Assembly: GCA_027923505.1 (NCBI GenBank)
Contig: BROI01000001.1
Location: 2,350,001-2,414,000, forward strand
DNA length: 64,000 nucleotides
Reading direction: 5' to 3'
Source of the DNA: Mayamaea pseudoterrestris
Taxonomy: Eukaryota > Bacillariophyta > Bacillariophyceae > Sellaphorales > Sellaphoraceae
The translations under genes were made by a program, and so were the position numbers. Position 1 is the first letter of the stretch, and every line of letters starts with the position of its first letter. Below are positions 1 through 64,000 of the stretch, one piece after another. The notes beneath the pieces were generated by a model. That model did not search any database, was not told the origin of the DNA, and saw only the letters and a list, made by a program, of their open reading frames with translations.

Positions 1-3000
1 GGCAGTTGGGTAGTACTTACCAGCAACTTCTGCGGATCTGGAAGCAGGCAACATGCAGGAGGCAAATGCACAAAGATAATGCACTATACAATATCCATTT
101 GTGACCTTGGATCATGCCCCAAGCCTGTTTACAAAGAGATTGTGGGGATCTGATGTTTGCCACTGCTAGGGTAGGCAGTCACAAAGTACCTGCTAACTGA
201 AGCTGCTGACCTGAAGGCAAAAGGCAAGCAGGAGGCTGATGCGCAAAACGAATTCACCAAGGAGGTATGAATTGTGCCCTCGGATCATGCACAGTGGCTG
301 TACGCATAGAGTGTGTGGGCACTTCATGTTTGCCACTGCTAGGTTGGTGTTCGGCAGTTGGGTAGTACATACCAGCAACTTCTGCGGATCTGGAAGCAGG
401 CAACATGCAGGAGGCAAATGCACAAAGTGAATGCACTATACAATATCCATTTGTGACCTTGGATCATGCCCCAAGCCAGTTTACAAAGAGATTGTGGGGA
501 TCTGATGTTTGCCACTGCTAGGGTAGGCAGTCACATAGTACCTGCTAACTGAAGCTGCTGACCTGAAGGCAAAAGGCAAGCAGGAGGCTGATGCGCAAAA
601 CAAATTCACCAAGGAGGTATGTCTTGTGCCCTCGGATCATGCACAGGGCTGTCCATAGAGTGTGTGGGCACTTCATTTGCTAAGTTGGTGTTCGGCAGTT
701 GGGTAGTACATACCAGCAACTTCTGCGGATCTGGAAGCAGGCAACATGCAGGAGGCAAATGCACAAAGTGAATGCACTATACAATATCCATTTGTGACCT
801 TGGATCATGCCCCAAGCCAGTTTACAAAGAGATTGTGGGGATCTGATGTTTGCCACTGCTAGGGTAGGCAGTCACATAGTACCTGCTAACTGAAGCTGCT
901 GACCTGAAGGCAAAAGGCAAGCAGGAGGCTGATGCGCAAAACAAATTCACCAAGGAGGTATGTCTTGTGCCCTCGGATCATGCACAGTGGCTGTACGCAT
1001 AGAGTGTGTGGGCACTTCATGTTTGCCACTGCTAGGTTGGTGTTTGGCAGTTGGGTAGTACATACCAGCAACTTCTGCGGATCTGGAAGCAGGCAACATG
1101 CAGGAGGCAAATGCACAAAGTGAATGCACTATACAATATCCATTTGTGACCTTGGATCATGCCCCAAGCCAGTTTACAAAGAAATTGTGGGGATCTGATG
1201 TTTGCCACTGCTAGGGTAGGCAGTCACATAGTACCTGCTAACTGAAGCTGCTGACCTGAAGGCAAAAGGCAAGCAGGAGGCTGATGCGCAAAACAAATTC
1301 ACCAAGGAGGTATGTCTTGTGCCCTCGGATCATGCACAGTGGCTGTACGCATAGAGTGTGTGGGCACTTCATGTTTGCCACTGCTAGGTTGGTGTTCGGC
1401 AGTTGGGTATTACATACCAGCAACTTCTGCGGATCTGGAAGCAGGCAACATGCAGGAGGCAAATGCACAAAGTGAATGCACTATACAATATCCATTTGCG
1501 ACCTTGGATCATGCCCCAAGCCAGTTTACAAAGAGATTGTGGGGATCTGATGTTTGCCACTGCTAGGGTAGGCAGTCACATAGTACCTGCTAACTGAAGC
1601 TGCTGACCTGAAGGCAAAAGGCAAGCAGGAGGCTGATGCGCAAAACAAATTCACCAAGGAGGTATGTCTTGTGCCCTCGGATCATGCACAGTGGCTGTAC
1701 GCATAGAGTGTGTGGGCACTTCATGTTTGCCACTGCTAGGTTGGTGTTCGGCAGTTGGGTAGTACATACCAGCAACTTCTGCGGATCTGGAAGCAGGCAA
1801 CATGCAGGAGGCAAATGCACAAAGTGAATGCACTATACAATATCCATTAGTGACCTTGAATCATGCCCCAAGCCAGTTTACAAAGAGATTGTGGGGATCT
1901 GATGTTTGCCACTGCTAGGGTAGGCAGTCACATAGTACCTGCTAACTGAAGCTGCTGACCTGAAGGCAAAAGGCAAGCAGGAGGCTGATGCGCAAAACAA
2001 ATTCACCAAGGAGGTATGTCTTGTGCCCTCGGATCATGCACAGTGGCTGTACGCATAGAGTGTGTGGGCACTTCATGTTTGCCACTGCTAGGTTGGTGTT
2101 CGGCAGTTGGGTAGTACATACCAGCAACTTCTGCGGATCTGGAAGCAGGCAACATGCAGGAGGCAAATGCACAAAGTGAATGCACTATACAATATCCATT
2201 TGTGACCTTGGATCATGCCCCAAGCCAGTTTACAAAGAGATTGTGGGGATCTGATGTTTGCCACTGCTAGGGTAGGCAGTCACATAGTACCTGCTAACTG
2301 AAGCTGCTAACCTGAAGGCAAAAGGCAAGCAGGAGGCTGATGCGCAAAACAAATTCACCAAGGAGGTATGTCTTGTGCCCTCGGATCATGCACAGGTTTC
2401 TGTACGCATAGAGTGTGTGGGCACTTCATGTTTGCCACTGCTAGGTTGGTGTTCGGCAGTTGGGTAGTACATACCAGCAACTTCTGCGGATCTGGAAGCA
2501 GGCAACATGCAGGAGGCAAATGCACAAAGTGAATGCACTATACAATATCCATTTGTGACCTTGGATCATGCCCCAAGCCAGTTTACAAAGAGATTGTGGG
2601 GATCTGATGTTTGCCACTGCTAGGGTAGGCAGTCACATAGTACCTGCTAACTGAAGCTGCTGACCTGAAGGCAAAAGGCAAGCAGGAGGCTGATGCGCAA
2701 AACAAATTCACCAAGGAGGTATGTCTTGTGCCCTCGGATCATGCACAGTGGCTGTACGCATAGAGTGTGTGGGCACTTCATGTTTGCCACTGCTAGGTTG
2801 GTGTTCAGCAGTTGGGTAGTACATACCAGCAACTTCTGCGGATCTGGAAGCAGGCAACATGCAGGAGGCAAATGCACAAAGTGAATGCACTATACAATAT
2901 CCATTTGTGACCTTGGATCATGCCCCAAGCCAGTTTACAAAGAGATTGTAAGGATCTGATGTTCGCCACTGCTAGGGTAGGCAGTCACATAGTACCTGCT

Positions 3001-6000
3001 AACTGAGCTGCTGACCTGAAGGCAAAAGGCAAGCAGGAGGCTGATGCGCAAAACAAATTCACCAAGGAGGTATGTCTTGTGCCCTCGGATCATGCACAGT
3101 GGCTGTACGCATAGAGTGTGTGGGCACTTCATGTTTGCCACTGCTAGGTTGGTGTTCGGCAGTTGGGTAGTACATACCAGCAACTTCTGCGGATCTGGAA
3201 GCAGGCAACATGCAGGAGGCAAATGCACAAAGTGAATGCACTATACAATATCCATTTGTGACCTTGGATCATGCCCCAAGCCAATTTACATAGAGATTGT
3301 GGGGATCTGATGTTTGCCACTGCTAGGGTAGGCAGTCACATAGTACCTGCTAACTGAAGCTGCTGACCTGAAGGCAAAAGGCAAGCAGGAGGCTGATGCG
3401 CAAAACAAATTCACCAAGGAGGTATGTCTTGTGCCCTCGGATCATGCACAGTGGCTGTACGCATAGAGTGTGTGGGCACTTCATGTTTGCCACTGCTAGG
3501 TTGGTGTTCGGCAGTTGGGTAGTACATACCAGCAACTTCTGCGGATCTAGAAGCAGGCAACATGCAGGAGGCAAATGCACAAAGTGAATGCACTATACAA
3601 TATCCATTTGTGACCTTGGATCATGCCCCAAGCCAATTTACAAAGAGATTGTGGGGATCTGATGTTTGCCACTGCTAGGGTAGGCAGTCACATAGTACCT
3701 GCTAACTGAAGCTGCTGACCTGAAGGCAAAAGGCAAGCAGGAGGCTGATGCGCAAAACAAATTCACCAAGGAGGTATGACTTGGGCCCTCGGATCATGCA
3801 CAGTGGCTGTACACATAGAGTGTGTGGGCACTTCATGTCTGCCACTGCTAGGTTGGTGTTCGGCAGTTGGGTAGTACATACCAGCAACTTCTGCGGATCT
3901 GGAAGCAGGCAACATGCAGGAGGCAAATGCACAAAGTGAATGCACTATACAATATCAATTTGTGACCTTGGATCATGCCCAAGCCAGTTTACAAAGAGAT
4001 TGTGGGGATCTGATGTTTGCCACTGCTAGGGTAGGCAGTCACGTAGTACCTGCTAACTGAAGCTGCTGACCTGAAGGCAAAAGGCAAGCAGGAGGCTGAT
4101 GCGCAAAACAAATTCACCAAGGAGGTATGTCTTGTGCCCTCGGATCATGCACAGTGGCTGTACGCATAGAGTGTGTGGGCACTTCATGTTTGCCACTGCT
4201 AGGTTGGTGTTCGGCAGTTGGGTAGTACATACCAGCAACTTCTGCGGATCTGGAAGCAGGCAACATGCAGGAGGCAAATGCACAAAGTGAACGCACTATA
4301 CAATATCCATTTGTGACCTTGGATCATGCCCCAAGCCAGTTTACAAAGAGATTGTTGGGATCTGATGTTTGCCGCTGCTAGGGTAGGCAGTCACATAGTA
4401 CCTGCTAACTGAAGCTGCTGACCTGAAGGCAAAAGGCAAGCAGGAGGCTAATGCGCAAAACAAATTCACCAAGGAGGTATGACTTGGGCCCTCGGATCAT
4501 GCACAGTGGCTGTACACATAGAGTGTGTGGGCACTTCATGTTTGCCACTGCTAGGTTGGTGTTTGGCAGTTGGGTAGTACATACCAGCAACTTCTGCGGA
4601 TCTGGAAGCAGGCAACATGCAGGAGGCAAATGCACAAAGTGAATGCACTATACAATATCCATTTGTGACCTTGGATCATGCCCAAGCCAGTTTACAAAGA
4701 GATTGTGGGGATCTGATGTTTGCCACTGCTAGGGTAGGCAGTCACATAGTACCTGCTAACTGAAGCTGCTGACCTGAAGGCAAAAGGCAAGCAGGAGGCT
4801 GATGCGCAAAACAAATTCACCAAGGAGGTATGTCTTGTGCCCTCGGATCATGCACAGTGGCTGTACGCATAGAGTGTGTGGGCACTTCATGTTTGCCACT
4901 GCTAGGTTGGTGTTCGGCAGTTGGGTAGTACATACCAGCAACTTCTGCGGATCTGGAAGCAGGCAACATGCAGGAGGCAAATGCACAAAGTGAACGCACT
5001 ATACAATATCCATATGTGACCTTGGATCATGCCCCAAGCCAGTTTACAAAGAGATTGTGGGGATCTGATGTTTGCCACTGCTAGGGTAGGCAGTCACATA
5101 GTACCTGCTAACTGAAGCTGCTGACCTGAAGGCAAAAGGCAAGCAGGAGGCTGATGCGCAAAACAAATTCACTAAGGAGGTATGTCTTGTGCCCTCGGAT
5201 CATGCACAGTGGCTGTACGCATAGAGTGTGTGGGCACTTCATGTTTGCCACTGCTAGGTTGGTGTTCGGCAGTTGGGTAGTACATACCAGCAACTTCTGC
5301 GGATCTGGAAGCAGGCAACATGCAGGAGGCAAATGCACAAAGTGAATGCACTATACAATATCCATTTGTGACCTTGGATCATGCCCCAAGCCAATTTACA
5401 TAGAGATTGTGGGGATCTGATGTTTGCCACTGCTAGGGTAGGCAGTCACATAGTACCTGCTAACTGAAGCTGCTGACCTGAAGGCAAAAGGCAGCAGGAG
5501 GCTGATGCGCAAAACAAATTCACCAAGGAGGTATGTCTTGTGCCCTCGGATCATGCACAGTGGCTGTACACATAGAGTGTGTGGGCACTTCATGTTTGCC
5601 ACTGCTAGGTTGGTGTTCGGCAGTTGGGTAGTACATACCAGCAACTTCTGCGGATCTGGAAGCAGGCAACATGCAGGAGGCAAATGCACAAAGTGAATGC
5701 ACTATACAATATCCATTTGTGACCTTGGATCATGCCCCAAGCCAATTTACATAGAGATTGTGGGGATCTGATGTTTGCCACTGCTAGGGTAGGCAGTCAC
5801 ATAGTACCTGCTAACTGAAGCTGCTGACCTGAAGGCAAAAGGCAAGCAGGAGGCTGATGCGCAAAACAAATTCACCAAGGAGGTATGTCTTGTGCCCTCG
5901 GATCATGCACAGTGGCTGTACACATAGAGTGTGTGGACACTTCATGTTTGCCACTGCTAGGTTGGTGTTCGGCAGTTGGGTAGTACATACCAGCAACTTC

Positions 6001-6990
6001 TGCGGATCTGGAAGCAGGCAACATGCAGGAGGCAAATGCACAAAGTGAATGCACTATACAATATCCATTTGTGACCTTGGATCATGCCCCAAGCCAGTTT
6101 ACAAAGAGATTGTGGGGATCTGATGTTTGCCACTGCTAGGGTAGGCAGTCACATAGTACCTGCTAACTGAAGCTGCTGACCTGAAGGCAAAAGGCAAGCA
6201 GGAGGCTGATGCGCAAAACAAATTCACCAAGGAGGTATGTCTTGTGCCCTCGGATCATGCACAGTGGCTGTACGCATAGAGTGTGTGGGCACTTCATGTT
6301 TGCCACTGCTAGGTTGGTGTTCGGCAGTTGGGTAGTACATACCAGCAACTTCTGCGGATCTGGAAGCAGGCAACATGCAGGAGGCAAATGCACAAAGTGA
6401 ATGCACTATACAATATCCATTAGTGACCTTGGATCATGCCCCAAGCCAATTTACATAGAGATTGTGGGGATCTGATGTTTGCCACTGCTAGGGTAGGCAG
6501 TCACATAGTACCTGCTAACTGAAGCTGCTGACCTGAAGGCAAAAGGCAAGCAGGAGGCTGATGCGCAAAACAAATTCACCAAGGAGGTATGACTTGGGCC
6601 CTCGGATCATGCACAGTGGCTGTACACATAGAGTGTGTGGGCACTTCATGTCTGCCACTGCTAGGTTGGTGTTTGGCAGTTGGGTAGTACATACCAGCAA
6701 CTTCTGCGGATCTGGAAGCAGGCAACATGCAGGAGGCAAATGCACAAAGTGAATGCACTATACAATATCCATTTGTGACCTTGGATCATGCCCCAAGCCA
6801 GTTTACAAAGAGATTGTGGGGATCTGATGTTTGCCGCTGCTAGGGTAGGCAGTCACATAGTACCTGCTAACTGAAGCTGCTAACCTGAAGGCAAAAGGCA
6901 AGCAGGAGGCTGATGCACAAAACAAATTCACCAAGGAGGTATGTCTTGTGCCCTCGGATCATGCACAGGTGGCTGTACTCATAGAGTGTG
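1..6990. repeat. Satellite A, 352-bp tandem array (about 20 copies)
   Basis: About twenty head-to-tail copies of a 351-352 bp unit, running off the left edge. Copies differ by scattered substitutions and rare small deletions; the copy at about 560-780 is short, by roughly 11 bp. The unit is a dimer: the block ATGTTTGCCACTGCTAGG occurs twice per unit, at 153, 326 and 505, spaced 173 then 179 bp, and other words (GGATCATGC, CAGGAGGC) recur in both halves. Two copy types can be told apart, one reading TATGTCTTGTGCC and one TATGACTTGGGCC, and they alternate between 3.4 and 5.0 kb. Open frames of 60-97 codons in every unit repeat with the satellite and change with single substitutions, so they are not taken as genes. 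Confidence 0.97.
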
Positions 6991-9900
6991 TGGATGCCAT
7001 GCCCTGAGAATCAGCACATTCAACAACTGGTTGAATGTGCCAGCCCTGCTCCTTTTGTGGCTGCAAGAATCATCAGGTTTCCTTGCTGAGCCCACCAAAA
7101 TATTTCAAATAGGTTTGTTGTCATGATGGGCCATAAGTTGGTCAATTGCACCTCAGTATCCATCACCGTGTATGCCATGGTGAGACTCAAACCGACCTTA
7201 CAACTTATTGGTTCTGCCAGTGGTGCACCTCAAGTGGCAAGTGAGACTTCCAAAATGGCCTGCAGACCCCATAATACACCAAACATGGACTGTAACAGTG
7301 AATGTGACTCATAGACTTGTTCTTTTAGGTGTGGAAGCCATCACTGTGCCCTGAGACTCCGCACATTCAACAACTGGTTGAATGTGCCAGCCCTGCTCCC
7401 TTTGTGGCTGCAGGGATCATCAGCATTGCATGCTGAGCCCTCCCAATCCCTTTCATATCATGTTTGTTGTCATGATGGGCCATAGTTGGTCAGTTGCACC
7501 TCAGTATTCATCACCATGTATGCCATGGTGAGACTGAACCAACCCCACAACTTGTTGGATCTGCCAGCGGTGCACCTCAAGTGGCAAGTGAGACTTCCAA
7601 AATGGCCTGCAGACCCCATAATGCAATGCACATGGACTGTAACAGTGAATGGGACTCATAGACTTGTCCATTGGGGTGTGGAAGCCATCACTATGCCCTG
7701 AGACTCCACACATTCAACAACTGGTTGAACGTGGCAGCCCTGCTCCTTTTGTGGCTGCAGGGATCATCAGCATTGCCTGCTGAGCCCTCCAATATATTAC
7801 AAATAGGTTGGTGGTCATGATGGGCCATAAGTTGGTCAGTTGCACCTCAGTATCCATCACCTTGTACGCCATGGTGAGACTGAGCAGATCCAACAACTTG
7901 TTGGATCTGCCAGCAGTGCACCTCAAGTGGCAAGTAAGACTTCCAAAATGGCCTCCAGACCCCATAATACAATAAACATAAATTTGAACAGTGATTGGGA
8001 CTCAAAGACTTGACCAATTGGGTGTGGAAGCCATCACTATGCCCTGAGACTCAGCACATTCAACAACTGGTTGAATGTGCCAGCCCTGCTCCTTTTGTGG
8101 CTGCAGGAATCATCAGCTTTCCTTGCTGAGCCCTCCAATATATTTCAAATAGGTTTGTGGTCATGATGGGCCATAAGTTGGTCAATTGCACCTCAGTATC
8201 CATCACTGTGTATGCCATATTGAGACTCAGCCGACCCCACAACTTATTGGTTCTGCCAGTGGTGCACCTCAAGTGGCAAGTGAGACTTCCAAAATGGCCT
8301 GCAGACCCCATAATACACCAAACATGGACTGCAACAGTGAATGTGACTCATAGACTTGTCCATTGGGGTGTGGAAGCCATCACTATGCCCTGAGACTCCG
8401 CACATTCAACAACTGGTTGAATGTGGCAGCCCTGCTCCTTTTGTGGCTGCAGGGATCATCAGCATTGCCTGCTGAGCCCTCCCAATCCCTTTCATATCAT
8501 GTTTGTTGTCATGATGGGCCATAGTTGGTCAGTTGCACCTCAGTATTCATCACCATGTATGCCATGGTGAGACTGGACCGACCTCACAACTTGTTGGATC
8601 TGCCAGCGGTGCACCTCAAGTGGCAAGTGAGACTTCCAAAATGGCCTGCAGACCCCATAATACAATAAACATAAATTTGAACAGTGATTGGGACTCAAAG
8701 ACTTGACCAATTGGGTGTGGAAGCCATCACTATGCCCTGAGACTCAGCACATTCAACAACTGGTTGAATGTGCCAGCCCTGCTCCCTTTGTGGCTGCAGG
8801 GATCATCAGCATTGCTTGCTGAGACCTGCAATATTTTTCATATTATGTTTGGTGTCAGGATGGGCCATGAGTTGGTCAGTTGCACCTCAGTATCCTTCAC
8901 CATGTTTGCCAGGGTGAGACTGAGCGTATCCAACAACTTGTTGAATCTGCCAGCAGTGCACCTCAAGTGGCAAGTGAGACTTCTAAAATGGTCTCCAGAC
9001 CCCATAATCCAACTAACATGAACTTTACCAGTAAATGGGACATATGGACTTGTTATTTTGGGTGTGGAAGCCATCACTATGCCCTGAGACTCCGCACATT
9101 CAACAACTGGTTGAATGTGCCAGTCATGCTCCCTTTGTGGCTGCAGGGATCATCAGCATTGCCTGCTGAGCCCTGCAATATCTTTCATATCATGTTTGTT
9201 GTCATGATGGGCCATAGTTGGTCAGTTGCACCTGAGTATCCATCACCATGTATGCCATGGTGAGATTGAGCCGAAAAAAACTTAATGGATCTGCCAGCGG
9301 TGCACCTCAAGTGGCAAGTGAGACTTCCAAAATGGCCTGCAGTCCCCAAAATACAACTAACATGGACTGTAACAAAAAATGAGACTCATAGACTTGTCCA
9401 AGTGGGTGTGAAAGCCATCACTATGCCCTGAGACTCCGCACATTCAACAACTGGTTGAATGTGCCAGCCGTGCTCCCTTTGTGGCTGCAGGGATCATCAG
9501 CATTGCCTGCTGAGCCCTCCATAATCTTTCATATCATGTTTGTTGTCATGGTGGGCCATGAGTTGGTCAGTTGCACCTCAGTATCCTTCACCGTGTATGC
9601 TATGGCGAGACTGAGCAGATCCAAGAACTTGTTGGATCTGCCAGCAGTGCACTTCAAGTGGCAAGTGAAACTTCCAAAATGGCCTGCAAACCCCATAATA
9701 CAATGCACATGGACTGTAACAGTGAATGGGACTCAAAGACTTGTCCATTGGGGTGTGGAAGCCATAACTTTGCCCTGAGACTCAGCACATTCAACAACTG
9801 GTTGAATGTGCCAGCCCTGCTCCCTTTGTGGCTGCAGGGATCATCAGTATTGCCTGCTGAGCCCTCCAATATATTTCATATTATGTTTGTTGTCATGATG

Positions 9901-10588
9901 GGCCATAAGTTGGTCAGTTGCACCTCAGTATCCATACCGTGTATGCCATGGTGAGACTCAGCCGATCCTACAACTTGTGGATCTGTCAGCAGTGCACCTC
10001 AAGTGGCAAGTGAGACTTCCAAAATGGCCTGCAGACCCCATAATACAACAAACATGGACTGTCACAGTGAATGGGACTAATAGACATCTTTTAGGTGTGG
10101 AAGCCATCACTATGCCCTGAGACTCCGCACATTCAACAACTGGTTGAATGTGACAGCCCTACTCCCTTTGTGGCTACAGGTATCATCAGCATTGCCTTCT
10201 GAGCCCTCCAATATCTTTAATATTATGTTGTTGTCATGATGGGCCATAAGTTGGTCAGTTGCACCTCAGTATCCTTCACCATGTATGCCACGGTGAGACT
10301 GAGCAGATCCAACCACTTGTTGGATCTGCCAGTGGTGCACCTCAAGTGGCAAGTGAGACTTCCAAATGGCCTCCAGACCCCATAATACAATGTACATGCA
10401 ATGGAACAGTGAATGCAACTTGTAGACTTGTCCGTTGGGGTGTGGAAGCCATCACTATGCCCTTAGACTCAGCACATTCAACAACTGGTTGAATGTGCCA
10501 GCCCTGCTCCCTTCTTGGCTGCAGGGATCATCAGCATTGCCTGCTGAGCACACCAATATCTTTCATATAATATTTTTTGTCATGATGG
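6991..10588. repeat. Satellite B, first block (about 10 copies of ~345 bp)
   Basis: Tandem units of about 345-348 bp begin right after satellite A, at a junction where both repeats read GTGTGG. Each unit holds two related halves: one with GAGACTC-GCACATTCAAC and one with GAGACTGAGCAGATCCAAC, each centred on a palindrome. Copies here are more diverged from one another than those at 17-24 kb. The block stops inside a unit at about 10,588, where unrelated sequence begins. Confidence 0.95.
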
Positions 10589-10881
10589 TTCGGCTCAGGG
10601 CGGATGTTTAGAGGAGACTGCCTTGGGGACACTCATAAGATACCTTATGAGTACACTCTGAGTGATACACACATCATCGATGGTTCGGGACACGTCAGAT
10701 GCGACATCAATGGAGGACGGACAACCACAGACCAAGTTGCCGATCCCCAGCCGATGCCTCTCATTCCTCTTGCTTGCTTGCTTGCCAACCCTGTTGTCTA
10801 GCCAGCTTGTTTGTTTGTTTGTTCTTGCCTTTGTTGCTCGAACCGCGTTTCTCAGCTTTCCTTCCCTCATTTCTCTCGATC

Positions 10882-11205
10882 ATGACGCTTGTCCGTTTGC
10901 CAGAAGCTCTCGAAGAGTTCCAGGGATCCCCAGCCAGCTTTCGCCTCCCCATTGAAACCAAGATCAAGACGACTTGGCTGGGTGCCAATGTGCCGCCGAA
11001 AGACGAGAGAGCCGCAGCCATGGAGTTCCAGATTGATGGTTGGGCTACAGGAAACGAGGTAGTGACGAGAGAGCAAGTGTTGGAGCTCCACAAGAGGATG
11101 TCGCCTCGACGACAGCAGTGGCAAGCAACTTTGGCTCGGGACGCCAGCCCGGCTCAGAAAGTTGATGCAAGAAGACATTGGAGGGATACTCAGCCTCCAC
11201 TGTAA
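10882..11205 (+). CDS. Unrecognised 107-aa open frame in the satellite insertion
   Basis: The frame starts at the first ATG after a pyrimidine-rich stretch, with MTLVRLPEALEEFQG, and is charged and helix-like throughout. It ends just where satellite-derived sequence begins, so the natural C-terminus may be missing. No family is recognised. The whole insertion may be a fossil element, so expression is doubtful. Confidence 0.3.
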   Translation: MTLVRLPEALEEFQGSPASFRLPIETKIKTTWLGANVPPKDERAAAMEFQIDGWATGNEVVTREQVLELHKRMSPRRQQWQATLARDASPAQKVDARRHWRDTQPPL

Positions 11206-11727
11206 CAGTGAATGAGCGAATCATAAGACCCGACCGGGGCGGGAAGACCGTCATCGCTTTGCCCTGAGACTCAAGTACATTCAACAACGGTTGAACGCCA
11301 GCGCACCATTGTGTGCGCAGGGATTATCAGCAGTGCGTGAGCCCCCATCACCCCAGGTATCAATCCAGTCGTCGCGACGGGCCAGAAATTCGCGAGAGGA
11401 TCGCACCGACACCATCGACGACTGGTACACCAACATCATGGAGGATATGCCATCCCCCCGAGACAACTTGTTGGCAGCCAATGGTCCTCTTGTGCAAGGA
11501 CGACTGCCAGAAAACGGCCGCAGACGCCCATAATGACAACAGCAACATGGACTCGAACAGTGAAGGACAATGAAGACATTGTTCTTTTGCAGGTGCGAAG
11601 CCATCACAATGCCCCGAGACTCCGCACATCGACAACTGGTTGAATCGAGCCAGCCACCTGCTCCACTTTGGCGCAGGGATTCATGGAGCACATGACTACG
11701 AGCCTCCAATAGCTTTGACAGCATCCA

Positions 11728-13845
11728 TTGTTGGATGGTGCGATGGCAGGACCTCAGCTCCACAGCCCCAAAGAAATGGAAGTGGAGACGTGCTTCATGT
11801 CGCAAGTCGCTGACACCTGGACCGATTGGAAACGCATTGACAGCAAAGCATCATTCGACACCTTCCATCTTCCGGAGTTAGTCATGCGCAGCCGCCTGCT
11901 CTGGGATCATTTGGAAGCCACAATTGGCCAGAACTGGACGACAAAGTTGCGGCAGCTGGGCACACACGCCATGACGATTTTTGACCAGTCGCCAGACATT
12001 GCTTCCTTCCACACGTATCACATGGAGGACATGTGGTACATGGTGGGTTTGCTAAACATAAAAACTCAGACATGGGTGAAGAATTTCGAAATACAGTTCC
12101 AAAAGAAAAACTTGCCGAGCTGGCTCGAGGATTACGCGCGCCTCGACATTCAAGCGTCGCTATCTGCCGAGAGCCTCGCCACAATGAAGATAGAAACAAA
12201 GGAGCATTTAGCGGGCAATATGACTCCGTCTTCCGCCGCAAAGGGACGCAAGCGCCCGCCTCCAGAGGATTTACTCTCAGGCATCTTCAAAGACCGTTTC
12301 CACTCGACATCAGCCAGTCCGTTCCAAGCCAAGACAGACAGTCGGACCCCTCACGAGAGCACTTCGGAAACCTTCAGTGTCAAAAAATTACGCTATAACG
12401 CTCAAACATTGTGGGAGCGCCGTGATCAAGGAGACCAAGACGACGACGCGTGCATCTATGCTGGCTCAAGGCCACCGCCACAGCAGGCCGACCGACCGGC
12501 CACGCCCCGAAGTACCGTCCCAAACAGCAACAAAAACAAGCGGCCAGAACGCAAAATTTGTCTGGTTTATTCCTCCCGTTTGAGCAAGACCGAACGGGCA
12601 TGCACCGGTATTTGCAAAATGAGGAGGACTGCACACAAACGCCTTTTGGCTGGTGCCTCATTCCCACTGTTGATACCATTGACGATCCATTCATGTTCAC
12701 TCGGGACGTTTGTTGGGCACTTTAGTGGACAATGGTGGATCGCTCTGGGATCATATCCAGTCCCTCCATCCGTCCGTTTCGGACCGACCAATGAAGAAGA
12801 CGCAAATACGGTCTACGACGACTACACAATGTTTCTCCCAGGCATCATCAGCAAGGCTTATTGCATTAATGTACTCGCGGGTCGCACTGGACAAGGTGAG
12901 GCCCGACAAGTCAGCAGCTACTTCGCAAATGAGTTGGAGGCAGCGACGCACTCGAGTTTTTCGACCTACTTTCGCCCATTGTTTGAGAGCGATATATTCT
13001 ATCGAGGAGCTTCACAAGTCAAAGCATTGCAAACGGGCGCAGTATCAGCCGGCGAAACATACCAATACGTAAATCTCTCGGCAGCCATTACGCCATTTCA
13101 CTTCATCCCAACCGTCTTGAGCACCAGCAGCTACCGACTACCACAAGACGGCCTCTCCAGCACTCAAATGATTCAATTGATTAAAAATTTGGGCTGGTGG
13201 CTCCACATCATGTTCCACTTCCCGTCGCGCTACAAGAACCTTCGCAGTATCAATTCGGAACTATCACCTTTCTTACTTGTTTCGCCACTCGCTGGCAACT
13301 TGTTTTGGCTGGCCGAATTGCTCAGCAACCATCCGACACAGCAAGCATGGTCACGACTGGCAGCAAGCAATCGCCTCATGACCACGGGCGCGGTCTTTAT
13401 TGGCCTGCAACGTTTGATAAAAATCTTTCTTGGATGGGCATTGAATTACTGTCCTGACGAGCACTGCGTTAGCATTTTATTGTGGCACAGCAGGGACCGT
13501 TCCGACCTCTCGGCCTTCGACACCTCCATCCGCATGCGCAACTGGGCGACCATGAAACAAGAATTGGCGCTCTGGCGTGATGAATGTGCAGGAGCATTCA
13601 ACGTCACCGTCTTCACGTCTACTACAACGCCAGTGTCGCGCATACGTACAGTGGCCATTACCAGTGGATATCATGCCGGCCAAAACTCAGGCACATACTC
13701 CTCACCTGCCAGCGCAACCCGCCTCGCCAGCTCAACAATAATCACCCGCGACACTTGGGCCACCTCAGGACAAACCCCAAAACCATTGCCTCCCAAACGC
13801 CAGCAAACGACACCGATGGACGATCGAATGCAGTATCGCTCATAA
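11728..13845 (+). CDS. Unrecognised 705-codon open frame in the satellite insertion
   Basis: A single frame stays open for 705 codons, far longer than anything the flanking satellite gives. The first 220 residues are rich in Trp, Asp and Leu (for example DTWTDWKRIDSK, MEDMWYMVGLL); a Pro/Arg/Lys-rich low-complexity linker follows, and then a hydrophobic second half with no clear membrane topology. The start sits just downstream of satellite-derived bases, so the true beginning is uncertain. I do not recognise a domain. Parts of the other forward frames over 12.0-12.7 kb also look protein-like, so the region may be a decayed coding element rather than an intact host gene. A capsid-like or element-encoded structural protein is one possibility, but nothing seen proves it. 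Confidence 0.35.
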   Translation: MLDGAMAGPQLHSPKEMEVETCFMSQVADTWTDWKRIDSKASFDTFHLPELVMRSRLLWDHLEATIGQNWTTKLRQLGTHAMTIFDQSPDIASFHTYHMEDMWYMVGLLNIKTQTWVKNFEIQFQKKNLPSWLEDYARLDIQASLSAESLATMKIETKEHLAGNMTPSSAAKGRKRPPPEDLLSGIFKDRFHSTSASPFQAKTDSRTPHESTSETFSVKKLRYNAQTLWERRDQGDQDDDACIYAGSRPPPQQADRPATPRSTVPNSNKNKRPERKICLVYSSRLSKTERACTGICKMRRTAHKRLLAGASFPLLIPLTIHSCSLGTFVGHFSGQWWIALGSYPVPPSVRFGPTNEEDANTVYDDYTMFLPGIISKAYCINVLAGRTGQGEARQVSSYFANELEAATHSSFSTYFRPLFESDIFYRGASQVKALQTGAVSAGETYQYVNLSAAITPFHFIPTVLSTSSYRLPQDGLSSTQMIQLIKNLGWWLHIMFHFPSRYKNLRSINSELSPFLLVSPLAGNLFWLAELLSNHPTQQAWSRLAASNRLMTTGAVFIGLQRLIKIFLGWALNYCPDEHCVSILLWHSRDRSDLSAFDTSIRMRNWATMKQELALWRDECAGAFNVTVFTSTTTPVSRIRTVAITSGYHAGQNSGTYSSPASATRLASSTIITRDTWATSGQTPKPLPPKRQQTTPMDDRMQYRS

Positions 13846-13909
13846 AATGCATCGGCGAGGACGAGCCTTCGGTTGCAGCCATCCGGGCCATCCTCAATGG
13901 CTTAACTAG

Positions 13910-14191
13910 CAGACATCAAGTACCAGTGCTCACTTTCTACAGCATCGTTCATGCTGCGACCCCCAAACAATTGTCGACGATGCGAAATCAAGTTTCCGCG
14001 CCACTGTCAATCCATGGACGCGCACTATGCTTGTTCCGTTCATGACTTTCCTTAACAGAGAGCCCGTCAAGCGCAAGTTCGCGCCAACAGAGGCATTCAC
14101 TCGTTCTGAACTGACAACCACCACGCCAGCATCCGCCAGTAGCACGCCCGGTGGCGGCGAGACTCCAAGCCCGCAAGTTCCGACGCAATAA
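13910..14191 (+). other. Short open stretch with a Thr/Ser/Pro-rich tail
   Basis: A 93-codon open stretch without an upstream in-frame ATG of its own length. It includes VNPWTRTMLVPFMTFLNREP, then a tail rich in Thr, Ser, Pro and Gly before the stop. Its composition is like a protein C-terminus. It belongs to the same unidentified insertion. Confidence 0.25.
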
Positions 14192-17100
14192 TATACCAAA
14201 CATAAACACATTTACAAGTCTGCGACCTCCATGACCTGACAAATACTGGCCGACTTTGTTAGCCGGTGTGAAGCCATCTCTATGCCCCCTGAGACTCTCC
14301 CGCACATTCAGCAAGGACTGAATGTGCCCAGCCTTCCCAATTGGCTGCAGGGATCATCAGCATTGCCTGCTGTTTTTGTTTGTTCTCAATGATGGGTAAG
14401 TTGGTCAGCTGCACCTCAAGCATACATTGCACTATGTACGCCACGCGCGGGTAACTGAGCGTATCAACCAGCTTGTTGGATCTGCTGGCGGTGCACCTCA
14501 AGTGCCGGGGACCTAAAATGGCCTGCAGCCCCCATAATACAGCCATTATGGACTTGGAACAATGAATGGGTTTCATAGACTTGTCCATTTGAGTGTGAAG
14601 CCATCACTATGCCTGCTCTTGATTAACCAATGATTGAATGTACCAGTGCTCCTTTTTGGCTGCAGGAATCATCAACATTGCCCGCTGGGCCTCAATTTCT
14701 TCAAATCATGTTTGTTGTCAGTGCCATTTAGAGTTGGTCAGTTTACCTCAGCAGCCATCTGTATGCGCCATGGGAGACAAAACTAGGTGTAACATTGGAT
14801 CTGCTAGCGGTGCACCTCAAGGCAAGTGAGACTTCAAAGAAGCTTGCAGACCCATAAGACAGCAAATGGACTTGAACATTGAATTGGACGCTAGGCTTGT
14901 CCATTTGGGCGTGGAAGCCATCACACTATGCCCTGAGACTCACAAGACATTCAACCCAATGGTTGAATGTGCCAGCCCTCTCCCTTTTGGCTGCAGGAAT
15001 CCCATCAGCGTGCCCGCTGAGCTCCCTCTCCATTCTCTTCAACCCTGTTGTTTTGTCAATGATAGGCCCCAAGTTGGTCAGGCTGCACCTCAGCATCCAT
15101 CACCATGTACGCCACAGTGAGAACAGCAAACTTGTTGGTCTGCTAGCGGTGCACCTCAAGTGGCAAGTGAGACTTCCAAAGGGTAAGACCCCATGAAACT
15201 GGAACAAAATATGGACTTGGGAACATTGTTTGGGACTCATTGACTTAATATTAGCCCTTGAGGACTCTCATGGAAGCCTTCACTAAACCGCAATTTATTG
15301 TGCCGAACAGAGCTCTCCGCTTTTTGGCTGCAGGAATCATCAGCATTGCCGTGCCAAACTCCAATTCTTTCTCATTTAGGTTGACAGGCCCTAAGTTGGT
15401 CAGCTGCACCTCAGCATTCATAACCATGTATGCCACGGTGAGACTGAGCAGATTCAACAACTTGTTGGATCTGCTAGCGGTGCACCTCAAGTGGCAAGTG
15501 AGACTTCCAAAATGACCTGCAGACCCCATAAGACAACCATTATGGACATGCACATTGATTGGGTCTCATAGACTTGTCCATTTGGGCGTGGAAGCCATCA
15601 CTATGCCCTGAGACTCCGCACATTCAACCAATGGTTGAATGTGCCAGCCCTGATCCATTTTTGGCTGCAGGAATCATCAGCATTGCCTACTGAGCCTCTC
15701 AATTCTTTCAATATGTTTGTTGTCAATGATGGGCCATAAGTTGGTCAGTTGCACCTCAGCATCCATCACCATATGCCACGGAGACTGAGCAGATCCAACA
15801 ACTTGTTGGATCTGCCAGCGGTGCACCTCATGTGGCAAGTGAGACTTCCAAAATTGCCTGCAGACCCCATAATACAACCAATATGGACTGAACAATGAAT
15901 GGGACTCATAGACATGTCCATTTGGGTGTGGAAGCCATCACCATGCCCTGAGACTCCGCACATTCAACCATACCAATGGTTGAATGTGCTAGCCCTGCTC
16001 CCTTTTAGCTGCAGGGATCATCAGCATTGCTGAGCCCCAATCATTTGTTTGTTGTCAGTCATGATGGGCCATAAGTTGGTCAGCTGCACCTCAGCATCCA
16101 TCACCATGTACACCACGGTGAGAAACTTGTTGGATCTGCTAGCGGTGCACCTCAAGTGGCAAGTGAGACTTCCAAAATGGCCTGCAGACCCCATAATACA
16201 ACCATTATGGACTTGAACAATGAATGGGTTTCATAGACTTGTCCATTTGGGTGTGGAAGCCATCACTATGCCCTGAGCTCCGCACATTCAACAACTGGTT
16301 GAATGTGCCAGCCCTGCTCCGGATCATCAGCATTGCCTGGAGCCCCAATTTTTTCAAATCATGTTTGTTGTCAATGATGGGCCAGTAGTTGGTCAGTTGC
16401 ACCTCATCCATCACCATGTTGCCACGGAGACTGCCAGCAAATCACAACTTGCTGGATCTGCTAGCGTGTGCACCCTCAAGTGGCAAGTGAGACTTCCAAA
16501 ATGGCTTGCAGACCCCATAATACAACCAACCACATGGAAACAGATGAGGGAAAGGGACTTATAGACTTGTCCATTTTGGCGTGGAAGCCATCACTATGCC
16601 CTGAGACTCCGCACATTCAACCAATGGTTGAATGTGCCAGCCCTGCTCCCATTTTGGCTGCAGGGATCATCAGCATTGGCCGCTGAGCCCTCTAATTTCT
16701 TTCCAATCATGTTTTTTTGTCAATGATGGGCCATAAGATGGTTGGTTGCACCTTATCATCCATCACCATGTTTGCCATGGTGAGACTGAGCAGATCCAAC
16801 AACTTGCTGGATCTGCTAGCAGTGCACCTCAAGTGGCAAGTGAGACTTCCAAAATGGCCTGCAGACCCCTTAATACAGCAAACATGGACTGGAATATTGA
16901 TTGGGGCTCATAGACTTGTCCATTTGGGTGTGGAAGCCATCACCATGCCCTGAGACTGCGCACATTCAACCATTGGTTGAATGGGCCAGCCCTGCTCCCA
17001 TGTTGGCTGCAGGGATCATCAGCATTGCCCGCTGAGCCCTCCAATTTCTTTCCAATCATGTGTGTTGTCAATGATGGGCCATAAGTTGGTCAGTTGCACC

Positions 17101-19889
17101 TCATCATCCATCACCATGTACACCACGGTGAGACTGAGCAGATCCAACAACTTGTTGGATCTGCTAGCAGTGCACTTCAAGTGGCAAGTGAGACTTCCAA
17201 AATGGCCTGCAGACCCCATAATACATCCTGTATGGACTTGAACATTGATTGGGACTCATAGACTTGTCCATTTGGGTGTGGAAGCCATCACCATGCCCTG
17301 AGACTCCGCACATTCAACCATTGGTTGAATGTGCCAGCCCTGCTCCCATTTTGCCTGCAGGGGTCATCAGCATTGCCCGCTGAGCCCTCCACATTTTTTC
17401 CAATCATGTTTGTTGTCAATGATGGGCCATAAGTTGGCCAGTTGCACCTCATCATCCATCACCATGTATGCCACAGTGAGACTGAGCAGATTCAACAACT
17501 TGTTGGATCTGCTAGTGGTGCACCTCAAGTGGCAAGTGAGACTTCCAAAATGGCCTGCAGACCCCATAATACAGCGCCAACTTGGACTGAAACATTGATT
17601 GGGACTCATAGACTTGTTCATTTGGGTGTGGAAGCCATCACCATGCCCTGAGACTCCGCACATTCAACCATTGGTTGAATGTGCCAGCCCTGCTCCCTTT
17701 TTGGCTGCAGGGATCATTAGCATTGCCCGCTGAGCCCTCCAAAATTCTTTCCAATCATGATTGTTGTCAATGATGGGCCATAAGTTGGTCAGTCGCACCT
17801 CATCATCCATCACCATGTATGCCACGGTGAGACTGAGCAGATCCAACAACTTGTTGGATCTGCTAGCGGTGCACCTCAAGTGGCAAGTGAGACTTCCAAA
17901 ATGGCCTGCAGACCCCATAATACAGCCTGTAAGGACTGGAACATTGATTGGGACTCATAGACTTGTCCATCCATCACTATGCCCTGAGACTCCGCACATT
18001 CAACCAGCCAGCCCTGCACCCTTTTTGGCTGCAGGGATCATCAGCATTGCCCACTGAGCCCTCCAATTTCTTTCCAATCATGTTTGTTGTCAATGATGGG
18101 CCATAAGTTGGTCAGTTGCACCTCAGCATCCATCACCATGTACGCCACGGTGAGACTGAGCAGATTCAACAACTTGTTGGATCTGCTAGCAGTGCACCTC
18201 AAGTGGCAAGTGAGACTTCCAAAATGGCCTGCAGACCCCATAATACAACCAATATGGACTTGAACATTGATTGGGACTCATAGACTTGTCCATTTGGGTG
18301 TGGAAGCCATTACCATGCCCTGAGACTCCGCACATTCAACCATTGGTTGAATGGCCAACCCTGCTCCCTTTTTGGCTGCAGGGATCATCAGCATTGCCCG
18401 CTGAGCCCTCCAATTTCTTTCCAATCATGTTTGTTGTCAATGATGGGCCATAGGTTGGTCAGTTGCACCTCAGCATCCATCACCATGTACGCCACGGTGA
18501 GACTGAGCAGATGCAATAACTTGTTGGATCTGCTAGCGGTGCACCTCAAGTGGCAATTGAGACTTCCAAATTGGCCTGCAGACCCCATAATACAGCCAAC
18601 ATGGACTGGAACATTGATTTGGACTCATAGACTTGTCTATTTGGGTGTGGAAGCCATCACTATGCCCTGAGACTCCACACATTCAACCAATGGTTGAATG
18701 TGCCAGCCCTGCACCCTTTTTGGCTGCAGGGATCCTCAGCATTGCCCGCTGAGCCCTCCAATTTCTTTCCAATCATGTTTGTTGTCAATGATGGGCCATA
18801 AGATGGTCAGTTGCACCTCAGCATCCATCACCATGTTTGCCACAGTGAGACTGAGCAGATCCAACAACTTGTTGGATCTGCTAGTGGTGCACCTCAAGTG
18901 GCAAGTGAGACTTCCAAAATGGCTTCCAGACCCCAAAATACAACAAACATGGACTTGAACATTTATTTGAACTCATAGACATGTCCATTTGGGTGTGGAA
19001 GCCATCACTATGCCCTGAGACTCCGCACATTCAACCAATGGTTGAATGTGCCAGCCCTGCACCCTTTTTGGCTGCAGGGATCATCAGCATTGCCCGCTGA
19101 GCCCTCCAATTTCTTTCCAATCATGTTTGTTGTCAATGATGGGCCATAAGATGGTCAGTTGCACCTCAGCATCCATCACCATGTATGCCACGGTGAGACT
19201 GAGCAGATCCAACAACTTGTTGGATCTGCTAGCAGTGCACCTCAAGTGGCAAGTGAGACTTCCAAAATGGCCTGCAGACCCCATAATACAACCAATATGG
19301 ACTTGAACATTGATTGGGGCTCATAGACTTGTCCATTTGGGTGTGGAAGCCATCACTATGCCCTGAGACTCCGCACATTCAACCATTGGTTGAATGTGCC
19401 AGCCCTGCTCCCTTTTTGGCTGCAGGGATCATCAGCATTGCCCGCTGAGCCCTCCAATTTCTTTCAAATCATGTTTGTTGTCAATGATGGGCCATAAGTT
19501 GGTCAGTTGCACCTCAGCATCCATCACCATGTATGCCACGGTGAGACTGAGCAGATCCAACAACTTGTTGGATCTGCTAGTGGTGCACCTCAAGTGGCAA
19601 GTGAGACTTCCAAAATGGCCTGCAGACCCCATAATACAGCCAACATGGACTGGAACATTGATTTGGACTCATAGACTTGTCTATTTGGGTGTGGAAGCCA
19701 TCACTATGCCCTGAGACTCCACACATTCAACCAATGGTTGAATGTGCCAGCCCTGTTCCCATTTTGGCTGCAGGGATCATCAGCATTGCCCGCTGAGCCC
19801 TTCAATTTCTATCCAATCATGTATATTGTCAATGACCATAAGTTGGTCAGACACCTCAGCATTGATTCACCATGTATGCTACGGTGAGA

Positions 19890-21095
19890 CTGAGCAGATC
19901 CAAACGTGTTGGATCTGCTAGTGGTGCACCTCAAGTGGCAAGTGAGACTTCCAAAATGGCCTGCAGACCCCATAATACAACCAATATGGACTTGCACATT
20001 GATTGGGGCTCATAGACTTGTCCATTTGGGTGTGGAAGCCATCACTATGCCCTGAGACTGCGCACATTCAACCAATGGTTGAATGTGCCAGCCCTGCTCC
20101 CATTTTGGCTGCAGGGATCATCAGCATTGCCCGCTGAGCCCTCCAATTTCTTTCCAATCATGTTTGTTGTCAATGATGGGCCATAAGTTGGTCAGTTGCA
20201 CCTCAGCATCCATCACCATGTATGCCACGGTGAGACTGAGCAGATCCAACAACTTGTTGGATCTGCTAGCAGTGCACCTCAAGTGGCAAGTGAGACTTCC
20301 AAAATGGCCTGCAGACCCCATAATACAACCTGTGAGGACTTGAAATTTGATTGGGGCTCATTGACTTGTCCATTTGGGTGTAGAAGCCATCACTATGCCC
20401 TAAGACTGCGCACATTCAACCATTGGTTGAATGTGCCAGCCCTGCTCCCATTTTGGCTGCAGGGATCTTTAGCATTGCCCACTGAACGGTGAGACAGAGC
20501 AGATCCAAACGTGTTGGATCTGCTAGTGGTGCACCTCAAGTGGCAAGTGAGACTTCCAAAATGGCCTGCAGACCCCATAATACAACCAATATGGACTTGC
20601 ACATTGATTGGGGCTCATAGACTTGTCCATTTGGGTGTGGAAGCCATCACTATGCCCTGAGACTGCGCACATTCAACCAATGGTTGAATGTGCCAGCCCT
20701 GCTCCCATTTTGGCTGCAGGGATCATCAGCATTGCCCGCTGAGCCCTCCAATTTCTTTCCAATCATGTTTGTTGTCAATGATGGGCCATAAGTTGGTCAG
20801 TTGCACCTCAGCATCCATCACCATGTATGCCACGGTGAGACTGAGCAGATCCAACAACTTGTTGGATCTGCTAGCAGTGCACCTCAAGTGGCAAGTGAGA
20901 CTTCCAAAATGGCCTGCAGACCCCATAATACAACCTGTGAGGACTTGAAATTTGATTGGGGCTCATTGACTTGTCCATTTGGGTGTAGAAGCCATCACTA
21001 TGCCCTAAGACTGCGCACATTCAACCATTGGTTGAATGTGCCAGCCCTGCTCCCATTTTGGCTGCAGGGATCTTTAGCATTGCCCACTGAGCCCT
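19890..21095. repeat. 605-bp local duplication inside satellite B
   Basis: The stretch from about 19,890 to 20,480 returns almost unchanged from about 20,495 to 21,085, an offset of 605 bp. Shared rare variants prove the copy: GATCCAAACGTGTTGG in place of the usual palindrome, ACCTGTGAGGACTTG and GGGATCTTTAGCATT. The period is not a multiple of the 348-bp unit, so the array changes register at the junction near 20,485. Confidence 0.9.
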
Positions 21096-24000
21096 CCAAT
21101 TTCTTTCAAATCATGCTTGTTGTCAATGATGGGCCATAAGTTGGCCAGTTGCACCTCAGCATCCATCACCATGTACGCCACGGTGAGACTGAGCAGATCC
21201 AACAACTTATTGGATCTGCTAGCAGTGCACCTCAAGTGGCAAGTGAGACTTCCAAAATGGCCTGCAGACCCCATAATACAGCCAACAAGGACTGGAACAT
21301 TGATTGGGACTCATAGACTTGTCTATTTGGCTGTGGAAGCCATCACTATGCCCTGAGACTCCGCACATTCAACCATTGGTTGAATGTGCCAGCCCTGCAC
21401 CCTTTTTGGCTGCAGGGATCATCAGCATTGCCCGCTGAGCCCTCCAATTTCTTTCAAATCATGTTTGTTGTCAATGATGGGCCATAAGTTGGTCAGTTGC
21501 ACCTCATCATCCATCACCATTTAAGCCACGGTGAGACTGAGCCGATCCAACAACTTGTTGGATCTGCTAGCAGTGCACCTAAAGTGGCAAGTGAGACTTC
21601 CAAAACGGCCTGCAGACCACATAATACAGCCAACATGGACTAAAACATTGATTAGACTCATAGACTTGTCCATTTGGGTGTGGAAGCTATCACCATTCCC
21701 TGAGACTCCGCACATTCAACCAATGGTTGGATGTGCCAGCCCTGCTCCCATTAAGGCTGCAGGGATCATCAGCATTGCCTGCTGAGCCCTCCAATTTCTT
21801 TCAAATCATGTTTTTTGTCAATAATGGGCCATAGGTGGGTCAATTGCACCTCAGCATCCATCACCATGTACGCCACGGTGAGACTGAGCAGATCCAACAA
21901 CTTGTTGGATCTGCTAGCGGTGCACCTCAAGTGGCAAGTGAGACTTCCAAAATGGCCTGCAGACCCCATAATACAGCCAACACGGACTTGAACATTGATT
22001 GGGACTCATAGACATATCGATTTGGGTGTGGAAGCCATCACTATGCCCTGAGACTCCGCACATTCAACCATTGGTTGAATGTGCCAGCCCTGCTCCCATT
22101 TTGGCTGCAGGGATCATCAGCATTGCCTGCTGAGCCCTTTAATTTCTTTCCAATCATGTTTGTTGTCAATGATGGGCCATAAGTTGGTCAGTAGCACCTC
22201 ATCATCCATCACCATGTATGCCACAGTGAGAATGAGCAGATCCAACAACTTGTTGGATCTGCTAGCGGTGCACCTCAAGTGGCAAGTGAGACTTCCAAAA
22301 TGGCCTGCACACCCCATAATACAGCAAACATGGACTGGAACATTGATTGGGGCTCATAGACTTGTCCATTTGGGTGTGGAAGCCATCACCATGCCCTGAG
22401 ACTCCGCACATTCAACCATTGGTTGAATGTGCCAGCAGGGCCCCCTTTTTGGCTACAGGGATCATCAGCATTGCCGGCTGAGCCCTCCAATTTCTTTCAA
22501 ATCATGTTTGTTGTCAATGATGGGCCATAAGTTGGTCAGTTGCACCTCAGCATCCATCACCATGTATGCCACGGTGAGACTGAGCTGATCCAACAACTTG
22601 TTGGATCTGCTAGCGGTGCACCTCAAGTGGCAAGTGAGACTTCCAAAATGGCCTGCACACCCCATAATACAACCATTATGGACTTGAACATTGATTGGGA
22701 CTCCATTTGGGTGTGAAAGCCATCACCATGCCCTGAGACTCTGCACATTCAACCAATGGTTGAATGCGCCAGCCCTGCTCCAATTTTGGCTGCAGGATTC
22801 ATCAGCATTGCCCGCTGAGCCCTCCAATCCCTTTCAATTCATGTTTGTTGTCAATGGTGGGCCATAAGTTGGTCAGTTGCACCTCAGCATCCATCACCAT
22901 GTATGCCACGGTGAGACTGAGCAGATCCAACAACTTGTTGGATCTGCTAGCGGTGCACCTCAAGTGGCAAGTGAGACTTCCAAAATGGCCTGCAGACCCC
23001 ATAATACAATCTGTAAGGGCTTGAACATTGATTGGGACTCATAGACTTGTCCAATTGGGTTTGAAAGCCATCACCATGCCCTGTGACTCCGCACAAGCAA
23101 CGAATGGTTGAATGTGCCAGCCCTGCTCCCATTTTGGCTGCAGGATTCATCAGCATTGCCCGCTGAGCCCTCCAATTTCTTTCAAATAATGTTTGTTGTC
23201 AATGATGGGCCATAAATTGGTCAGTCAGTTGCACCTCAGCATCCATCACCATGTATGCCACGGTGAGACTGAGCAGATGCAAGAACTTGTTGGATCTGCT
23301 AGCGGTGCACCTCAAGTGGCAAGTGAGACTTCCAAAATGGCCTGCAGACCCCATAATACAATCTGTAAGGGCTTGAACATTGATTGGGACTCATAGACTT
23401 GTCCATTTGGGTGTGGAAGCCATCACCATGCCCTGAGACTCCGCACATTCAACCAATGGTTGAATGTGCCAGCCCTGCTCCCATTTTGGCTGCAGGGATC
23501 ATCAGCATTGCCCGCTGAGCCCTCCAATTTCTTTCAAATAATGTTTGTTGTCAATGATGGGCCATAAATTGGTCAGTCAGTTGCACCTCAGCATCCATCA
23601 CCATGTATGCCACGGTGAGACTGAGCAGATCCAACAACTTGTTGGATCTGCTAGCGGTGCACCTCAAGTGGCAAGGGAAACTTCCAAAATGGCCTGCAGA
23701 CCCCATAATACAACTAATATGGACTTGAACATTGATTGGGACTCATAGACTTGTTCATTTGGGTGTGGAAGCCATCACCATGCCCTGACTCCGCACATTC
23801 AACCTATGGTTGAATGTGCCAGCCCTGCTCCCTTTTTGGCTGCAGGGATCATCAGCATTGCCTGCTGAGCCCTCCAATTTCTTTCAAATCATGTTTGTTG
23901 TCAATGATGGGCCATAAGTTGGTCAGTTGCACCTCAGCATCCATCACCATGTATGCCACGGTGAGACTGAGCAGATTCAACAACTTGTTGGATCTGCTAG

Positions 24001-24533
24001 CGGTGCACCTCAAGTGGCAAGTGAGACTTCCAAAATGGCCTGCAGACCCCATAATACAGCCAACATGGACTGGAACATTGATTGGGACTCATAGACTTGT
24101 CCATTTGAGTTTGAAAGCCATCACCATGCCCTGAGACTCCGCACATGCAACCATTGGTTGAATGTGCCAGCCCTGCTCCCATTTTGGCTGCAGGATTCAT
24201 CAGCATTGCCAGCTGAGCCCTCCAATTTCTTTCAAATCTTGTTTGTTGTCAATGATGGGCCATAAATTGGTCAGTCAGTTGCACCTCAGCATCCATCACC
24301 ATGTATGCCAGGGTGAGACTGAGCAGATCCAACAACTTGTTGGATCTGCTAGCGGTGCACCTCAAGTGGCAAGTGAGACTTCCAAAATGGCCTGCAGACC
24401 CCATAATACACCCTGTAAGGACTTGAACATTGATTGGGACTCATAGACTTGTCCATTTGGGTGTGGAAGCCATCACCATGCCCTGAGACTCAGCACATTC
24501 AACCAATGGTTGAATGTGCCAGCCCTGCTCCCA

Positions 24534-24977
24534 TTTTGGTGGCAGGGATCATAAGCATTGCGCGCTGAGCCCTCCAATTTCTTTCAAATCATGTTTTTTG
24601 TCATGAAGCATGATGGGCCATAAGTTGGTCAGTTGCACCTCAGCATCCATCACCATGTGTGCCACAGTGCGACTGAGCAGATCCAACAACTTGTTGGATC
24701 TGCTAGCGGTGCACCTCAAGTGGCAAGTGAGACTTCCAAAATGGCCTGTAGACCCTTTTGGTGGCAGGGATCATAAGCATTGCGCGCTGAGCCCTCCAAT
24801 TTCTTTCAAATCATGTTTTTTGTCATGAAGCATGATGGGCCATAAGTTGGTCAGTTGCACCTCAGCATCCATCACCATGTGTGCCACAGTGCGACTGAGC
24901 AGATCCAACAACTTGTTGGATCTGCTAGCGGTGCACCTCAAGTGGCAAGTGAGACTTCCAAAATGGCCTGTAGACCC
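24534..24977. repeat. 222-bp exact tandem duplication inside satellite B
   Basis: Positions 24,534-24,755 are followed directly by what reads as the same 222 bp at 24,756-24,977. Both begin TTTTGGTGGCAGGGATC and both carry the private words AAGCATTGCGCGC and GTCATGAAGCATGATGG. The identity indicates a very recent event out of register with the satellite unit. Confidence 0.92.
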
Positions 24978-25265
24978 TATGTACAGTGCACCGGTATTTT
25001 GAAGGTAACTAGTCCAATGGTCTTGTCAGTCTGGCTGGTAGAAGGTTGAATGTGCCAGCCCTGCACCCTTTTTGGCTGCAGGGATCATCAGCATTGCACG
25101 CTGAGCCCTCCAATCCCTTTCAAATCATGTTTGTTGTCATGATGCATGATGGGCCATAAATTGGTCAGTTGCACCTCAGTATCAATCAACATGTATGCCA
25201 CGGTGAGACTTAGCACATTCACCAAGTTGCTGAATCTGTCAGCAGTGCACCTCAAGTGGCCGTTC

Positions 25266-26234
25266 AGTGACACGATGCAGTTCCAGTTCGTACGGCTGCA
25301 ACGATTCCTCACCCTCTGTAGTCGGTTTCCAAGTGAGCGGGATGATCAGTCCTTTACCTTGGTTTATCCTACAGGGGTCTTATCCTACAAAACGCTAGTT
25401 GATTAAGCAGTTCTCTAGAAAGTGAGTTGATTTACGATCGGTCGAGAAAGAGCGATTGATCAGATGGCTCTTTCAAGACCATTCACGATAGTGAATACTA
25501 ATCTTGTTTAATGCGCTGCGTGGCTGGACATGCAATATTTAATGACGTAGTGTGAGTAGATGTCTTTTTTGGTCCAAAAATGACTTGTTCGCGTCAAGCG
25601 ACTGGACTAGATCGCCATTGTGACACTCCCCTTGTAGGTGTGCCAGGACAGGTGTAAGCTCAATGAGCTCCCCTGGAGTCGGCTCCCCTTGAGGCAGTGA
25701 CGGGTCCATAAGGTAGAATTCGAGTTCTCCAGGATCCAAGGTTTCGCCACGCCAGAACAGTAATGGTTTGAGACAGTATGCGTCGATGTAGGGTAGGTAT
25801 TTGGCAACGGTCGGAAGGTTTCTTCCTTGCCAGCAATCTTGACGAACTTGATAATTCCGCTGCTACACACCACCGGATACGGTGATATGCGAGGGCATTG
25901 TGGCGCTTGGTGAGTGTGGATGTAGGCACGTACACTGCGTGATGACTGATTGGTTATCACCGAGTAGCCATGATGAGGACTCGATGGGAACACCCATTGC
26001 CATGAGTGACGCTGCGCATGTCAACGATATGGTCGGTTGCAACGCGTCCGCTCATGAGTTCAGAGTAAGCCAAAGGTCGCGTCACGGTATCTTGAAGTTT
26101 GGCAAACCACTTGAACGGAGTCTGCTGAATGAAGTGAAGGATTCCAGTGCATGCTTTGCCGGTGACTTTGCAATGCATCAGTTGGCATCTTTGAGGGTAG
26201 AAGGCGAACTGTCTTGCCCTTTGGTTTCATGGCC
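25266..26234 (-). mobile_element. Fossil Copia-type retroelement, 3' fragment
   Basis: On the minus strand, 26,178 down to about 25,650 reads as the end of a Copia polyprotein. HFIQQTPFKWFAKLQDTV and TKRHNALAYHR match the RNase H region of diatom (CoDi-like) Copia elements. The element is broken and only part of pol is present. The lower-coordinate part (25,268-25,512) recurs as a direct copy at 27,485-27,729. It lies inside satellite B with satellite on both sides. Confidence 0.82.
25268..25512. repeat. 245-bp direct repeat, copy 1 (Copia region)
   Basis: It reads identical to 27,485-27,729, beginning TGACACGATGCAGTTCC and ending CTTGTTTAAT. Beyond the end, similarity continues with differences to about 25,617. 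It could include part of a long terminal repeat plus adjoining element sequence. Confidence 0.92.
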
Positions 26235-27071
26235 AGAGTTGGTCAGTTGCACCTCAGCATCCATCACCATGTACGCCATGGTGAGACTGAGCAGATATAA
26301 CAACTTGTTGGATCTGCTAGCGGTGCACCTCAAGTGGCAAGTGAGACTTCCAAAATGGCCTGCAGACCCCATAATATAGCCAACATGGACTGGAAGCTTG
26401 ATTGGGACTCATAGACTTGTCCATTTGGGTGTGGAAGCCATTACTATGCACTGAGACCCCGCACATTCAACCATTGGTTGAATGTGCCAGCCCTGCTCCC
26501 TTTTTGGCTGCAGGGATCATCAGCATTGCCCACTGAGCCCTCCAATTTCTTTCCAATCATGTTTGTTGTCAATGATGGGCCATAAGTTGGTTAGTTGCAC
26601 CGCAGCATCCATCACCATGTATGCCACGGTGAGACTGAGCAGATCCAACAACTTGTTGAATCTGCTAGCGGTGCACCTCAAGTGGCAAGTGAGACTTCCA
26701 AAATGGCCTGCAGACCTTATAATATAGCCAACATGGACTGGAAGCTTGATTGGGACTCATAGACTTGTCCATTTGGGTGTGGAACTTGATTCCGTTGAAT
26801 GCTCCCTTGTCCCTCCTGATCACCCAGCATTGCCCTATGGGAATTTCGTGGTGTGGAAGCAATCACCATGCCCTGAGACTCCGCACACTGCATCCTTTTT
26901 GGCTGCAGGGATCATCAGCATTGCCCACTGAGCCCTCCAATTTCTTTAAATCATGTTTGTTGTCAATGATGGGCCATAGGTTGGTCAGTTGCACCTCAGC
27001 ATCCATCATCATGTATGCCACAGTGCGACTGAGCAGATCCAAAAACTTGTTGGTTCTGCTAGCGGTGCACC
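26235..27071. repeat. Satellite B, short block between Copia fragments
   Basis: About 2.4 units of satellite B with both palindromes and the usual order of words. A roughly 70-bp foreign stretch interrupts it at about 26,783-26,850. The block ends abruptly at GTGCACC before the next retroelement fragment. Confidence 0.93.
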
Positions 27072-27984
27072 TTTGCTGCTTGGTCCTTTTCGAACAATTC
27101 GCAGAGTCGGATGTAATCGATGACTTCTTCAGCTTCGTTTTCACCGATTTTGAGTAGGAACTTGATGTTATGATGGTTGGCTGCGTCCATGGTTTCGAGC
27201 TTGCGAACGATTTCGGCTCGCATGGGCTCCCCATCCTGAGTATGCCAAGTAAACGTTTGATTGACAAGTTCTTCAGGTGAGAATGCAGGTAGTAAATTTC
27301 CGCGTGGATGCGCTGCAGGGATGATGGCAGCACTGCCCACTGGTCTCTCCGAATTCGTCGCTTTCAGTAGGAACGGGTTCATCAGTGGGTAGCCCCTCTT
27401 CTTCGGAGCTTTGGGTGCCGAGTTGGAAGCTCTCTTGGAGTCCACCTTTGGTGTATACGAACATGTCGCCTTCGGGAGAAGCTTTGACACGATGCAGTTC
27501 CAGTTCGTACGGCTGCAACGATTCCTCACCCTCTGTAGTCGGTTTCCAAGTGAGCGGGATGATCAGTCCTTTACCTTGGTTTATCCTACAGGGGTCTTAT
27601 CCTACAAAACGCTAGTTGATTAAGCAGTTCTCTAGAAAGTGAGTTGATTTACGATCGGTCGAGAAAGAGCGATTGATCAGATGGCTCTTTCAAGACCATT
27701 CACGATAGTGAATACTAATCTTGTTTAATCGTGCCTGCGGCTGGCACACATGCAATATTTCAATGACGTAGTTGTGAGTAGATGTCTTTTCTGGTACCGC
27801 AACGGAGGTTCGAGTACTATGCTCGTGCGCCCCCGGCGACGTCTAGGTTCGCGTCAAGCGACTGGACTAGATCGTCATTGTGACATTCAGACTGCCCGAA
27901 TGGTCCACAGACCAAATGCAAGGAACTTTATGTGTATGAATGTAGTGGACCAGCATTCGCATCAATCTGTGTGTAACCCATCAC
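27072..27984 (-). mobile_element. Fossil Copia-type retroelement, second fragment
   Basis: The minus strand from about 27,480 to 27,075 codes for residues such as RAEIVRKLETMDAANHHNIK followed by KFLLKIGENEAEEVIDYI. This resembles the stretch between integrase and reverse transcriptase in diatom Copia elements. The element is broken. The 245 bp at 27,485-27,729 are a direct copy of 25,268-25,512, with weaker similarity continuing to about 27,885. Orientation is the same as in the first fragment, so both may come from one element or from two copies. Confidence 0.7.
27485..27729. repeat. 245-bp direct repeat, copy 2 (Copia region)
   Basis: The second copy of the repeat at 25,268-25,512, in the same orientation and 2.2 kb away. 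The lack of visible differences suggests a recent duplication or insertion. Confidence 0.92.
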
Positions 27985-28095
27985 CGGGCCATGAGACTCG
28001 GCAGATCCAACAAATGGTTGGATCTGCCAGCACTGCACCCTTTTGGCTACAAAGATCATCCGCGTTGCCTGGAGAGAAATCCTATCTCATACCAT
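27985..28095. repeat. Diverged satellite B remnant at the array edge
   Basis: Satellite B words in order (CCATGAGACTCGGCAGATCCAAC, the palindrome-like GTTGGATCTGCCAGC, TTTTGGCTAC, GATCATC) but shortened and mixed with other sequence. It is the last satellite trace before the gene-rich part. From 28,096 to 28,370 I see nothing except AT-rich sequence and the 3' flank of the next gene. Confidence 0.75.
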
Positions 28096-28370
28096 TCTGC
28101 ATGCATCAAAATCATCAGACTTATATTGGATGTGATCAAATATTATTATTAGATTAATGGTAGCAATATTTAGTTATGAATGGGTGCACGAGTCAATGTG
28201 AATCCCACCCCCACCGTTGAGAAGCAAACTCATAGACGCAGCGCGGCGGCAGAAGGTTGATGGGCATGCAATAGAACACCATTTTATAAACTTCCGGAGA
28301 GATCCGTCTTTTGTATTCTTGTGTAAACTAGTATCCTTCACCAGAACGTGATGAACCTGATGAGCCTGGC

Positions 28371-29078
28371 TCATAGTTCTGCTTGCAGGAATGAGACTGC
28401 AGTCATTTCCACAAGCTCTGGGTCAAGTGTGAATATTTCCCGCGGATCTGGCTCAGCGGTAATCACGCATGTAAATTTAGCAGCTGATTTTGAATCATTG
28501 ACTGTCGTCCATTCACCGAGAGGAAATGAAACGACGTGAAAGCCTGTTCTCAGAGCCTCGCTTGCGGAACTGGAAAGTAGCATGCCCAGCGTTTCAATCG
28601 CGTCCTTTAATTTCTCATGCGGTACAAAAACTAGTCGCTCATCTGTTCCATCTCCAGCTCCTTGGTAAACGAGTAGGCGCACATTCGGTTCGACCGACAA
28701 GGTGTTGAATGTAGTCCATTGCTGGGCAAGGACTGGTGATGGTGTCGACGTTTGCTGGTTGGTTTGTAATCCAGCCATTATGTATGCCGGTGTGCTTCCT
28801 TTTATAAAAATATCAATTGACGCCCTTATCATATAATCTTGCTCGTCATTATTGCTGGCAGGCTCCTTATTGAGAGAAATTAGCCTTGAATTCTCGTAGG
28901 TCCAGAAAGAAAAGGTTGTCGAGTAGGAGGCAGGTAGGTGCTGGACGCCACCAGCTGCTCCGACTATCTTGTAGCTCCCAGTGTTTGCACTATTAGTAAA
29001 GGCAGAACTAGGCCTGATGAAGACGCTACATGCTGCTTGCAGTCCCAGAAGGAATACCGCGACGTTGAAAGCTGCCAT
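28371..29078 (-). CDS. Secreted or plastid-targeted protein of unknown function
   Basis: A 235-residue protein. The N-terminus has a hydrophobic signal peptide (about residues 3-18, FNVAVFLLGLQAACSV) followed by PSSAFTN. A Phe directly after a small-residue cleavage site (SSA/F) is the known hallmark of bipartite plastid presequences in diatoms and other heterokonts, so plastid import is the likely fate, with secretion as the alternative. The mature part is soluble, with no membrane segment, no cysteine cluster and no motif I recognise. It is the first gene after the satellite and is transcribed towards it. It diverges from TIM13 with 210 bp between the two ATGs, which suggests a shared promoter. 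Confidence 0.7.
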   Translation of the reverse strand: MAAFNVAVFLLGLQAACSVFIRPSSAFTNSANTGSYKIVGAAGGVQHLPASYSTTFSFWTYENSRLISLNKEPASNNDEQDYMIRASIDIFIKGSTPAYIMAGLQTNQQTSTPSPVLAQQWTTFNTLSVEPNVRLLVYQGAGDGTDERLVFVPHEKLKDAIETLGMLLSSSASEALRTGFHVVSFPLGEWTTVNDSKSAAKFTCVITAEPDPREIFTLDPELVEMTAVSFLQAEL

Positions 29079-29288
29079 GGCGACGATGTATCGCGACAGA
29101 GCGATAGTGTTGGCTGCCGAGCTGTCGAAACTGAGAGTCCGTGACCATTATTTGTCGTAGCGTTACTCCAAAACATTTCATTCGGTCGTCTCCATCCATC
29201 CCATCGTTTGTTCCTTCTTCGTCTCGTCGATTGATCATTGACAAACGACCTTGCATTTGTAATACAATTTGTGACATATAGGTAAACA

Positions 29289-29694
29289 ATGAGCGATCTA
29301 AATAGCCAATTAGCCCAATTGACTCCGGAGCAACGGCAAGCCATCATGATGAAGGCTCAGCAGGAGGCCAACCAGCAGGTCATGGGCGAAATGATGCAAA
29401 AGATGGCATCGACATGCTTTGATAAGTGTTCCGGAACATCGGTAAGCGTTTGAAAGAGTCGCCGTCGTCGCTACGGGTTATCATGCTCTAGCCGTAATGA
29501 ACATGTATGTCACGACAAGGGGTTGCTTCGTATTGAGTATTGACACGTTGCCTCGTTTCCTTCTCATGTTCTTTCAGGGCGACAAGTTAGACAGCCGAGA
29601 GCAAAGTTGCTTGGCCATGTGTCAAGACCGATATTTGGAGTCTCGAGCACAAGTGCAGGAAGCTCTCGGCAAGCGACAAAATGGGATGAGCTAA
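29289..29694 (+). CDS. TIM13: Small TIM chaperone, TIM13-like (2 exons)
   Basis: Exon 1 is 29,289-29,441 and exon 2 is 29,578-29,694; the 136-bp intron begins GTAAGC and ends TTTCAG, and splicing is in phase. The product has 89 residues. It carries the twin CX3C motif of the small Tim family, CFDKC and CLAMC, 14 residues apart, each pair forming a disulfide in the folded hairpin. The words CFDKCSGTSG..LDSREQSCLAMCQDRY match Tim13 best. These proteins work as Tim8-Tim13 hexamers in the mitochondrial intermembrane space, escorting hydrophobic precursors. Without splicing each exon stays open only briefly, so the gene is easy to miss. Tim8 or Tim10 is a less likely alternative. Confidence 0.88.
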
Positions 29695-30129
29695 TTATTT
29701 GTTGACGACGGAAGGTGGAAAGGTTGGTGCAACTGCTTGGTCAGCATTCAAATGGTTTTGTTTTTTAATGAATGTTTATTAGGCAATCAACGTTACAGAG
29801 TTAAAGACAATAAGCTTGATTTGTACTTTGCTAAACCTGCGTCCCTCATGTAGGCCAGAGGCCAGGTTGCTTGCTGGCATTGACGCTCGCTAAGAACCGA
29901 CTTGCATGGTCGATCAATTCAATCGCGTGCTTATTGTGCAAGGTGCTGCGGGCTGGATAGTTTCTAGCTCAAGAAGTGTACTGGAAGTACAAGCATATGA
30001 CAGCTGATCAAACTCTGACGAAAACAAGAGCAAAACCGAAGCGACACAAAACACAACACCCGTCGTCGACACCAAAAAGCAAATCCATGAGGAGGCGCCC
30101 CATGCTTCTAACAGAATCGATCTATCATC
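29695..30129. other. Intergenic region, TIM13 to VPS18
   Basis: 435 bp holding the 3' flank of TIM13 and the upstream region of VPS18. I see no open frame, repeat or RNA gene. The 100 bp before the next ATG are A/C-rich, as expected for a 5' untranslated leader. Confidence 0.5.
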
Positions 30130-33100
30130 ATGTCCACCAATCCTTTCGATAACAACAATACCCGCGTCTCTCGCCGATCAACGTCCCGCGTCGGTGCATC
30201 TGGAGAGCCACCAACATGGGCCGCACGAAACGTGGAATGGCCTCTTCCCAACTCGCTCTCGAATGCTCAGTACGCTCGTTTGTCAAAGACGAGTAAACAA
30301 TTGGCAATCAGTCTCGGCATGTCACCCCCTGCTGATACGTTAGGAACGCTTCATATGAGAAATAGCAGTGGAACGCAATTTACTAGAGCTGGGTCGGCAA
30401 AGGGAGACGACGCTCCAGCAACTGCGGCTGGCGTCGGACTTGGGAACGCGGATGCCATGAGCAGCACCAGCGCCCATCAGTCAACTCCATATTACGCCGG
30501 CGGTCTTTCTGGATTCATGAGTCGCGTCTTGAATGTATCCAATACTGCTGGAGCAGCTTCCGACGTGGCGGATCATCATGCGCTTGATTCAGACGCATCC
30601 TTGGGTGCCGCGAGTCGACCATTGCGACCTCCTCGTCAGGGCTGCGTCGCTGCGGCGAATGGATGGATCATTGCCTGCCTTGAATGTCCAACGACGGTTG
30701 CTGCATCGAGTGCAACTGCCAATGGCAACCATCAGATGGCTCCGCCGCTCCGCTTGATCAGTCGTTGGAACGTTCGCCGAGGTCACTCTGCCAGCATGCC
30801 GGATCAGTGGCTGGTTCTTCCTCCGCCCCTTCGACCCTTTACAGCCAAGGTTATGCATGTTTTGGTAGATCCGACGGCGAGTCATTTGGTTTTCTCGGCT
30901 TCCAACGGTGAGTGCTACTACATTCATCATTCCAGTACGAGCAAGCTACCAGTCAAATTGAAAGGCTTTGGACCAAATCTGGACGGAACATGGCCCAAGG
31001 AGGCGGTGGTGCAGGGAGTGCAGCAAGGGCTCACGGCTGGATCCTACGTGACATCCATTGCGTGGGATCGGGAGCGAGGAACTGAAGGCTCTAGCAAACG
31101 GATCTTACTTGGAACTAGCATGGGCGAAATTTATGAATACGCTCTCATGTCGCCCGACAGCGAAGACAAGGAGGATCTTTTGCCAATGCCCGTTCTGCTG
31201 CACAAGCTATACAATGCGGACACTGCTGATCCGAGTGAAATGGGGGCTGCTGTCACTGGATTACACTTTGAGCGGCTTCGCACTGGATTAATGGTATTGG
31301 CCGCCACATCGGGTCGTCACAAGCGGACGCGCTTCTATACTTTTTATTCGCCGCACAACTCGTCCTTTCAAATGGTCATGGCGGATCAACAATACACATC
31401 ACTCACTGAACTGCCGGGATCTGTAGACTTTGCCGATTTGCGCTTGTGTGGGGATCACTTTGGACTATTGTCGGAGAGCGGAATATATTTTGGAACGATT
31501 GATCGATCGCTGTCGTCCGTAAATCATCAGTCATCTTCTGGCGGTGCAGTAAAAATGATTGTCGATTCAGGCATTATTCCGTATGGCAAGGATGATAGCA
31601 AGATTTGTGGAACCGTTGCAATACCCATAAGTCTTGCCATTACTCCGCATCATTTAATCACACTCAATGGCAGCAACGAAGTAGTGTTCTTAAATCGTGT
31701 GGCGCAGAAAGTTATTCAAAAAGAGCGTTTGGATGCGAGTCTCCCATCGACACCGACGTCGAGTTTAGACGACAATCAGCTAGGCGTTGGCGAGCTTATG
31801 ATGGATATTCGCCGTCCCGATCAAGTTTGGTTGCGAAAGGGGCGCGGGTTGGTTCATATGTCGTCCAGTCAAGAAGATCGCGATGTCTGGAAATTTACGC
31901 TACAAAAGTGTTTGGACATGCCTGTCAACATTCATGCCGAGGCATTATCGCCCGAGTCTTCCCCTCGACAACTGTCGCACAGTTTGGGACGTCATGTTTC
32001 TGCTTTTGAGTCTCCAACGGAGCAGCTGTCGGAAGATGAAAGGGTTATCGAGAACTTATTCGAACAGGCGAAGGCACTATGCTCAAACGCGGCTCAGAAA
32101 GCGGTGGTTACATGTATTCGCGCAGAGTATCATTTGTCACATGGAAGAGTCGAGCTTGCGGCCAAATATCTTGCGCAGTGTCCACCAAGCACAGAGCCAT
32201 TTGCCGACGCTGCTATTCGTTTAGGGTTACCGAAACTTGGTATTGATGATCCAATTAGCTACAATTACTCGTCAAAGGCTAAGCTGACTCTGGAGACCAG
32301 CAATATGCCGTTGATTGCTTACTTAAGTGACAAATTGAGAGCGTCTACCGTGAATGGAGACAAGATGACAAGTACCATGGTGGGCGCTTGGCTGGCGGAG
32401 CTTTATCTTAATGAGCGCGGAAACAGGGTAGCGACATCAACACATGCTTCGCAATCGTTGAAAGATATTGAAGCATCGCAGAGAGTGCTGCTCGCACGTT
32501 TTTTGAATTCAAATGTTAACGTAATGGATTCGAAGACCATTATGGCGGTATTAGCATCTCATGATGTTGACGCACTCGAATGTGCCGCGTTCGCGGCCAA
32601 CAGTGGGGATATTTCCACTGCAGTGAATGCGGCATTGAGCGTTAGCTCCGACGTTGCGGTATGTATGAGAAACGCATGAAAATGAAATTTTCCGTCGCCG
32701 CTTACGTATCTATTTGTTGTCCCCACAGCATGGTGTGTACGAAGCTCTTCAAATACTTGATGATGCGCCGTTTGACCTTGCTGAGGCATTGTATTACAAA
32801 TATGCTCCAATATTTTTGGCGCGTGCGCCTTCTTTGGCAAGTGAGAGCTTTGTTCGTCGATATTCTCAAGGTTTGTCACCCTCAAAGCTCTTACCAGCAC
32901 TAATTAAATATGAAGAGACTCGTATTGAGAAAGCTCGGGTCAAGCAGGTCGTTGAGTCGGCACAAGAAGGAGCAGGAACGCAGACCCAGGCAGAGAAGTG
33001 TAGCTCAGCCAAGATAGTGGACGTGCAATCGAATAACACGTCGGATGGTTTTGAGCTTCGCGTGCATGAAGATGTCACCAGCGTTGGATCGTTTGAGGAC

Positions 33101-34156
33101 GCTCCTTTTGCTGTCTCAGGCTACTTAGAAGGCATCATCAAGCTAGGATGTTGCAGCAGCGCCGTTTTTTCTTATCTGATTTCGCTTTATACAAAACGTG
33201 ACGACGAAGAGCCTCTTTATGAGTTCCTTTCTGTTCACGTACCGACGACATCGTTAGAAAACGACGCTGCGATGAGAGCTGTTCGCGCCGGAGTGCTAAA
33301 TGTATCGCAAAATGTGCTCGCATCCCCACCTCTCGACATGTCCTTTGCCCTTCGGACCGTGCTTAAGTCAGGAAGGCACTTTCGTAGCGCTATTCTTCTA
33401 TATAAAGGATTTGGAATGCGACAGGAGGCTGTTGAATTGGCACTGAAGGTTGATCCGTCCTTAGCGCGAGAGCTTGCTCAGGAAAGTGTTGAATTAGAAG
33501 AGAGAAGGCGACTGTGGCTAATGATTGCTAAAAGTGCGGTAGCCGACTCAAATAGCAGAGCAGGGAAGGACGTGGTCGCTCGGGTTGTTGCCGTACTTCG
33601 CGACTGCGGTCCCGATGTGTTGTCGATAGAAGATGTTCTTCCATACATGCCCGATTTCGCCTCAATCAATCAGATTAAGGACGAGATTTGTGAGGCTTTA
33701 ATGGCGTACTCCTCGAAAATTGATTTTTATCTCAAGGAAATGAGTGATTGTGACAAGATATGTGAGGACCTTCGCGACGAAATACATCGCCTTCGCAATT
33801 ATCGCATGCGCATGAGACCAGATGCCAGATGCGCTTACACAAATAAGCTGGTCTTGAATTCCAACGAGCCATTTTACGTTTTCCCCTCGGGATTTGTAGT
33901 ACTTGACAAGGCGCTGAAGGAACAAATCCTTCCACACCTAAACGCTGAACAACGAGGAAGAGTGTTTCAGATTGAGCAATTGCTGTCAAGTCGCCCAGAA
34001 AGTTTAACTTCGACCGACGGCGATGATTTGCAGGCAGAATTAGATGGGTTAATCGCGGCGGAGTGTCCTCTGACTGGATCTGTCATGATAGAGAGCATCG
34101 ATTGCGAATTTGAGGACGGTGTGGAATTATGGGAAAAGACATCGGTTGATAAATGA
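30130..34156 (+). CDS. VPS18: VPS18-like subunit of HOPS/CORVET (2 exons)
   Basis: Exon 1 is 30,130-32,658 and exon 2 is 32,729-34,156; the 70-bp intron runs from GTATGT to CCACAG and lies in phase 0. The protein has 1,318 residues, longer than the usual ~1,000, partly from a Ser/Ala-rich N-terminus. The first half is a beta-propeller (Pep3/Vps18-type region around residues 170-600); the second half is the alpha-solenoid, including EALYYKYAPIFLARAP, YEFL and LLYKGFGMRQEAVELAL. The DVLPYMPDFASINQIKDEIC segment and the following coiled coil precede the C-terminal RING position, as in Vps18. The RING has lost most zinc ligands: CAYT replaces CxxC, PSGFVVLDKA replaces the CGHxFHxxC region, and CPLTG replaces CPxCG. 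Its role would be endosome and vacuole tethering. It converges on the next gene with only 13 bp between the stop codons. Confidence 0.88.
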
Positions 34157-34169
34157 ACTAGTAAAACAT

Positions 34170-37100
34170 TCACTCTATAAGTGTTACTCCCGGACATAGA
34201 GCAGCTATGATAGTTTTCTTCGCCAGCAGAGACGCGAAGAGCGCCCCAAGGACTTGCTGGTCGTCGCCACGAAAGTGGATTGACATACTAGGCGTGTTCT
34301 TTCCACTTTCATTCTCTATAAGGCATGCAAAAACGCGATTTCCTTGTAAAGTCATGAAAGCCCATAAGGCTGTAGCAAATCCTCCAGGTACGGCTTCTCC
34401 ATCCCACTTCAAGGCTGAAATACTGGCTAGCTTTTTGTCAGTGGTGGAACATGGCGTCACCTGGTTATCTGACGGAGCGACTTTTAGTTCCGCCACGCGA
34501 AAAGGCATACTGAACCAAAAGAAACGGAAAGTCGAAACATCACCCCAGAAATTAGTAAAGAAGACTAGGGGGCATGGCTGCATGCCAGTGAATGGTGACA
34601 AAGCTAGCGAATCTCCTTGTAGAACGGCATTCTCCGATTCACTTCCTTCAGCTGAATCATCGATCTTAGCCTTTATTTGGAAATCGTCTTCACCACTCTT
34701 ACTTTCCCCACCCGTGGCGGTGCTGGCATCTCCGTGGGCAGCCAGTCCTTCTCCGCTCCATTTAGCACCAATGTCATCGCGCTCGGCTGGAACATTTCGA
34801 TAAACGACAGATGGAACTAGAACACCAGCAATAATCGACAATGTCGGGCTGATCGATACCTCATACAGCAACTGTTCACCAGAACGAATTTCTTGCTTAT
34901 ACACAGCCGAGCAGGAGACAAGCGGTATTGCTTCAAAAGTTTTGTCTGGACATCCACCTAAGAGTGCATCGGCGTCGTCGACACATGTAGATGATATCGT
35001 GAGACCACCATCATGTCGTAACACGCCAAGTTCCAATTTCATTCCTTCAGAAAGCTCCGCAGGAACTGTGTTGAAAGCTTTCATTAAAACAGTTACACGA
35101 AATTCTTCTTCGCCGTCGCAACGGAGATATCGTCTGGAAGTGTATGCGGCAATCAAAGCAACTGCGTCGGACGCGGCCGAACATTGCGCGACAGATGACT
35201 CCCATGATGCCAATGGAGCGCCTAATACTCCTTGCATGCGTCCGTCTTTAGAACTAAACTGCGTTGGAATATTCAGTCGAAGCCAAGGGGACGGACGCGA
35301 TGGTGTTAAACCCGAATCGACGGACGAGGATGACGCCAAAATGCATTGTTGGGTCCGCACAGCGATGGTTTGTCGGATCAGTTGCGTCAAATGGCCGCTA
35401 ACAATCTTTTCGCCATCAATGGCAACAGCTTTGGCGTTTGAAACAAGAGGTTTTATCTTAGGTTTGACCGGCAGCTTGATGAGCTCTGAACTTGGAAAGG
35501 GTACAGTGAGATCGACCCTCCCTTCGTTTTGGTACTCTGAATGAATGCGAGCTACCGCAGCGTCACAGACAGGTCCCACAATAGAAATTATTGAATCGTC
35601 CACTGGTGTTTCGTCTACCTTTCCTTGCAGCAGCGCAACGGCAAATGTGACGAGAACTTTGGTTTCCTGGCTTGAACCAAAGCGTCGTCGCCACGAGCAC
35701 GCTACCAATGCGATGTTTTCGATGACAGCCACAGACGCACGCAAAGCTTCCTTCGCTAGCGTCTTCACTGGGTCTCTTCTCTTTTTGCCTTCGCTATCTA
35801 TTACTGGTGGATTGTGACCTTCCAATATTTTAGAGAGTAATCGCTTGGGACCTATAGCGACCGCAATGGCTCGCGCAGTATTCACTCGCAACGACAGAGG
35901 CGATCCCCTATCCAGATGCTGTCGAATCGACATCATTCGGCTTTCAACCCAAGCATCAGCCGCCAAAGTCAGTAAATACATCCGCAAGTGGTGCGACGCA
36001 AGACCTTGTTTCGTTTCGTATGCGGCAAACTCGTCCATAATTGTCAATGCGCTGTCGGCCTCATCCACGTCAACTGCGCCGAACCTTGAGTGGAACGCAG
36101 CAGACTCCAAAAGTGGATCCCAAAGCAAATGTGGCAGACATGCATTCGATGCTAATTTGACTGCGACAGAAGCGTCGACATTAATTAATCCAGCCGTATG
36201 TAGGTATAACTGAACGAGACGGGCGTATGCCGCCCCGCCTGCCGTGAGGAGCGACAAGTTTTCCTCCAGATAAAGCGCATTATTGCCCAATATGACGCAT
36301 GAGCGGAACGTCAGCAGAACAGTCCTCGCAAGTCTCAACCAGTTTGTCACTATGGCTGACTCCGCGTCGAAAATTATTGGTGAATTATCAAAATTGAATT
36401 GAAATCGTCGTCCTGTTTCGACCGCCACAGACGAAAAGACCAAGAGCAGCTCGTCAAACAACGATATGACCGTTGACTGCTTCCGTTCATTGATGATTGC
36501 TGTGAACGATGAGGTCGAAAAGAATATTTCCAGCGCGATATGGCGTTCCATATTTGTTTCTATTGGTCCATCCATGAAGAAGCTCAAGGCAATTTCTGCC
36601 AGCAACCCAGTCTTCGCTGGGCGGCGATAGCTCTTGTAGCCTTGCAGCTCCGTCAACACACCTGGCGAGCAAACTCCAAACGGCGCTTGCGTTGTCGATG
36701 GTAGCATTGCAACCAAATTGGTGACAAATATCAAATGCTTCGTGCGCTCCATGAGCGGAATCCCTCGCGCTGCCACAATAAGCAAAGCTAGCAAGCCAAT
36801 CGTTTGCTCCGTGCACAAGGGCACTGCCAGCTCCTGCCGCAACACTTGAACTGCCGTTTGACAAACGTCCTGAACCCATAGTTGGTTGGGACAAACGTGC
36901 GCCAATCGCAACGCCGCCTGACATGCAGCAAGTAATCCGTGCAGACTCGTTGCTTGCATGGCTGGAAGCAGCATGCTTCGAACAACCACATCCACCAATC
37001 CAATTGCATCTACTTCTGTCCATCGCTTGGCAAAAGCCGTTCGATCCATAGTAGACAATAGACTAGGCGTTGTCTTGACGTGATGAACCAAGCAGGCAGT

Positions 37101-37931
37101 CAAGGTTGGCAACGCAGCGCTTGTTAGTTGCGTCGACTTGTACATGGAAATTCGCTCAACGCTTTGAATCAATCGTGGCGCCATTATATTGTCCAAAATG
37201 CGCGTCGAAAGTTCCATTTGCGGAATGGCCGGATCTTCGTCGACAATGTTGCGGAGGCTGGGTGCATAGGGAGACGGTTTACAAAACCCAATGGATAGCA
37301 CTTCGCGTTGTAATTCATCGTCCACTAAGCTACCAGCCGTGGCTGCGTTTGACAGAACCATGATTCCAATCGCCTCCATGGCGCTTGCCGAAACACCATC
37401 GTCAGAGTCATCCAAAACTGCAGCCACCAAACAAGAGGGCACTTCAGCTCCAATTTCATCCTCGAGCTCCCCAAGGCGAGTGTCTCTGGATGAGAATAGC
37501 AACGGCGACGGTCTAATTTTCGCGTACGCAGACCTTGCTAGAATAGCTAGTGTTTTACATGCTAGAATGCGACATCGCCGATCTTTATGCTGCTGACTGC
37601 ACAGCATGAGTGCCTGGAAATATGATCGTACATTTTCGACGTAAGTGGCTTCATGAAAAAGAAACGACGAGGCCACGGAAGCGGAGTCTTGTACAACTGC
37701 CGACGAGTTACAACCTGCGAATTGCGTGAGTTGCAAACAAGCCTTGGCGACGCTGATGTAATTAGAATGTTCGTCTTTGAAAACGTGCAGCGTTGAGGTT
37801 GGATCAGATGACCCAAGCGGAGGAAACATTAAAGCTACAGCAGCAGTATCTTCGCCGATTTTTTTGGATGTTGCTGGCGATAGCGCTCCTTCTTGCTTGG
37901 TATTGAACGAAGCTGATGATGGAGTGCTCAT
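34170..37931 (-). CDS. Large adaptin-like protein, probably TPLATE-related (TSET/TPLATE complex)
   Basis: A single exon of 1,253 residues. The start is taken at MSTPSSASF; the frame stays open upstream only because it runs into a 42-bp minisatellite. The N-terminal two-thirds is helical, with HEAT/adaptin-like texture (for example RILACKTLAILARSAYAKI, AIGIMVLSNAA), and the last 350 residues look like a beta-rich appendage. Near the end, PLVFFTNFWGDVSTFRFFWF and GGFATALWAFMTLQGNRVFA resemble the terminal part of plant TPLATE (PVEFFRLW and GGFVGMMIFG regions). TPLATE is a large subunit of an ancient adaptor-like complex acting in endocytosis at the plasma membrane. The match is made by eye and is tentative; another HEAT-repeat trafficking protein is possible. 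There is a Gly/Asp/Ser-rich disordered insert at about residues 1,070-1,120. Confidence 0.5.
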   Translation of the reverse strand: MSTPSSASFNTKQEGALSPATSKKIGEDTAAVALMFPPLGSSDPTSTLHVFKDEHSNYISVAKACLQLTQFAGCNSSAVVQDSASVASSFLFHEATYVENVRSYFQALMLCSQQHKDRRCRILACKTLAILARSAYAKIRPSPLLFSSRDTRLGELEDEIGAEVPSCLVAAVLDDSDDGVSASAMEAIGIMVLSNAATAGSLVDDELQREVLSIGFCKPSPYAPSLRNIVDEDPAIPQMELSTRILDNIMAPRLIQSVERISMYKSTQLTSAALPTLTACLVHHVKTTPSLLSTMDRTAFAKRWTEVDAIGLVDVVVRSMLLPAMQATSLHGLLAACQAALRLAHVCPNQLWVQDVCQTAVQVLRQELAVPLCTEQTIGLLALLIVAARGIPLMERTKHLIFVTNLVAMLPSTTQAPFGVCSPGVLTELQGYKSYRRPAKTGLLAEIALSFFMDGPIETNMERHIALEIFFSTSSFTAIINERKQSTVISLFDELLLVFSSVAVETGRRFQFNFDNSPIIFDAESAIVTNWLRLARTVLLTFRSCVILGNNALYLEENLSLLTAGGAAYARLVQLYLHTAGLINVDASVAVKLASNACLPHLLWDPLLESAAFHSRFGAVDVDEADSALTIMDEFAAYETKQGLASHHLRMYLLTLAADAWVESRMMSIRQHLDRGSPLSLRVNTARAIAVAIGPKRLLSKILEGHNPPVIDSEGKKRRDPVKTLAKEALRASVAVIENIALVACSWRRRFGSSQETKVLVTFAVALLQGKVDETPVDDSIISIVGPVCDAAVARIHSEYQNEGRVDLTVPFPSSELIKLPVKPKIKPLVSNAKAVAIDGEKIVSGHLTQLIRQTIAVRTQQCILASSSSVDSGLTPSRPSPWLRLNIPTQFSSKDGRMQGVLGAPLASWESSVAQCSAASDAVALIAAYTSRRYLRCDGEEEFRVTVLMKAFNTVPAELSEGMKLELGVLRHDGGLTISSTCVDDADALLGGCPDKTFEAIPLVSCSAVYKQEIRSGEQLLYEVSISPTLSIIAGVLVPSVVYRNVPAERDDIGAKWSGEGLAAHGDASTATGGESKSGEDDFQIKAKIDDSAEGSESENAVLQGDSLALSPFTGMQPCPLVFFTNFWGDVSTFRFFWFSMPFRVAELKVAPSDNQVTPCSTTDKKLASISALKWDGEAVPGGFATALWAFMTLQGNRVFACLIENESGKNTPSMSIHFRGDDQQVLGALFASLLAKKTIIAALCPGVTLIE

Positions 37932-38026
37932 GGTGAAATGAAACGAAACGATTATTATGTATGTTGTTATGATCTTGTGCTGCCAATTCAGACTGCAGAT
38001 TTTCAATGTCGGTGAGGTTAAAAGAG

Positions 38027-38363
38027 TTTTCACTGGCACTCGTTTCATACTATTGCCTCATGACGCAGTTTTCACTGGCACTCGTTTCACAATATAGCCT
38101 TATGACGCAGTTTTCACTGGCACTCGTTTCGTACTATTGCCTTATGACGCACTTTTCACTGGCACTCATTTCAACAGAATAATTGGCTGACGCAGTTTTC
38201 ACTGGCACTCGTTTCATACTATTGCCTTATGACGTAGTTTTCCCTGGCAGTCGTTTCACAATATGGCCTCATGACGCAGTTTTCACTGGCACTCGTTTTA
38301 CAATATAGCCCATTGACGCAGTTTTCACTGGCACTCGTTTCATATTATTGCCTTCTGACGAAG
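38027..38363 (+). repeat. 42-bp minisatellite, 8 copies, in a divergent promoter
   Basis: Eight tandem units of 42 bp (one of about 44), each with TTTTCACTGGCACTCGTTTC, a variable AT-rich middle and TGACGCAG at the end. It lies between the start of the TPLATE-like gene (minus) and gamma-tubulin (plus), filling most of the 501-bp gap. The TGACGCA/TGACGTA words resemble half-sites of bZIP (CRE-type) factors; that reading is inference. The same unit, inverted, recurs at 61,126-61,507. Confidence 0.97.
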
Positions 38364-38432
38364 TGAACAGGTGGCCGCGCCGTCCACCATGGCGTTACTT
38401 TGCGTTGCTGGAGTGATTTTGCATCATCAACC

Positions 38433-39905
38433 ATGCCGCGAGAAATCATTACACTCCAAGTCGGTCAATGCGGTAACCAGATAGGCGGAGAATTTTGGAA
38501 ACAACTCTGCCTCGAGCATGGCATCCAAGACGACGGGTCGTTAGTGGACCTTCCAAACAATGCAACAAGTGACGACCGCAAGGACGTTTTCTTTTATCAG
38601 TCAGATGACGACAAGTACATTCCTCGAGCACTCTTGATTGACCTGGAGCCCCGTATTGTTCACCGTCTTGCGTTTGCGCACAAGCTTTACAATACGGAGA
38701 ACATGTTTGTCGCCAGTGACGGAGGCGGCGCTGGAAACAATTGGGCCAGTGGCTTTCGACAAGGACAAGAGTACCAGGAGCAAGTCTTGGATATGATTGA
38801 TCGAGAGAGCGACAATAGCGACTCATTGGAGGGGTTTGTCTTGACTCATAGTATTGCTGGCGGAACGGGTTCTGGCATGGGCTCATTTTTACTGGAAGCA
38901 ATTAACGATCACTATCCGAGAAAGATTATTACAACCTACAGCGTCTTTCCGAGTTGGGAGGATCAGTCGGACGTTGTTGTTCAGCCATACAACAGTTTGC
39001 TGACTCTTAAGCGTCTGACTCTTAATGCGGATGCAGTCGTTGTCTTGGACAATACTGCGCTCAATCGCATTGCCACGGAACGACTTCGCATTGAGAACCC
39101 ATCCGTCGACCATTTGAACAGTCTGGTCGCAACTATCATGGCTGCCAGTACCACGACGCTCCGATATCCTGGATATACAAATAATGATATGATTGGTTTA
39201 CTGGCCAGTCTCATTCCCACACCACGATGCCACTTTCTCATTGCCGGATACACACCATTAACATCACCTGACGCTACTGCTGAAGCCACACAAGGAATTC
39301 GAAAAACAACTGTTTTGGACGTTATGCGACGACTCACCAACAACAAGTCTGTCATGGTCTCAGCCGATACGGCAGCTGGCTGCTACATTTCCTTACTCAA
39401 CATTATTCAAGGCAACGACATTGACCCTCGTGACATTCACAAGGCGCTTCAACGCATTCGGGAACGCAATGCACTTTCCTTTATTCCATGGGGACCGGCC
39501 AGTGTGCAAGTAGCGCTGGCCAAGCGATCACCTTTTGTGCAGTCGCGACACAAGGTGTCGGGCTTCATGCTGGCGAATCATACCAACATTGCAGAGCTTT
39601 TTGATCGCGTGTTGAACCAGTATGATAGGATTCGATCGCGAAATGCGTTTCTAGACAATTATCGACGCGAACCAATGTTTGCCGACTCATTGGATGAGTT
39701 TGACACATCACGCGAAGTCGTTCAGAACCTTGTGGATGAGTATCGAGCTTGCGAACGAGCCGATTATGTCGACTTTGGCTGCACTACGACTGCAGGTAAT
39801 GCCTCGTCGTCAACCATGGCAAGCCAATCCAGTGCAGCAGCACCAAGCAAGGGTTCAACAACTGGGGCAAATAGCACAAAGAGTCAGCGAGTGACAAGAA
39901 CGTAA
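38433..39905 (+). CDS. TUBG1: Gamma-tubulin
   Basis: Single exon, 490 residues, a little longer than the typical ~450-475 because of a Ser/Thr-rich tail. The start is at [18 protein letters not shown], the conserved tubulin N-terminus; 11 codons upstream in frame are not conserved. The GTP-binding glycine loop GGTGSG is at residues 143-148. The words [17 protein letters not shown] and [24 protein letters not shown], with NNDMIGLL, are gamma-type rather than alpha or beta. It nucleates microtubules at centrosome-like or spindle-pole organisers within gamma-tubulin complexes. It is transcribed away from the 42-bp minisatellite and converges on the next gene with 99 bp between them. Confidence 0.97.
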
Positions 39906-40004
39906 TCATTATGCAATAAGTTAGGATTAGATGAAAACTATTTATTGGCAGTTCCGCGAAACGTTTGCCTTCAAAAGATAACATTCAATTAGTCTTTTTT
40001 TGTA

Positions 40005-43000
40005 TCATTCGCGTAGCATCCACTCGGTGACATCAAATGATGGCATGCGGTCATACGCCGAATTTTCGCTGCCGGAGCTACTGTCAAAAGAGCCGGCGAG
40101 GAACTCCATCCAATCAGCTACGTCGCTGAAAGCCCTGCTTGATACATCGTCTTCATTTTCTTCATCGTCACTTCCGCTAAGGGAGGTACCATCTCCTTCA
40201 GTATCAAAGTCTGTGGTGTCATGTTCGTCGTCACCGGAAATCCAAGATCCGCTGTCTCCTGAGCTCTGAGAGATGTCAGACATTAAAGGAAAGTTGTTTT
40301 TTGTTGGAAGTTCTGCCAACTGAGCCAGACTACTCTCAACAGTAGTAATGATGGCTTCTATTTCTGCATCTGGGACTTGAGACATGTCTGGTTCGTGGTG
40401 TGCGCATGGGGTGCAGTTCATGCGGAAGCAATTGTAGCTGTAAGAAGTGTGAGCCAGTGCAAGTTCATATGGAGCCATTTCGGGTAGTCCCATATGCATG
40501 ACATCATTGTCAACAGTGACATGAGCTGGCGAGGATGTTTCTGATAGTGCTTCTGGCCCGAAAGATTTATCAGCTAATGCTTGATTTTCAGCGATGCACC
40601 GAACATAGCCTTGATATATTCCGTTGCGGTCAACTGTATGTGTTTGTGCTGCAAAAGATGTCAGGACGTATGCAAGGAAGCCTTTGGCAAGTCGGGGTGG
40701 CGCCTGCGATTTGATCATTTGAAGAACCTCGTCAAGGGGCATGGCCGCCGCAAACATTGATGCTACAACTGCAGATCGCTGTCCGGGAACGAGTGCTTGC
40801 GCTGGGATTCTCCTGTGAACGTCACTAGTTAATCCTGCCCGGTTTACCAAAAGCTCGGGTCCATTCGAGCAACTTGTTACCGCTATCTCAAGTTTTTCCT
40901 CCTTCGTCGGAGGCAGCTCTTTCTTGTTGGATTTGCCCCAAGGCCTCATAGCTCGCGCCTTCTTTGCAAGCGTCTGGGCCTTCGTTTCATTTCGCTTGGC
41001 GCGTCCTGCGCCAAACAATCCCTTTTTTCTGAAGGACAACACTGGACTCGGCTTTGATATCGAGTCTTTGTTATCGCTCTCTGAACCAACATTCAAGTGT
41101 GCATCGCCAGCAAGAGCGGACTGAATACCGCAACCACCGTCGTCAATTACTTCCAATCCTTCGTCATCCTCATTGACCGTAGACAACCTTTGTCCCAAGC
41201 CGACATTCCCATTATTCGCCCCACCTTCAGCATTCTGCACCGCCAAGCTGCCAAGTAGGTAGCCGAGGACATAGCTCTCCCGAAATCCATTTTCGTTATT
41301 GTCCTTGTTTCTGGATGGGTCATCGCTTGAAAATGTACCGTGCGAGCCTGGTTCAAACAGCTCCGTCATTTTTTCGTTGCTCGTCGATGGTAACGGTGAC
41401 TCTGAGTCTACTTTCACTACTGGGTTGCACTTTGTTGGCGTTGCACTGGACGACTCCGTGTCTTTGTCGTACGTCGCTGGTGTCTGAAGACGCTGTTCCA
41501 CTAAGGAAGTGCTTGGCTGGTCACGTTGCTCACCTGATTCAATTCTTATGCAACTTTCGTTGTTGTGCTCGTCTTCGCGAGTCTGGTAATGCTCCTCATA
41601 TCTTGGACTAACCGCTGGGCTTGTTAGATCCGTGACATTGCTGTTATCCGTCATGATGTCGTGGTTAGTTGAATCAGGTTTGGTAGGAACAGGATACGTG
41701 TCCAGCTTTGACATGGTATGATACAAGGCGTCGCCAAATACATCCAGAAATCCAAAGATTGACGTTGATGTGGAGTCGATACTTTTCAATTCTGCCGATT
41801 TGGTATGTTGCAACGGGTACGGGTGAGCATCGTCAGAAGTCCTTTTTCTCGACGACGAGCTTGGTGAAAGGGTCGTGGAAGCATTCACTGGCTCATAGGC
41901 CGTATTATTGTCGGGAAAAATGTGTGAAGCTTCGTTCGGTGAACTCATGGACACTAACATTGTCACTTTGGTTGATTCCGCCGTTTCTGAATATGTTGCG
42001 GCCCGCTCCTCATCGACTGCTGCCGCAGGCGTCGAGTCAGCGGCAGGTGCCTGCCCCACTGTTCGAGTGTCGAAAGATGTTGCTGTAGTGTCCTCGATCG
42101 CAATTGCCGGCTTTGGTGACCTCAAATTTTTTAAAAACTTTTGGAATAGGCCTGAGGGATGCTTAGAACTGGAGCTGCTACTTCTGTTGAGTTCCACTGT
42201 TTCTACTTTGCAAATGGGTGCTATCTCGCTGTGGATGCTCTCCTCTTCGTTTTTCAGCTTGCTGGATATGTTGGTTTGAGTCAGCATATCCGTCGCGTCC
42301 AATCGCTCAGGTTCCTGTGCAATATCTGATTCGTCAATGTGGGGTGCTTCCTTTTCACAATCGGGATGTATCTGAGCCAAGCAATCCCAGAGCGAGAAAG
42401 AATCTGTTCCTGTTGTGTCATCTTGTTCAACAACAGAGTCTTTATGGACGATGGAGTTAACAGATTTGCTGCTCGTGACGCGATCAAAGTTGAAGATTGT
42501 AGTCGCCGTTTCATTTCGCTGGGACGTATATTTCGCGACAATTCTCGATAGCGTTGGCTTCTTTTGCTTCTCGTGCTGTCCCGACGATAGAGAATTCGAG
42601 CAAACTGAGCCTATATCCACTGTCACCTTACGTCGGGAGACAGCAGGTGGACATTTGATCACTTTTGAAGCAGCCTTGCTGCGTTTTGATCTTGAACCTT
42701 TTCTCTTGGGTAGTGCTCGAAGCAATGACTTTTCAATGTCTCGCATGGATGGTTCCTCATCGCCAGCCTGTTTGCTTTGCTTAATCAGTTCGTACAACTT
42801 GTCGATTTCGCCTCGAATCTTTGGATTCCTTAATGCCCTTCTTCTGGATCTCAGCCTATGTTTCTCACTGCAACTCGTCGTCTCTCGTTTCTGATCACCG
42901 TCGCGGATACAGGATATTTCATTCTTGGTCTGGCTGACCGATGATGGGTTCCGAGGCTTTGATTTCATCTTCTTCTTTTTCTCTGTCGCTGCTAGCTTAT

Positions 43001-43286
43001 CGGCTGGATCTCGTGTTCGACTCCTGCCTCGCTCGTTCCTTTCCTTTACAGCGCCATCACATTCCTTTCGAACGTTCCGATCCTTCTTCTTTTGAGGTTC
43101 ATTGATAGGAACAGGAAGAGTACATGTCGTATTCTTGTCATGGGTGTTGTTATCCATCAGCTCGCTGTCCGCCTTGCCACTTTTGGAAGATCTTGCAGCT
43201 CTCCTCGCCAAAGCTCTGTGGACTGCCGAGGTTGGTACGCGTCCTTCGGCAAGAGCCGTCACATCCAAATTTTTGCTGCGAAACAT
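40005..43286 (-). CDS. Uncharacterised 1,093-residue disordered protein
   Basis: Single exon. The first in-frame ATG gives MFRSKNLDVTALAEGRVPTS; further upstream the frame has only a non-ATG start. The N-terminal 300 residues are strongly basic, with Lys/Arg runs (KKKDRNVRKE, RLRSRRRALRNPKIRGEIDK) and possible nuclear localisation signals. The middle is Ser/Thr-rich and low in complexity. Residues from about 780 look more folded and include a Cys/His patch (YNCFRMNCTPCAHHEPD). The C-terminus is very acidic (GDGTSLSGSDDEENEDDVSS) and ends SFDVTEWMLRE. I do not recognise a family. The basic-then-acidic layout suggests a nuclear or scaffold role, as inference only. Confidence 0.75.
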   Translation of the reverse strand: MFRSKNLDVTALAEGRVPTSAVHRALARRAARSSKSGKADSELMDNNTHDKNTTCTLPVPINEPQKKKDRNVRKECDGAVKERNERGRSRTRDPADKLAATEKKKKMKSKPRNPSSVSQTKNEISCIRDGDQKRETTSCSEKHRLRSRRRALRNPKIRGEIDKLYELIKQSKQAGDEEPSMRDIEKSLLRALPKRKGSRSKRSKAASKVIKCPPAVSRRKVTVDIGSVCSNSLSSGQHEKQKKPTLSRIVAKYTSQRNETATTIFNFDRVTSSKSVNSIVHKDSVVEQDDTTGTDSFSLWDCLAQIHPDCEKEAPHIDESDIAQEPERLDATDMLTQTNISSKLKNEEESIHSEIAPICKVETVELNRSSSSSSKHPSGLFQKFLKNLRSPKPAIAIEDTTATSFDTRTVGQAPAADSTPAAAVDEERAATYSETAESTKVTMLVSMSSPNEASHIFPDNNTAYEPVNASTTLSPSSSSRKRTSDDAHPYPLQHTKSAELKSIDSTSTSIFGFLDVFGDALYHTMSKLDTYPVPTKPDSTNHDIMTDNSNVTDLTSPAVSPRYEEHYQTREDEHNNESCIRIESGEQRDQPSTSLVEQRLQTPATYDKDTESSSATPTKCNPVVKVDSESPLPSTSNEKMTELFEPGSHGTFSSDDPSRNKDNNENGFRESYVLGYLLGSLAVQNAEGGANNGNVGLGQRLSTVNEDDEGLEVIDDGGCGIQSALAGDAHLNVGSESDNKDSISKPSPVLSFRKKGLFGAGRAKRNETKAQTLAKKARAMRPWGKSNKKELPPTKEEKLEIAVTSCSNGPELLVNRAGLTSDVHRRIPAQALVPGQRSAVVASMFAAAMPLDEVLQMIKSQAPPRLAKGFLAYVLTSFAAQTHTVDRNGIYQGYVRCIAENQALADKSFGPEALSETSSPAHVTVDNDVMHMGLPEMAPYELALAHTSYSYNCFRMNCTPCAHHEPDMSQVPDAEIEAIITTVESSLAQLAELPTKNNFPLMSDISQSSGDSGSWISGDDEHDTTDFDTEGDGTSLSGSDDEENEDDVSSRAFSDVADWMEFLAGSFDSSSGSENSAYDRMPSFDVTEWMLRE

Positions 43287-43714
43287 GGCTATGGTAAGGT
43301 CTTGTCTAAACAAGAAGGAGACGGATGCTTTATTGGAGACTTCTTGAACAGTTAAATTTAAGTTTCCCAAAGCCAGCGAGTGCGTTTCTCCTCGGGCGCT
43401 TAGATTTGGCGACGGCGAGGCGTGCCATCGCCGATGATACTTGGAAGGCGCACCTCGCTCGTGGATTTACTATTGCCTCTCTAAGTGAATGCCATATCGT
43501 ATTCAAAAAGTGTGTCATCCCTTCTAAGTATAGTCCGTTTTCTTTTGAAAGGCACATCAAAACAGCTGTTTCACAAGCTTGCCGCCTTGGTAAGATACCA
43601 TTCGAAGCAGATGGACGCACAACCATCGAATTGCTTGTTCTTTCGCCATTCGACGACAAGAACACGCAACTGCTATCTCATTGATCCGCTCTCTTAATTC
43701 TGTCCTTTGATAGC
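43287..43714. other. Divergent intergenic region
   Basis: 428 bp between the ATGs of the 1,093-residue protein and the WD40 protein. Two short open frames overlap here on opposite strands (about 110-119 codons); neither has a recognisable product, and the codons do not favour one over the other. It is read as a shared promoter region. Confidence 0.5.
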
Positions 43715-45289
43715 ATGTCGTCAAAAGAAAGAATAAGAAGATCCGTTTGTATCTCCACTAGCAAGCCAAATGATTCGATAGGGACGATGGCAGGCGGAAG
43801 CTCCTTGACGATCGTCTGCCCATTTACTGGGTCGGTACATGCCTCAATGAAAGTGTCAGCGGACATGACTGGAAAACTACCAATTGGAGTATCGTCTGTT
43901 TCCCTGTTTCCGTCCTCATTTAGTTCCAAAGAATCTCTAGCACTGGCGTTTGGATCATCGGCCAAGAAGGACGATACGTACGCCATGCTTGCGACCTTTC
44001 GCCCGACGGCCACCGCTCCAACTATACATTGGAAATGCCGACTCCCAGAGGCGCAAATGGCGGGTGGCTTGCTGGTGTCCATGTGCGGAAACTATATTGT
44101 TGGTGGAGGAGCTTCTGGAAATATCTACATCTGGAAGTCACTCGGTGGAACCTTGCTGTCGACCTTCAAGGCGCACTACCGAGCTGTCTCATGCATGGCA
44201 TGGTCATTCTGCGGGCGAGCCTTGGTTTCTGGAGGAGCGGATGGCATTATTCATGCCTTTTCCCTTCTCTCTATGGTGGCTTACGACGCGAACGAGTCTT
44301 CCATACAGCCTTTTCGCACCTTTAGTCACCATCAATTACCCATATCTGCGCTCAAGTCAATGCCCAGTGGACGAGTGGTGTCCGGTTCGCAGGACGGACG
44401 AGTCACCATTGTTGAGTTATTTTCGGAGCAAGTGCTAGTATCTCTTCAGTTACCACATCCCGTCACATCTTTGGATGCCACGGCACATCGACTGTTCGTT
44501 GGGACGCAGCTAGGGACTATATACTGCATTGATCTTGATCAGTATGCGCTCCATCAGACACGACAACAAGGAGCTGTCATTGTAGCCAAAGACAGGAATA
44601 AAAGCGACAAACAACACGTTGACGCTGTATTTGGAGGCGAAGAATTCGCAAAAGACGATTCTTTCGCCTCCTATCAAGTCGAACTGCGTGGACACGATCG
44701 ACCTGTCACTGCGATTGCCGTCATATTTGATTATAAGGAGGAGTGGCTTATTAGTGGCGATCAAGCGGGCGTAGTGCGAGTTTGGGACATGGCATCGCGC
44801 GCCTGCGTGCGTACCATGCACATGTGGTCGCAGAATAAGCAAGGATCGTCTATTGGAGTGACTGCAAATGCCGGCCAGCATCCAGTCGCTTCCATTACCG
44901 TCTTGGAAGATTATACCGACAGCGGCAAAACTTCTGGCATCTTCAATCAGATGAACCAACACCAGAACCCTAGTGGTCGCAACCAATCATTCAAGAATCT
45001 CGAGTCGGTCGTGAACCAACTCAAGCCGCTGCAACGTTTTACCGAAGAGTCGCCGTTGGCAGCTTCCGTGACGATCAAGCTGGCCAATTCAAAACGAATG
45101 TTATGGCAGAATGTTTCAGAAACTCACAGCGATGATGTGGTGGCTGCCATTCGAAAACGATTGAAGCGATCCAATGATGCCAAGACTGAGAGTGACATCG
45201 GCTGCGTTGACGACAAGGATGCGGAAATTCAGCGTCTGAGGGAGGAGCTGGCTATTGCCAAGCAAGCTTTGGAACAAAAAACTAAATAA
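43715..45289 (+). CDS. IPI3: WD40 protein, IPI3/WDR18-like (Rix1 complex)
   Basis: Single exon, 524 residues. WD-type blades can be seen at about residues 80-400, including LLVSMCGNYIVGGGASGNIYIWK, AVSCMAWSFCGRALVSGGADGIIHAF and EEWLISGDQAGVVRVWDM. The wording of the first blades (GGGASGNIYIWK, followed by LLSTFKAHYRAVS) matches Ipi3/WDR18, and the protein ends in a short coiled coil (EIQRLREELAIAKQALEQK), as in Ipi3. Ipi3 with Rix1 and Ipi1 acts in the nucleus on pre-60S ribosomes, in ITS2 processing and in the step carried out with the Rea1 ATPase, and is also linked to replication licensing. Another WD40 protein cannot be excluded without alignment. Confidence 0.75.
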   Translation: MSSKERIRRSVCISTSKPNDSIGTMAGGSSLTIVCPFTGSVHASMKVSADMTGKLPIGVSSVSLFPSSFSSKESLALAFGSSAKKDDTYAMLATFRPTATAPTIHWKCRLPEAQMAGGLLVSMCGNYIVGGGASGNIYIWKSLGGTLLSTFKAHYRAVSCMAWSFCGRALVSGGADGIIHAFSLLSMVAYDANESSIQPFRTFSHHQLPISALKSMPSGRVVSGSQDGRVTIVELFSEQVLVSLQLPHPVTSLDATAHRLFVGTQLGTIYCIDLDQYALHQTRQQGAVIVAKDRNKSDKQHVDAVFGGEEFAKDDSFASYQVELRGHDRPVTAIAVIFDYKEEWLISGDQAGVVRVWDMASRACVRTMHMWSQNKQGSSIGVTANAGQHPVASITVLEDYTDSGKTSGIFNQMNQHQNPSGRNQSFKNLESVVNQLKPLQRFTEESPLAASVTIKLANSKRMLWQNVSETHSDDVVAAIRKRLKRSNDAKTESDIGCVDDKDAEIQRLREELAIAKQALEQKTK

Positions 45290-45370
45290 GCTAGCATTTA
45301 TAAGGTATTGATGAACTACTGTATACACAAACTTACAATGCTTACAGTCCGACAGCAGTAGCGTCGCATT

Positions 45371-46511
45371 TCAAAGCCCCTTGCTGACGTGCTGGTTATA
45401 CTGCTGATTGTTTGAATAGAGTCCGCGGCGCCGCCAGTATCTCAATTTACTCACGAGCAAATCGTACGTCCATTTCAGATTCAACAAGCAAAAGGCACTG
45501 TGCAGTGGAAGGCAAAACAGAACAAGGTTGAACTTTGAGTGAACCTTGAGCGAATATTCCAACCATAGCTGATAGAAGGGAATCAGCAAGTACGGATAAA
45601 GCCCGACTCTTATGGGTACCCATGTCAAATAAAAGAGAATGCTGGAGGTATACAGAGAGCATGCCTGAGCGAGAATACTAATACTCTTGGCATTCGATGA
45701 GCTCTTTACTGACTCACCTGATTAACTTAATGCGAATGGAAAGAAAACTTAAATCAATGACCCATGGTTCAAAGCCTTGCTGATTGAAGACTCGCCGCGC
45801 GATCAAAAACCAGGTGTTGATCTCAACAATCATGCAGGCTCCCATGCACCATCGATATTCCTTGACAGCGTAGGGAATGTATAGGTAAAGGAGCGTGCAA
45901 ATGTGATGCTGGACAATTGTGAGCGGACTCTTGACGCAGGTTGGTACGCGGACTATCCAGATCAAATCAACCAAAAAATATAAAAAGGTGATTGCTAAGA
46001 ATGGCTCAAACCAGTCGCCCGTCCATGCTTGTCGAATCGTCCCAGTTCCTTGAAAGACCTTCCATAGCTTGTCAGCGTTCCAATTGAGCACGTTTAAAAC
46101 GACAATCGGAACCAACACCACCAGATTGTACAAGTCATGAACATCCCGATCCCAATCTGGTTCATACCGAGGTGCTCCTGGAAGAACAATTGGTCGAGCT
46201 CTTAACGGCCGAGATGGTGGCGTTGTCGCTGGAACCGCCGTTGACGTGTAGTCTACCCGATAGTGGTTTTCTAAGGCGAGACGAGGCGGCGGTCCCAGTC
46301 GACGTCGAGCGGCTCCAATACGGCGTCGAGCTGCTCCAAGACGTTGACGGATCTTTTGCGATGGAGTATTGGCTGCAGAAGCTGCGTCTGAGGCGTTGCC
46401 GCTCGTCGATGAACCGTTGCTGCCATGGTGGTGCTGCGGAGGGGTCTGTGGCGGCTGCAGCTCCTCGCTGCTAGTCTCGGGCTCGACAGCCGATGCTGCG
46501 TGCTTTGACAT
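45371..46511 (-). CDS. TLC-domain multipass membrane protein (2 exons)
   Basis: Exon 1 is 46,511-45,718 and exon 2 is 45,641-45,371, with a 76-bp intron (donor CAG/GTGAGT, acceptor CCTCCAG) whose removal gives a continuous 354-residue protein. The first 110 residues are polar and disordered, with an Arg-rich repeat (RLGAARRRIGAARRRLG). From about residue 130 there are five to seven hydrophobic segments. The pair of histidines in VQHHICTLLYLYIPY, the ACMIVEINTWFLIARR helix and the later YLTWVPIRVGLYPYLLIPF helix are typical of TLC (TRAM-LAG1-CLN8) proteins of the TLCD/TMEM56 kind. It probably acts in ER or plasma-membrane lipid handling. It lacks the full Lag1 motif of ceramide synthases, so that role is unlikely. 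Confidence 0.8.
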
Positions 46512-46841
46512 CGTCCCAGTAGATTCAAGTGTAATAGAAATACGATATTTCTTTGCCAGTGTAAGTGAAGAAGACGCTTGCTTTGGCGCAGACGAATCTC
46601 GCAGCCAAAGTTTTGGATGTGCGGTGACGAATCTGCAAAAGGGTTCTGGTTGTCATTGGCTCGCCCATGCACTTTGAAAACGAACTCTGTGACGCGTTAC
46701 GACACCTTTCTCACTCGCGTGAGCATCGACCATGGCAATGACATGAGAGAAGTCAAAAGCAGCATCTAAAGTGCACGTACCGTACACGAAGGAAGTCAAC
46801 TACCCGTGCAAGTCATACTACCCTATATTGGGTTATTTAAA
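46512..46841. other. Divergent intergenic region
   Basis: 330 bp between the ATGs of the TLC-domain gene and the Rtt106-like gene. I see no repeat or RNA gene. It is probably a two-way promoter. Confidence 0.5.
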
Positions 46842-48317
46842 ATGCTTCAAGACAGTCTCAATCTCGCGTCATGCTCAGCTGCTGAACTCTCGTCGTGGCT
46901 CGTCGCGAACCGCTTCCACAATGATCAGACGGAAACGACAACGTTTCTCCTCGAAGCCATGTCAAGCCTTCCAGATGCGGAGCAGATTTCGGAGCAACTC
47001 GTCGCTGATGCTTCTGCGGTTGCTGAGACGAAAACAAACATGATGGATGTAGCAGCTTCGCTCTTGGAAGAACCCATCGTCGTGTCAAGCACGACGCCCC
47101 GGTGCAAGTTTCAACTCACCTTGACCGACAGCGGCATGGTTTTCGAGGAAGCGACTCGCACCAGCAATAGTCCATCTGATACTTATAACAATCAGCAGCA
47201 AAAGCAGCGCATTGTCATCACCTCGGTCGACTATATGATCGCCTTTCCCAAGCCTCGCGATTGTCAGCCGCAAAAGAAGGTGCCGTCCGACATGCTTTTG
47301 CTGGTTCTTGCAGAGAATTCTAGCTTGCTCTACAAGCAAAAGCCGATCAAGCAGCTATGCTTTCAGCTGCCAGAAGGATTACCGACACTGAAGAAAGGCG
47401 ACGATGACGATGACGATGTTTCCTTGGAAGGCCTTGATGCCACTGATCAGTGGATGCGCGTTTGCTCGCAATCTTTGGGCGGCATCGATCCTCGCTCCAT
47501 GATTCGAGTCGTCAACCCAGCAACTCAATCCAAGGATGACTCTGCTACTGACACTCAGTTTTGGCGTTTCCAATTTCGCTCCTACCAAGACGAAAATGTT
47601 TCAACCACGACGGGCGATCTTCCATTCGTCCCTTGCAACATGGGCGTCAAGGACGGAAGCTTGTATCCGCTCCAGGAAGGCTTGCTATTTTTCGCGCCGC
47701 CCTTGTTCTTGCCACGCTCCCGTTTGCAATCTATTGAATGTGGCCGGAGCGGAAATAGTGCGAGTCGGTACATTGACTTGAAGGTGGCAACGGATGATGG
47801 CGAGCACATTGAGTTCAACAATATTCATCGGACGGAAATGACAGGCTTGAACCACTACATTCACCAGACACTGATTCCAGCGATGCGAAAGGATGCAGAT
47901 GGAGCAGTTGCGGCTCGGGACGACGAAGACGTGGCTTCGAATGTAGAAGCGGAACTTGTTACTGACGTTGACGGCAATGCGATGGATATGCTCGACGCCA
48001 GCATGGAGACGCATCCGCCCACGGCGAGAAAGATGGGACGCCCCAAGCGCAAAGCTTTGTTGGAAGCGACGCGCATCAACAAGAGCGTCCTTGCTCGGGG
48101 CGCGGATCAGTTTGGTAAGGATGACAAGGAAGAGGAGGACGAATCCGACGACGGTGACTATACAGGTAATCAAGGGCGCCCAACAAAGGATCTATCTAGT
48201 GACGAGCACAGCGGCGATGGGTCTGATGACTCAGACGAAGGAACGAATGATGACGAGACTGAGAGTGAAGACGAGGATGAAATGGCAGTTCCTGTGAAGA
48301 AGAGCCGCAAGTCGTAG
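46842..48317 (+). CDS. Rtt106-type histone chaperone-like protein
   Basis: Single exon of 491 residues from the first ATG (MLQDSLNLASC); the upstream extension begins with a non-ATG codon. Residues about 85-375 look like the tandem pleckstrin-like domains of the Rtt106/Pob3 fold. The best part is VKDGSLYPLQEGLLFFAPP, RLQSIECGRS, then DLKVATDDGEHIEFNNIHRTE, which follows the Rtt106 domain wording. An AT-hook-like GRPKRK follows at about residue 415, and the last 60 residues are highly acidic (SDDSDEGTNDDETESEDED), as is usual for histone chaperones. It would bind H3-H4 during nucleosome assembly. Because of the AT-hook and acidic end, an SSRP1/Pob3-like protein is the main alternative. Confidence 0.72.
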   Translation: MLQDSLNLASCSAAELSSWLVANRFHNDQTETTTFLLEAMSSLPDAEQISEQLVADASAVAETKTNMMDVAASLLEEPIVVSSTTPRCKFQLTLTDSGMVFEEATRTSNSPSDTYNNQQQKQRIVITSVDYMIAFPKPRDCQPQKKVPSDMLLLVLAENSSLLYKQKPIKQLCFQLPEGLPTLKKGDDDDDDVSLEGLDATDQWMRVCSQSLGGIDPRSMIRVVNPATQSKDDSATDTQFWRFQFRSYQDENVSTTTGDLPFVPCNMGVKDGSLYPLQEGLLFFAPPLFLPRSRLQSIECGRSGNSASRYIDLKVATDDGEHIEFNNIHRTEMTGLNHYIHQTLIPAMRKDADGAVAARDDEDVASNVEAELVTDVDGNAMDMLDASMETHPPTARKMGRPKRKALLEATRINKSVLARGADQFGKDDKEEEDESDDGDYTGNQGRPTKDLSSDEHSGDGSDDSDEGTNDDETESEDEDEMAVPVKKSRKS

Positions 48318-48478
48318 TTGCGCGGTTGGTTCATATAGTCCACGGTGCAATTCGCTTCATTTTTCCCACATTGTTCTTTATTTTGTGCCTGGCTTGTTGA
48401 TGTGATACCCCTTTGACTCTGCAAGCTCTCCGTATCATGCAACTAGTATCTGGTTCGAAGCAAATTGTTGCAAAATAA

Positions 48479-50689
48479 TTACGATACAAAATCTATTAGA
48501 TATCCATTACTATTCGCACCTTGTAATAGGCTCGTTTTCATCATAAGGATATCTCCGGTATCCACTTCTCTTGGCCCGTTCATCATGCGCACAGATTGTT
48601 TGTAAGCTTTTCTATCGGCCGTACTCAGAGAAACTTGCTCACTGCATTGATACTCTAGCCAAATTAGCAGTGCATCCAATTGACCTTTTCTCGTCATCGA
48701 TAACATAACTCTCCTCTCGACCGGTCCATTCTGCGAATTGCAAAAATTTAATCGGCCTATTTCCACGTCCATGGAAATACGTTTATAATCGTACTGCCAC
48801 ATTGAAAGCGAAAGGTCATGTGATTCAAAATTTGCTCCGTATTCATTTATCACCGAATGATCAAAATCACAAATGGTTTTGTTGCTGCTGTCACTGCAAC
48901 CATCGCCACATGCGCTGTACGCCGAATGGAGCTGGTGACTTTCGATTGCACATGCCATGACGCGGCAACTGGCCGGAACGGAGATAGCATCTTCAGCTAA
49001 GATCCCTCGTTCGCGAAGTGCTCGAACGATGCAGTAATAGTTGATTGCTTCACTGAGATGCCAGCCTTCCAGTGCCTCATAGTAAGGCTCGGCAAGGACA
49101 ATGTCGATCTGTGTTCCACCAACGACATCGAGTGTCAACTGCTCGACCTGACACTGGACAATCTCAAACGATGCATCTGCAAGAGGAAGTTCATTACCCA
49201 ACTGGCACATGCGCGCTGCGGCGATAGGAACATCCTTTGCTGAACCTTCTAAAGATATGACTCGAGTCGCTCCACATCCACGCGCTGCGATGCAAGCACA
49301 AAGAGAGAAGTCGGACACATCAAGTATACGCGCGTCCTTGCCCTTTGTAGACAGTGCTTGATTAATTCCACGCGTATAAAATGCAAGCCTTTCATGGTCG
49401 TTAAGCTGCAAAGCCCTTTCTGGCGTAATCAAGCAGTTCCCACGTTCTTCTTCGCGCGGTAGTCGGCGATGCCGCTTGGCACCTGACGATGATGTGTTGC
49501 CATCCTCATCATTGCAAATCGAGACAAAGATCCGTGTCCTGTCATGCGCCACTTCCACTGTTATTGAGTCCCCAATGCTTACATTACGATTGTCGACAAT
49601 TGTGTGTACGCAAGGCTTCCAGTGATCCTGCCAACGTGACGCGTCCATTGCCGACGGGTCAAGCGAGTATACGATTCCATCCCATAGATCAAGCTCCCAC
49701 CATACCAAAATACCATGAATGGTTCCCGCTTGTGTGCATGTAAGCGTGACTTTGCCGCTGGTAGCCTGTTGACCAGACAGCAATGCATCGCGCAGGAATG
49801 AAACGTCCATTACTTGCTTCGCGCCGGTCAACATACGACAATTGCTGTCACTTTCACTTAGAAAGACATGATGCGCATGTACTGGATACACGACTTCGCT
49901 AGCATCCAGCATCCAGGAACATGCGGAAGCGTCATTGCTTTGCGGCAAACTGGTAGCATACGAAATTGACGCTGCATTTCCAACACGAGCTTGCGGTCCG
50001 TACAAGTCTTGAATCCAGGCCCCCTGCACGGCCGCAACGTAGACGCGAGCACCCTGCGGAACCATAGCTGCTTCTGGGTCTAACAAGCGGTCCCAAGCAT
50101 CTTGAAGCGCAGGAAGCACTCCTTCACCCAGCAAGCCACTCTCAAGCAACTCCGACACACAGAGGTGGGCCCGTTGTTCCGGCTGATACTCGGTTGAATG
50201 TTCCGTCAAAACATGAATGTCATGATCTTTAATTTGATCTTGGTTTGCTTTAATGGCTCGTCTCGCTAAAGTTGCCATGCTACTTGACATTTCCAGCGAG
50301 TGAATGACTGATGGCGATGAAAGGCTTCTTGCCGCCAGCAGCGAAAGCAAACCACTCCCAGTTCCAATGTCCAGGACGCGAATCCGCTTGTCATCAAACT
50401 CATTGTCTTGACCAGTGCTCAGATCAATTTTTTTGTTCAATATTGCAGTTGCCTTTGTAATTGCTTCTTGATAGCAAAGATTGCGTGTCGTATCGTTGAG
50501 CATGGGCAAAATCCATTGCTTGGTCTGCAAGTGTCGAGACAGTCGTTCCTCGGCATCCATGGCTTCCCATCGAATGCCACCATTTGCCAAATCGAGGCTT
50601 GCTCCCAAGTATACCGTCTCATCTTCGACCTGCACTTCAACAATGTCAGTGAAGCGAGCAATTCGGAGCGCCTCTGTAAGTTGATCCAT
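48479..50689 (-). CDS. PRMT7: Protein arginine methyltransferase 7
   Basis: Single exon, 736 residues (human PRMT7 is 692). The start is the first ATG, MDQLTEALRIARFTD; the longer frame begins with a non-ATG codon. There are two methyltransferase modules. The first has motif I VLDIGTGSGLLSLLAAR and the double-E loop SELLESGLLGEGVLPAL, like the SELL-GEG loop of PRMT7. The second, from about residue 430, is a degenerate copy with ILDVSDFSLCACIAARGCG and LAEPYY; AEPYY is a PRMT7 hallmark. PRMT7 makes monomethyl-arginine on RNA-processing proteins and histones. The two-module layout rules out PRMT1- and PRMT5-type enzymes. It diverges from TFIIE-beta. Confidence 0.93.
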   Translation of the reverse strand: MDQLTEALRIARFTDIVEVQVEDETVYLGASLDLANGGIRWEAMDAEERLSRHLQTKQWILPMLNDTTRNLCYQEAITKATAILNKKIDLSTGQDNEFDDKRIRVLDIGTGSGLLSLLAARSLSSPSVIHSLEMSSSMATLARRAIKANQDQIKDHDIHVLTEHSTEYQPEQRAHLCVSELLESGLLGEGVLPALQDAWDRLLDPEAAMVPQGARVYVAAVQGAWIQDLYGPQARVGNAASISYATSLPQSNDASACSWMLDASEVVYPVHAHHVFLSESDSNCRMLTGAKQVMDVSFLRDALLSGQQATSGKVTLTCTQAGTIHGILVWWELDLWDGIVYSLDPSAMDASRWQDHWKPCVHTIVDNRNVSIGDSITVEVAHDRTRIFVSICNDEDGNTSSSGAKRHRRLPREEERGNCLITPERALQLNDHERLAFYTRGINQALSTKGKDARILDVSDFSLCACIAARGCGATRVISLEGSAKDVPIAAARMCQLGNELPLADASFEIVQCQVEQLTLDVVGGTQIDIVLAEPYYEALEGWHLSEAINYYCIVRALRERGILAEDAISVPASCRVMACAIESHQLHSAYSACGDGCSDSSNKTICDFDHSVINEYGANFESHDLSLSMWQYDYKRISMDVEIGRLNFCNSQNGPVERRVMLSMTRKGQLDALLIWLEYQCSEQVSLSTADRKAYKQSVRMMNGPREVDTGDILMMKTSLLQGANSNGYLIDFVS

Positions 50690-51055
50690 GGCAGAAACAG
50701 AAACGGATGATGCTGTTCGTGTATGGCGCGGCGCGCAAGAATTTTCGAAACGAGTACCGCTGCGAACGCAGTTGTCATCGGTCACGCTTCAACCACTCGA
50801 TGGCGGCATGTGGGGCTCGTCACCATGGGCACACACTTCCTCGCCGCGGGCCTTCCGGAACGGCGGTCTTCTGTGCCGGTCATCATCCCTATATTGCAAG
50901 GGACTTTTGGTTGAAGTGACCGGCTCGGCGTCATTAGCGCTTTAGAAGCAGGGACGAAGCGAAGCCGGTGCAGTTCGCCTTTGCAAGCGTAACTGTAGAG
51001 CACCTCACCAATCAACCGTTGGCAATCAATTTTGGTTCCAATCTGTTAGTCAGCC
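50690..51055. other. Divergent intergenic region
   Basis: 366 bp between the ATGs of PRMT7 and TFIIE-beta, more G+C-rich than other gaps in the region. Short open frames on both strands look like chance. No repeat was seen. Confidence 0.5.
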
Positions 51056-52690
51056 ATGTCAAATAACTATGGGTTTGATTTCTTGAAGTCCGAACATCGC
51101 CTGGACGAGGAGGGGCAACCTCTTGCGCCTGTGACCGCAGTTGTATCTTCAACGAGTTACGAAGTCGACGACGATGCCTTGATGGACGCAGACGAGCACA
51201 TGGCTCGCCTACAGGAAGCTGCTCTACACAAACCAGACCTGGAAAAACAGTTTGACATATTGCATTTTCTTCAAAAGCATCGTTCTTCAGGATGTCTCGC
51301 TGCGTCGCTGCTGTATCGTAAGACGGGGATTGATCTTGATATGGACACGAACGTTGCCGCCATGCTGAGAAACAATCCAAAGATTAGAATTGAAATGAGT
51401 CCTGATCCTGAGAATCCAGCAGCCATGATTGAAACATATGCATATCAGGCCAAATATTCACGTATAAGAGACAAGTCATCACTCTTGGCGCAAATTAATC
51501 GGATGGCCAATGGTGTGCCTCTCAAGGATTTGGTAGACTCGTACGAGTCTGTCGTGGACGATGTCCAGGCACTCATCACGGCGGGTGACATTATCGCAGT
51601 TGCCAATCCAGAGGACAAGGACAAAATTCTCTTTCCTCGAGGCGACGATTTCTTGGTAGAACTCGATGGACTATTGTCCTTGCCATCTCAGATGCAACAA
51701 CAGCAGGTCACTACGCCTGCCGCCATGATGAATGGAAATGGAAATGGTACTGTTCATTATCCGGATGACGCCACATCCATGCCGGCTCCTTCACCTAGAT
51801 TACCAGAAGTTACAGTTGTTGAGACGGACGTAGATCCACGCAATCAAGTGCGTCGCGGCGAAGCGATTCAGGTTGGAGGACAATGGTTTCGCGTCTCGAG
51901 CGCTGTCAAGGATGGACCGCTCTCTGAGCAACCAGCCAAAGCGCAAGCTCCACTGTCGGTAGTGTCGCTGGCGGATCTCAGTCGAGATAACGAAAAGACT
52001 GGCTACATTCGACCTTTTACAATGAAACAACTTCCACTGGATGCGACTTTAAATGCTGACTCCCAGCGAAATATTATCGCGGCCAAGACTGCCCGCGAAA
52101 AGCTATCCAAACTGGCACACGGACGGAGTGGAGGTGTCGCGGGGCAGTTGCTGCTTGGTTCGCACGCACATGCATCGAATCCGGTCTCGCTGGCGTCGTC
52201 CTTGTCGGGCAGCGCCGGCTCTAACGTGATGCGCAACAAGCGACCCATTTCCAAAATTAGCTCGGGCGATATGTTGGTTCAAAGCAATGGGCATAGCGCT
52301 GCAGCGATGGTCAAGAAAGAGGACTTGGAAAAAGCAGCATCGGATCCGGCACTGGCTCTCTACGGTCATGCGCTTCGACACGGCTGCACACGCGACGTTC
52401 GAGAACTTTACTTGGGAACCAAAGATCTTGTGCCCAAGTCTGATACTGATTTAGAAAAGTCATTGCGCGAGCACAAATTGTTGGAACCAGGCGAGGCGCT
52501 GCGACAAGCTCGTTTAGGCAAATTAGCCAATCTTGACAACGACGGAAAGGTTCGGAAACGCCGGTACTATGAGCGGAAAAATCAGCGAATTACTAATACG
52601 CATCTTGAAGGCACCAAGATAGGTAGTATATTGGCTTTGGCGGCGGATGAGCAGCGGCAGGGAAAAACGGTTGGAGATGGTGGAATGTAA
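51056..52690 (+). CDS. GTF2E2: Transcription initiation factor TFIIE, beta subunit
   Basis: Single exon, 544 residues against about 290 in human; a long Ser/Ala/Gln-rich insert between the winged helices and the C-terminus explains the difference. The first winged helix spans about residues 60-130 (QFDILHFLQKHRSSG, IRIEMSPDP, YAYQAKYS). The second spans about 135-205 (IRDKSSLLAQINRMANGVPL, VDDVQALITAGDIIAV, ILFPRGD) and has the wording of the TFIIE-beta tandem domain. The C-terminal basic stretch (GKVRKRRYYERKNQRITNTH) matches the conserved tail. TFIIE bridges RNA polymerase II and TFIIH in the pre-initiation complex and binds promoter DNA near the start site. Confidence 0.9.
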   Translation: MSNNYGFDFLKSEHRLDEEGQPLAPVTAVVSSTSYEVDDDALMDADEHMARLQEAALHKPDLEKQFDILHFLQKHRSSGCLAASLLYRKTGIDLDMDTNVAAMLRNNPKIRIEMSPDPENPAAMIETYAYQAKYSRIRDKSSLLAQINRMANGVPLKDLVDSYESVVDDVQALITAGDIIAVANPEDKDKILFPRGDDFLVELDGLLSLPSQMQQQQVTTPAAMMNGNGNGTVHYPDDATSMPAPSPRLPEVTVVETDVDPRNQVRRGEAIQVGGQWFRVSSAVKDGPLSEQPAKAQAPLSVVSLADLSRDNEKTGYIRPFTMKQLPLDATLNADSQRNIIAAKTAREKLSKLAHGRSGGVAGQLLLGSHAHASNPVSLASSLSGSAGSNVMRNKRPISKISSGDMLVQSNGHSAAAMVKKEDLEKAASDPALALYGHALRHGCTRDVRELYLGTKDLVPKSDTDLEKSLREHKLLEPGEALRQARLGKLANLDNDGKVRKRRYYERKNQRITNTHLEGTKIGSILALAADEQRQGKTVGDGGM

Positions 52691-52824
52691 TGTCATTCGA
52701 TTTTTTAAACTTTGTGTTTAGACTACGGTAGTGCCATTCACACAGACCAAAGCTATCAATTGTATATAGAACGGGTCCTTATATTTTTACATACCTTTGT
52801 ATCATCGGTTGTTTGGGTAATCGC

Positions 52825-54432
52825 CTACCGACTTGTCTTTCTCTTGCGAGAAGCCTGTCCTTGGTTGCGAATTTCATTAGAGACAATAAACTTCAAAATT
52901 TCTTTCAATTGCAGCGCCAAAATCCAGTCACAAGGGAAAGAAGTTTCGTCGCGCAACAAGGTCTGTTCCAGCATCGAATAATTGACTCTCTCCTCCAGCG
53001 TAGCCCATATTTCGTCATATGTCACTGCCGATGACACTTTTTCGTGGCCAATCTGCTGCAAGTCCCATACTGGGGGCGACACCGGATAGCGTGCCATGTC
53101 AATCCGTACGGCAAGTGCCCGAGTTTGGTTGCCATGGCGGAGTTTACATGTCCACTTGACACTCAACTCTTCGGTGCTGCTCTCATCCTTTCCTTCCTCA
53201 AAAGAGATTATTTTGACGCCTGAATAAGTATTCACTTCGTCATTGTCGCTGGGAATATTAGGAAGCTGTTTGCGCTGCTGCAGCGACATTAGAACGTGTT
53301 TCAAAATAGCACTTGAATGAACTCTTCGCTGCAGCTGCAAAATTATTCCTCGCGTCGATGGCAAAGTTGGAGGCATTCCAACCGAGTACAAGCCCGCCAT
53401 GTAGTTCGACCAGTGATACACGCGCTGTTGTGGGCTAGCGGTGGCCGGTGCAAAGTCTCCGGGGAACAATTCCTGCAGAAACTTGTCCTGCACAAGAATG
53501 TTAGCGCCACCACTTACACTCAAAAGTATCTGGTGATTATCAACATCCAAGTAGAAGTGAAGAGTGATGCGCTTAGGCTTTCCGGAAGGGTTTGCCACAT
53601 TTGGAATTGGCAAGGTCAACAAGACTTGATCCTCGGCCGAGTCATGTCCAACTTCTGGATCATGGTGGATGAACGTGACGGATAGCTTGGAATTCTCATC
53701 AAGATTCAATCCTTGCGATGTTTTAACAAGATCAACATACAGTTGCAGTTGTTTAAACAAGGTGTAAAGCGGCGGAGGTAGTCCATGGGCACTTTCGAGC
53801 CGTTCCTTGCGTTCTGTGGACGTTTTAGGCAGCGCGAACGACTTTTGCAGTGACAGAGAAGATCGCTCCATAGCAGCAACTTGTTCCGGCAATATTTGGT
53901 CAAGGAAACGTCTTTTCTCCTCCAATTGCTTCTTCAGTTGCGCTAATTCTTCTCGACGACGTCGGAGTCTCTCGGTCAATTTTCCACGAGCATTTATTTC
54001 TCGGTGAATCTGAGCTGTGGCGGTGACCCGATGCTGCTTGTCACTCCATCGCTCAATTTCAAAGTAAGCGACTAAGGCGTCGTCATCCGTGATTGTATCT
54101 TGTTTCTCTTCGTTTCGCGCCATCTGTACGAGCTTGGGTGTTTGAAACGTCGTGGCGGCTTCAATCTGACGCTCCAAATGTTTTCGTTCAAATTCAAGTG
54201 CGTCCATATTTCGTAGAATCCGTTGTGAATGCTTCTTCTTCTCGACCAAAGAAGCTTTTTCCTTCTCCAGAGAAAGAGTTAAACGTTGATGCGTCTCTTT
54301 AATCTTCAGTAGCATGATCAACGATTTGTTTGCCAGCCCGTCTCCTCGTGAATCCTCTTCACCAGTTGTTTCAACGTACTCCATGAGCGATGCAAACAAG
54401 GCATTTATATCAGTCATGGATACGGCAGTCAT
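52825..54432 (-). CDS. THOC5: THO complex subunit 5 (THOC5-like)
   Basis: Single exon, 535 residues. Residues about 40-190 form a long coiled coil (ALEFERKHLERQI, RLRRRREELAQLKKQLEEKR). It is followed by LPPPLYTLFKQLQLY, the most conserved Fmip/THOC5 word, and then by a beta-rich C-terminal half (RITLHFYLDVDN, YHWSNYMAGL). THOC5 belongs to the nuclear THO/TREX complex, which couples transcription to mRNA export. The C-terminus is basic (RNQGQASRKRKTSR). The gene converges on TFIIE-beta (134 bp between stops) and diverges from the next gene. Confidence 0.9.
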   Translation of the reverse strand: MTAVSMTDINALFASLMEYVETTGEEDSRGDGLANKSLIMLLKIKETHQRLTLSLEKEKASLVEKKKHSQRILRNMDALEFERKHLERQIEAATTFQTPKLVQMARNEEKQDTITDDDALVAYFEIERWSDKQHRVTATAQIHREINARGKLTERLRRRREELAQLKKQLEEKRRFLDQILPEQVAAMERSSLSLQKSFALPKTSTERKERLESAHGLPPPLYTLFKQLQLYVDLVKTSQGLNLDENSKLSVTFIHHDPEVGHDSAEDQVLLTLPIPNVANPSGKPKRITLHFYLDVDNHQILLSVSGGANILVQDKFLQELFPGDFAPATASPQQRVYHWSNYMAGLYSVGMPPTLPSTRGIILQLQRRVHSSAILKHVLMSLQQRKQLPNIPSDNDEVNTYSGVKIISFEEGKDESSTEELSVKWTCKLRHGNQTRALAVRIDMARYPVSPPVWDLQQIGHEKVSSAVTYDEIWATLEERVNYSMLEQTLLRDETSFPCDWILALQLKEILKFIVSNEIRNQGQASRKRKTSR

Positions 54433-54713
54433 CCTGGTACTTTTTTAGCGTATGCCGCTTTGCAAATGGATACTTGAATGTAAATTGTGACGGCGAGAGT
54501 CTTCATGGTGGAGGGACGTCGGGACTTTTCATCGTCCCGGTTTTGATTTTGTGTTTTCAATATCGCTTAGACTCTTTTCCAGACCGTTGGTTAGATGAGC
54601 GACAACAAGCCGGCCGGCTATCCGAAACGTTGACAGCCGACCATGCTCCCACTTTGTCAACAGCTCCTCGTATTGCAGTGCTTCAACGTTTAGTCTCTTC
54701 TAATCACACTAGA

Positions 54714-56291
54714 ATGGAGGAAACGCCAAGTCGTCGATCTCGTCCGCCCTTGGCGATTTGCAGTGGCGCCGAAATAATGTCGTCCAAGCGACCTCGACTG
54801 GAATGTAACGAATCTTCCGTCCAACCTGCTTGCCATACTGTCATCATGACGAAACTTGTGCGTCAAGAGAGCGCAAGCACTAACGGTAGGGTCAGCCGTA
54901 CCGTTCAGAATCTCTTTGGAGCAGAAGTTTCATTACTGCCATGTGTGTCTGCTCGCATCTTCGCTTGCTTCTCGCTCGCCTCCATCATTGGCACGAAGAG
55001 TCTACTCTGGGAACTTTGCGACGCGCTCGTTCATGTTGAAGCCTTGTCCCTTCGTCCGGAATCGATAAACCAAGACAGCAATACACACTCTCCAAATAAA
55101 TCACGAAAGAAGATTGCGTTTTGTGGGTTTGACTGTTCTGCATCGCTACCGCCAATCGACAGGGTCGAAGGATCGGAGGAATTTCAGCACGAACTCATTG
55201 ATGCACTCGTATCCGTGAAGCGATACATTATGCGACTGGAAATGAACGCACTGACGGTGCATGATGAGTTACAAAACGTTGTTGACTTTTTATCGAGCCA
55301 AGAAAACATCTTGCAGTGGCAACACGAGAGTGCTCGTTCCATCAGCGACGACTACCCAATTCGTCGCATCAATTCGGCGTGGCAACGACATCTACACGAG
55401 TTTAAAAATATATTCTCACGAATGAGTGCAGTCACCACGGCTAACTTACATAGCAATCAACCATTACTTGGCGTTGAACACAAACTCGCTCACTTTCTGG
55501 GACAAGCCATTCGTCGCGAGCTTCGAAGCTTGTTGAATCCGCCGCCTCCACGCGGTTGTGCCAAGGATCTCACATACGAGCAACGGGCTGCAACTTACTC
55601 GCAAGCCTACATGTACGTGCAGCTAAAGGGAGGAGCACAGGGTGGTGCCGTTGGGGACAAGAACATTGCAACATTAGTCTCATTGGCTTTGCAAAGCTTG
55701 AACGATTACTTTGGTGGAAAAGTATTGCTCCAGTCTGGCACGGATGCATTATTGACAAAGATTCCCGAGGCATTTTGCGCCAGCAAAGCGTCTATGAAGG
55801 CGACTCCGATTCCCAAGGATGCTTTGAAATCCGATCGTTTGGACGCACATGAGCTTGACAGCGTCATTAGTGACATCGATCAAGCGACGTCATATCTCTC
55901 CGCTGTTGGCGCCTGCCGCTTCCTGGTAGAGCTGTTTGCAATTGACCGAGTACAAAGTGAAGTAGAAAAACGCGGAGGATGGTCGCAGCTGGAAACGTAC
56001 GCAGCAATATCTTGGCAATATCAGCTACATGAAAGCATTGGCGAAGACGCCCATCTCGCGTTGTTATCTAATATGACTGCGTTGTTCGACAAGATGCGAG
56101 CATATTTAAAAATATTAGTTAATCGAGAAGCTGACTGCCACCAAAGCTTGCTTGATTTAACGAGACGAAAGCGCCTTGCTACCAAAAGTCAAGGGCTCTT
56201 GAAAATCTTTCCTGAAATCGAGAAGATGCACGACCGGCTCGAGCAAGGTCGGGCCCACAGCAAAGTATTTCCTCGCGTGCATCCTGTATGA
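54714..56291 (+). CDS. Uncharacterised helical protein, 525 residues
   Basis: The start is placed at MEETPSRRSRPP. The frame is open for 108 more codons upstream and would overlap the 5' end of THOC5, but that part looks like non-coding sequence. The first 60 residues are polar and basic (SSKRPRLE, a possible nuclear signal). The rest is soluble and largely helical, for example HELIDALVSVKRYIMRLEMN and KLAHFLGQAIRRELRSLLNPP, with a Gly-rich loop (KGGAQGGAVGDKN) in the middle. I recognise no motif. It shares a 281-bp divergent gap with THOC5. Confidence 0.65.
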   Translation: MEETPSRRSRPPLAICSGAEIMSSKRPRLECNESSVQPACHTVIMTKLVRQESASTNGRVSRTVQNLFGAEVSLLPCVSARIFACFSLASIIGTKSLLWELCDALVHVEALSLRPESINQDSNTHSPNKSRKKIAFCGFDCSASLPPIDRVEGSEEFQHELIDALVSVKRYIMRLEMNALTVHDELQNVVDFLSSQENILQWQHESARSISDDYPIRRINSAWQRHLHEFKNIFSRMSAVTTANLHSNQPLLGVEHKLAHFLGQAIRRELRSLLNPPPPRGCAKDLTYEQRAATYSQAYMYVQLKGGAQGGAVGDKNIATLVSLALQSLNDYFGGKVLLQSGTDALLTKIPEAFCASKASMKATPIPKDALKSDRLDAHELDSVISDIDQATSYLSAVGACRFLVELFAIDRVQSEVEKRGGWSQLETYAAISWQYQLHESIGEDAHLALLSNMTALFDKMRAYLKILVNREADCHQSLLDLTRRKRLATKSQGLLKIFPEIEKMHDRLEQGRAHSKVFPRVHPV

Positions 56292-56499
56292 TGATAAATA
56301 CTGGAGTGGCCATCTATCATTATATAACTGTCTCATGATACACTCCAAATAGCCCCAGTTCTTGCAGTTAATAAAGTACAGTATTTTATAGCTCACAGTC
56401 AGCCCATCTATAGTACTCTGTCCTGTCAATTCAGTAGCGATCTAAATTGTTTTGGAGACAATAAAGTAAGATAATACGCATTCGACAGCACAAAACGAC

Positions 56500-59271
56500 T
56501 CACAATGAAATTCTGCGAATATCCTTACATCTGATGCGGTCCCACATGTCGCAAGTACAATCCCGCTCCACAAGTCGGCCATCTGGCGGCCATTTCAACT
56601 CCAAAATTTCAGGAAAGAAAAACTCTTCCCAATTTTCAGTCTGCCCCCGACGTGGTTCTCCTTTCAAACCATTGCCCAACAAACCCATGTCCTGCGCAAT
56701 CTGCTGCAGCTGACGGATCGCCTTCCTTTCAAGTTTTTCCTCGCTACTTCTACTGTGTCCACTGTCCTTACCAAAGAGGAATGAAAGCGGATTGTCTCCC
56801 TCTTCGATGTTTGTAGCTTTCCTGCTAAGCATGGTTTGGAAAACATCCTCTTCTACAACCTCCATGCACATAGCATCCAACGCGCGCCTGCGAAGAGCAA
56901 GATCTTCCGGAACAGCAGACCATTGAAACGTCTCATTGCCTGCCTGTACATTTTTCAGCGTCTCAGCATCACTGATATCGTCAAAAATTTGATCAAAGTC
57001 GGCAGTATCCCATGGCATACTTTTTTCCGGAGCGTCATCATCATCGAAAACATAGCGCCAGGGGCGCCACTTCGTCCTAGAACCAACAAAATTTGGATCT
57101 CCCGTTTTTGCGAACGAGATCCATCTTTGTGACATGTCTCTGGCAATCTCCTCGTCCGCATCTTCTTTGAAGTAATCGCCAAAGAATGTTTTTAGGAGAC
57201 GTTGAAATCCGATGCTGTACGACGCATTGCCATGATCAAGGTTGTGCTCGACGAGCAAATCTTCAATTTTGTCGGCCGCCTCCAGTGCGTCACGGTACGC
57301 CTGCAAGATTGCAGTATAGGGGTATTCGGGCGCTTCAGGTGCCTCTGCTTGAGCGTATGGACCAAGAGTGCTGTAGTTGGCTCGAATAATGTGCATGGCC
57401 TCAAACACAAACGGCAATTCTGCTGTGTGGCAAGATTTACCCCAGCATTCAGCGTAGCCTGGAATGTGGGTCGAGTGGCTAAATTGATAAACAAATATGT
57501 TGTTGTTCTTGCCTCGATAATAGCGATTGCGACTCAGACTGTGAGCAAAGTGCCAAGCGGGGCACCTAAAGAGATAATCCGTAATGATGCGGCTCATGAC
57601 CGGCCGATAATCGACACTAATTTTGGCAGCCTCTTTCAAAGCATTCTCCTTGGCACGTATTAGCTGTCGCTCTTGCCGAATCCGGACCCTTTCCATGACA
57701 GCATCTGGTGTATTATTCCGAAACGGAACATACTTATCGCGCCATGTCGCCGCCTCCGCTAGACCTTGGTTAGGAACTGTGGCTCCACCTCTTGTCCACG
57801 AATCGAGCAGACTTTCCATGGCCTTCGTCCTGCCTACTTCACCGGGTTTCGATGCATTTAACGCGAGAAGACTTTCGTATTCTTCATCCAATTCTTCTTT
57901 GTGATCCATGTAGTATTGACGATTCTTTTCCTCTTCTATACGCTTAGCCGCAAGCTTGTGCGCCTCGTTTTCAAGTTCGTCTACATACCCTCGATAGTGT
58001 TTTAGCACCTGTGACGCACTGTCACGAAACAAGGCGCCAGCAAACATCCAATAAACTGGTTTTGACATGGATATAGGAAAGGCTGTATGGACGAACATTT
58101 CCCCTTCATGTCTATTTGATCCTATAATGAGTGGTATATTGTCTGGAATAAGGTGAAGGTTCTTGAGAGGCTGCGTCACATTTACTGCGCTCCAAGCGCT
58201 ATCGCGGTTGGCCTGCCACTTCCACGAATCCAGATTTCGAAACATGACGTGCTCTCGACTCAGCGGCGACGATGATCCTGGCATTCTGCTTCCTACAGTA
58301 AGCTTAAGCTCCTCGGTCAGCGTTGGTTCCCATGTGAAAAAGTCGCCGACCGACCTGGGTACACCCATTAAACTTGACTGCGCTCGCATAATTTCCTCAA
58401 TTCGTTCAGCACGCAAGCATGCCAAGTCTCGACAGTCGACGGAGTGCTTTAGTGACTCGCCAATAAAGTCCGCCACAACCAACGATCTAAACTGCAGGCC
58501 AAGTGGATTGCTCTGAATTGCCGCCTTGTGAAAGAGGGTGCCAGCCCCATCCATCATCAAGTGCAGCACCGTCATGACTGCCCCAGCCGACTCACCGAAT
58601 AGCATGACATTATTTGGATCACCGCCAAAATGTCTTATGTTGTCATGCACCCAATGCAGAGCGGCTCGTTGATCCATCAACCCAAAGTTACCAAAGACGC
58701 CATCGCTGCTGCTGACTAGAAATCCCAGCGCCCCTAGCCGATAGTTCAACGTGACGACAATAACGCCTCGTTCAGCAAGTTTCCGACCGTCATACTCTCC
58801 TCTCCGCGCTCCACCTTGCTGAAAAGCGCCTCCATGTAACCAGATAACCACTGGCAAGAGCGTATTCCGGGACGACTGTCCAGCCGGAGAAAACACGTTT
58901 AAATGCAAACAGTCTTCCGACATGTGTTCAATGTCTGCTCCAGGATTGAGAAGTGGATCCACCAACTGCCAACAATCTGGACCAAACGCAGTCCCGTCGA
59001 GCTTGGCTGGGTGCCATGGTGCTGGTGGCTCGGGAGGAGCAAACCGTCGATTGCCAACCGGCGGAGCTGCATACGGCAATGCGCCAAAAAAGTCAATCCC
59101 AGCTTCTCGTTTGCCTTGAATTCGACCAAAATCAGGCAAGTTCAGGACAGTTGGACGCCAGTTGGATGTATCAAGAATGTCTTCCGATTCCTGAGCTCGC
59201 AGGTGAAAGGCAAAGATTGTAAGGATCCAACAGACCCAGCGGATCGCGTGGCTTCCTCGCAGCAACGTCAT
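56500..59271 (-). CDS. Carboxylesterase type B (cholinesterase-like), secreted, with an unusual insert
   Basis: A single exon of 923 residues from MTLLRGSHAIRWVCW, which gives a clear signal peptide (residues 1-26, cut after LRA). The alpha/beta-hydrolase core follows: EDCLHLNVF (with Cys100 and Cys121 placed like the conserved disulfide), the oxyanion loop HGGAF, and the nucleophile elbow GESAG with Ser228. The acidic triad member is the Glu in SNRHEGEMF, and the His lies in SCHTAELPFVF. Between Glu and His there are about 140 extra residues that are charged and helical (AKRIEEEKNRQYYMDHKEEL), absent from ordinary esterases. The C-terminal 120 residues, after the esterase fold, are acidic and end in a Cys/Arg-rich tail. 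A start at 59,469 would add 66 polar residues and make a type II membrane protein. Confidence 0.87.
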   Translation of the reverse strand: MTLLRGSHAIRWVCWILTIFAFHLRAQESEDILDTSNWRPTVLNLPDFGRIQGKREAGIDFFGALPYAAPPVGNRRFAPPEPPAPWHPAKLDGTAFGPDCWQLVDPLLNPGADIEHMSEDCLHLNVFSPAGQSSRNTLLPVVIWLHGGAFQQGGARRGEYDGRKLAERGVIVVTLNYRLGALGFLVSSSDGVFGNFGLMDQRAALHWVHDNIRHFGGDPNNVMLFGESAGAVMTVLHLMMDGAGTLFHKAAIQSNPLGLQFRSLVVADFIGESLKHSVDCRDLACLRAERIEEIMRAQSSLMGVPRSVGDFFTWEPTLTEELKLTVGSRMPGSSSPLSREHVMFRNLDSWKWQANRDSAWSAVNVTQPLKNLHLIPDNIPLIIGSNRHEGEMFVHTAFPISMSKPVYWMFAGALFRDSASQVLKHYRGYVDELENEAHKLAAKRIEEEKNRQYYMDHKEELDEEYESLLALNASKPGEVGRTKAMESLLDSWTRGGATVPNQGLAEAATWRDKYVPFRNNTPDAVMERVRIRQERQLIRAKENALKEAAKISVDYRPVMSRIITDYLFRCPAWHFAHSLSRNRYYRGKNNNIFVYQFSHSTHIPGYAECWGKSCHTAELPFVFEAMHIIRANYSTLGPYAQAEAPEAPEYPYTAILQAYRDALEAADKIEDLLVEHNLDHGNASYSIGFQRLLKTFFGDYFKEDADEEIARDMSQRWISFAKTGDPNFVGSRTKWRPWRYVFDDDDAPEKSMPWDTADFDQIFDDISDAETLKNVQAGNETFQWSAVPEDLALRRRALDAMCMEVVEEDVFQTMLSRKATNIEEGDNPLSFLFGKDSGHSRSSEEKLERKAIRQLQQIAQDMGLLGNGLKGEPRRGQTENWEEFFFPEILELKWPPDGRLVERDCTCDMWDRIRCKDIRRISL

Positions 59272-59908
59272 CGGCGGTAGTTGAACCTCCTTGTCGACTA
59301 ACTGAAACTGCCAAACAGAGAAGAAGTCTTTTTTTAAGTCGTGACTGGTAGAAGCCTTGGCAAAGTTTGCCTTATTGCTTGCCTTGTTCCAGGTGGATTG
59401 ATGCAACGATCGAATTCTTCCATGGTTGCGATGATGTTTGGATTTCGTCGGGTCGCGATCATTTTTCATCACCGCTGCGACGGAACATCGGTTTTACCTA
59501 TCAAGTGAGGCATCAGGCAGAAAATGAAGATGCCGACCATTACATACAATAGCGAGTCAGATGATAGTAACATTGGAACATGATGACCGTCAAGTGCCAA
59601 GGATCTGGCCATCCAACACAAATCAACATCGGAGTCGGCACTCGAGAGATTGCGCGGAGTCGCCTAAAGCATTGTCATGCGAATAACGAGCCAGGCGTAC
59701 CTATTCTATGGTAGTAACACTAACCTGATTTATTCAAGTACAAGAGTCGAAGCAGAATAAAACACCAAGTGTCGAGATCAAAACTGTGGCTATACATTTT
59801 ACTTTACCCGACTAAAATTTGGCGCGCTCTTGGCCTCAAGCACGAGTAACACTGGTAGTGTGCGAAATGATCCGCCCCCACTGGCATTGCTAGAAGAGCA
59901 TGTCTTGT
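59272..59908. other. Intergenic region between two minus-strand genes
   Basis: 637 bp. The first 200 bp upstream of the esterase start are an in-frame open extension of that gene and could be 5' leader or coding. In the remainder I see no gene or repeat. Confidence 0.45.
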
Positions 59909-60748
59909 TCAGCTGCTCAGATCCATAGTCTGCCTTTGCTTAAATTGCCCGAACTTCAAAAGGCGGCTCATCAAAAAGGGATTACTGCTGGAAGCCGGAG
60001 ACGGATAACCATTATGTTCAGTGAGGGATGGAGCAAAAAGCATTGTAGCGAAAAAGTCGCGCGCTTCTGCTATTGGAACAATGGCAGTCACATCGTCTTG
60101 CACCAAGTGAATGCAAATGCTTGCTCGAGTGGAATCCATGCAATCAAAAAAGCTAAAGATCTCGTCGCCTTCAAGCCAAAGAATTGCGTCCGCTCCGCTG
60201 TTTGTCAGCTTAAACCAGGGTGAATCATGGTCTGACCTGTCATCGTCAACCATAATAGTCCATGCTTCGGCTGGAAGGGGTTGATCATTCAATGAGGAAC
60301 GGAAGACTTGGGCGCTTGCACAGTCATGCTCATCGTCGTCGACTTCATCCCATCCTCCAATACCCAAGCTCGAGACGCAAATGGAATCATCTGACGCCCA
60401 TGTCTTATTAGAAGCAATTCGCTCTAGTTGGCACTTCTTGAGGAACGAGGCTCGTGTTTGATGATAAGTCTTTCGTTGATGCAACGGATGATCAACGGGT
60501 CTCGTGAATCGGAGTGAAGTATGATAAGCGTGAAGCCCACCTTGCCGTACACTGGCTAAAGGTACGCCCCTCTGATGAAATTCCTTGTTGATTATGGGTG
60601 TACAATCTACTTCCTCTCGCGTTGTAGCCGCGCGATCAACAATGCCCATGTTCCAATCAAAGCCAAAGCTCAGCAAGTGAGGGAGCATTGGGGGTAGATG
60701 ATCCTCCACGACAAATATGGATGTATTGGAGCTACTCGCTGCTGTCAT
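59909..60748 (-). CDS. Uncharacterised 279-residue protein
   Basis: Single exon from the first in-frame ATG (MTAASSSNTSIFVVEDH). The frame has no close family that I know. It is acidic, with an Asp-rich stretch in the middle (GGWDEVDDDEHDC), and its second half reads like a small folded domain: EAWTIMVDDDRSDHDSPWFK, DAILWLEGDEIFSFFDC, ICIHLVQDDVTAIVPI. The closing residues are basic and polar. Upstream on the same strand (61,084-60,794) is another open stretch that could be a first exon, but no convincing splice pair with normal intron length joins it. Confidence 0.55.
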   Translation of the reverse strand: MTAASSSNTSIFVVEDHLPPMLPHLLSFGFDWNMGIVDRAATTREEVDCTPIINKEFHQRGVPLASVRQGGLHAYHTSLRFTRPVDHPLHQRKTYHQTRASFLKKCQLERIASNKTWASDDSICVSSLGIGGWDEVDDDEHDCASAQVFRSSLNDQPLPAEAWTIMVDDDRSDHDSPWFKLTNSGADAILWLEGDEIFSFFDCMDSTRASICIHLVQDDVTAIVPIAEARDFFATMLFAPSLTEHNGYPSPASSSNPFLMSRLLKFGQFKQRQTMDLSS

Positions 60749-61612
60749 CGGACGGTAAAGGCTGGATGAGAGCACACACCTGAGTTTCCGATTCTAGACG
60801 GGGACCATCGAGTTCAAATCAGACTGAGGCAGCAGCCATCGGTCGAGGGGCGCATCGTTCGCTGTATACTCCTCACACTCGGAGTTTCGACCGAATGCCA
60901 TCGAGGTCAAGATTTCTTCGCTGTGACAATTTAAGGAAATGTGTGACAAATAATGAGTCATTGACAGAAATAGCAGTACGCACGACAACTCGGTGTTCGT
61001 TTGATTCGTGAAACTGATGCTCGTGTGACCGCGTCGGCCAGTTAATAACGCTAGCCATGCGGGACCACCATGGAAGTTGGCCAAACTGGAGGAACGTCAA
61101 TGATGTACTCGTTTGATTTCCAGTGCCTCAGGCAATAGTACGAAACGAGTGCCAGTGAAAACTGCGTCATGAGGCAATACTTCGAAACAAGTGCCAGTGT
61201 CACTTACGTCACAAGGCAATAGTATGAAACGAGTGCCAGTGAAAACTGCGTCAAAGGGCAATAGTATGAAACGAGTGCCAGTGAAAACTGCGTCAGCCAA
61301 ATTGTGGGTGATATGAGTGCCAGTGAAAAGTGCGTCACGAGGCAATAGCACGAAACGAGTGCCAGTGAAAAGTGCGTCCCGAGGCAATAGCACGAAACGA
61401 GTGCCAGTGAAAACTGCGTCACAAGGCAATAGTAAGAAACGAGTGCCCGTGAAAAGTGCGTCATCAGGCAATAGTATGAAACGAGTACCAGTGAAAACTT
61501 CGTCATGATGGAGCGTTGTTAGAAGATTCGCTTTCCGCCTGGTTCAGCAGCCAAAACAATCGTTTATTGTAGTAAATGAGATTCTATCTATCTATTATTC
61601 GCGCATGGTACA
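60749..61612. other. Divergent intergenic region with a minisatellite
   Basis: 864 bp between the minus-strand 279-residue gene and the plus-strand kinase. The right half is the 42-bp minisatellite. The left half has a minus-strand open stretch at 60,794-61,084 without a good ATG start. Confidence 0.5.
61126..61507 (-). repeat. 42-bp minisatellite, 9 copies, inverted relative to the one at 38 kb
   Basis: Nine tandem units of 42 bp. On the plus strand each reads GAAACGAGTGCCAGTGAAAA, then CTGCGTCA and an AGGCAATAGTA-like spacer. This is the reverse complement of the 38,027-38,363 unit, including the same AT-rich spacer words. One unit, at about 61,290-61,325, has the alternative spacer GCCAAATTGTGGGTGAT; the 38-kb array also has one unit with a matching alternative spacer (about 38,167-38,190). 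The array ends 105 bp before the kinase ATG. Confidence 0.97.
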
Positions 61613-63357
61613 ATGGCAACAAATAAAAGCAATGCTGTGATTAAAGGAATGCTTGTTTGCCACGATCGACGCTCACAACACCCTCATCCGACGGCGACAC
61701 ACAACCAAGACCGCATTGACGACGACCGAAAGCAAACATCCAACGACCAAAAGGAAGCTTCCAACTTACTTCGACAGGCACCACAATTGCTCAAGCAAGT
61801 GGAGGATAGCTTTTTGGTGAAGCATCATCGGCGAAGCTACCCCACATTTCGTGCTTCTGAGGTAACGGTTGGTCCCTTGCTTGGAGTTGGTGGATTTGGC
61901 GTCGTGTTTGAAGTCGAGAATCTCACTCTCCGACTATTGGTAGATACAGACGATGATAAAGGTAGCAAGGCAATAAAAAGGAACGAGAAGCTACAAGAGC
62001 AGCCCACGGAGCTTCCCAATTCATTTTCTGAGTCGCTTGCAAGAATCGTCACCGACACGGACAAATCTGCACATCAAAATAAAACTTCGGACGTATCCTT
62101 CCTCACACCAATTGAACAATTGAATGACTTTCATGACGACAAGGCAAGCGTTGACAAGGACGATTCGCATTATGAGGTACATAGTGCTCGTCGACACATG
62201 GTACAATTTGTGAGACGCAATGGCGAAGCTCGATACGCCATTAAGCGCTTACACAAGGACCTTCCTGAACTAGCAAGGGTAAGGGGAATGATTGATCTAG
62301 CGATGGAAGCGACCTTTCTTTCGGGTCTCTGGCATCCGAATATTAGTGAGTGCATTGCGATACAATTGGGATCTGCGAGTTAGTGCGCAAGACCTGGCAT
62401 GGATCCACCTCTCTCAACTTGTTCTTCAATTGTCTTGAAAAATCTCCAGTCAAGATGAGAGCCGTGGCCGAAGGAGACTTGCTTCAAAGGCACTTTTTTC
62501 TTATTATGGACCGTCTCTACGACACACTTGACGTTCGAATTAAGCAGTGGAAGGTCCGATACTCGCGAAACAAAGGTAATCTTTTTGGATTTGGCGCCAA
62601 CAAGGAGCAACTCTACCAACTCACTGTAGAAAGACTCACCGTCGCATACGATTTGGCGGCTGCCTTGACATACATGCATGCCAATCAGCTCGTATATCGA
62701 GATTTGAAGCAACAAAACATCGGCTTTGACATTGTAAGTTGACCGACTAAACATTTTTATCCATTTCGTTTCTCTCATAAATAAAGTGAGCCTATTTTGC
62801 AGCGCGGAGATGTGAAAATATTTGATTTTGGGCTGTCGAAATCTATCAGTGACGACTTGAAAGCGAAGGACAAGGCAGGGAACCCAAATTACGGCTATAA
62901 TTTGACTCCTCGCACTGGCAGTATCCCTTACATGTCCCCCGAAATTGTTGAACGCAAACCGTACGACGAAAAATGCGACGTCTTTTCGTTTGCAATACTA
63001 TTTTGGGAGATGCTTGCGCTCAGGCACGCATTCCGAGGCTACACTCGAGGTGATTTTCTGACGCAAGTAGTCCGGCAACACGAGCGACCTCGTATTGGCC
63101 GACACTGGCCAATTTGCGCGCCCATCGTTCTAAGCGAGGCATGGCACAATGATCCCCGAAAGCGCCCTCCGATGAAGCGAGTTGCGACGCTGATTCGCGG
63201 AGACCTTAATGAGCTGAGCCACGACAATTCCGTGACGGATCGATCCGTGCACATGCGGAACCGTTCAGCGCACAGTGCACACCTTAGATTGCTTCTTGAT
63301 CAGGATAGTTTGGACGAAAATGATGATACAGTAGTAGGAACAATAGGGAAAGCTTGA
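61613..63357 (+). CDS. Serine/threonine protein kinase, diatom-type family (3 exons)
   Basis: Exons are 61,613-62,345, 62,450-62,733 and 62,803-63,357. The introns are 104 and 69 bp (GTGAGT..CTCCAG and GTAAGT..TTGCAG), and splicing gives a continuous 523-residue protein. The Gly loop GVGGFGVV is at 91-98, the ATP lysine in YAIKRL is K211, and the helix-C Glu is probably E232. The catalytic loop YRDLKQQN has D329 and N334, DFG has D347, and MSPE stands in for APE. About 110 residues of polar insert separate the Gly loop from K211. Tyr replaces the His of HRD. HPNIIKMRAVAEGD..FFLIMDRLYDTL and NIGFD..RGDVKIFDFGL are the wording of a large diatom kinase family. All catalytic residues are present, so it should be active; the substrate is unknown. 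Confidence 0.9.
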
Positions 63358-63444
63358 CTCTGGCTAAAATTGATACAGTAGAGTATTGTTCCGACAGATC
63401 GTACTTGTAGTTGCCCATTGCTGTATTTCTTTCCAGTACTCGAA

Positions 63445-63840
63445 AAGTTATATAATCGAATTGACAGCAGATCCCTCCTTAGCCGGGGTTTTTCTCGTCA
63501 TAGATAGACTGTATGACATCCTCCATCAGCCATGGTTTAATGGCGAAAGGGTGAAATGCGATAACAGAGGACATTTAATCGGCATTGGCAAGAAAACTTG
63601 CACTTAAAAGGCACTCTTCGTGATGCGTATGATTGCGAGATACGACCGTGCCGCAGCCTTGCTTTCTCCATCAGCATCAGACTGTGAATAGAGACACTAA
63701 ACCTGAGATCTGACCTCTTATTAGAATTCGGGCTTGTCAAATCGCTCTTTCCCAAGCTGAATGCGGAGGATAATTATGGCAATCGCTTAACCGGACACGC
63801 TGAGTAAACCATATATAACGCCGGTAAGTTCGTTGTTATT
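63445..63840 (+). pseudogene. Decayed tandem copy of the kinase
   Basis: Scattered plus-strand pieces follow the upstream kinase in order. IIELTADPSLAGVFLVIDRLYDI (about 63,452-63,520) matches IIKMRAVAEGD..FFLIMDRLYDT. Near 63,690, NRDTKPEI matches the YRDLK loop and is followed by a stop. LEFGLVKSLFPKLNAED (from about 63,720) matches FDFGLSKSISDDLKAKD. NYGNRLTGHAE matches NYGYNLTPRTG and is followed by a stop at about 63,805. Several stops, frame changes and deletions leave it non-functional, and the Asp of DFG is Glu. A splice-acceptor-like TTTCTTTCCAG at 63,426-63,436 may be the old intron 1 end. It lies 90 bp after the intact kinase, so it arose by tandem duplication. Confidence 0.82.
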
Positions 63841-63868
63841 GGATCAGCCGCTTAAAAACAAAGGATAG

Positions 63869-64000
63869 GGATCCCGTGACACAATTGTCATCAGAGATGA
63901 GCCGCGTAAACTTCAATTCCTAATTAAAGGTCTCGACACTCACAGTTACGAGATTAGCAAATTATCAGAGGACGATTACTGGATACCAGTTCTAGCGTCA
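63869..64000 (+). CDS. Open frame running off the right edge
   Basis: Forty-four codons without a stop to the window end (including RDTIVIRDEPRKLQFLIKGL and YEISKLSEDDYWIPVLAS). The text reads like real protein and is unlike the kinase. There is no ATG in frame within the window, so it would be an internal exon or a continuation of decayed sequence. No family is recognised. Confidence 0.25.

Follow-up and report, generated by a model that had tools for sequence, protein, structure and literature searches.

Arrays of a 42-bp repeat in the diatom Mayamaea pseudoterrestris point to a possible common gene switch or to DNA spreading into promoters

Why does one 42-bp tandem repeat occur twice, on opposite strands and close to start codons, within a single stretch of a diatom genome? 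The window analysed here, 64,000 nucleotides of Mayamaea pseudoterrestris contig 1 (positions 2,350,001-2,414,000), carries two such arrays, for which a first-pass annotation had proposed either a bZIP-type control element or a promoter-targeting mobile minisatellite. Searching the assembly (30.6 Mb in 41 contigs) for the consensus and classifying the gaps that arrays occupy, as that annotation had suggested, places both in a genome-wide family found in excess in divergent gaps. We favour, at a probability of about 0.55, the reading that the arrays are a dispersed cis-regulatory module of bidirectional promoters, made of repeated putative binding sites. The scale of the family, its common ends, its frequent sizes of 4 and 8-9 units and its uneven spread along contigs lay beyond the view of the first-pass annotation.

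Two arrays and the genes beside them

TRF reports a period of 42 bp at 38,025-38,364 (8.1 copies) and again at 61,130-61,505 (9.0 copies), and unit parsing agrees with it and with the original description: eight units on the plus strand and nine on the minus strand, sharing one 42-bp consensus. The arrays and adjoining genes are as follows.

34,170-37,931, minus strand: divergent partner of array 1, without Pfam match; start taken at 37,931, 95 bp left of the array
38,027-38,363, plus strand: array 1, eight units of 42 or 43 bp; no TGACG ahead of the first unit, TGACGAAG after the last
38,153-38,195, plus strand: odd fourth unit of array 1, 43 bp, spacer AACAGAATAATTGGC
38,433-39,905, plus strand: gamma-tubulin gene, start codon 70 bp right of array 1; translation matches Pfam Tubulin (1.1e-57) and PDB gamma-tubulin (1.2e-200)
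59,909-60,775, minus strand: divergent partner of array 2, without Pfam match; long frame starts at 60,775, nearer ATGs give short frames
61,130-61,505, minus strand: array 2, nine units of 42 bp; first unit preceded by ATGACGAAG on the high-coordinate side, last unit followed by no TGACG
61,613-63,357, plus strand: protein kinase gene, frames 61,613-62,383 and 62,797-63,357; starts 107 bp from array 2; second frame matches PK_Tyr_Ser-Thr (1e-15)

The odd units noted earlier for their rare spacer are real: one is the fourth of the eight in array 1 (43 bp), the other, with a different spacer, the fifth of the nine in array 2 (42 bp). The claim that both arrays lie between divergent genes near a start codon holds for array 1, with ATGs 95 bp and 70 bp away, and for the kinase side of array 2 (107 bp, where 105 had been given), but is less certain for the other side of array 2, where the nearest minus-strand ATGs give short frames. 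The start of the left-hand gene at 37,931 is itself a choice, because its longest minus-strand frame remains open upstream as far as 38,048, inside array 1. The two kinase frames are probably exons of one gene. Upstream, a frame of 31 codons whose start context is good (38,389-38,484) overlaps the gamma-tubulin start in another frame. The window contains no Rfam match at the gathering threshold.

A genome-wide family and its position relative to genes

Genome-wide, the 20-mer TTTTCACTGGCACTCGTTTC with up to two mismatches has 473 + 564 matches, and a degenerate core 16-mer has 996 (455 + 541) with no mismatch; the reversed-pattern control gave 0 for both. Contigs 1 and 2, covered completely, hold 38 + 58 = 96 core matches in 7 + 12 = 19 arrays, each with at least two core matches and none single, from which a genome total of about 200 arrays would be extrapolated. 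A solo unit with decayed neighbours lies on contig 3 (626,748; locus L025). Exact relatives were found neither in viral_contigs (two patterns) nor in genome_contigs (one pattern; records near this genome may be absent there), and no description of a repeat of this type in diatom promoters was found in the literature as covered by titles and abstract openings, with subscription journals mostly outside reach.

The spread is uneven. All 38 core matches on contig 1 lie beyond 2.248 Mb, with none in the first 2.25 Mb, and all 58 on contig 2 lie beyond 1.022 Mb, with none in the first 1.02 Mb. Arrays also cluster: among the 66 in the matches listed, 21 neighbours are less than 30 kb apart against 8.9 expected, a number reached in 0 of 5,000 random sets (eight contigs, 13.3 Mb, contig 7 left out; some neighbours are duplicates). 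Where contig 1 is empty, two samples of 8 kb, both without an array, are similar in base composition, with GC contents of 0.491 and 0.482 compared with 0.486. Other tandem repeats occur in the same material. A tandem satellite whose units measure about 347-352 bp makes up most of some 25 kb of the window (1-24,978), next to the gene region; a different repeat with a period of about 180 bp spans about 5,843-9,001 of locus L016, with a related copy at about 8,477-8,643 of L027; and L018 (1-739) and L020 (13-1,509) share a sequence that repeats internally about every 169 bp and is mostly 80-88% identical.

Placement relative to genes was scored in the window from 25 to 64 kb and in loci L009-L028, where 22 of 24 arrays could be placed, with genes called by a hexamer score that was trained on long frames and misses short exons. 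The placed arrays occupy 14 divergent, 8 tandem and 0 convergent gaps, whereas the 81 other gaps of the same regions comprise 17 divergent, 34 tandem and 30 convergent ones (Fisher p = 1.2e-4); normalised for length, the divergent excess has p = 0.0017 and the convergent deficit p = 0.007. Requiring frames of at least 100 aa instead of 60 leaves 21 array gaps, of which 15 are divergent, 5 tandem and 1, in L009, convergent. The original judgement that the arrays are placed non-randomly with respect to promoters thus carries beyond the window, and an even spread through genes and intergenic DNA was not seen. A position between head-to-head genes holds for 14 of the 22 placed arrays, not for every one. 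Among the tandem gaps, some of 1-4 kb may contain an undetected gene, but in those of L009, L012 and L014 the core points against the detected genes.

Start codons give a similar picture on a wider sample. Read away from the array, ACCATG occurs 25 times in sense and once in antisense on the core-downstream side (53 flanks), and 29 times against 2 on the other side (54 flanks), and this sense bias is weaker or absent in looser contexts (the two sides in turn: [AG]CCATG 38:15 and 41:16; CCATG 44:36 and 45:31; [AG]NNATGG 52:59 and 55:68). Within 320 bp, ACCATG stands on both sides of 14 of 53 arrays, on one side of 18 and on neither side of 21. A one-directional element of single-gene promoters, as first drawn from the right flanks, was dropped because ACCATG is as common on one side of the array as on the other. 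Divergent gaps with an array measure 304-1,348 bp (14 gaps), against a median of 357 bp without one (17 gaps); because array gaps are longer, the array looks added to an ordinary-sized gap rather than replacing it. Arrays are missing from 17 of the 31 divergent gaps in the sampled regions, though these regions were chosen for arrays, and the divergent gaps that have no array show no enrichment of TGACGYA (1 in 4,556 bp). The word TACTATT, tried as a general promoter word, seemed enriched in divergent gaps but was dropped on the counts of TACTATTGCC given below.

Flanking genes were extracted as 54 segments, 30 of which were scanned with Pfam (19 from the core-downstream side, 11 from the other). 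They include gamma-tubulin, SNF7, BCAS2, a PWI-domain helicase, sterol reductase, ribulose-phosphate epimerase, PPIP5K, LETM1, TELO2 and ATG13; 8 of the 30 have no Pfam match at 0.01. Among the scanned segments neither a common pathway was apparent nor a single functional class of neighbour genes, a candidate explanation that was therefore set aside. The assembly has 53 light-harvesting matches and 10 silicon-transporter matches, six of them strong and three of these six in one open frame of 1,445 aa (contig 1: 2,970,661-2,974,680), which resembles the concatenated silicon-transporter (SIT) genes reported, in the text available of that source, for the pennate diatom genus Synedra (PMC6114903).

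The repeat unit, array ends and array history

Units were analysed in 54 arrays from the window and from loci of the best DNA matches and pattern matches, a non-random sample that favours the first contigs; L001 and L003-L006 were excluded as repeats of other loci, and L035 as a light-harvesting gene. The consensus of 272 internal units is TRTGACGYARTTKWCACTGGCACTCGTTTCRTACTATTGCCTT, in which TGACG is followed by C in 46% and by T in 51% of units, and the units thus contain the TGACGT and TGACGC words of the CCRE/bZIP11 element. TGACG lies on one strand only of the consensus unit. Two loci have arrays on both strands, L028 (about 4,382-4,745) and L038, in each case with two arrays on opposite strands within one gap. 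Linked sub-types recur among 374 units: 126 are like TGACGTAATTGACAC, 123 like TGACGCAGTTTTCAC and 63 like TGACGTAGTTTTCAC. In the 21 arrays of 8 or 9 units, 27 of the 63 units at the ends (the first two and the last) are of the TTGACAC type, compared with 15 of 114 in the middle, and one array of 24 units, with candidate start codons on both sides, consists entirely of this sub-type (L053, contig 9: 37,780-38,780).

Spacing is nearly constant: in the 54 arrays the core-to-core distance is 42 bp in 267 of 328 steps, 43 bp in 40 and 41 bp in 7, and some odd values come from weak anchors. Irregular steps of 48, 55, 57, 65 and 78 bp exceed 42 by amounts that are not whole helical turns. Unit numbers, counted from anchors with at least 14 of 18 matches, favour certain sizes: 4 units in 11 arrays, 5 in 7, 6 in 3, 7 in 6, 8 in 12 and 9 in 10, with 1, 3, 10, 11 and 24 units in one array each; the peak at 8-9 is partly selected, because the 337-bp query favours long arrays. 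One irregular step occurs in 13 of 29 arrays of at least seven units, and in 10 of these 13, against 1.9 expected, it follows unit 4 (L040 and L053 left out; L011 counts only with weak anchors dropped, otherwise 9 of 12). A recent block duplication does not explain this 4+4 layout, because units four apart are no more alike (0.811) than those three (0.820) or five apart (0.819).

Conservation within the unit is unequal. Among 169 units, chosen by good neighbours on both sides rather than by their own core (L040 and L053 left out; one unit scored low through a one-base shift), the deviation per base is 4% in TGACG, 2% in TTxxCACTGGCA, 6% in CTCGTTTC and 14% in the spacer TACTATTGCC, and the data reject a uniform rate (chi2 516, df 34, excluding two-state positions). 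Such a pattern would be expected of repeated binding sites and also of a spreading machinery that needs the core. Outside units, TACTATTGCC with at most one mismatch occurs at 9 noncoding places near arrays, at 5 far from them and at 7 in coding sequence.

Arrays end sharply, the match to the consensus dropping to 0.32 before and 0.31 after them against 0.29 by chance. In 51 arrays (L025, L040 and one too near a locus end left out), TGACG stands at the start in 40, one mismatch allowed, and an exact TGACG follows the last unit in 26; it is present at both ends in 20 and at neither in 5, and so at one or both ends in 46. The window arrays have it at one end each, array 1 at its end and array 2 at its start. 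TGACG at both ends could be either unit sequence or an insertion target.

An all-against-all BLAST of the loci with arrays masked found no homology between array flanks, bar one paralogous pair. It returned four related pairs: L033/L040, in which array and flanks are duplicated together, two that reflect other tandem repeats, and L051/L057. The last pair shares an element with inverted end repeats, 26 bp of which are identical between the loci, that abuts the array end in L051 (from 1,118) and lies without an array in L057 (about 6,024-7,841). A transposon, MITE or Helitron carrying the arrays was rejected: beyond the one paralogous pair the flanks have no common terminal or internal sequence, and the unit match is near chance outside arrays. 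Mean unit identity is 0.806 between arrays, 0.831 within them and 0.855 between neighbours, a gradient that suggests weak local homogenisation in an old, dispersed family. The duplicates L033 and L040 both have a nine-unit array, and outside it 15 of 16 windows of 100 bases reach 92% identity or more and one has 84%, while across it the windows are 100, 80, 88 and 94% identical and the unit sub-types differ, their number being equal. This moderate contrast, from one paralogous pair, points to unit exchange with other arrays and proves nothing.

A regulatory module, its rivals and known systems

On the favoured reading, the 42-bp unit would combine a TGACGY site, a strictly conserved core CACTGGCACTCGTTTC and the looser spacer. 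A bZIP-type dimer would occupy TGACGY and a second factor the core, at regular spacing, and the bound factors would keep the head-to-head gap open and drive or tune both genes; a bZIP protein is one plausible candidate, because binding to TGACGT or TGACGC is reported for bZIP11 and aureochromes of diatoms. What we observe is the dispersal, the unequal conservation inside the unit, the nearly constant spacing and the divergent bias; what we infer is that proteins bind, which factors these are and that transcription is affected. Of the two proposals in the first-pass annotation, the bZIP-type words fare partly well: TGACGC/T is a conserved part of the unit, often stands at array ends and matches the targets reported, in the text available, for Phaeodactylum bZIP11 (TGACGT/C) and for aureochromes (TGACGT; PMC11142338, PMC7378808, PMC4721966), but TGACGYA shows no enrichment in divergent gaps that lack an array, and conservation is strongest in CACTGGCA, which had not been singled out. 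The mobile minisatellite likewise gains from the dispersal to unrelated flanks and the unit changes between paralogous promoters, but a transposon shell was not found. Several observations speak against a regulatory module: the longer gaps with arrays, the convergent gap at the stricter threshold, the lack of TGACGYA enrichment, the weaker or absent sense bias of looser start contexts, ACCATG on both sides in only 14 of 53 arrays, the single TGACG end of each window array, neighbour genes without a common pathway, the large empty parts of contigs 1 and 2, and odd steps that are not helical turns.

The main and serious rival is a selfish mobile minisatellite, in which unit blocks, such as circles that have been excised, insert at TGACG sites in open promoter chromatin, the core is kept for the spreading machinery and effects on the host are incidental. 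Flanks without homology bar one pair, clustering along contigs, the length that arrays add to the gap, unit changes between paralogs and the 24-unit array all fit it, as does TGACG at both ends in 20 of 51 arrays, which is expected of a unit circle recombining at TGACG. Yet TGACG is missing from one or both ends in 31 of 51 arrays, divergent gaps free of arrays rarely contain TGACGYA, there is no solo unit among the 19 arrays of contigs 1 and 2, and this one genome yielded no machinery, target-site duplication or empty site; we consider this reading possible, though on balance unlikely. It and the regulatory module are not mutually exclusive. A further reading would be a promoter cassette that spreads itself, in which unit blocks copy into TGACG sites of head-to-head promoters, exchange units and settle at 4 or 4+4, wiring roughly a couple of hundred unrelated genes in chromosome domains to one protein set. 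If true, and we hold it to be doubtful, a regulon would have been built by a mobile array without a transposon shell.

Position between divergent genes, with many constrained sites in one orientation, could also mark an insulator or boundary by which two head-to-head genes stay independent of each other, like arrays of a CTCF-like protein. That is improbable given that 8 of 22 arrays lie in gaps scored tandem, although several are long and may hide a gene, and that 17 of 31 divergent gaps have no array, although the regions were chosen for arrays. Finally, the confinement of core matches to the parts of contigs 1 and 2 beyond 2.248 and 1.022 Mb, and the 25 kb of satellite with units near 350 bp in the window, would suit a chromosome-domain element (a replication origin, pairing or centromere-flanking site) that sits in nucleosome-poor promoters by chance, but the sense bias of ACCATG on both array sides makes this the explanation to which we give least credence.

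Our results suggest that the arrays either act as a common gene switch or are DNA spreading into promoters. If functional, one sequence family in this compact algal genome would tie together perhaps 200 promoters whose genes are unrelated, and its natural copy numbers, 1 to 24 units among the arrays read, would show how repeated sites set promoter output; if selfish, the element would land largely in divergent promoters, its spread following chromosome domains.

Among known systems, HF2, an archaeal virus, offers one comparison. This halovirus likewise has a dispersed intergenic repeat that was tested as a promoter, but its repeats, as described in the accessible text, measure 58 or 29 bp (PMC8707807). 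The aureochrome site is, like the word in the unit, a TGACGT bZIP target in a diatom, but it is one site in a cyclin promoter, and the available description of it has no 42-bp unit (PMC4721966). Another comparison is with CCRE1-3 and PtbZIP11 of Phaeodactylum, where TGACGT and TGACGC are repeated in diatom proximal promoters; according to the parts of these reports at hand, those elements respond to CO2/cAMP at CO2-regulated genes and lie on both strands in PtCA1, PtCA2 and PtBST1 and on one strand in PtBST2-4 (PMC7378808, PMC11142338). The arrays here, in contrast, carry the words on one strand, inside a 42-bp unit and beside genes of mixed function. In behaviour, the nearest known system is, by analogy, the human MSR1 minisatellite, which has a unit of about 37 bp, is concentrated on chromosome 19 and occurs at PRPF31, whose promoter is bidirectional. 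Both are one repeat family at many loci, clustered by region and in part near promoters (here 996 core matches, and 21 close neighbours against 8.9). MSR1 differs in that it also occurs in introns, whereas none of the placed arrays here lay in a convergent gap at the first threshold; some of its many loci adjoin core promoters and, as far as the source is accessible, its copy number at PRPF31 changes expression (PMC4725990). In the arrays described here, by contrast, the match breaks off abruptly at unit borders, many arrays have 4 or 8-9 units and the unit is 42 bp.
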